From Candidatus Microgenomatus sp. (GTDB taxonomy: Bacteria > Patescibacteriota > Microgenomatia > UBA1400 > PJMF01), in assembly GCA_020724725.1 (NCBI GenBank), contig DYGL01000005.1, forward strand, positions 1 through 37,120: a DNA stretch of 37,120 bases, in the 5' to 3' direction. This document shows positions 1 through 37,120 of the stretch, one piece after another (positions within the stretch are counted from its first letter, which is position 1; each line of letters begins with the position of its first letter). The position numbers and the translations under genes were made by a program. Under the pieces are notes generated by a model. That model was given only the letters and a program-made list of their open reading frames with translations. It did not search any database and was not told where the DNA came from.

Positions 1-210
1 CATAACCTTTTTCTTCTTGTGATGATCAACCAAAGAACCAAACCAAAAAGAAGATAGTGAGCTAAAAACTGTAAAAGCACCGCCAATCATGCCTGTTGCC
101 ACTACTGAGTGAGTAGTCAAATAAGCCCAAAAAGTCAAGGCAAACCAAACAAAATTATTGCTAAAAGCAACAATTAAAAAAACTGCTAAAAGTTGAAAAT
201 ATTTCTGCAC
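1..210 (-). CDS. MFS-type transporter, N-terminal part (truncated by window edge, GTG start)
   Basis: Not in ORF track. Reverse-strand reading from GTG at 210 gives (M)QKYFQLLAVFLIVAFSNNFVWFALTFWAYLTTHSVVATGMIGGAFTVFSSLSSFWFGSLVDHHKKKVM, with the MFS TM1-TM2 plus 'GSLVDHHKKK' loop signature; open to window edge. Confidence 0.72.
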   Translation of the reverse strand, partial: MQKYFQLLAVFLIVAFSNNFVWFALTFWAYLTTHSVVATGMIGGAFTVFSSLSSFWFGSLVDHHKKKKVM

Positions 211-216
211 TCAAAG

Positions 217-222
217 ATTATA
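217..222 (-). promoter_or_regulatory. -10 box TATAAT, 6 nt from GTG start at 210 (MFS gene)
   Basis: Read directly; no clear -35. Confidence 0.5.
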
Positions 223-276
223 ACAAAAAAAATCCTATTTACTTTTAACTCTCTTAAATTATAAGCTAAAACAAGA

Positions 277-909
277 ATGATTAGCGTCACAGAAAACGGC
301 ATCGCCATCCTCAACACGACCATTGATAATGAAAATGGTGAATTTCCCAATAGATATTTCGACGCCATGCGTTTGGCACTAGAAGCCATGGGAGCACGAG
401 TAATTCCCTTTAAGTGGAAGGATTTGGCAGAGGAAAGAGCAAGGGAGGGCATTCTTCAAAGTTTTACCATGGCAGTAGTTTCTGGCAATGATGGTTATGG
501 ACCACATTTTGAAGAAGGTGATGAATTCAAGAGAAGACTGGGATTTATGCTGCAATTTGCTGGACGAGGCTTATTTGTTTGTCGCGGAGGGCAATTTTAT
601 CTCAGACAAATGGAGGCAGAATTTGCCAAAGATCAAAAACCAGAAAAGGGTCCCACTCCAACCTTAGTCTTAAAAAAAGACGATCCATTAATGCAAGGTT
701 TGCCCGATGAATTCTTAATTCATGGCGATCATGTCCAGCGCATAGATCAAACAAGCTTACCTGCGGATGTGGAAATAGTAGCAGAATCTAGAAATGGTAC
801 TCTCAGCATCGCCAAATTAATCAACAAAGAACACTGGATTAGCCAGAATCATCCAGAATATTTGGATCTACAAGCTAAGGCTATCTTGTGGAACTTATTG
901 CACAAATAA
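277..909 (+). CDS. Class I glutamine amidotransferase-like (peptidase C26-like) protein
   Basis: Nucleophile-elbow-like 'GLFVCRGGQ' and 'QNHPE' His-Glu motif; 210 aa. Confidence 0.65.
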   Translation: MISVTENGIAILNTTIDNENGEFPNRYFDAMRLALEAMGARVIPFKWKDLAEERAREGILQSFTMAVVSGNDGYGPHFEEGDEFKRRLGFMLQFAGRGLFVCRGGQFYLRQMEAEFAKDQKPEKGPTPTLVLKKDDPLMQGLPDEFLIHGDHVQRIDQTSLPADVEIVAESRNGTLSIAKLINKEHWISQNHPEYLDLQAKAILWNLLHK

Positions 910-1440
910 TTAAAGTTTCAACAAAGCCCTAAACCCTCTAGAGGCATAGTAAGAGTCAGCGCCGTTGTGATAAATGAAAACCTCATCGTATCGTTTGTCA
1001 GCAAAAATTGCTCCACCTAAATTGCGAATTTTGGAAGGAGTTAGCAACCAACTGGAAGTTTTTTGATCAAAATCTCCAAACTCTTGCAAAATGCGATATT
1101 GCTCTTCATCTAAAATTTCTACTCCCATGGTTTTGGCCAAATCCAAAGCGTTGCCAATAGGACGATGTTCTTTTCTAGACTCCCAAGCTAAGCGATCGTA
1201 ACATAAACTACGACGCCCTTTAGGACTTTCTGGCGAGCAATCTACAAAAAATAGTTCTTTTTTGGGACCAAAAATCAAAACATCTGGTTCCCCACCAGTT
1301 GCCTCCATTTTGCTCAAAACTTGAAGTTTGGCTGGCTGAGCTTCCAGCTTAGCCAAAATTTGAGACCAAGCTAGGCCTTGATGACGAGCCATATTTTGCT
1401 CAAAACGAACCTGAAGAATTTCAAGTAAATTATTTTTCAT
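910..1440 (-). CDS. DUF4256 family protein
   Basis: Recognised family pattern: '[12 protein letters not shown]...[19 protein letters not shown]...[46 protein letters not shown]'. Confidence 0.85.
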
Positions 1441-1807
1441 TAATCAAACCTTTCCTTAAAATTTTTTCCATCTCTCTTCCCTTAGCCAATTCATCAATCA
1501 ATTTGTCTAGATAGCGAATTTCTCGCATGGTTGGCTCCTCAATTTCCTCAATTCTCACTCCACAGATTATCCCTTTGATTAGGTTGCGAGCGGGATTTAG
1601 CTTTGGGGCTTTGGCAAAGAAATTTTCTAGGTTGGTTTCTTTGCTTAGTTGAGCTTGAAGATCTGCTTGGCTATATCCAGTTAACCAAGTGATAATCTGG
1701 TTCACTTCTGCCTTTGTTCGTCCTTTTCTCTCTGCTTTTGCAATATAAAGAGGATAAATCCTAGCAAAACTCATAGCGAAGAGTCGGTGATTTTTTGTAT
1801 TTTTCAT
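1430..1807 (-). CDS. DUF2200 family protein (internal start preferred over ORF-track start at 1921)
   Basis: [45 protein letters not shown]... matches DUF2200; upstream in-frame part lacks family similarity and would overlap the divergent gene. Confidence 0.82.
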
Positions 1808-1898
1808 TTCAAATAAGTTTAACACACGATTTAGAAAATATTTCTCATCCGCAAGGCAAGGTTGCAATGCAAAATAGAGATTGATAAGATTAAATGAC

Positions 1899-2867
1899 AT
1901 GGCAACATTATCAGAAACCAACGCGACTAAAACAGAAATTACTCCGGAAACAAGTAAGGAAAAAGCCTTGGCGGCGTTTTCTGGAGTAGTTAATCACTCT
2001 TACGCACTCGCCATGGAATCTGTTGAGTTGAGTGGTGCCGATTCGAGTATGCTAGCAACTGAAGCTTGGCATATCAAAGACAAAGCTACGCAAGCTGGAC
2101 AAGCCATGACCGATGAAGAAAGTCTAGAAATTGCCAAAGCCAAACTTCAGCAAAAAACTGAAAGCAAAGCCAATAGAATAGAGGAAATAAGAGAAGAAAC
2201 TAAGGCACTGACTGAAAAAAATGGTCAGATAATGGAAATATTACCTCAGCTTGGAATTAGCACCGAAGAGATTAGCCTTGTTAACAATGAAGTTAGACAA
2301 AAACTTGTCAACAAAATACTTGAAGAATACCGCGAAGCCACCGCTTTGAGAATTAGATTAAGCTTAGGCTCGGCACTAGCTCCAAACACTGAAGAATCTA
2401 GAAAAATTGCCTACATACAAAATAAATACAACGATAAATTATTTAATTTACCTGCAATTGGCCTCCAAGTCTTTGGTGTTGACAGAGAGCAATTTGACGC
2501 CATCAACCAAGAAGTAACCCAACAAATAAAAGGAGAACTACTAGAGTCATATAAAAAAATGTGCACAGAAGAAGCAGAGCTTCATAAATTTCATGAAAAA
2601 GCACCACAAGCACTTAAGAACCCCACTGTCATAAGAATTCAAGAAGTCCAAAGAAGAAGAATTGCGACTGGTGATTTTTTAATCGGTTCGTTGCAAGTTA
2701 ATGACGCTTCAATTAGATTGATCAGAGATCAAATCCTCAACAAAAAAGAGTTTGCTGAAAACCAAGCAAAAACCAAACAAAAAGAAGGCGGCTTTTTTAG
2801 AAGAATTTTTAACAATTTAAGGTCTGTGTTTGCGCCAAAAACAGGTCTACAAAACCCCCAAAATTAA
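1899..2867 (+). CDS. Hypothetical alpha-helical/coiled-coil protein
   Basis: Long ORF; start at MATLSET preferred because a promoter-like TTGCAA-17-TAAGAT ends 8 nt upstream of it. Confidence 0.6.
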
Positions 2868-3152
2868 GAGCAATAAAACTCCACCAGTGAAAGTGGCAAA
2901 AATAGCGACAGTCTTGGTGAATAAACTCAAGGCTAGTTTTTTCTTACCTTCAATAAAATACTGCAGAGGCTGATAAAAAAATAAATAAGCCATCACTGCC
3001 ACCGAAAGGGTTAAGATCGAGATAAAAACAATGGGAGCAAAAAAGGTGTCAGGCTTATTACTTTGGGTTTGTGAGACATAAGACATTATGGCTACAACCA
3101 AGACTATATAAGTCGAAGCTGACAAAGCGTTGAGCAGGGGATTTTTTGACAT
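2847..3152 (-). CDS. Small membrane protein (three hydrophobic segments), hypothetical
   Basis: ORF track start (3170) overlaps a TATAAT box; M7 (MSKNPLLNALSASTY...) preferred. Confidence 0.6.
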   Translation of the reverse strand: MSKNPLLNALSASTYIVLVVAIMSYVSQTQSNKPDTFFAPIVFISILTLSVAVMAYLFFYQPLQYFIEGKKKLALSLFTKTVAIFATFTGGVLLLLILGVL

Positions 3153-3175
3153 ATCAGTAAGATTATACACTTTTT

Positions 3176-3204
3176 TTGCTTTGCAAAAAAATAAGGTCTA
3201 TAAT
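3176..3204 (+). promoter_or_regulatory. Promoter TTGCTT-17-TATAAT, 7 nt from GTG start at 3212
   Basis: Read directly; predicted leaderless. Confidence 0.6.
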
Positions 3205-3211
3205 CTAGAGT

Positions 3212-3595
3212 GTGGCACAAGAAAGCTTATTGGCTAGAGCCACAGGCGGAGCTTTAGCCGTCATCGGTTTCCTACTCTCACCACTCTCTTGGTGGAACGA
3301 TTTAATTGTTAATTTTCCCTTGTCTTACGCGATTGCCATACCTTTTGGCCTGATCAGAAAATCCTTATTTCTGCCAAGCTTCATCGGAGCCTACTGGCTG
3401 ACCAATATTTTGGGCTTATTATTGCTGCAAAAAGGTGGTGAAAAACTTTTCAAAAAAGAAGCGAGTCAAATTGAACCGAGCAAAGCAATTAAAAACACTT
3501 TGATCTGGAGCAGTATTTACACGGTGTTGATTGCAGTTTTAATTTTATCTGGAGTTTTATCTTTTCCTAGCGAATTGATAGCTAGGATTAAGTAA
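3212..3595 (+). CDS. Hypothetical membrane protein (GTG start)
   Basis: Hydrophobic ORF MAQESLLARATGGALAVIGFLLSPLSWWNDL... Confidence 0.6.
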   Translation: MAQESLLARATGGALAVIGFLLSPLSWWNDLIVNFPLSYAIAIPFGLIRKSLFLPSFIGAYWLTNILGLLLLQKGGEKLFKKEASQIEPSKAIKNTLIWSSIYTVLIAVLILSGVLSFPSELIARIK

Positions 3596-3620
3596 ATTTT
3601 AGGTGCATACTATAAATTAA

Positions 3621-4091
3621 ATGAAAAACACATGGAAATTTATTGTATCGGTGATTGGTTGTGAATTAGTTGGAATTCTTGGCACCCCATTCACCATCTC
3701 TGCTATCCCCACTTGGTACGCCACTTTAAACAAACCATTCTTTGCTCCACCCAACTGGCTCTTTGGACCAGCTTGGACGTTATTATATTTTCTGATGGGC
3801 CTAGCCTTTTATCTGATCTGGAAACAAGGCTGGCAAAAAAAGAAAAATAAAATTGCTGGTAAATACTTTTTGGCACAGTTAGCCCTGAACTTCATCTGGT
3901 CACCAATTTTCTTTGGACTGAGAGCTCCGCTAATTGGATTAATTGTGATTGTAGCGATGTGGACAATGATTGTGATAACGATGAAAAAGTTTTACCCACT
4001 GTCAAAACCAGCTTTTTACCTACTGGTACCATATTTACTGTGGGTGAGTTTTGCCACCTTGCTTAATGGAGCGATTGTGGTTTTGAACTGA
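3621..4091 (+). CDS. tspO: TspO/MBR (peripheral benzodiazepine receptor-like, tryptophan-rich) family protein
   Basis: TspO signature 'WYATLNKPFFAPPNWLFGPAWTLLYFLMGLAFYLIW', five-TM pattern. Confidence 0.9.
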   Translation: MKNTWKFIVSVIGCELVGILGTPFTISAIPTWYATLNKPFFAPPNWLFGPAWTLLYFLMGLAFYLIWKQGWQKKKNKIAGKYFLAQLALNFIWSPIFFGLRAPLIGLIVIVAMWTMIVITMKKFYPLSKPAFYLLVPYLLWVSFATLLNGAIVVLN

Positions 4092-4359
4092 GTTTCTTAC
4101 CATCTTGAAAAGTTTCTTCTTTTTCAACACTTCCATCCGCTTTGTATCTTGTCCATTTTCCGTGTTTTTTATTATCTTTAAAATGTCCAACAACCCAAAG
4201 GTACCCCTCTTTTTTATTAAATATCCATTTACCCTGAAATAAATTATCAATGCGCTTGCCCTGAGCTTTTATCTTTCCATCCATATGGTAATAAGTGAAA
4301 ATTTCTCCACTTTGTTCAGAGATTTTTTGACCATTAGAATAATTGCCAGTATTTTTCAT
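4063..4359 (-). CDS. MORN-repeat / YwqK-like protein
   Basis: Repeated 'YYHMDGKIKAQGKRIDNLFQGKWI', 'GHFKDNKKHGKWTRYKADGSVEKEETFQDGKK'. Confidence 0.75.
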   Translation of the reverse strand: MKNTGNYSNGQKISEQSGEIFTYYHMDGKIKAQGKRIDNLFQGKWIFNKKEGYLWVVGHFKDNKKHGKWTRYKADGSVEKEETFQDGKKLSSKPQSLH

Positions 4360-4395
4360 TAGCTTAAATTATTACCAAGAAAAAATTGTGATACT

Positions 4396-4776
4396 CTAAC
4401 CCTCAACTTCAACTTGAAAACCACCTTGGGCCATACGATTAGGGTCAAATGGCATCACAAAGTCTTTATAGTCGGCGTACTTCTCACCCATTTCAGCATT
4501 TACCTTTGCAGTGATTTCATCTCGTTGTTTTTTTGATTTGTAGATGACGAAAGAAAACCAAACGTTCTCGTTAGCTTTGGCTCCAGACATTTCAAGGAAA
4601 GTTCGAGCCTTGTCGCCACCAATTTCTTGAGTTTCTAGATCGGCACCTCTGCATTCAAAATACTGCAGTGCACCGTGCCTTATCCAGACTTCGCGACCTT
4701 CCTCAGCCATTTTCTTGTAGTCATCCTCTTTGTCTTTGGGAACAATCATTACGAATCCATCAATGTATTTTGACAT
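4396..4776 (-). CDS. DUF1428 family protein
   Basis: 'YIDGFVMIVPKDKEDDYKKMAEEGREVWIRHGALQYFECRGADL...MPFDPNRMAQGGFQV'; canonical SD AAGGAGG upstream. Confidence 0.88.
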   Translation of the reverse strand: MSKYIDGFVMIVPKDKEDDYKKMAEEGREVWIRHGALQYFECRGADLETQEIGGDKARTFLEMSGAKANENVWFSFVIYKSKKQRDEITAKVNAEMGEKYADYKDFVMPFDPNRMAQGGFQVEVEG

Positions 4777-5047
4777 ATAAAAACCTCCTTAAAGAAATTA
4801 TAAATGAGATAAAACAGAAAGATAGAAAGAATTTCGTGAGGGGATTATGATGTGGGATTGAAAAGAAAAGAAGGTGAAAATGAAGATTTTAATTTGGATC
4901 CCCGAGCCAAGGTATCAAATAATAGCATGTATTGAAGGGTTGCTGGAAGCACTGCTCCATAGCGAGCCAGTAAAAAAATATTGGATTCCTAAGCTAATGT
5001 AGGTGTGATCTGAAAAGTCGTTATAGAAACTTGACTACCACATGTAT

Positions 5048-6451
5048 TTATTCCTCGAACGGTTTTATTAGGCTAGGCACAGAAATGGAATTGCCACTAA
5101 CATACCAACACTCAAGATCATTTTTCAAATTGTTATTCACGAGTGAAAGCATGATAAGCCTATTTAGCATATATTCAAAGAACCTCAAACCGTCTGCTAA
5201 TTTATCCAAACTCCCATACCTTGAAGAAAACTCTCTGTCTGCTTCTTGGTTTTTTCCGTGAGCTATACAATTCCTTATCTCATAGAGATCTGTAATTGTT
5301 TGTTTCACATTTGATTCGATCATGCCAGAATAATTAGCGAGTAACACTGGTAAAAATGATTCTCTAAAGTTTTTATTATCACGGTTTGATGGGTAACCGT
5401 TACGATCTTTAAGATCAGGAAGCAAAGAATTCAAAACAAATGTTAGTCCAAGAAGATTGTTAAAAAGATAATACTTTCTTTTAGTAGTAGATTCGCCAAA
5501 TCCTCCAGATGTTTGAAGGGTTGCCCTTAATCTTATTTGCCAATCTGTAAAGATATATTGCGAGTAGTCAACACCTTCACATTTTTTTAGAGCATTACTA
5601 ATAAACCAGTCATTTGGGTGATCTAGAGTAGTATGCTCACCAACTTCCTCGTATATGTCATTATCTGCCACTGAAAACACAGATGCCCCTACATCTGAAA
5701 AGGGGGAATAATGTCCAAATCCAAACAAACGAATATCATTAAAAAATACACTGCCACCAGCAACATTTCTCACAATAAATGTGATCAGATTAAATCTTTC
5801 AGTAGCTTCTCTGACACCGGCAACAAACACACCAGAATTAGTGATTTTCTTTCTCATTCTTAGCACCATCCAGGATGGTTGAAAACTTTCCAGGAAACTA
5901 TAACGAATGCCATCTTTTCTTTCCCAACCCAATAATCGGTACTCAAAAGCAGTACTAGTCCAATATACGTCAACATTAGTCCAAGGAATAAGGTTATCTA
6001 GACCAATGCCACCATAATAATAAAGGTTTTTGAGGCGAGCTAGATACTGCATCTCAACTTCGTTAGAAAAAAAGTCATGCTCAAATTGAGTCCATAAAAA
6101 TTCAAAGTCCTTATCAAAATCCTCAGATTCAACACATCTGTAGATCGCATACTCAAAAAAATCATCTATAAAGTACTCAAAGGCACTTTGGGCTAAATCT
6201 AATGAGTTTTCTGATAAAAACTGCAATCTAGGACTAATTAGTGTATTGTACTTTTGTAGAATCAACCCTTGATTGTCTTCTACAAACTTTTTTACCTGTT
6301 TTTTTGGGTATAGTTGATTGCTTATGGTGAACAATTCTAGAGTAATATTCAACTGATTTTTAATATTTGGGTAATGCTCAACAAGATATTGAATGTTTTC
6401 TGTTACACCCTTTATAACTGACTTTTTAAATGAAGCGGGAAATATAGCCAT
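5048..6451 (-). CDS. HEPN-motif protein, putative RNase/defence-like (ApeA-type resemblance tentative)
   Basis: C-terminal 'LYEIRNCIAHGKNQEADREF' fits the HEPN Rx4-6H motif; remainder unrecognised. Confidence 0.45.
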   Translation of the reverse strand: MAIFPASFKKSVIKGVTENIQYLVEHYPNIKNQLNITLELFTISNQLYPKKQVKKFVEDNQGLILQKYNTLISPRLQFLSENSLDLAQSAFEYFIDDFFEYAIYRCVESEDFDKDFEFLWTQFEHDFFSNEVEMQYLARLKNLYYYGGIGLDNLIPWTNVDVYWTSTAFEYRLLGWERKDGIRYSFLESFQPSWMVLRMRKKITNSGVFVAGVREATERFNLITFIVRNVAGGSVFFNDIRLFGFGHYSPFSDVGASVFSVADNDIYEEVGEHTTLDHPNDWFISNALKKCEGVDYSQYIFTDWQIRLRATLQTSGGFGESTTKRKYYLFNNLLGLTFVLNSLLPDLKDRNGYPSNRDNKNFRESFLPVLLANYSGMIESNVKQTITDLYEIRNCIAHGKNQEADREFSSRYGSLDKLADGLRFFEYMLNRLIMLSLVNNNLKNDLECWYVSGNSISVPSLIKPFEE

Positions 6452-6460
6452 AATTTCGCC

Positions 6461-7462
6461 CTACCTTTTAGGCAACCTACCTCCACTAGCCAAACACTCA
6501 TCTACAGAATTATATGTAGTATAGTTAGTGGTTTTGTCATAATAAGTTGTGCCTGGAGCATGGCAGATATCATTAGTGCTTTTTTTAACAACTCCACTTG
6601 AGCTCGGCTGTGAGGTTGGCGCAGTAGTTGTGCCACCCAAACCAGAATTTTGTGCTGGCTGGTTGTTAGTACTAGATGTTGGCTGTTTTGTTGTAGCTGG
6701 TGTTGCCGTAGGAGCTGGACAACTATTTGGGCTCCATAGACCCAATTCGTTAGTTTGAGCTTCCTCTTGTGCGGTTGTATATGCTTCCAGATATTTGTGA
6801 GGAGAGTTGCCATAAGGACTAGATTGAGCATATCCAAGCTTTATCATCTCTAAGCCAACATCAGTGTCATTTTCGAGAAAGATAAATCTAAGTAGTCGGT
6901 TATATTGATCTTTGTCACCCTGGGTTTCATCTTGTTCCAAGTAAACCTTTTTGCCACTTACGAGTTCGGTCATTTTTTGACTTGCCTCATTACCCATACA
7001 CTCTACGGGACGACGAAGGTCAACTGACTCAGGGGTGTTAATGTTTGCCAATCTAATCGTTTCAGTTTTATTGTCGATGAGCACTTTAATCGTGTCACCA
7101 TCAGTAATACTAGTTACTTCATAATAGATTTTCTCTGGTTCACTGCCTTGATCCACATTTTCTTCTGCTGGTACTTCTTCTACAATCTCAGCCTCAGCAA
7201 CATCCTGTTTGGGAGTAGCAGGAGACAAATTCGCAACAAAGGTAAGAAATAAAACTACGCCTAAAATCACCTTTCCCCAGGTTGGAACAATAAGCTTTAG
7301 TTTACTGAACAGATATTTTTGAGAAAGTGGCGTTACTAAAAAAGCCAAAATCAATATAGCAATAGATGAGATTATATCTCCAGTTGTAAGGGCACCTAGA
7401 GCAAGTAGAGTAAAGATGCCACTACTTAACCAACTAATAATTGAAGTTGTTGCTCTTTTCAT
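6461..7462 (-). CDS. Membrane-anchored staphylococcal-nuclease-like (thermonuclease) protein
   Basis: N-terminal hydrophobic segments, then SNase core 'SITDGDTIKVLI...IRLANINTPESVD...PVECMGNEAS...DQYNRLLRFIFL...LGYAQ', Thr/Pro/Ser-rich linker and a C-terminal Cys-containing tail. Confidence 0.88.
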   Translation of the reverse strand: MKRATTSIISWLSSGIFTLLALGALTTGDIISSIAILILAFLVTPLSQKYLFSKLKLIVPTWGKVILGVVLFLTFVANLSPATPKQDVAEAEIVEEVPAEENVDQGSEPEKIYYEVTSITDGDTIKVLIDNKTETIRLANINTPESVDLRRPVECMGNEASQKMTELVSGKKVYLEQDETQGDKDQYNRLLRFIFLENDTDVGLEMIKLGYAQSSPYGNSPHKYLEAYTTAQEEAQTNELGLWSPNSCPAPTATPATTKQPTSSTNNQPAQNSGLGGTTTAPTSQPSSSGVVKKSTNDICHAPGTTYYDKTTNYTTYNSVDECLASGGRLPKR

Positions 7463-7550
7463 GCCTCAACAGTTAATTTTCAATGAAGTGAAACACTCTG
7501 AATTAATCCAAGAACTAATTAACTCTAAGTTAGTTATGGGTTTAAGCACT

Positions 7551-7864
7551 TGGCTCCCCCGCGTGGACTCGAACCACGAACCTTGAAGTTACATGTAATC
7601 CTGATGTTTCCATCTGGCATGGACTATCTCATCACCATGTCGATTTGCGTCGAGTTAGGCGTCGGGCGCTTGGATCTGCTTGCGCAGACACGAGGTGTAA
7701 CCACCTAGTCTCTGAACCTTCCCTTGACTAAGTCAAGAGCTTGGCTGCGGATTCCCATACCAATTTGGCTTAGGCTTTCCGCAATTCACCCGATTTTCAT
7801 CTTAGCGTTTCCACTAAGAGCTGCACTTTTACAGCTTCCTGCTCTGCCATTGAGCTACAGGGGA
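7551..7864 (-). tRNA. tRNA-Asn(GUU) interrupted by a group I intron; CCA encoded
   Basis: 5' exon (7864-7831) TCCCCTGTAGCTCAATGGCAGAGCAGGAAGCTGT; 3' exon (7591-7551) TAACTTCAAGGTTCGTGGTTCGAGTCCACGCGGGGGAGCCA. Joined exons give acceptor, D-, anticodon (loop CTGTTAA) and T-arms, G73 and CCA; one mismatch (27-43) in anticodon stem. Confidence 0.92.
7592..7830 (-). ncRNA. Group I self-splicing intron (239 nt, IC3-like)
   Basis: P1 AGCUGU|aaaaguGCAGCU with U.G at the 5' splice site; P2 CUUAG/CUAAG; P4 UGCGG/CCGCA; P6 CUUGAC-UUA-GUCAAG; P7 'CAGAGACUA' with 'AGAUAGUCC'; P9-like GAUG-GAAA-CAUC; terminal omega-G (ACAUG). Confidence 0.92.
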
Positions 7865-7900
7865 TTGTTCACTTGTTAAAAACAGATGCAATTTTATCAA

Positions 7901-8578
7901 CTAATCTGACAAAATACCAGTCATAAAACCAATCATTTTTTCCTGCAAATCCTTACTATTAACAATTAATGAAAAAACACCATATTTATGAATATTTTTT
8001 CTTATTTTTTTTGAGTTTGGTTTATTTTTAACCACATAACTTTTAATAAAATTAGATTCTTTTATATCAAGCAACTTACTCCAAAATAATTTAGCCCTTT
8101 TCTCATCTAAGTCATCATGCAACCAAATCCTGCCATAAATTCTGCTTTTCTCTACATTTGCAAACTCCAATAACCAATTCATCATTAATTTTATAATTCT
8201 AGGGTCAGCATTAGAAAAACCAAATCTTTTATCAGTTTTATAACCATCGCCTAAATATAGGGCTATTCCAGCAACGAATCTTTCTCTTTTACTTATTTCT
8301 CCAAGTTCTTCCTTTGCTAAGATATGGATTTGTTTAGATTTCTCAGTACGTTTTTCTATTTTGTTTTTAGCAGCTATATGTGAACCAATTTTAGCTGATT
8401 TCTCTCTAATGCTGTTTAAGTTTTCTTTTTGAATTTTGCTTAATTCGATATCTCTACACCAGAGACTAAGTGTACTTTTTGAAACATTAACTATTTTTTG
8501 AATTTGAGAATAAGAAAGACCAGTTTTTCTTAGTTCAATTGCTTTAGCTTTTTCTTCTAGCTTGCCAAAATAACCCAT
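7901..8578 (-). CDS. HTH + LAGLIDADG-like putative homing endonuclease
   Basis: N-terminal HTH 'IELRKTGLSYSQIQKIVNVSKSTLSLWCRDI'; 'FVAGIALYLGDGYKTDKRFGFSNADPRIIKLMMNWL' resembles a LAGLIDADG helix, followed by 'LFWSKLLDIKESNF'. Confidence 0.68.
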   Translation of the reverse strand: MGYFGKLEEKAKAIELRKTGLSYSQIQKIVNVSKSTLSLWCRDIELSKIQKENLNSIREKSAKIGSHIAAKNKIEKRTEKSKQIHILAKEELGEISKRERFVAGIALYLGDGYKTDKRFGFSNADPRIIKLMMNWLLEFANVEKSRIYGRIWLHDDLDEKRAKLFWSKLLDIKESNFIKSYVVKNKPNSKKIRKNIHKYGVFSLIVNSKDLQEKMIGFMTGILSD

Positions 8579-8584
8579 AAAAGC

Positions 8585-8613
8585 AATATAACGAACATAG
8601 AACTAAAAAGCAA
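8585..8613 (-). promoter_or_regulatory. Promoter TTGCTT-17-TATATT, 6 nt from the start of the LAGLIDADG-like ORF
   Basis: Read directly; predicted leaderless. Confidence 0.58.
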
Positions 8614-8627
8614 TGAAATAAAAATGA

Positions 8628-9356
8628 TTAAACTCGTTCAATCTCTGCCACCACCGCCATGTGATCGCTAGTGTCAGGCAAAACTCGCACCTCATCAAGC
8701 AAATAATGAGGGCTAGTAAAAAGTGCATCAATCACCAAACGAATATCTTTGCCTGATTTATGCAGATTCTTATCAATCGTGGTATCAATTTCGGCAGGAA
8801 TATTATCAGTATACTTTTTGGCCAAATCATCCCAAATCTCATAACCTCTAGGGGTATTGAGATCACCACAGAAAATCATCTCATCAAACTGCTTCATGAA
8901 GCTGCTAAGCTCGAGATAATCGCGTCTTTGAGCGGCGTTGACTGCTCCTTCACCAGACCAAGTAAAATGCACGGTCAAAACTTGAAAATCCTGACCAGCC
9001 ACTTTCGCCTTAACTGCCAGAGCCACTCGATCGATCAAACTAGGATGATCATTGTCAAAGACCGCCAGCTTGCCATTTTCATGACCAAAATAATAGTGAT
9101 GTTTCTCTTCAATAATCTCATTGGCAAAAATCGCCACTCCCCAGGGACCGCGCAAAGGTAAATGGTCATTGGGTAAAGTAATGTCGGCTTGAGGATAAAA
9201 AGCAACTTGCGCAAGGCCAGTGGCTTGACGCAATTCTTCCAAATCACACTCAAAAACTTCTTGCAAAGCCACCACGTCAGCCTTTTCACGCTCTAAAAGA
9301 GGTAAAATTCGCACAAAGTGTCTATTACCTTCGATGTTGCAGGAGAGAAATTTCAT
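8628..9356 (-). CDS. Endonuclease/exonuclease/phosphatase family protein
   Basis: 'MKFLSCNIEG', 'DVVALQEVFE', 'IFCGDLNTP', 'TSDHMAVVAEI' are EEP motifs. Confidence 0.9.
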   Translation of the reverse strand: MKFLSCNIEGNRHFVRILPLLEREKADVVALQEVFECDLEELRQATGLAQVAFYPQADITLPNDHLPLRGPWGVAIFANEIIEEKHHYYFGHENGKLAVFDNDHPSLIDRVALAVKAKVAGQDFQVLTVHFTWSGEGAVNAAQRRDYLELSSFMKQFDEMIFCGDLNTPRGYEIWDDLAKKYTDNIPAEIDTTIDKNLHKSGKDIRLVIDALFTSPHYLLDEVRVLPDTSDHMAVVAEIERV

Positions 9357-9383
9357 GAAAAAATTGTCGCACCTCTAAGCTAA

Positions 9384-10493
9384 TTATTCAAGGAAATCTT
9401 GCAGCTTCTTACGCTTACTAGGATGTTTGAGTTTACGCAAAGCTTTGGCTTCAATCTGGCGAATACGCTCACGAGTCACACCAAATTCCTTACCAACTTC
9501 TTCCAAAGTCATGGTGCGATTGCCAGCCAAACCAAAACGCATCCTCAAAACTTTGGCTTCACGGTCAGATAAAGCTTTTAGGACTTCTTCGACATTCTCA
9601 GAAAGCATTTGCTTGCTGGTAGTGTCATAAGGACTGTCTTGCTTATCATCAGCGATAAAATCACCCAAAGTACTGTCGTCTTCACCATCACCGACAGGGG
9701 TTTCTAGAGAAGTAGTGTTTTGAGAAATCTTGAGAATTTCACGAACCTTTTCCGGCTCCAATTCCATTTTCTCACCAATCTCTTCGGGAGTAGGTTCACG
9801 GCCCAAATCTTGCATCAGGCGACGTGAAGTACGCATTAATTTATTGATCGTCTCCACCATGTGGACAGGAATACGAATGGTGCGAGCCTGATCAGCAATG
9901 GAGCGAGTGATAGCTTGGCGAATCCACCAAGTGGCATAGGTGGAAAATTTAAAACCCTTGGTCCAATCATATTTCTCAACCGCACGAATCAAACCTTTAT
10001 TGCCTTCTTGAATCAAATCAAGGAAAGTCATGCCACGACCAATGTATTTCTTGGCAATGGAAACGACCAAACGTAAGTTAGCATCAATCAAATCCTTCTT
10101 GGCCTTGGCACTACCAGCTTCTACTTCCTGAGCCAAACGAATTTCATCTTCACGGTTCAAAAGTGGAATGCGACCAATTTCCTTGAGGTACATTCTGACT
10201 GGATCAGAAACACCCACGCTACCAAGATTGGCCAAAACGTCCAATTCTTGCTTGAGAACGTCCTCATCGCCAGCAGTTTCATCTTTGGAAACTGATTCGA
10301 AAATATCAATATTTTTCTTGAAAAAACGATCATAAAGGTCATCAAGCTCATCAACATAAATCTCTGGCTCGACAAAAACATCTAAAATTTCATCTTGAGT
10401 CACATAGCCACGAGAGCTAGCAGTTTTGAAAAGTTGTTTGATTTCTTCTTGTAAGCCTTTGGGGATCTTCTTGGTGGGGGTTTTGTCACTCAT
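9384..10493 (-). CDS. rpoD: RNA polymerase primary sigma factor (sigma-70/RpoD)
   Basis: '[29 protein letters not shown]', '[36 protein letters not shown]', 'MRFGL...[30 protein letters not shown]'. Start at MSDKTPTK preferred. Confidence 0.97.
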
Positions 10494-10503
10494 AGAGTGT
10501 ATA

Positions 10504-10531
10504 ATTATACACCTAAGTAGCAAAAAGTCAA
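10504..10531 (-). promoter_or_regulatory. Sigma-70-type promoter of rpoD: TTGACT-16-TATAAT, 10 nt from ATG
   Basis: -35 at 10531-10526, -10 at 10509-10504, start codon at 10493. Confidence 0.68.
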
Positions 10532-10576
10532 GATCTTTCCAGATAATTGACTTATTTTGATAGACTTGACAGGAAA

Positions 10577-11374
10577 TTAGTTAAAAAGTCCGGCAAAGAA
10601 AGCTTTAATGCTTTGCATAAACTTTTCAAGTAAAGAAACTCTTTCCTCTTGCTCCTCTACCTTATTTTTCAGTTCTGCAATTTCCTCTGAAACCCTAGCA
10701 AACTCCTCATCATAAGCTGAAGTTGGAGAAGAACTGGGCATGGGCGACTTGCTTAAAACTGGTGTAGCACTAGCGGTTGGAGTTGGAGTCACAGTAGCTA
10801 CTGGCAAAGAAGGAGCAAACTCTCCAAGCACACTTAAAGTTTTGGGGCGAGATTCGGTTGTGTAATTGTCATAGTCGTTCTTACTGACGTCAGTGTAACG
10901 GACATAAGAATGACTGCCATCAATGTAACCAACAATTGTGCCTGGATTGTTACTTACCAAACCAACTCTAAAAACTGGAATTGCTCCAGAACCTTCATTG
11001 AAAGGCTTGCCTGTGCTAGATCTTAAAACCACTCTCACGCGCACTCCGTCTTCATTTTCATAAATATTTTGGTAATCAACGACCGAGAGTGGGGCTGAAA
11101 CTTGTACGCGATTGCGATGTTCTGGATGTAAATTGAAAGTTAAACTTTGGCGATCAAAGGGACCGCGGATAAGAAATTGTACATCAATCTCATTAACTTG
11201 ATTGCCCAAAGTATTGAGCACCAGATCATAATAAGCAGTATTGCCCACCACAGTTTGTGGATTATCAGTTGAGAGCAACAAAACTGCATTGCTAGTGCTT
11301 TGCGCTACAGCCAATCCATAAAAACCAAAAAGAGAAAACATAAATAAAACCAAAGAGAAGACAATTTTTTGCAT
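10577..11374 (-). CDS. Secreted protein: cohesin-like beta domain + P/T/S linker + coiled coil/hydrophobic C-terminus
   Basis: Signal peptide [25 protein letters not shown]; cohesin-like N-terminal region; '[24 protein letters not shown]' linker. Confidence 0.5.
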
Positions 11375-11408
11375 ATTAGTGAATTTTAGTCTACAGCTTC
11401 TGTCACTC

Positions 11409-12188
11409 TTAGTACAGAGGCCAGTCCAAAGTCTGAGTCAAGAAAATGGGTTTTCTCTCTTGCACCACCACCATGTATTCAAACATGGCCGCTTTGGCTC
11501 CAGAGCTCGACTTAATCGTCCAACCGTCGTCTTCCATATAAACACCATCATCGCTGGAAGCAATGACTTGAGATTCGATGCATAACACTTGCCCTCTTTT
11601 GAGAGTTAAGCCTTTGCGCACTTGGCCCCAAGCAGGAATTTGTGGTTCATCGTGCATGGTAAAACCAATGCCATGACCAACAAATTCTTTGACGGTGCTA
11701 AAGCCTGCTTTTTCTGCCACACTCGACATAGTAAAGCCTAAGTCACCAACTTGATTACCAACTACAGCCTTGCGAGCTGCTTCTTGAACACTACGGCGAG
11801 AAATTTTAAGCAAATGCAAATCTTCAGGACTTGGCTCACCAATCGACTTAGTAAAGCAGTGATCAGTGTAAAAACCTTCTGCAGAAATTAAGCCAAAATC
11901 AACCTTAACTATATCGCCATTTTCAAGTGGCTTGTCAGTGGGAATACCGTGCACCACGGCATCATTTACGCTGATACAAGTCGTATAACGATAAGGATTT
12001 TTCTTGGAACCCACACCTTTAAAAGCTGGAGTGACGCCATTTTTTTGACACAAACTCTCAGCTAATTTGTCAATTTGCAAAGGAATCGCCCCAGCAACTG
12101 TGGCTTCCCAAAGTTGCCAAAGGATTTCAGTCGACTTTTTGCCGACTGCCTGATACTTAGCTAATTGTTGATCTGAGTTAATAATCAT
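11409..12188 (-). CDS. map: Methionine aminopeptidase type I
   Basis: 'SVNDAVVHGIPTDKPLENGDIVKVDFGL...YTDHCFTKSIG', 'FVGHGIGFTMHDEPQIPAWG'. Confidence 0.96.
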   Translation of the reverse strand: MIINSDQQLAKYQAVGKKSTEILWQLWEATVAGAIPLQIDKLAESLCQKNGVTPAFKGVGSKKNPYRYTTCISVNDAVVHGIPTDKPLENGDIVKVDFGLISAEGFYTDHCFTKSIGEPSPEDLHLLKISRRSVQEAARKAVVGNQVGDLGFTMSSVAEKAGFSTVKEFVGHGIGFTMHDEPQIPAWGQVRKGLTLKRGQVLCIESQVIASSDDGVYMEDDGWTIKSSSGAKAAMFEYMVVVQERKPIFLTQTLDWPLY

Positions 12189-12217
12189 GACTAAACTGGT
12201 ATTCTAGCACCAAAGCT

Positions 12218-13570
12218 TTAATTCTGGACAAACGCTCGGATTTTTTGCTCGCTGAGTTTACTTATTAAACCTTCCTGCAAATCAATTTTGACCAAATAAT
12301 TATTGTAGCCATCATAGTTGCTACTAGACTCATTGACGGTAGTAATAAAGTTATTATTATCAAGCCAATAACCATGAATGCTGTAAGAATTCACGAAAGA
12401 ATCTGGAGTCACTTGCTCAAGTTTGCCAGTAGACAGTTCATAAAGATGCAAACTGCCAAAAGCTCTACCCTGACCATCCAGTTTCGTTCTCAGATAAAGA
12501 AACTTGCTTTCATCAGGAGCAATGCTGGCAAAAGGTTGAATGTCTGCCCAGCGACCAGAGTCTAAGATTTTTTTACTGCCATTGCTTAGATCAGTCAGAC
12601 TCAAGATCGAAGTAGATTGTTGACCAACCACATCGCCTGTCTCTCCCTCAACCTTAACCAAAAAGTTGGACTTAAGCATTGGAAAAGCTCCATAACCAAA
12701 AGTTTGAGCGCGGTCGAAAAGCTTCACTTCTTTGGTTTCAAGGTCAAGCACTTTTAAGCCCTGATTGCGATCAATATCATTAAAATAAAGCTTTTGATCT
12801 TCCAAATCCCAAAGTGAAACCAAAGCAACTCCACCTAAATAGGTGTTACTTTGACTGACGAAGTCATACAAATAATAACCACCTGGCAAATTTGGATCCG
12901 GCTCTGGCTCACAAGGACCAAAACCTCCTTCAAATCCTGGTGGCAAGGACTCCAAATCGATTGGTGGACAGGCCTTAGAAAAGAAAACGCTATAAATTAC
13001 TCTCTTTCCATCAGGAGAAATTTCATTCAAACCATTGATAGTAACTCCTTCTCTTACTTCTGGATTTGGATGATTGATGACTTGGTATTGTTTGACTTCA
13101 TTAGTCAGTAGATTTTTGACGGAAATCGTATTTTCATTATTTAGTTGTGTGAAAAAAACCAGCGGACTTTTGGGGTATTTGAAAACTGAGGCAACTTGAG
13201 GCAAATCTAATTTGCTAGTTTGGTTGGTTGCCAAATCCAACAACCAAGCTTCTGAGCTAGAGTTGCCATTACCACTTGGATCCTCAATTAATTTGGTGAA
13301 AAGCAATTCAGTACGATCGTATTTTTGCTCTACCATTGGCTCTTTTATAGTAATTTCTTGTTCTGATTCCAAAGTAGATTTTGATTGATTGGTCTGACTA
13401 TTTTTGCCCCACCAATAAGCACCAAGCAGAGCAACAAACACCAATAACAAGACAAAGAAGTTCAACAAAAGTTTATTGTTTTTCTTGGGTGGCAGTGGTT
13501 CTGGCACTGGATTAACAGGAGCTTGATTGACAATCGGACCACTTAAATCGGCAAAGTTGGATTCGTTCAT
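12218..13570 (-). CDS. Membrane-anchored beta-propeller-like (TolB/WD40-like) protein
   Basis: Single N-terminal TM 'LLLNFFVLLLVFVALLGAYWWG' then repeated 'SPDGKRVIYSVFF', 'APDESKFLYLRTK'-type blades. Confidence 0.55.
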   Translation of the reverse strand: MNESNFADLSGPIVNQAPVNPVPEPLPPKKNNKLLLNFFVLLLVFVALLGAYWWGKNSQTNQSKSTLESEQEITIKEPMVEQKYDRTELLFTKLIEDPSGNGNSSSEAWLLDLATNQTSKLDLPQVASVFKYPKSPLVFFTQLNNENTISVKNLLTNEVKQYQVINHPNPEVREGVTINGLNEISPDGKRVIYSVFFSKACPPIDLESLPPGFEGGFGPCEPEPDPNLPGGYYLYDFVSQSNTYLGGVALVSLWDLEDQKLYFNDIDRNQGLKVLDLETKEVKLFDRAQTFGYGAFPMLKSNFLVKVEGETGDVVGQQSTSILSLTDLSNGSKKILDSGRWADIQPFASIAPDESKFLYLRTKLDGQGRAFGSLHLYELSTGKLEQVTPDSFVNSYSIHGYWLDNNNFITTVNESSSNYDGYNNYLVKIDLQEGLISKLSEQKIRAFVQN

Positions 13571-13577
13571 GAATCCA

Positions 13578-14786
13578 TTAGATCACAAATTGCCCATCCT
13601 CGTAAATCAAGACTTTTTGACCATCGCCAAGGACAGCAGTGATTCGACGATCTGTGGTAGTCATCATGTCAGTGTGCTCAGCGCTATCATTAAAACCCAT
13701 GGCTTCCCATTGTTTAGCTTCAACTTTGCTAGGATCACCACGGAAACAATCTTTGTAAGCCATACCAATTGCTAAATGAGAGTTGCCATAGCGGCCACCA
13801 ATATTCTCATCGAATAAGGTCTCTGCCATCTGGTGAGTAATGCGCGACATTCGTTTGTCAGTCATTGAAAATTCACCAAATTTATTGGCGTTTTTGGTTT
13901 GCAACATTTCTTGGAGGAATTTGTTGCCTTGACTGGCTTTGGCTTCCACGATGATGCCGTTTTCAACTTTTAGATAAATATCGCGAATGATGTTGCCGTA
14001 ACGATAAAGTGGCTCATTAAATTTGATCCAACCCTCCACCCCTCTCCAATCTGGAGAAGTAAAAAGTTCAAAGCTGGGAATATTGCGACCACTGCCACCT
14101 TGCCAAATGCGATCAGCGCCAATTTTGACTTTTAAATCAACATCCTCACCTTTAACCAAAACGTATTCGATACGCATATCATTGAGCTTCTTTTTGATAC
14201 TTTCCTGCATGGCAAAAACCTCTCGCCACTTAGCCACCGGATCAGCCTCATCCAAGAAACAAGCATTGATGATTTGTTGCCAATAATCTTTGAGGCTCAG
14301 ACCAACCTCATCAGCCTTGGCTTGTACTCCCCAGAGTGCTAGAGTCCAAGTGAATTTACCATGATTCTCTTTTTCATTGAGCCAATCACGGTAAGGCTTT
14401 TGAATGTTGCGAGCCATCATGATTTTTCTTGGCTCTACTTTGGATAATTCCAGAGGATCTGGCTCGGCAATAATCCCAATCTGATGATCAATTAATTCAG
14501 CTCTCGCTTTGAGAAATTTGCGAGGAAAAAATTGCAATTGCTCTTCATTGGCCAAGTTATAGAAATCTTTATCAAAACCAGTTGGGATCAAGCGAATAAT
14601 CGGGTGTGCTCCTGACTGCAAAATAGTGTTTTGTAGCGCCAAAGCTAAAGGCTTGGCCACATCAGGCACACTGCACTGCACAACCTCACCTTTTTGCACA
14701 CCTTTACCAGAGTTAAGGGCAAAGTTTACCAAAACGTGAGCGTAACTATCAATAATTTTTTGTGGGGGTAAATATGAATCTGGCAT
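13578..14786 (-). CDS. Aminopeptidase, M29 (thermophilic metallopeptidase) family
   Basis: 'GEVVQCSVPDVAKPLALALQNTILQSGAHPIIRLIP', 'ADRIWQGGSGRNIPSFELFTSPDWRGVEG', 'ENIGGRYGNSHLAIGMAYKDCF', 'EHTDMMTTTDRRITAV'; start at MPDSYLPP preferred. Confidence 0.9.
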   Translation of the reverse strand: MPDSYLPPQKIIDSYAHVLVNFALNSGKGVQKGEVVQCSVPDVAKPLALALQNTILQSGAHPIIRLIPTGFDKDFYNLANEEQLQFFPRKFLKARAELIDHQIGIIAEPDPLELSKVEPRKIMMARNIQKPYRDWLNEKENHGKFTWTLALWGVQAKADEVGLSLKDYWQQIINACFLDEADPVAKWREVFAMQESIKKKLNDMRIEYVLVKGEDVDLKVKIGADRIWQGGSGRNIPSFELFTSPDWRGVEGWIKFNEPLYRYGNIIRDIYLKVENGIIVEAKASQGNKFLQEMLQTKNANKFGEFSMTDKRMSRITHQMAETLFDENIGGRYGNSHLAIGMAYKDCFRGDPSKVEAKQWEAMGFNDSAEHTDMMTTTDRRITAVLGDGQKVLIYEDGQFVI

Positions 14787-14853
14787 GAATTTAGATTTTA
14801 CAGGGATTTTTATCTTTTTGAAGAACAAATCTTGTGTTAGACTGAGAAACAAT

Positions 14854-15462
14854 ATGGCAATCAACTACTACACTCCAAACAAAGACTTAGAAATTGCAGA
14901 GAACATTTTCAAGACCAAAATTGAAGGTCTCTTTTATTTTAAATATAGAAAATTTTTGGACGAAAGGGGTTTCTTTTCTCAGGTTTTAGAACCAGAGAGA
15001 ATTCGCGCCGCCGGCATCAATCCAGATTTCACCATCAAGCAAGTCAATCTTTCTGTCTCTAAAAGCAAAATTGCTAGAGGAATTCACACTGAAGGTTGGA
15101 ATAAATTAATTACCGTAGTCCAGGGTCACGCTTTCTGCGCTCTTTCTGATGTGCGACCTGATTCTCCTACCTATAAAAATGTTGAATATTTCGATTTTAT
15201 TGCCGATCCACAAAATGAATGGGGTGAAGGTTTATATATCAGCAAAAAGATTGGTAACTCAGTCTGTGCGATCGAAGGACCAATGCATTACCTCTACGGT
15301 GTAGACATGCTTTATCATGAACGCAACAAAGCTGATGATTTAGCAGTTTCTATTTTTGATCCAGATCTAAATATAGAGTGGCCTTTTCCAAAAGAAGAGC
15401 TCATTATCTCTCAAAGAGATATTGATAGCGTTACTCTTCGAGAGCTGTATCCAGAAAACTAA
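14854..15462 (+). CDS. dTDP-4-dehydrorhamnose 3,5-epimerase-like (RmlC-type cupin) protein
   Basis: 'KYRKFLDERGFFSQVLEPERIRAAGINPDFTIKQVNLSVSKSKIARGIHTEGWNKLITVVQGHAFCALSDVRPDSPTY'. Confidence 0.75.
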   Translation: MAINYYTPNKDLEIAENIFKTKIEGLFYFKYRKFLDERGFFSQVLEPERIRAAGINPDFTIKQVNLSVSKSKIARGIHTEGWNKLITVVQGHAFCALSDVRPDSPTYKNVEYFDFIADPQNEWGEGLYISKKIGNSVCAIEGPMHYLYGVDMLYHERNKADDLAVSIFDPDLNIEWPFPKEELIISQRDIDSVTLRELYPEN

Positions 15463-18400
15463 GTGAGCGAATTTCAGCCATCACTTCTCTAATCAATTGT
15501 TTAAGATCTTCGACTTCTTCCTTGGTGATTGAATAGGCGTGACTGATATGCTCACTACTTCCTTTTTCTTTGGGCTCGATAAACTCAAACACTGCTTCGC
15601 TCACTTGCCAATTAGGATTGATCGTCCTGTCTAAATCCAGCAATAACTTGTAAAAAATCAATTGACGCTTATATGGACCGCGAATTGTTTCTGGCAAAGC
15701 TAGCTCACGAGGAGAAAAATCTTTTTGGTAAGTCTTGCTACTAGCATCAATCCCACCTCTAGTTTTGGGAGAACCAGTTTTATAATCATAAACTCGAAGT
15801 AGCCCTCGACTTAAATCAATCAAATCAATGCGATCAATCTTACCAGAAAGTTGAATGTCTCCCAGCAAAATCTTACGACTGCCGCCAAAACTACGCTCTA
15901 CATCAAAAACCTGAGCAGGCTCAACTAAACGAGCAGCGTAATAACTACTTAGAATTTCTTGACCATGTTTGAGCTGATCTGCAAAATCACTTGGACTTAA
16001 AACTTCTTTCTGCAAAGCAATTTGAAATTCTGTCAACAAAAATTCTAGACTCGGCACTTGTTTGCTTTGTTTTTCTAGCTTATAAAACCTCTCCAAAGCT
16101 GCGTGCACTGCCGTACCAAAAGACATGAAAACTTTTTTAGCTCTAGGAATACGTAGTAGATTTTTTTCCAAAAATTCCATCGGATCGCGCAAATAAGTGT
16201 TAAGCGCTGTAACCGACAGTTGAAAATCCTGCACCAAAGTAGCCAAGAAGTCCCGCTGACTATGAGTGACTTTGGGCTGGTCACTAATGGTCATTAATTT
16301 GGTGAGGTAGCTCTCTGCCTGATCAAGAATTTCTGGCTTAGTCTGTTCTTGCAAAAACTGCACCCCAGTTTTACTCATAATTTCGCTCAGTTCTGTCAAG
16401 AAAATTGTTGGAAATTTATCACTGCTTTGGCCATTCTCAATGATTTGTTCTGGCAAGCTCAAATAAAGTTGTTTCTTGGCCCGAGTAAGTGCCACATAAA
16501 AAAGACGCCGATCGTCTTCATTGCGTTCTTTTTCTGATAAATCAGTGTTCTTGATAATGCCTTCTGGCAACTTAATCTTATTTTTCTCTCTTTGGTTGCC
16601 CCATTTTTTGTCAACCAAATTAATCAAAAAAACATGTTCCCACTCCATACCCTTGGCGCTGTGCACTGTCGAAAGATAGACACTATCCTGACTGGGAATT
16701 AAATTTTTACTTTGAATTTGAATTTGGTGTTCTTTATAAATTTCCAACTGCGAAAGAAAATCGGTCAGCTTGAGTTGATGATTTTTATCCAAAAGCGCCT
16801 TGATTTCAGCAAATAAAGAATTGAGGGCTAAAATCTGCTCAAAACTATCTGGTAATTTTTGTAAAAAATCTAAAAAGCCAAAGTTCTCCTTTGCGATTAA
16901 CTCTTCAAAAAAATGATTGAAAGTTAACTGTGCGTCTTTGCCAACAAAAGTTTGCAGTTTAGATAAAAAATTCTGAATTGGCAAGAATTCCTCAATGCTA
17001 ATTTCCTGTCCCACTAATTCTTGATTAATTGTTGGTAAATCTTTTTGCAATAAGTCATAAAGACTGATTCTTGATTTACTAGCTGCTCTAGAAAGCTTCA
17101 TCACCAATAAAGAATCTAAACCTAGCCAAGAAAAATTCATCACCCTGTAAAGTAAATCTTCCTCATCTGCTGTCTTTAATTTACTAATGAGAGTCATCAA
17201 CATTAATAGCTCAGCAATGTAGTTATTTTGCAAAACATCATTGCCTCTACTCAATTGAAAAGGAATATCCCATTTTTCCAAAACTTCAATTAAAGTTTTG
17301 ACATCACTGTGATTTCGATATAAAACAGCAATCTCAGCCAAAGCGACTCCTTGCTCACGCAATTTCTTGATTTGCTCTGCGACTGCTACCGCCTCCAAAA
17401 CTTGAGAAGGGGCTTTGAAAAATTCTAGTTGAGCTCCCTGACCCTTTGGGCTTTGCAACTTGGTCACTAATTTAATTTTTTCGTCATCACCACTTAACTG
17501 AGAAAGCTTGTTGTAAGCAATTAATTCTGTGGCTAAATCATAAACATTCTGTGGACAACGATAAGCTGTATCCAAAGTAATTACTTTGGCATTTGGGTAA
17601 GTGCGAGTAAAAGCCAAAACATTTTCCACACTCGCACCTTGGAAACGATAAATCGCTTGATTTGGATCCCCCACAGCAAACAAGTCAGCTAAACCACCTC
17701 TTTCCTCCCAATACGAAACCAGCAAATTAATCAATTTATTCTGAGCGGAATTAGTATCCTGATACTCATCAATCAAAAAGTAGTGTAAATTTTCTTGGTA
17801 TTCACGAAGTAAAAGTTCGTGTTTACTGAAAGCCTCCACCACAAAATTAATCATGTCATCATAGTCAAAGCGAAAGGTTTGATGTAAATTTTCTTGATAA
17901 TTTTGGTAAAGAAGCAATAAGTTTTTATTTTTGGCGACTTTTTTTTCAAAGCTAGCAATTTTGCTTTTATTCTTACTAGTTTGCTTAAATTCCAACAGTT
18001 CCTGCTCTGCAAAACGCACCATTTCTTCAAACTGAAGAACTGAAACACCTTCCCTCTTAAGATCGGAAATCGCCTTGATAATGTCGCGCACATAAAAATA
18101 TTGATCATTGAGTGGACGCAAGTGCTCAGGTTTTAATTCATCAATCAATTTTTCAAAAAGCTGATAACGATCTAGGTCGCTCAAATGCTCACTTTCTCTC
18201 TGTAGTGGAAAATATTCGCCGTGATCATTGATCACTTGACGACAAAAAGAGTGGAAAGTACTGATATTAACGTAATAAGCATCTTTACCGATGATCTTGA
18301 GCAAGCGCTCGCGCATATTCTTGGCAGCCGCTTCAGTGAAAGTTAAAGCCATGATTGTATCTGGCTTAGCATCAGTCATACGCAGAATATTAGCGATACG

Positions 18401-18532
18401 AAGAGATAAAACTTGAGTTTTGCCAGTTCCAGGGCCAGCGATCAAAAGCAATGGGCCTTGTTCAATATAATCAACGGCCTCTTTTTGCAAAGAGTTGAGT
18501 TTTTGATAATCTGATTCAAAATTATGATTCAT
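15431..18532 (-). CDS. UvrD/PcrA/Rep-family superfamily I helicase with C-terminal PD-(D/E)XK (RecB-like) nuclease domain
   Basis: 'LLLIAGPGTGKTQVLSLRIANIL', 'FDYDDMINFVVEAF', 'YFLIDEYQDTNSAQ', 'AVGDPNQAIYRFQGA', 'STVHSAKGMEWEHVFLI', 'FYVALTRAKKQLYLS'; C-terminal 'LSGKIDRIDLIDLSRGLLRVYDYKTG'. Confidence 0.95.
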   Translation of the reverse strand: MNHNFESDYQKLNSLQKEAVDYIEQGPLLLIAGPGTGKTQVLSLRIANILRMTDAKPDTIMALTFTEAAAKNMRERLLKIIGKDAYYVNISTFHSFCRQVINDHGEYFPLQRESEHLSDLDRYQLFEKLIDELKPEHLRPLNDQYFYVRDIIKAISDLKREGVSVLQFEEMVRFAEQELLEFKQTSKNKSKIASFEKKVAKNKNLLLLYQNYQENLHQTFRFDYDDMINFVVEAFSKHELLLREYQENLHYFLIDEYQDTNSAQNKLINLLVSYWEERGGLADLFAVGDPNQAIYRFQGASVENVLAFTRTYPNAKVITLDTAYRCPQNVYDLATELIAYNKLSQLSGDDEKIKLVTKLQSPKGQGAQLEFFKAPSQVLEAVAVAEQIKKLREQGVALAEIAVLYRNHSDVKTLIEVLEKWDIPFQLSRGNDVLQNNYIAELLMLMTLISKLKTADEEDLLYRVMNFSWLGLDSLLVMKLSRAASKSRISLYDLLQKDLPTINQELVGQEISIEEFLPIQNFLSKLQTFVGKDAQLTFNHFFEELIAKENFGFLDFLQKLPDSFEQILALNSLFAEIKALLDKNHQLKLTDFLSQLEIYKEHQIQIQSKNLIPSQDSVYLSTVHSAKGMEWEHVFLINLVDKKWGNQREKNKIKLPEGIIKNTDLSEKERNEDDRRLFYVALTRAKKQLYLSLPEQIIENGQSSDKFPTIFLTELSEIMSKTGVQFLQEQTKPEILDQAESYLTKLMTISDQPKVTHSQRDFLATLVQDFQLSVTALNTYLRDPMEFLEKNLLRIPRAKKVFMSFGTAVHAALERFYKLEKQSKQVPSLEFLLTEFQIALQKEVLSPSDFADQLKHGQEILSSYYAARLVEPAQVFDVERSFGGSRKILLGDIQLSGKIDRIDLIDLSRGLLRVYDYKTGSPKTRGGIDASSKTYQKDFSPRELALPETIRGPYKRQLIFYKLLLDLDRTINPNWQVSEAVFEFIEPKEKGSSEHISHAYSITKEEVEDLKQLIREVMAEIRSLSFLDTALEE

Positions 18533-18539
18533 TTGCCAA

Positions 18540-19628
18540 CTAAATAAGCTGATGTTTCTTCAAAATTTCTGCCACTTCAGTCGCACTGTTACTACGCACT
18601 AATTCTGATCTTATCAAAGCAGCTTGTTCTACACCTTTAGTGTACCATGCCAGATGTTTACGCATGGGTAAAAAATTATATCTTTCTTTTTGACCATAAG
18701 TTTCTTCATAAAGTTTGGCGTGCTCCAAAGCAATGGCAAAAAGATTATGAGTGCGCAAAAATTCTTCTCGCTGCTTTGAAGGCAAAAAAACAAAAGGTCG
18801 ACCAAAACTAGCTCTTCCAATCAAAACTCCATCTACTCCACAATCAATAACTTTCTGCTTGGCTTCTTCGTAATCAAGCACGTCTCCATTGCCCAAAAAG
18901 ATTGTGTTTGGACTATTTTGCTTGACTATCGCTGTGGCTTTGGCAATCACTTCCCAATTAGAACGACCAGAATAAGACTGTTTGAGAGTGCGACCATGCA
19001 GGGAAATAGCTGCTAAATTCATTTGTGTTAGATTTGGCAGCCAACTCTCAATCTCGTCATCTGCAATGCCAATTCTGGTTTTGACAGAAACTGTAGGCTG
19101 ACGCTTGCGATCTGCATCTTCTAGTGCAAAAAACTTTTTCTTGTCTCTTAGTGCGGCAATCGTCTGAGTTGAAATATCTTCACAATCTTCTAAAAGCAAA
19201 CCTTCGCTCCACTCTTGGACCCCAGTTTGTACGGCTTTAATAATTTCTCGTGCCAAATCTGGAGTTCTAATCAGACCAGCTCCAGAACCATGACTGGAAA
19301 CGGTAGGAGCTGGACAACCCATATTAATATCAATACCATCCACTCCCATTTCGCAAAGTAGCACTGCTACTTGCTTAAAATATTTTGGAGTTTTACCAAA
19401 AATTTGAGCAATTAATGGTCTCTGAGCGTTGTCAAAATCAAAATGATTGAGAATTTGTGTACTTTTGCTCAAACAAACCCCTTCCACATTGGCAAATTCA
19501 GTAAAAACTAGCTCCATTTGTCCGTATTTTTTACTAATGCTACGAAAAGGATAATCACTAACCCCATCCATTGGTGAGAGGGCTAGAATCATTCCTTTTT
19601 CTGCTTTAATTTTCTGCCAAAAGTTCAT
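18540..19628 (-). CDS. dus: tRNA-dihydrouridine synthase
   Basis: 'ALSPMDGVSDYPFR', 'PLIAQIFG', 'GIDINMGCPAPTVSSHGSGAGLI', 'SVKTRIG', 'ISLHGRT', 'GNGDVLDY', 'GVLIGRASFGRPFVF'; start at MNFWQKIK preferred. Confidence 0.95.
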   Translation of the reverse strand: MNFWQKIKAEKGMILALSPMDGVSDYPFRSISKKYGQMELVFTEFANVEGVCLSKSTQILNHFDFDNAQRPLIAQIFGKTPKYFKQVAVLLCEMGVDGIDINMGCPAPTVSSHGSGAGLIRTPDLAREIIKAVQTGVQEWSEGLLLEDCEDISTQTIAALRDKKKFFALEDADRKRQPTVSVKTRIGIADDEIESWLPNLTQMNLAAISLHGRTLKQSYSGRSNWEVIAKATAIVKQNSPNTIFLGNGDVLDYEEAKQKVIDCGVDGVLIGRASFGRPFVFLPSKQREEFLRTHNLFAIALEHAKLYEETYGQKERYNFLPMRKHLAWYTKGVEQAALIRSELVRSNSATEVAEILKKHQLI

Positions 19629-19634
19629 ATGAGT

Positions 19635-19640
19635 ATTATA
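19635..19640 (-). promoter_or_regulatory. -10 box TATAAT, 6 nt from dus start at 19628
   Basis: Read directly; no clear -35. Confidence 0.45.
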
Positions 19641-21354
19641 AGCCATGAAACTCTAAAAATTTTTCCAACAAAAAGAAATGGTCTAAATTATCTCTCAAAG
19701 AATCAATCAATAAGTTAAGTTGGTAAAAAAGGTAAAAACTCAATTTGCCATTTTGAAAATCTGAACTCGCTTGGCTTGCCAATTCGTTTAACCTTGTCTG
19801 TTGTAAAACATCAAAGCTTTTTTCAATTACTTCAAGACTATAGTTGGAGTCAGCAGTTTTAACAAAATCAATTTTTAAAAGCAATTGTTCAACTTTATCC
19901 AAATCTTGCTCGCTAGATAATAGAGAAGATAAACTAATCATTTGCATTGATCCATCTTCTTGATAAAGAAAAATTTGCACCCTATCTAAAGTAGATAAAG
20001 AAAAAATTTTACTTGTAAAAAGCAAATTAAATTGACTCGCTTCCGGCTTAGAATAATAAAACAAACTATAGTCAGCTCCAATTACTTCTGCTCCAGCATT
20101 TATGCTCTCTTTAACTGTCCAAAGCTCTTCAATTTCTTGGCCCAAGGCATCGCTTAGTGCAAATTGCAAATCATTTGGTACCACTAGAAATAAATAAGAA
20201 AGATCAGTGAAACTTGGCTTAAAAAGCCTAAGTGATTCAATTGGCTCTGGGACTAGAGAGAGCAAATTGTAATCATAAAGCGGATCTCTGATCAAAAAAT
20301 CATCCTCATCTTCCAAAAAACTCTCCACCAAAAAGAAATGTCCAGGAACAGCAGCTATTTGTACAGAATTATCTGCCAAAGATTGACGTAAAGTAGTTAT
20401 ATTCTCAGCCTCTTGGCTTTTGAAATAGCTAAATTCTAGTTTTGGCAAGAGATTTTCATTTTGATTGCTTAAAATTTGAGATAAGCGACTTACAGCCAAC
20501 CAATTTAGCAAACCATCAGCCACATAGCCGTCAGCCTGTGCAAGCAGCCATTGATTTAGACTGTCTGGATTTAATAGCTCACCATTTTCTAAAAAATGAA
20601 AACCGTAATTTCGAAGAAGCATGGCTGCTGAACTCAAAGCGCAAGCCCAACGACTCATGGAGGGATCGCTACTCCACAAATCAGCGTGATCATAAACCTT
20701 AGATGCCCACGACTGATCATTTTGTTTGAAATGAAGTCGATTTGGCACAAATTCTTTAACCACAATTTGATCAAAATAAGCCTTTGAATTGGCGACCGAA
20801 CCAGTGGCAATTTTTAAACCAAATTTTCCTCCATCTGGAATAGCTGGCCAAGTCGCATCAGTGGCAAAAAGTCTCTCACCATCAACCAACATCTCAATTT
20901 TTTCTCTGGAATAAAGTAAGTGAATATAATAATCACGATTAATCTCTAAAACGAAGGGGATGCTCGTTCTAACTAGTGAAAAACCATTGCGAATGTCTTC
21001 AACAATCAGCTGGTTATTGTAAAAATGAAAATCATAAAAATGGTTGGCATCCCGCATGCCAAGGACAAAATTTTTATCACTTTTGTCAAAAACTTTAAAT
21101 ATAAAATCTACTTCATACTCTTTCATACCAAGCCAAAATTCATCTTTGGGCATGATGGTACTCAGCTTACGAGACTGAGTTAGAGTGGCATATAAAGCTT
21201 GATTCTGAATTTGCCAATATGACCAAGAGCCATTAACCAACTCCCATCGACTCAAATCTCCTGAAAAATCATCACTAAAAACTCTGTCTAAAGCTTGAGT
21301 TGGCTTCACAGATGAAAAATAAAAAAGAGTAATTAGAAAAAGACATAATTTCAT
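19636..21354 (-). CDS. Secreted protein with LamG/concanavalin-like domain and C39-like (papain-fold) cysteine peptidase domain
   Basis: Signal peptide; 'FSDDFSGDLSRWELVNGSWSYWQIQNQALYA' lectin-like domain; 'SRWACALSSAAMLLRNYGF' (Cys), 'IAAVPGHFFLVESF' (His), 'FLIRDPLYD' (Asp). Confidence 0.65.
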   Translation of the reverse strand: MKLCLFLITLFYFSSVKPTQALDRVFSDDFSGDLSRWELVNGSWSYWQIQNQALYATLTQSRKLSTIMPKDEFWLGMKEYEVDFIFKVFDKSDKNFVLGMRDANHFYDFHFYNNQLIVEDIRNGFSLVRTSIPFVLEINRDYYIHLLYSREKIEMLVDGERLFATDATWPAIPDGGKFGLKIATGSVANSKAYFDQIVVKEFVPNRLHFKQNDQSWASKVYDHADLWSSDPSMSRWACALSSAAMLLRNYGFHFLENGELLNPDSLNQWLLAQADGYVADGLLNWLAVSRLSQILSNQNENLLPKLEFSYFKSQEAENITTLRQSLADNSVQIAAVPGHFFLVESFLEDEDDFLIRDPLYDYNLLSLVPEPIESLRLFKPSFTDLSYLFLVVPNDLQFALSDALGQEIEELWTVKESINAGAEVIGADYSLFYYSKPEASQFNLLFTSKIFSLSTLDRVQIFLYQEDGSMQMISLSSLLSSEQDLDKVEQLLLKIDFVKTADSNYSLEVIEKSFDVLQQTRLNELASQASSDFQNGKLSFYLFYQLNLLIDSLRDNLDHFFLLEKFLEFHGL

Positions 21355-21406
21355 TTGGACTGAATTATGTCTCAGTTAGTTTACAAAAAGTGCAACTTAA
21401 AAGTAA

Positions 21407-22807
21407 TTACCTAGCAATAGAATAATTATCTAAATAGCGCAAAAAGATAGCTGGTGGATCTTCAAGTAGAAATTGCTGAAATTCCTGATAAATGGTACGT
21501 CTTTCCTCTAGATCAAGGGTTTTACGGCCTCTCTCTAGTAAGCTATCAATTCTGGTATTTTTATAATTAGTAAAGTTGGTGGGTTGTGAAGAATGCCACA
21601 TGAAATACTGATCAGGATCAATAGAAGATTCTTGACCAATTAATAATAGTTGGTAATTGCTGAGATCTGGAAAATTACTGATTTTAATGGTGATTTGCAA
21701 ATTAAGATTTTGGCAAAGTTCTTTTTCTTTAGCATCTTGATTTTTCTGACATCTCTCTACAGCAAAACTAGAAAAATCTTGCCATTCTTTTTTAATTTGC
21801 TCTGCTTCATCAATGAAATTTGAACTAGTGGTCAACTCAAAACTTAAAGGAGTTCGGGGCATTTCATCCATCAAACGGTCAGCAGCCCGCTCCAAGTCTT
21901 TGGCATAATCTTTACCACCTTGCAAATAAACCCAAGAGCGAGGATTGATGGGACCTATAGCTCTAGCTGTACCGTAATTTTTCTCCAAAATATAGGACAA
22001 AGCTTGGCGCACACCTTTGGTGATTAAAGGATCTGCATGATTAAAGAAAACAGCCAAATAACGATCATAGGCCAATTCTTTGGCTAATTCTAACCCAGAC
22101 CAATCACAGAGATCATAGCAGTCAGCAATATTTAGTAAAACATCTACTTCACCTTTTTTAAAAGCGTTTACAGCTTCATCCTCAGTCAAATAAAAACGAT
22201 AAATATACCTAGCATCTGGACCATCAATTTTAAATTCACTCAATTTGTTACCTTTTAACTTATAATCAAGCATTTTGTATTGACCAATACCAATAATCTT
22301 CATTTTATCTGGACCAAAAAGTTTATTTTCCCACTGAGTTCTAAAGATTGGCTCTGCAACAGCAATAATAAAAGGCGTAAATGGTTCAGGTAAAGTAAAA
22401 ATAACTTCATTGGGGGTGCTAATTGTCTGCACATCAGCAAAGTTATAAAAAATGTCTTCTGGCTTGAGTTCTTTACCATCTTGCCATTTCAAATCTTTTT
22501 TGAGCACAAAGCGATATTGCTTGCCGTCGTCTTCAACAACCCATCTTTCCGCCAACAAAGGCTCTGCTTGAAGATCTGGGCCAATTTTGGTCAAACCAGC
22601 ACTTAATTGATTTTTAATCGGTTTTGGCAAATCAGTTAGAGTATATTCACCAACAATAGCCACATAAGTACTTTTTTTGAAAGCCAGTTTTTTATTAAGC
22701 AAAGGCAAAAGAAAAGAGAAAAAGACTAAAGCAACAATGATTGAAGATAAAAAAATCAAGCCGTGCTTGCGCACATAGCTACTGATGTACCAGTATAATT
22801 TACGCAT
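21407..22807 (-). CDS. ABC transporter substrate-binding protein, family 5 (peptide/solute)
   Basis: 'LLAERWVVEDDGKQYRFVLKKDLKWQDGKELKPEDIFYNFADV' and 'GVRQALSYILEK' SBP_bac_5 motifs; N-terminal membrane anchor. Confidence 0.88.
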   Translation of the reverse strand: MRKLYWYISSYVRKHGLIFLSSIIVALVFFSFLLPLLNKKLAFKKSTYVAIVGEYTLTDLPKPIKNQLSAGLTKIGPDLQAEPLLAERWVVEDDGKQYRFVLKKDLKWQDGKELKPEDIFYNFADVQTISTPNEVIFTLPEPFTPFIIAVAEPIFRTQWENKLFGPDKMKIIGIGQYKMLDYKLKGNKLSEFKIDGPDARYIYRFYLTEDEAVNAFKKGEVDVLLNIADCYDLCDWSGLELAKELAYDRYLAVFFNHADPLITKGVRQALSYILEKNYGTARAIGPINPRSWVYLQGGKDYAKDLERAADRLMDEMPRTPLSFELTTSSNFIDEAEQIKKEWQDFSSFAVERCQKNQDAKEKELCQNLNLQITIKISNFPDLSNYQLLLIGQESSIDPDQYFMWHSSQPTNFTNYKNTRIDSLLERGRKTLDLEERRTIYQEFQQFLLEDPPAIFLRYLDNYSIAR

Positions 22808-22811
22808 TTTA

Positions 22812-23036
22812 TTAGATCAGTAAAAGAGCCACTGAATTAAACACAAACAATAATAAGAAAAAAATTGTAGCGTAATAAAGTAGCTTCTCAATGCCTTTAC
22901 GAGTGTGGTAGGTTTCCCCAGCTCCACCCATAAAACTTGATTTGCCTTCAGTACCTGGTTGCAAGAGCACTAAAGAAACTAAAATCATCGAAACAAATAA
23001 TTGACTAGCTAACAAAAAACTGTCCATATGTTCCAA
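22812..23036 (-). CDS. secG: Preprotein translocase subunit SecG
   Basis: Two-TM 74 aa protein with 'VSLVLLQPGTEGKSSFMGGAGETYHTRKGIEKLLYYATIFF'. Confidence 0.9.
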   Translation of the reverse strand: MEHMDSFLLASQLFVSMILVSLVLLQPGTEGKSSFMGGAGETYHTRKGIEKLLYYATIFFLLLFVFNSVALLLI

Positions 23037-23050
23037 TTCTACCTTATCTT

Positions 23051-24688
23051 TTAACCTTTAGTAACTGCTTGCTCACGAAATTCACGAATCACGGTGACAG
23101 TCACATTGCCTGGAACAATCACTTCTTTCTGAACTCGATCTCTAATTTTATTGGCCAAAACAGTCACATCATCATCCTTGCTTTTTTCTGGTAAAAGTAG
23201 AACTCTAAGTTCGCGACCAGCCTGAATAGCGTAAGCCTGCTTTACTTCCTCATAAGACATGGCGATTGTTTCTAAAGCCTCCAATCTTTTGATGTATTCT
23301 TCATGATTCTCATAACGAGCGCCTGGTCTAGCTCCAGAAATAGCATCGGCAATATAAACAGCCATGGATTCTGGACTGGAGAAAGGCTCATCTTCATGAT
23401 GTTGAGCTATACAATCAATTGCTTCCTTAGGAATGTTGAATTGCTTGGCAATACGCACACCAGCCTGAACGTGACTTTCGTCGTGATTGCCGGAAACTTT
23501 ACCGATATCATGCAATAAACACCCCAATTTCACTGTATTAACATCCAAACCTAGCTCGTGAGCAATTTTGGTACCAATTTTGGTTTCTTCGATGGTGTGT
23601 TTGATCATGTTTTGACCATAGGAGAAACGATACTTAAATCGACCCAACATAGAAATCAAACCATTGGGAATGTTATAAACACCCACCTCATGAGCCAATT
23701 TTTTACCTGCATCAAAAGTAATGCGTTCAATTTCCTGCTCCACCTTGTCGACAATTTCTTCGATTCTGGCTGGCTGAATGCGACCGTCTTTGATCAAACG
23801 CTCCATAGAAACACGAGCGATTTCACGACGAACTGGATCAAAGCTAGATAGCTTGATTTCAGTTGGTGAAGAATCAAGATCAATCTCTACACCAGTGCGG
23901 CGCTCAAAAGTATGGATATTGCGACCACTCTTACCAATAATTTTACCCTTCATTTCTTCAGAGGGGATGTTGACCACAGAAATGGTATATTCAGCAACAT
24001 AATCAGTGGCACCATGACGCATGGCATCAATAAGAATTTCTTGAGCTTTTTCATCAGCATCTAGCTTAGCGGCTTCTTCTTTTTGGGCCACCATTTGAGC
24101 CAAGTCATGACTCAATTTTTTCTCCAGACCTTCAAAAAGAATTTCTTTGGCCTTGTCCTTGGAATAACCAGAGATTTCTTCTAGTTTTTCCAGAGTTTTA
24201 GCTCTGCTTTTTTCTAGGTTTTCCTTCTGAGTCTCTAGTTCTTTCTTGAGCTGATCAATACGCTCTTCTTTTTGAGTGATTTGCTCAAAACGAAAATCAA
24301 TTTTATCTAATTTGCTCTTGATGTCTCGCTGTTGCATGGCCAATTCTTGCTCAATGCGACGAGTTTCTTTTTCAATCTTAGAGCGAATTTCCAAAGATTC
24401 ATCTTTGGCTTCAACAATAATTTCCCTTGCTTTAGCAGTAGCTTCTCTAACTATACTATCTGCCTCTTGCTTGGCCTTTTCTACAATGGAATTGGCGCTA
24501 GCCTGCATGGCTGGTGAGGGTGGTGTTTGTTTGGCTGGCTTAACAGGCTTATGATCAACTGGTTTGGCAGGATGAGCCTGATGTTTGGCAAAAACCTTGT
24601 GTTTTGGATTTGTTTGAGTAGCTGATTGTTTCTTGTTGGCTGACTCATCTGTCGAAAACAAAGTCGACAAATTACTAAAAAATGACAT
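23051..24688 (-). CDS. rny: Ribonuclease Y
   Basis: Coiled coil, KH domain 'MKGKIIGKSGRNIHTFERRTGVEIDLD', HD domain 'LGCLLHDIGKVSGNHDESHVQAG...AQHHEDEP', 'YIADAISGARPGARYENHEEYIKRLEALE'. Confidence 0.97.
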   Translation of the reverse strand: MSFFSNLSTLFSTDESANKKQSATQTNPKHKVFAKHQAHPAKPVDHKPVKPAKQTPPSPAMQASANSIVEKAKQEADSIVREATAKAREIIVEAKDESLEIRSKIEKETRRIEQELAMQQRDIKSKLDKIDFRFEQITQKEERIDQLKKELETQKENLEKSRAKTLEKLEEISGYSKDKAKEILFEGLEKKLSHDLAQMVAQKEEAAKLDADEKAQEILIDAMRHGATDYVAEYTISVVNIPSEEMKGKIIGKSGRNIHTFERRTGVEIDLDSSPTEIKLSSFDPVRREIARVSMERLIKDGRIQPARIEEIVDKVEQEIERITFDAGKKLAHEVGVYNIPNGLISMLGRFKYRFSYGQNMIKHTIEETKIGTKIAHELGLDVNTVKLGCLLHDIGKVSGNHDESHVQAGVRIAKQFNIPKEAIDCIAQHHEDEPFSSPESMAVYIADAISGARPGARYENHEEYIKRLEALETIAMSYEEVKQAYAIQAGRELRVLLLPEKSKDDDVTVLANKIRDRVQKEVIVPGNVTVTVIREFREQAVTKG

Positions 24689-24905
24689 AAAACCTTCCGT
24701 TTTATTGAGAACAGCTCTAGAAAAACTTTAGAAAAACTCTCCTAAGATGAGGAGGAGTGAAAATTAATTTATTGGTGTCAGGCAAAAAGCTGGCATACTA
24801 ATATTTAAGTTTAAGATTCCAAAAAATTATTTATTAATTTCTAAAAGTTAAAAAGCTTATTTCTCAATTAAATAAAATAATAAATTTTAACAAGTACTGT
24901 AGTCC

Positions 24906-24934
24906 ATTATAATAAAAAAAGAGTCAAAAGTCAA
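24906..24934 (-). promoter_or_regulatory. Sigma-70-type promoter for rny: TTGACT-17-TATAAT
   Basis: -35 at 24934-24929, -10 at 24911-24906; implies about 210-nt 5' UTR to the rny start at 24688. Confidence 0.7.
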
Positions 24935-24953
24935 AGTTAAAGACTTTAAAAAG

Positions 24954-25994
24954 CTACTCTGCTTGAATCTTCTTCCAGATGTCTTGCTCGATTTCTTTCA
25001 TCATCTTTTTGTCTTCCTTGAACTTATCTTTGACTGCCTCACGCCCTTGAGCAATCACCTGCCCACCGTATTTGAAAAAGCTACCAGCTTTTTCAATAAT
25101 TCCCATTTCTACGCCAATATCAACCACATCTCCTTCTCTAGAAATACCATAGTCATTCATGTCAAATTCAGCTTGTTTAAATGGCGGAGCAACCTTATTT
25201 TTCTTAACTTTGACGCGGTGACGACTACCAATAACCTTTTCCCCTTCCTGAATATTGGCAATTTTACGAATATCTAAACGAATAGAAGCGTAAAACTTCA
25301 AAGCGTTACCTCCAGTGGTGGTCTCAGGGCTTCCAAACATCACCCCAATTTTCATACGAATTTGATTGGTAAAAATAATAGTGGTTTTGGTTTTGTTTAA
25401 AGCTGCAGTCAATTTACGCATTGCTTGGGACATCAAACGAGCCTGAGTGCCCATCTGGTGATCACCCATATCGCCCTCAATCTCTGACTTAGGCACTAAA
25501 GCAGCTACCGAATCAACAATTACCAAATCAACTCCTCCAGACCTAACCAAAGTCTCAGCAATTTCCAGGGCTTGTTCACCATAGTCAGGCTGAGAGATAA
25601 GTACTTCATCTAAATTGACTCCAATTTTTTCTGCTCTAACTGGGTCGAGGGCGTGCTCCACATCAATAAAAGCTGCCACGCCTCCATGGCGTTGTACCTC
25701 GGCGATGGCGTGCAAACAAAGAGTGGTTTTACCAGATGCTTCTGGACCATAAATTTCGATAATTCTACCCTTTGGAAAACCACCAACTCCCAAGGCCATA
25801 TTGAGGGAAAGTGAACCGGTTGAAATTACTGGAACCTTAGGCATATCTTTGAGTGATTCGCCAAGCTTCATAATCGAGCCCTTACCAAATTGCTTATCAA
25901 TCTGCTGCATGGCAATCCCAACAGCTTGTCTCTTGCCTGCATCAACACTATCTGAAATTTGGTTGGTCATTTCTTCATTTTTTTTCTTAGACAT
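24954..25994 (-). CDS. recA: Recombinase RecA
   Basis: '[14 protein letters not shown]', '[26 protein letters not shown]', '[19 protein letters not shown]', '[38 protein letters not shown]'. Confidence 0.98.
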
Positions 25995-26192
25995 ATTTAC
26001 CTTTCGTTTTTTTGCTAATTTCCTTTGTATGCTATTTTTGCGAGTTTGTTAACTAGCAGTTTGCCTTTTCTTCGCTTTTTTTGCTTTTGTAAATTAAATC
26101 GAATTATGAACCACCAAGATTACAAAAAGCGGCATCACAGTTTCTTTGATTTCTTTTAGAAAAAATTAAGGTAAAATCTAGGCAGATTAAAA

Positions 26193-26266
26193 CGGAGAGT
26201 AGTTCAGATGGCTAGAACGTACGCATGGGGTGCGTAAGGTCGCAGGTTCGAGTCCTGTCTCTCCGA
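26193..26266 (+). tRNA. tRNA-Pro(GGG); CCA not encoded
   Basis: Acceptor CGGAGAG/CTCTCCG, D-stem GTTC/GAAC, anticodon arm TACGC-ATGGGGT-GCGTA, T-arm GCAGG-TTCGAGT-CCTGT, A73. Confidence 0.93.
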
Positions 26267-26278
26267 CTCATGGAAAAA

Positions 26279-26301
26279 GACGCATAAATGCGTCTTTTTT
26301 T
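26279..26301 (+). terminator. Rho-independent terminator after tRNA-Pro
   Basis: GACGCAT-AA-ATGCGTC followed by TTTTTTT. Confidence 0.85.
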
Positions 26302-26340
26302 GTGAGTCGAGATGGCATGGATGAGAAACTGTGGTTCGCC

Positions 26341-26393
26341 TTATTGAGCTAAATAATGCACACGAGCAAAGTGAGGCGCATTATGCTCAATAA
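26341..26393. repeat. Imperfect palindrome / long hairpin (16 paired nt per arm, 3-nt bulge)
   Basis: TTATTGAGC-taa-ATAATGC ...18 nt... GCATTAT-GCTCAATAA. Confidence 0.75.
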
Positions 26394-26470
26394 ATCTCAA
26401 CTACTATTGAAAAATATAATAAAAGAGAGATGTCTTTGTCTCTCCGACATCGATCAAAATACCTAAAAAA

Positions 26471-27553
26471 TCAAGCCACATCTTCTGTCTCCAACAAATT
26501 CGCTTGCAAATCAGAATAACGCCTAGCTTCTCTATAATCCAAAAAATAAACCTGCAAATCTTCATTTAGAATAAACTCATAGTAACCAGGATGATGAGCT
26601 CTACCGTCAACTGAAAAATGATAATCCTTATCAAGATCCTTTGGAATTTTGCCAACCACTTCAACTAAAACTTTAAATAATTGTTCGTAGTAAGCCAAAA
26701 TTTCTCGATCTTGTTCAGTAGTACCAGCAATATCAAAAGCAGCCTGAAATTTTTTAAAATCAACATAGCTACTTTTATTAAATCTAGTCAATTTAGACAG
26801 AGCTTTTTTAACTCTTTCACTCAAACCACTTGGTACTAAAACTTCAAACTCCAAACGATTAAACCAATTATCTTTACTTCTAATCAAAGGCAAACTCCCC
26901 TCATAAGCCAAGCCGGCATGAGCTCCTTCTACAAGCTCAATGCTAATTCTTTCGCTAGATTGTTTATCCTTACTTGTTGGAGGATTGATGATAATGTTGC
27001 CACTGTAGGCATTAACTTGGTACTCAGATAGAATTAACAAATCATTTTCACTCACTCTGCGTTTTTTTAGCATTTGGCGCAAAAACTTAAGCACTTCTTT
27101 CTTATTTAAATCAAGAGAAAAGTATCTTTCACCAGTATCACGATTGGTGACAAAAGGAAAGTAACTAGCCTCAGGAATTTGTTGCAAAAAATAGTCCGGA
27201 TTTTTCAAAAATTCAGCAATAGTGGTTTTGATTTTGCTATATCTTGGAAGATCAAGCTCTTCCAACATCGCCAAGCCTGCTTCTTTTTCTCCTTTAGTTT
27301 CTTGAATTTTAGCCATTTGAGCTAAAATTCTTCTTCTATCACCAGATGAAGTTTCTTGAAAACCAAGGCGTTTCACCCTTTCATAGATGCTTGGCATCGA
27401 TTTAACTTCTTTTTCTTCACTCACCTCAGCTTGTTGAAAAATTTCCGGTTCTTGACCAAGTAAAACAGCAAAAGCCTTCATTCTGGCTTCATGACTAGGT
27501 CTTGGGTCAGGGTAATCTTGATTAATTTCTTCTCTATATACTTCTTTTGGCAC
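26471..27553 (-). CDS. Hypothetical protein (GTG start)
   Basis: 360 aa ORF, no family recognised. Confidence 0.6.
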   Translation of the reverse strand: MPKEVYREEINQDYPDPRPSHEARMKAFAVLLGQEPEIFQQAEVSEEKEVKSMPSIYERVKRLGFQETSSGDRRRILAQMAKIQETKGEKEAGLAMLEELDLPRYSKIKTTIAEFLKNPDYFLQQIPEASYFPFVTNRDTGERYFSLDLNKKEVLKFLRQMLKKRRVSENDLLILSEYQVNAYSGNIIINPPTSKDKQSSERISIELVEGAHAGLAYEGSLPLIRSKDNWFNRLEFEVLVPSGLSERVKKALSKLTRFNKSSYVDFKKFQAAFDIAGTTEQDREILAYYEQLFKVLVEVVGKIPKDLDKDYHFSVDGRAHHPGYYEFILNEDLQVYFLDYREARRYSDLQANLLETEDVA

Positions 27554-27683
27554 GATTGATAGCGCTATTTCAGCGACGGCCTATTATATATCAAAATATA
27601 ACAAAACAAGAGCGCGTGAAATCCAAGAAAAAAACGACTAGTATGATGTTTTAGAAGAATAAATAATTTAAGGAAAGGTTTTT

Positions 27684-28631
27684 ATGCAAGGCATCTTAGT
27701 CACCGGAGCTTTTGGTCTAGTTGGTAGTGATTTAGTCATAGAGTTGCAGAAGAAATACGGCTCAGACAAGGTCGTGGCTCTGGGTCGACAAACCATCGAC
27801 AGCAACTTTCAAGGCATTTTAGAGCAAGGCGATGTGCGTGATTACGAAGCCATGGAAGCCTTGGTTAAAAAATATGATATTGGCACTATTTATCATTTAG
27901 CCGGCTTGCTTTCTGTTGGTGGAGAAAAACAACCTGATCTAGCCTGGGATGTTAATGTTAACGGCTTGAAAAACATTTTAGACCTAGCCAAAGCCTACCA
28001 AATCAAAGTTTTTTGGCCCAGCTCAATTGCTGCTTTTGGCCCAACTACTCCCAAACAAAACGTGCCTCAACACACTAGTCTGGAACCAAGCACTATTTAC
28101 GGAGTGAGTAAAGTCACTGGCGAATTACTCTGTCAATATTACTTTAAGCGCTATGGTGTTGATGTGCGTAGCTTGCGTTACCCAGGACTCAATGGCTACA
28201 AAGCTGCTCCTGGAGACGGAACCACTGAATACGCCATTCATATTTTTTATGGCTTGATCAAAAATAACGCTTACGAGTGTTTTCTCAAGGAAGATGCGCG
28301 TTTACCTATGATGTACATGGATGACGCCATCAAAGGCACTATCGCCTTAATGGAAGCTCCTAGTGAGAAGATTTCCGTGCGCACTAGTTATAATTTTGCC
28401 GCTATCAGCTTCACTCCAGCCGAATTAGTTGCTGAAATCAAGAAAATATCTCCAGATTTTCAAATTAGCTATAAACCAGACGCTCGCCAACAAATTGCTG
28501 AAAGCTGGCCTCAAACCATTGATGATTCTAGAGCCAGACAAGATTGGGCTTGGCAAGAAGAATTTGATTTAAGTAAAATGACTCAAGCTCTTTACGAAGG
28601 AGTTAAAACAAAATTAGCACAAGGAAAATAA
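27684..28631 (+). CDS. tdh: NAD-dependent epimerase/dehydratase-type L-threonine 3-dehydrogenase
   Basis: 'ILVTGAFGLVGSDLV' Rossmann, 'STIYGVSKVTGELLCQYYFKRYGVDVRSLRYPG', 'FAAISFTPAELVAEIKK...YKPDARQQIAESWPQTIDDSRARQDWAW'; adjacent KBL gene; SD AGGAAAGG. Confidence 0.82.
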   Translation: MQGILVTGAFGLVGSDLVIELQKKYGSDKVVALGRQTIDSNFQGILEQGDVRDYEAMEALVKKYDIGTIYHLAGLLSVGGEKQPDLAWDVNVNGLKNILDLAKAYQIKVFWPSSIAAFGPTTPKQNVPQHTSLEPSTIYGVSKVTGELLCQYYFKRYGVDVRSLRYPGLNGYKAAPGDGTTEYAIHIFYGLIKNNAYECFLKEDARLPMMYMDDAIKGTIALMEAPSEKISVRTSYNFAAISFTPAELVAEIKKISPDFQISYKPDARQQIAESWPQTIDDSRARQDWAWQEEFDLSKMTQALYEGVKTKLAQGK

Positions 28632-28633
28632 AT

Positions 28634-29890
28634 ATGAGTAAACAAAAATTTTTTGATTCACTAAAACAAGAAGTCGCTCGCATTGATCAAGCAGCCATCA
28701 GCAAGCGTCACGAAAAAATCATTAGTGGTTTTACCAAAAGCGCCAATCCCAAAGCTATTATTGATGGTCGAGAAATCAGCATCTTTAATTCCAACGATTA
28801 TCTTGGTCTTCGTCATCACCAAGCTCTAAAAATGGCTGAACATCAGGCTAGCAGTGAACTTGGAACTGGACCAGGAGCGGTTCGTTTTATTTCTGGATCT
28901 TTTGCTGTGCATCGTGAATTAGAACAAAAATTGGCCAAATTCCACAACCGAGAAGATGGCATGGTTTTTTCTAGTGCTTTCGCTACTAACTTGGCAGTGA
29001 TTTTTAGCTTAATCAAGGGTCAAAGCAAAGATTCTTTAATCAGTAGCGACACCTTGGTCATTTCTGACGAACTCAATCATCGCAGCATCATTGATGGCGT
29101 GCGCCTTGGAAACCTCGATAGTGAAGCCAAACTCATTTTTAAACACTTACAGGCTGACTCTTTGGAGGAAATGCTATTAGTCAATCAAGGTAAATTCAAG
29201 CGCGTGGTAGTTATCACCGATGGTGTTTTTAGCATGTTGGGTGAGTATCAAGATCTAGCTGCAATTCGTCAAGTTATTGATCGCCATGATCAAAAATATG
29301 AAGAGGGCATTTTGCTAATTGTTGACGATTGTCATGGCGTAGCCGCCTGCGGTCAAACCGGTCGTGGCACTGAAGAAATCACAAAAGCTCGAGCAGATGT
29401 GCTCATTGGTACTTTAGGCAAAGGTTTTGGTGCAGATGGTGGCTATGTGGTCGCTGACCAAGTTGTCATTGATTATTTACGTGAATCGGCCGCCACTTAT
29501 ATCTACTCTAATTCCATTTCTCCAGGCACTGCTGCTGCTGCCAAAGCCGCGCTCGAGGTTTTGGATAGTCAGGAAGGCAAAAAGCTCCTTGATAATTTGC
29601 GCAGTAATGTTGATCTACTCAAAAAACTGTTACAAGAAGCTGGCTTTCAATTTGCCGCTCCTTCTAGCCATCCTATTCAGGCAGTTTTAATCGGTGACAC
29701 TCAAAAAACTCAAGACCTGACCAAAGCAATGTTTGAGCAAGGTTTTCTAATCACCAACATCAACTATCCAGTAGTACCTAAAGGTAGAGACGAAATCAGA
29801 GTACAACTGTCAGCCACTCACACTAAAGAAGATGTGGAGAACTTTGTAAAAGCAATGCGAGAAGAGGGAGGAAAGCTGGGAATTATTTAA
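28634..29890 (+). CDS. kbl: Glycine C-acetyltransferase / 2-amino-3-ketobutyrate CoA ligase-like (alpha-oxoamine synthase)
   Basis: 'IFNSNDYLGLRHHQAL', 'GTGPGAVRFISGSFAVHRELEQKLAKFH', 'VITDGVFSMLGEYQDL', 'LIVDDCHGVAACGQTGRGT', 'GTLGKGFGADGGYV'. Confidence 0.88.
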   Translation: MSKQKFFDSLKQEVARIDQAAISKRHEKIISGFTKSANPKAIIDGREISIFNSNDYLGLRHHQALKMAEHQASSELGTGPGAVRFISGSFAVHRELEQKLAKFHNREDGMVFSSAFATNLAVIFSLIKGQSKDSLISSDTLVISDELNHRSIIDGVRLGNLDSEAKLIFKHLQADSLEEMLLVNQGKFKRVVVITDGVFSMLGEYQDLAAIRQVIDRHDQKYEEGILLIVDDCHGVAACGQTGRGTEEITKARADVLIGTLGKGFGADGGYVVADQVVIDYLRESAATYIYSNSISPGTAAAAKAALEVLDSQEGKKLLDNLRSNVDLLKKLLQEAGFQFAAPSSHPIQAVLIGDTQKTQDLTKAMFEQGFLITNINYPVVPKGRDEIRVQLSATHTKEDVENFVKAMREEGGKLGII

Positions 29891-29914
29891 TAATGCTTCA
29901 GCTATTTCCTTGTT

Positions 29915-31129
29915 CTACTCATACCTCAGTGCTTCAATTGGCGACAGTTTAGCAGCTCTTCTAGCTGGAGCTACGCCAAAAACTAAACCAACCACTGTCG
30001 AAACGCCAAAAGCTAACATCACTGCTTCAAGGGTTACTTTGGCTGGAAAGTATGGTTGTAAAGCCAAAGAGCCAAGATAAGCAATCAATAAGCCAATTAA
30101 ACCTCCCAAAACAGAAAGGAGCGCTGCTTCAATCAAAAATTGCAACAAAATCAGATTTGGAGTTGCACCCAAAGCTTTGCGCAAACCAATTTCCCTAGTG
30201 CGCTCGGTCACCGCCACCAACATGATATTCATAATACCAATGCCACCCACCACTAGAGAAATAGCAGCGATTCCACCTAGACCAACTGTCAACATACCAA
30301 GAATGCTGTTAATGGTGGTTAACAACTGGGTTTGATCAAAAACTGTAAATTCATCATCTTTAAGATACTTAATCATGGTTTTTTCGATAGCCAGAGTAGC
30401 CTCTTTAATTTGTTCTTTATCGCGCACTTCAAAAATAAAAGAATCAACCAATTCAGTATCAAAATATTTAAAAGAAGTTTCCAAAGGAATGTAAACGTAA
30501 TTATCAAAACTAGGACCACCAAAACCGCCACCTTTTTCTCCTAAAACTCCTAAAACATTATAGCTTTGACCATTAAGTAAAAGTTTTTTGTTAACTGGAT
30601 CGACTTGACCAAAAAGTTCTTCAGCAATTTTAGGCCCAAGCAAAATAACACGCTCGGCTTTTTCTTCTTCTGTATCAGTAAACCAACGTCCTTTAACAGC
30701 TGGAGAACTATAAACTGTCTGGTAAGAACTCATGATTGCATAAAGAGTGATCTTTTTACTTTTTTGACCATACTTGGCTTCAGCTACATTGATTGCAGTA
30801 ACTGTCCCATCTTTAACTAAATCTCGATTATTGCGTAAAACTTGGTTGAAGTAAGACCTTTTTAGAACTGGACGAGTGCTCTCAATCATTGATTGTTCAC
30901 CACCAAAACCACCATTTTCACCAAAAGGATTACCAGGCACCACATAAAGAATATTACTACCTAGACTAGCAAATTGATCGGTAACATAAGCCTGCAAGCC
31001 ATTGCCAATACTGGTTAGGAGTACAACAGAGCCAACGCCAATAATAACCCCCAACATTGTCAAAAAAGAACGACTTTTATTGAGCATGATCGACTTGAAA
31101 GCCAAGCGGGCTACAGAAGCCACGGTCAT
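29915..31129 (-). CDS. MacB-like ABC transporter permease (FtsX domain)
   Basis: 'SFLTMLGVIIGVGSVVLLTSIGNGL', 'GGIGIMNIMLVAVTERTREIGLRKALGAT', 'GVAPARRAAKLSPIEALRYE'. Confidence 0.93.
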   Translation of the reverse strand: MTVASVARLAFKSIMLNKSRSFLTMLGVIIGVGSVVLLTSIGNGLQAYVTDQFASLGSNILYVVPGNPFGENGGFGGEQSMIESTRPVLKRSYFNQVLRNNRDLVKDGTVTAINVAEAKYGQKSKKITLYAIMSSYQTVYSSPAVKGRWFTDTEEEKAERVILLGPKIAEELFGQVDPVNKKLLLNGQSYNVLGVLGEKGGGFGGPSFDNYVYIPLETSFKYFDTELVDSFIFEVRDKEQIKEATLAIEKTMIKYLKDDEFTVFDQTQLLTTINSILGMLTVGLGGIAAISLVVGGIGIMNIMLVAVTERTREIGLRKALGATPNLILLQFLIEAALLSVLGGLIGLLIAYLGSLALQPYFPAKVTLEAVMLAFGVSTVVGLVFGVAPARRAAKLSPIEALRYE

Positions 31130-31827
31130 TTTTTGCCTTTCTTTTTACTTGCACTATCACTTAAAACCTTGCCATCCTTAAAAACAATTTGACGTTTAGC
31201 AATTTCAGCCACATCATCTTCATGGGTAACCATGATAATAGTCTTACCTTCTTCATTGAGTTCGCGCAAAATCTTTTTAATATCTTCACCACTCTTGGAG
31301 TCTAAATTGCCAGTTGGCTCATCAGCAAAAATAATCGCCGGATCATTGATGAGTGCTCGAGCAATAGCCACGCGCTGTTGTTGTCCACCAGAAAGTTGTG
31401 CTGGTGTGTTTTGCAAACGATCACCTAAACCAACTCTTTCCAACATGACTTTAGCTTTTTCCTTAGCAGTATTAGAATCTGCCCCATAACCTGCATAAAA
31501 AAGTGGCAACATAACATTCTCAAGAGCTGAAGTGCGAGCCAACAAATTGAAAGATTGAAAAATAAAACCAATTTCCTTGTTGCGCAAATGGGCTCTTTGA
31601 ATTTCATTGTAAGTAGAAACTTCAGCTCCACGCAAATAAATCTCACCATGACTTGGCTCAGCCAACATGCTGGCTACTTGCAAAAAAGTCGATTTACCAG
31701 AACCAGATGGTCCCATGATCGCCAAAAATTCTTTTTCTTCCACTGTAAGTGACACTCCATCTAAAGCGCGAATGGTCGTATCACCAATTTGATAACTTTT
31801 GGAAACTTGATGCAATCTAAGCAACAT
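31126..31827 (-). CDS. MacB/LolD-like ABC transporter ATP-binding protein
   Basis: Walker A 'GPSGSGKST', 'LSGGQQQRVAIARALINDPAIIFADEPTGNLDS', 'VTHE'. Confidence 0.96.
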   Translation of the reverse strand: MLLRLHQVSKSYQIGDTTIRALDGVSLTVEEKEFLAIMGPSGSGKSTFLQVASMLAEPSHGEIYLRGAEVSTYNEIQRAHLRNKEIGFIFQSFNLLARTSALENVMLPLFYAGYGADSNTAKEKAKVMLERVGLGDRLQNTPAQLSGGQQQRVAIARALINDPAIIFADEPTGNLDSKSGEDIKKILRELNEEGKTIIMVTHEDDVAEIAKRQIVFKDGKVLSDSASKKKGKK

Positions 31828-31839
31828 AATAATTCAAAA

Positions 31840-32874
31840 CTATTCTGGCAAGAGCACCAAATCAGCTTCACTTAAGCCAGTTAAAACTTCTACCTCATCA
31901 TCACTCTCCAAACCAATTTCAATCTCTTTTTCAACAAAACCTTCTTTATTATCAGCTTTAACTTTGACATAAACTTTGTCATCTCGCTCGCTAATTACAT
32001 CCAAAGGAATGGTTAGAACATCTTTCTTCTCAGCCAACTTAATAATAGCGTCACCATTCATGCCTAAGCGATATTTGCTCATATCAGTTTGATTGAGAGG
32101 AAACTCAAGCAAAAAGACAGTGCCACTTGAAGATTCATTGCTGACGTAGGAAATATAAGAGACACTAGTTGCAATTTCTTCTTCATCATAAGCATCAAGA
32201 AGAATTTTACTTTCTTGACCTAAAGAAATTTTGTGAAGATCAATTTCATCAATTGCCGCTCTAAAAATCAAGGTTTCTGGATTGACGACTTCAAAATAAT
32301 CAGAGGGTAAAAGCTGCACTCCGGCTACAGAAGTTGGTGAAACAGTTAAAACTCCAGCAAAAGGTGCTGCTAAAGTAGTATTTTGTATTGCAATGCTCTG
32401 GATCTCAACATTTAGAACTTGATTGTTTAAATCATACTGATCTTTGGCAACCGCCCTATTTTCCTTGGTGTCGAGCACCTGATCTTTAATATCGTCTTGC
32501 ACATTTTCAAAATCATAGCGCTCTTTCATGTAAAGATTGAGGTTTTGTTGTAATTGTTTTTGCAAAGCAGCTCGATCAATTGTGGCAATAGTTTGCCACT
32601 TTTTGACCGTGTCACCCTCCTTGGCTCCCAGATAAACTACTTTGCCACCAGCAGCAAAGCGCAGACGAGCTTTTTCTTTGGCATCAACTCGACCAGAAAT
32701 GGTAATGCTCGAAACAATATCTTTTTTTTCTGGAGAAACAAATGTTAGCTTTGCTTCATCTTTCTTACCGTTATTCAAAAAAAATAAAACTGCGCCAAGC
32801 AAAAGCACTAAAATTAGAATTAATTTAAAACGTTTTTTAGCAAAAGCCAACAAATTGTCTTTGATTTTCTTCAT
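31840..32874 (-). CDS. MacA/HlyD-like efflux periplasmic-adaptor-type subunit
   Basis: N-terminal TM; 'ISGRVDAKEKARLRFAAGGKVVYLGAKEGDTVKKWQTIATID', 'LAAPFAGVLTVSPTSVAGVQL'; start at MKKIKDN preferred. Confidence 0.88.
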   Translation of the reverse strand: MKKIKDNLLAFAKKRFKLILILVLLLGAVLFFLNNGKKDEAKLTFVSPEKKDIVSSITISGRVDAKEKARLRFAAGGKVVYLGAKEGDTVKKWQTIATIDRAALQKQLQQNLNLYMKERYDFENVQDDIKDQVLDTKENRAVAKDQYDLNNQVLNVEIQSIAIQNTTLAAPFAGVLTVSPTSVAGVQLLPSDYFEVVNPETLIFRAAIDEIDLHKISLGQESKILLDAYDEEEIATSVSYISYVSNESSSGTVFLLEFPLNQTDMSKYRLGMNGDAIIKLAEKKDVLTIPLDVISERDDKVYVKVKADNKEGFVEKEIEIGLESDDEVEVLTGLSEADLVLLPE

Positions 32875-32881
32875 AAAAACT

Positions 32882-34615
32882 TTACTCAAATTTATTTTTA
32901 ACCGAGTAGTTAGTATACAAGATTTTTTCTGCCAAAGAAGGCTCAGCTTTTGCAAAAGCTAAAAAATCTTTCACTACTTGATTTTCATGAGCTCGCCTAA
33001 CTTTCTTATTTGCATCTATTGTGTACAAGCCAGCAATTCTTTTTTTGATTGTTTCAATCGTTCCTTGGAGAGGTTGACCACCTCCACCAATACAACCGCC
33101 AGGACAAGCCATAAACTCAATATAATCATACTCCTCTAGACCACGTTTAATTTTTTCCAAAATATTGCGGGCATTGCGTGGAGTGGCGACCACAGCAACT
33201 TTGATTTCTTGCTCTCCTATTTTGATCGTAGCTTTTTTGATTCCCTTCATACCTCTCACTTCTTGCAAATCTACCTTTGGCAACTCTTGTCCAGTTAATA
33301 AATGGGCAGTGGTGCGCAAAGCTGACTCCATCACTCCTCCAGAAGCACCATAAATAGCTGCTGCCCCGCTATATTCACCTTCTAAATCTGCTTCGCTCTC
33401 TGGTAAATTGAGCAAATCAATTTGATGCTTTTTGAGTAAAGCGGCTGTTTCTCTGGTAGTTAACACCAAGTCAACAGGCTTCAACTTGTAACCTTGATAT
33501 TCAAAACTTAATTTTTCCATATCTGCTTCATATTTTTTGGATGTACAAGGCATTAGCGAAACTACCACGATACGACTTGGGTCAATTCCAGCTTTCTTGG
33601 CCCACCAAGTTTTGTAGGCCCCACCAGAATGAATGTGAGGTGAACGAGCCGTGGTTAAATGAGGAATCATCTCAGGATAGTAAAACTCCAAAAACTTCAC
33701 CCAACCAGGACAACATGAGGTAAACATGGGTAGCACTGACTTCTCACCAGCAAATTTTTGACGAAGTCGCTCACTCAATTCTTCCGCCTCAATCATAGTA
33801 GTAATATCAGCACCCATGTTGACATCAAAAATCTTGTCAAAACCTAAACGACGCAGAGCGGTAAACATCTTTTTTTCTAAATTTATACCAGCTTCCAAAC
33901 CAAACTCTTCACCAATGCTAGCTCGCACTGAAGGAGCCATTTGGACAATCACAATTTTTTCTGGATCAGCTAGAGCTGCTTCTACTTCAGTTAAATGGCT
34001 TTGCTCGCGAATTGCTCCAACCGGACAGCTCACTGTGCATTGACCGCAGTAAATACAATCTACCTTAGGATTCTGGCTATGAGTTAAATGAGCGTCGCTA
34101 GACTTCCCCTCCAGCTTCAAGAAGTTAATACCAATGTTGGCGCAAGCACTGACACATAATCCACAGCGTACACACAAATTAGGATCAAATTCCGCAGCGT
34201 TTGCCATTTTATGAACAGACAAATCTAGCATTTTGCGACGGTATTCCTCGCTGGTCACGCCATATTTTTTCATCAGACCGGCTACAGGACAGGGTAGCTT
34301 TTCTTGACACTTAGGACATTTTTCTCGATGTGAAGCTAGAATTAACTTCAAATTTTCTGTTCTAAGTTCACGAATTTCTGAGTCTCTAGTCTCAATGTGC
34401 AAACCTTCTCGCGCCTGAATTTCACACGAGCTCTCCACTTGACCATCATGTTTTACTAAACACAAGCGACAATTATGGTCGGCTGGCAAATCTGGATGAT
34501 GGCAAAGATGTGGAATGTCTATTTGATTGGCCAAGGCAATCTGTAATAAACTTTGACCCTCTTCTGCCTGATATAGCTGGCCGTCGATATAAACTGTAAC
34601 TGTTTTTGACATCAA
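32882..34615 (-). CDS. [FeFe]-hydrogenase catalytic subunit (NADH-linked type)
   Basis: H-cluster motifs L1 'TSCCPGW', L2 'MPCTSKKYE', L3 'EFMACPGGCIGGGGQP'; N-terminal [2Fe-2S] 'CHHPDLPADHNCRLCLV' and 2x[4Fe-4S] 'CVRCGLCVSAC', 'CIYCGQCTVSCP'. Confidence 0.96.
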   Translation of the reverse strand: MMSKTVTVYIDGQLYQAEEGQSLLQIALANQIDIPHLCHHPDLPADHNCRLCLVKHDGQVESSCEIQAREGLHIETRDSEIRELRTENLKLILASHREKCPKCQEKLPCPVAGLMKKYGVTSEEYRRKMLDLSVHKMANAAEFDPNLCVRCGLCVSACANIGINFLKLEGKSSDAHLTHSQNPKVDCIYCGQCTVSCPVGAIREQSHLTEVEAALADPEKIVIVQMAPSVRASIGEEFGLEAGINLEKKMFTALRRLGFDKIFDVNMGADITTMIEAEELSERLRQKFAGEKSVLPMFTSCCPGWVKFLEFYYPEMIPHLTTARSPHIHSGGAYKTWWAKKAGIDPSRIVVVSLMPCTSKKYEADMEKLSFEYQGYKLKPVDLVLTTRETAALLKKHQIDLLNLPESEADLEGEYSGAAAIYGASGGVMESALRTTAHLLTGQELPKVDLQEVRGMKGIKKATIKIGEQEIKVAVVATPRNARNILEKIKRGLEEYDYIEFMACPGGCIGGGGQPLQGTIETIKKRIAGLYTIDANKKVRRAHENQVVKDFLAFAKAEPSLAEKILYTNYSVKNKFE

Positions 34616-35634
34616 ACTTTAATTCCTAAAATATTGGCTGCATAACTTCTAACTGGCAAAGCAATTGATTTGCCTAAGTTGCAAAACGAGCCCTTATCCA
34701 TGATTTTAATGATCGGTGAAAACTTAGCCCATGGCAGTTCGCTTTTTTCATCTAAACCAGTTAATAACTGTAATAGTTGCCAAGAACCATCACGACAAGG
34801 GGAACATTTACCGCAACTTTCTCTCGTATAAAAGGCAAAGAGATTTTTCAAAAATGAATAGGGTGAAATTGTTTTTGGAAAAACTCTAATTGATCCACTT
34901 CCACTTAAAATGGCTGTCTCAGCTTGAACAGAGCTTAAAACTTCTCCAGCTGCACCACCACCCACCTGAACAAAAAAATCAAAATTTGGATAATTAGCAG
35001 TTTGGCGCAAAATCTCTGAGACATTCTGCTCGCTTTTAACTCGATAAACATCTGGTTTTGCTATGCCTTCACCACTAATTGTAGCCAAGCGAGTTTGCTC
35101 AAATTTATCAGACGAAACGCAAGCCACATCATAAAGAGTTTCCACATTGTGAAGGAGCACGGGCACACCAAAAATACCAAGCACTGAAGGGCTGGGATCT
35201 TTATAACGAGGCTGCACTTTTTTACCTTCAATAGAATTGAGTAACGCACCAGTTTCTCCACCAATGTAGCTTGGTTCTTCCAGAAAAAGATGAATCAGAT
35301 AACCTCTTTTTTGGCAGAATTCAATTAGAGAGTCAATTTTGACTTGTAAAGCCTGATAATATTTTTTATTGATATAAAAATATCCTTCTTTGGTTTCTAG
35401 AAAATCCATGGCCAAAAGCATACCTTTAAAAACCTCAGCTGGATAATTTTCTAAAAGAAAAAAGTCTTTACTTACGTCAGGCTCGCCTTCACTAGCATTA
35501 CAAACCACATACTTTTTGGGTTTGGCTAAATCTTTGATGCGACGCCATTTGCGGGCTACCGGAAAAGCCGCACCACCGCGTCCAACTAGATTGGCCTGTT
35601 CAATAGCTTGCAGCAAGTCATCTTTTAGGTGCAT
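34612..35634 (-). CDS. NuoF/HoxF-like NADH-binding flavoprotein, hydrogenase partner (HydB-like)
   Basis: 'GRGGAAFPVARKW', 'CNASEGEPDVSKD', 'GGETGALLNSIEGKK', 'ESCGKCSPCRDGSWQL', 'GSFCNLGKSIALPV'. Confidence 0.93.
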   Translation of the reverse strand: MHLKDDLLQAIEQANLVGRGGAAFPVARKWRRIKDLAKPKKYVVCNASEGEPDVSKDFFLLENYPAEVFKGMLLAMDFLETKEGYFYINKKYYQALQVKIDSLIEFCQKRGYLIHLFLEEPSYIGGETGALLNSIEGKKVQPRYKDPSPSVLGIFGVPVLLHNVETLYDVACVSSDKFEQTRLATISGEGIAKPDVYRVKSEQNVSEILRQTANYPNFDFFVQVGGGAAGEVLSSVQAETAILSGSGSIRVFPKTISPYSFLKNLFAFYTRESCGKCSPCRDGSWQLLQLLTGLDEKSELPWAKFSPIIKIMDKGSFCNLGKSIALPVRSYAANILGIKV

Positions 35635-36166
35635 AAATTTTCTCTAATTTTTTTTGTAAAAACAAAGCTAAAATTCCGCCCACAGTCGCTGTCCACATTT
35701 GAGGCCAAGACATCATGCTGGCAATGCGAGTTGATAGGGGAGCTGTTAAAAGTCCTTCCATAATTAATTTTGAGATCAAAAAAAGAAAAAGACTTTTACC
35801 AAAAGCAGCCAATAAAACTGTTAGAAAATTTTTACCAAAAACAGCTTTGGGTTGATAAAATTTGGCAAAAATAATCAAATAAAGACAATTGCTAATCATA
35901 ATAAAAGGCAGCATTGGAGCCAAAGCCAGTGGCAAAAGACCATTGGCTAAAGCCACGCTACTAGGAATTAAAGCCAAGAAAAAAGCCTTATCTCTGCCCA
36001 AATTCAACAAGGATAAAATCAGCAAAGCATTGATGATAGGACCAGTCAAAAATTGCTGATGAACCAAAGCTGGAATTAAAAAAAATAAGCTAGAAAAAAA
36101 TATGGAGAGACTTAGCTCTCGATTTTGAATAATTGCCTCAACACCAATAAACGATTTCTTTATCAT
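35618..36166 (-). CDS. Multi-TM (ECF S-component-like) membrane protein, hydrogenase-cluster associated
   Basis: Hydrophobic 182 aa; overlaps the start of the NuoF-like gene by 17 nt. Confidence 0.6.
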   Translation of the reverse strand: MIKKSFIGVEAIIQNRELSLSIFFSSLFFLIPALVHQQFLTGPIINALLILSLLNLGRDKAFFLALIPSSVALANGLLPLALAPMLPFIMISNCLYLIIFAKFYQPKAVFGKNFLTVLLAAFGKSLFLFLISKLIMEGLLTAPLSTRIASMMSWPQMWTATVGGILALFLQKKLEKIYAPKR

Positions 36167-36194
36167 TTAATCATCATAGCAAATAAACTAGTAG

Positions 36195-36848
36195 TTACTC
36201 TAGGGGAACTTTGTCTTTGAGCCAATCAGCTACTTTCTCATAAGTAGTGGGTTCAGGTTTTTCTTTAATTAACACTTCAGACAAAACTTCCTCCAAATCT
36301 TTTTCTCTAGGAGTTTGCCCATCAAGCAAAACAAAGGTCAAGCGACCAGGAAATTTGTATAGTTCAATTTCCAACACTCTTTGTCCGGATTTGTCATCAA
36401 ACCAAAAACGACCCATACTTAGCCAAGAAAAGGCTTCTTTCTCAATGTAAATGCCATAGTTAGTAAGCTTGTAATGCAAATTTTGAGGAGGAATCACCGC
36501 CGTAACGTAAACCAAAAAAACAATCGAAACCACCACGGCTACTGGTAAAACCTGCCCCGCAAAAAACAAAATTAAGGAAATCAAAATAGCAATGATAATG
36601 ATGGTACTAAAAAATTGACGATTGCGCTTTTTGAAAGGTCTGGCTGGAGCATCCCACTCAACTAAAGTCTCCTCTGGAATAGGACGATAAAAACCTGGAG
36701 CAACCTTGGAATTTTCCATTTTAAACTGCTCTGGCATGCGTACACTTGCCACCTGCTCACGCATAAGTTGCTCAGCTGTGGCTTGATCTGGACCAAGTTT
36801 ATCAGAAGCTTGATTGCCAAATAGGGCAGTTTTGATCTTTTCGAACAT
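36195..36848 (-). CDS. Hypothetical membrane protein (two central TM helices)
   Basis: 'FFSTIIIIAILISLILFFAGQVLPVAVVVSIVFLVYVTAVI'; start at MFEKIKTALFGNQ preferred. Confidence 0.6.
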   Translation of the reverse strand: MFEKIKTALFGNQASDKLGPDQATAEQLMREQVASVRMPEQFKMENSKVAPGFYRPIPEETLVEWDAPARPFKKRNRQFFSTIIIIAILISLILFFAGQVLPVAVVVSIVFLVYVTAVIPPQNLHYKLTNYGIYIEKEAFSWLSMGRFWFDDKSGQRVLEIELYKFPGRLTFVLLDGQTPREKDLEEVLSEVLIKEKPEPTTYEKVADWLKDKVPLE

Positions 36849-36942
36849 TATCTCTAATATACACGATTTAAAGAGCAATCGCCAAGCCCTATAAAATCAA
36901 GTCTTTGACTGATATAATTTATTATCTTCTTATAGAATAAAA

Positions 36943-37025
36943 GGAGGTGTCGCATAGCGGTCAATTGCGCTGGTCTTGAAAACCAGAGCCTTACGGCTTC
37001 GTGAGTTCGAATCTCACCACCTCCG
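36943..37025 (+). tRNA. tRNA-Ser(UGA), long variable arm; CCA not encoded
   Basis: Acceptor GGAGGTG/CACCTCC, anticodon arm CTGGT-CTTGAAA-ACCAG, variable arm, T-arm GTGAG-TTCGAAT-CTCAC, G73. Confidence 0.94.
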
Positions 37026-37035
37026 CGGAGTTTTT

Positions 37036-37120
37036 ATGGAAATTTATCAAGCTGTCTTACTGGGTATTGTTGAAGGTGTTACTGAATTTTTACCAATCTC
37101 CTCTACTTTTCACTTAATCT
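37036..37120 (+). CDS. uppP: Undecaprenyl-diphosphatase, N-terminal fragment (window edge)
   Basis: Not in ORF track; ATG at 37036 gives [28 protein letters not shown], matching the BacA/UppP N-terminus. Confidence 0.85.

Follow-up and report, generated by a model that had tools for sequence, protein, structure and literature searches.

The window, i.e. the whole stretch of 37,120 nt of Candidatus Microgenomatus sp. analysed here, carries on its minus strand a tRNA-Asn(GUU) gene interrupted by a group I intron and, upstream of it, an open reading frame for a putative free-standing homing endonuclease, referred to below as the homing-endonuclease-like (HEG-like) gene. The latter was absent from the preliminary description of this DNA and is regarded here as the more informative half of the locus. 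The features are as follows.

7551-7864, minus strand: tRNA-Asn(GUU) gene as a whole, given by ARAGORN with introns allowed as c[7551,7864] (gtt) i(35,239)
7551-7553, minus strand: encoded CCA of the tRNA-Asn
7551..7591, minus strand: 3' exon of the tRNA-Asn (UAACUUC...G73), the exon proper being 7591-7554
7592..7830, minus strand: group I intron of 239 nt between U35 and U36, final base G, identified by RF00028, covariation and empty-site alleles
7819..7824, minus strand: internal guide sequence GCAGCU, the 3' strand of P1, with GCAG invariant in 28 homologues
7831..7836, minus strand: 5' strand of P1, AGCUGU, whose last U is that of the splice-site U.G, with CUGU invariant in 28 homologues
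7831..7864, minus strand: 5' exon of the tRNA-Asn, nt 1-35, ending in GGAAGCUGU, the same sequence in intronless same-genus alleles
7891..7899, minus strand: TGATAAAAT, the extended -10 element in the promoter of the tRNA gene, which follows the HEG stop by 2 nt and is kept in intronless relatives
7901..7927, minus strand: 3' end of the HEG frame, FMTGILSD and stop, which survives upstream of tRNA-Asn in HEG-less genomes of the same genus
7901..8578, minus strand: upstream ORF of 225 aa (putative free-standing homing endonuclease), with an N-terminal HTH, a long helix and a C-terminal, probably LAGLIDADG-like domain (FVAGIALYLGDGYK)
8628..9356, minus strand: Exo_endo_phos gene, the syntenic upstream neighbour, used as locus marker in same-genus genomes

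The preliminary description had placed a tRNA-Asn(GUU), with its anticodon split between U35 and U36, at 7551-7864, and ARAGORN returned exactly these coordinates, on the minus strand, and with the intron inserted behind gene nt 34, which is U35 in the standard numbering. It had also held that a good Asn tRNA is obtained once 239 nt are removed, and the joined exons (75 nt, with the exon-exon junction GGAAGCUGU-UAACUUCAAGG) do fold as tRNA-Asn(GUU), the anticodon stem containing a single mismatch. The gene was called neither by ARAGORN without introns nor by the Rfam tRNA model. A tRNA that forms only once a ribozyme has been spliced out goes unseen by standard tRNA callers, and the genomes concerned look devoid of tRNA-Asn. 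An intact second tRNA-Asn(GUU), which according to the preliminary description would make the present copy, if unexpressed, a pseudogene, was found neither by a DNA search of the genome carrying the window (G000; 715 kb in 41 contigs, 84% complete) nor among its 30 intact tRNAs, from which the GUU anticodon is absent. Given the lack of a further tRNA-Asn in the genome at 84% completeness, splicing of the sole copy detected should be essential.

A covariance search against Rfam, as had been advised, gave a match to RF00028 (Intron_gpI) at 7840-7600, with 87.9 bits (cmscan; E 2.5e-21; gathering score 50 bits) and covering the full model from 1 to 253. The group I hallmarks listed earlier are all present, the terminal G included, and the elements named in the intron are P1 (AGCUGU/GCAGCU, with its U.G), P2, P3, P4, P6/P6a, P7, P8 and a GAAA-capped P9. 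In an alignment of 28 homologous tRNA-Asn introns, built from sequence alone, the named structure is paired in 93.2% of the cells vs. 34-45% for slid controls, in which the partners were shifted by 1-3 columns; as the structure was read off the window intron, the slid control is mildly generous to it, which cannot account for the changes on both sides found in 36 of the 55 pairs. None of 500 shuffles reached any of the covariation measures. P2, P3, P4, P5, P6/P6a, P8 and P9 are covarying, while P7 is near-invariant and 99% paired; the U.G at the 5' splice site is found in 28/28 homologues, and a G stands directly before the UAA of the 3' exon in their alignment. At the level of sequence, the window element is confirmed as a group I intron in tRNA-Asn, and self-splicing is predicted. 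As for size and structure elsewhere, the tRNA-Asn introns of L101 and L107 are without P9, P7 running nearly straight into the 3' splice site, and that of L007 (G032:C17:4685-5306) measures 547 nt, with a big additional segment 5' of the core.

The G-A mismatch in the anticodon stem and one A-A mismatch in P9 of the window intron could be taken as signs of a tRNA pseudogene in decay, with a dead intron. We consider this extremely improbable, the P3/P7 catalytic core being intact, the RF00028 score being as given above and the gene being the only tRNA-Asn detected. The exons are moreover identical to the intronless gene of the same genus, so that the G-A mismatch is normal there.

Concerning the distribution of the intron, group I matches of some kind were found in 61 of 113 relatives, and the tRNA-Asn intron at the same place in at least 18 of the 113, in a patchy manner. 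Among the best 29 relative loci, 18 have tRNA-Asn as host, with the intron at CTGT/TAA as read from the sequences (the slash marks the split), the remaining hosts being 16S rRNA, probably 23S rRNA, and a CAU tRNA resembling fMet. The latter defines a second class of tRNA introns (L018, L022, L024, L025, L026 and L028), with an apparent split GGCU/...G/CAUAAUC, i.e. 33/34, a site other than that of Asn. A second, weak group I match in G000 (L002, 21.8 bits) was rejected, as it falls in protein-coding sequence; the host labels Thr, Asp, His and Tyr given by ARAGORN -i were also rejected, the HEG-flanked loci reading CTGT...TAA, i.e. Asn.

The preliminary description had suggested that related genomes be searched for intron-plus and intron-minus alleles, and both kinds exist within the genus. 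In G002 and G005, the intronless tRNA-Asn is 100% identical to the window gene over nt 1-73 and occupies the same locus, beside the same Exo_endo_phos gene. The single-contig genome G003 has an intronless tRNA-Asn as well, and G004 has the intron, the upstream ORF being absent. The exons of G000 match those of G002 and G005, and the exons of G004 resemble those of G003, so that each intron sits in a tRNA of the local type. In the family to which the window belongs, the tRNA-Asn intron is present in some genera and missing in neighbouring ones. In the intron tree, the G000 and G004 introns as sisters were rejected (AU p 0.002), and the intron nearest to that of G000 is the one of G091, from another family, with 76% identity. 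The pattern fits independent gains of the intron at one site, as judged from a tree in which many forks are weak. Empty, intron-only and HEG-plus-intron alleles within one genus make a cycle of invasion and loss directly testable.

An Asn host had been described as uncommon. This stands when the comparison is made with the classical bacterial hosts of tRNA group I introns, namely cyanobacterial Leu(UAA) and fMet, Azoarcus Ile and Acidovorax/Burkholderia Ile2 (PMC8450103, PMC4033280), and does not stand for Patescibacteria, where host and site recur widely. Like the bacterial tRNA group I introns already known, that of the window is compact and ORF-less, lies in the anticodon loop, has a U.G 5' splice site and matches RF00028 over its full length; it differs by its tRNA-Asn host, split within the anticodon at 35/36. 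For most of the bacterial and plastid cases on record, the position given is 37/38 (PMC4033280). Group I introns in CPR tRNAs were noted during genome circularisation (PMC8172020), and the title of a 2025 preprint by Nakagawa, Amikura, Omae and Suzuki (bioRxiv 10.1101/2025.07.03.662931; cited in PMC12641178) announces that tRNA genes of Patescibacteria have group I introns at a novel insertion site. Going by this title, their introns share the phylum and a tRNA host with the window intron, and the preprint may already cover the 35/36 site. Taken alone, the tRNA-Asn intron is a further member of a type already reported for Patescibacteria tRNA genes.

The upstream ORF (7901-8578) ends 36 nt before the start of the tRNA-Asn, on the same strand. 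Pfam recognises only an HTH in it; no LAGLIDADG match to Pfam was obtained among 16 family members and 6 distant relatives, and a search for sequence relatives in PDB found none past weak HTH matches. A conserved motif is F-[IVL]-[AT]-G-x-x-x-Y-x-x-[DE]-G-x-K. The AF2 model has a pLDDT of 89, for the whole protein and the C-terminal domain alike, and the order of elements in this domain is helix-strand-strand-helix-strand-(helix)-strand-strand-helix, the motif helix ending in the acidic D111. In Foldseek, OmpA-like domains came at the top but superposed poorly (TM ~0.40-0.44, rmsd ~7-8 A); an OmpA-like identity, returned for the full-length and the C-terminal queries, was treated as noise on account of the low TM. 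The LAGLIDADG enzyme I-DmoI was found at rank 50 (E 0.057, prob 0.96), short of significance. Judging from the model, the C-terminal domain probably resembles a LAGLIDADG domain. Because Foldseek gives no proof of a LAGLIDADG fold, the product is named HEG-like only, and we infer its nuclease activity.

The N-terminal HTH as sole recognised domain and, in many members, the overlap of the gene end with the promoter or the 5' end of the tRNA would also suit a non-nuclease DNA-binding regulator, or a processing factor, of the overlapped tRNA gene. We regard such a role as improbable in the face of the conserved acidic motif at the helix end and the LAGLIDADG-like topology, and also of the optional presence of the gene within the genus, the many isotypes flanked and the scar remaining after loss, which are presented below.

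In the 113 relatives, the five best protein homologues, including that of the window, all lie directly 5' of an intron-containing tRNA-Asn and on the same strand. A scan of GTDB (one genome per species) with the protein alignment as query gave 16 loci, from Daviesbacteria, Shapirobacteria, Roizmanbacteria, Chisholmbacteria, Berkelbacteria, Portnoybacteria and others. The members of the Asn subfamily are in 15/15 cases directly 5' of tRNA-Asn and on the same strand, and in 14/15 cases the CTGT/TAA intron is present (11 above the Rfam cut-off, and L102, L105 and L110 by sequence reading and alignment). At these 14 of the 15 subfamily loci, the HEG is recurrently next to, and not inside, the intron-containing gene. 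At L113:3681-3753, an Asn-subfamily HEG ends within an intronless tRNA-Asn, possibly a HEG-first stage. At the level of the relatives, the tRNA-Asn intron is found in 7/7 cases with HEG vs. 12/39 without HEG (Fisher p 0.0009, kinship ignored), and 12 of 71 family matches are within 400 bp of an intron, vs. 0.08 expected. Numerous tRNA-Asn introns have no HEG nearby. An apparent HEG link of the CAU-tRNA (fMet-like) introns in four relatives is not treated here as an alliance of its own, since in at least one of them (L161) the neighbour downstream of the HEG itself is an intact tRNA-Met. At L103:3697-3830, the stretch that separates the HEG from the intact intron-containing tRNA-Asn includes a partial second 5' half of this tRNA.

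A co-inheritance of HEG and intron was expected and was not found: over 15 paired loci, HEG and intron distances show no correlation (Mantel r 0.03, p 0.39), and L101 and L103, with HEGs 80% identical, have introns in separate parts of the intron tree. The pair is thus not moving simply as one block, and the two sequence histories suggest reshuffling. Strict co-transfer is therefore not claimed, and the locus is said to work like collaborative homing, without being filed as such. Uncorrelated distances would also be expected if the self-splicing intron were real and the upstream ORF an unrelated free-standing HEG homing only into the tRNA 5' flank, the link to the intron being incidental and both elements favouring tRNA-Asn. 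L113 agrees with this, as do the family members of other isotypes, which sit 5' of intronless tRNAs; the frequency of the intron at Asn-subfamily HEGs, and the contrast between relatives with and without HEG, argue against it, and we hold an incidental link to be unlikely, though a serious contender.

Concerning the end of the HEG, the extended -10 (TGnTAnAAT) is placed 18-27 nt upstream of the tRNA. For this element, a score >=13.5 was found in 9 of 16 HEG loci vs. 1.7% by shuffling, and in six loci where a good -10 is present (score >=12), it falls within the HEG end or straddles it. The HEG-less alleles of the genus retain leftover codons, each run closed by a stop: FMTGILSD in G003, FLAGILSD in G002, FLAGILAN in G005 and SSGILSD in G004. 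A C-terminal G-x-x-x-G motif is common to distant homologues at other tRNAs, and because it recurs there, we read these codons as the apparent scar of HEG loss; the scar would have been kept because it carries the upstream promoter region of the tRNA. The opposite order, in which the promoter sequence is the older and the HEG came to lie on it, is less likely.

As for the wider family, a same-strand tRNA starts at -31 to +52 nt from the HEG stop in 51 of 60 further matches (one of the 51, L125, being a doubtful tRNA call), the chance of such a placement being ~0.2% per match. At least 13 isotypes are flanked, namely Trp, Met, Ile(UAU), Gly, Arg, Ala, Thr, Gln, Val, Tyr, Lys, Pro and Ser. In many members among L116-L175, the HEG frame is closed by the UAG of tRNA nt 8-10 (U8-A9-G10). 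Within the genus, G007 has a HEG-family gene before tRNA-Trp, and G000 has none there, with the same divergent neighbour gene. From this placement, the family docks on tRNA genes, the Asn clade being the one tied to an intron. A search of phage and plasmid records found no homologues, and viral contigs gave one distant homologue, L176:594-1339 (IMG/VR), directly after tRNA-Glu. No paper on a tRNA-docking HEG family was found in a literature coverage that is incomplete. A broader proposition would be that of a chromosomal HTH + LAGLIDADG-like family established on tRNA 5' ends across Patescibacteria, with a clade per isotype and genes ending in the tRNA or its promoter, in which the Asn clade has entered a loose and more than once reshuffled alliance with independent anticodon introns serving as immunity; the chances for and against it appear to us evenly balanced.

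For the window locus, the reading that we prefer, with a probability of roughly 0.7, is that the self-splicing tRNA-Asn intron and the upstream HEG-like gene act in collaborative homing, the gene belonging to a chromosomal endonuclease family that docks on tRNA genes; in this reading, splicing in vivo, nuclease activity, target and collaboration are predicted. In the folding transcript, the GCAG of the intron guide would pair with the CUGU of the 5' exon, the attack of guanosine would fall 3' of the U in the U.G pair, and ligation of the exons would give CUGUUAA, with the anticodon GUU. The Asn-subfamily HEG-like protein would most likely cut the intronless tRNA-Asn, the intron hiding the target site in the carrier, and repair of the break would spread HEG, promoter, 5' exon and intron jointly. 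Recombination in the conserved 34-nt 5' exon would reshuffle HEG vs. intron, and later reshuffling or loss of the pair would leave an intronless tRNA with a short HEG scar.

Collaborative homing has been described for the cyanophage F-CphI, beside the intron-containing psbA (PMC6083498), and noted in other phages (PMC10448857). As in the F-CphI/psbA case, a free-standing endonuclease gene adjoins an intron-containing host gene, and the intron would block self-cleavage; the window pair differs in being chromosomal, in uncultured bacteria, at a tRNA gene and with an HTH + LAGLIDADG-like protein, whose cleavage is predicted. The SegB gene of phage T4 is also a free-standing homing gene linked to tRNA genes, but SegB is a GIY-YIG enzyme of a phage with a tRNA intergenic target (PMC2988022), whereas the window family is HTH + LAGLIDADG-like and, in Patescibacteria, adjoins the 5' ends of tRNAs of many isotypes. 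With the CPR rRNA introns that carry LAGLIDADG genes, e.g. I-ShaI (PMC11270868), the locus shares group I introns, a putative LAGLIDADG-type mobility and the phylum; in the I-ShaI type, however, the HEG is inside the rRNA insertion and has a Pfam LAGLIDADG match, whereas that of the window is outside the intron, has an HTH and no such match. What is new is the HEG-like family beside the tRNA-Asn, with its docking on tRNA genes and its loose association with the intron; these would make the locus a variant of collaborative homing, with cleavage predicted. The family offers a testable explanation for the spread of small ORF-less tRNA introns between lineages of Patescibacteria and, if the preferred reading is true, collaborative homing, described for phages in the papers cited above, extends to bacterial chromosomes, where tRNA genes would be the contested sites.

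Elsewhere in the window, at 32882-35634, ORFs resembling an iron-only hydrogenase subunit and a NuoF-like partner were observed, as judged from the translations.
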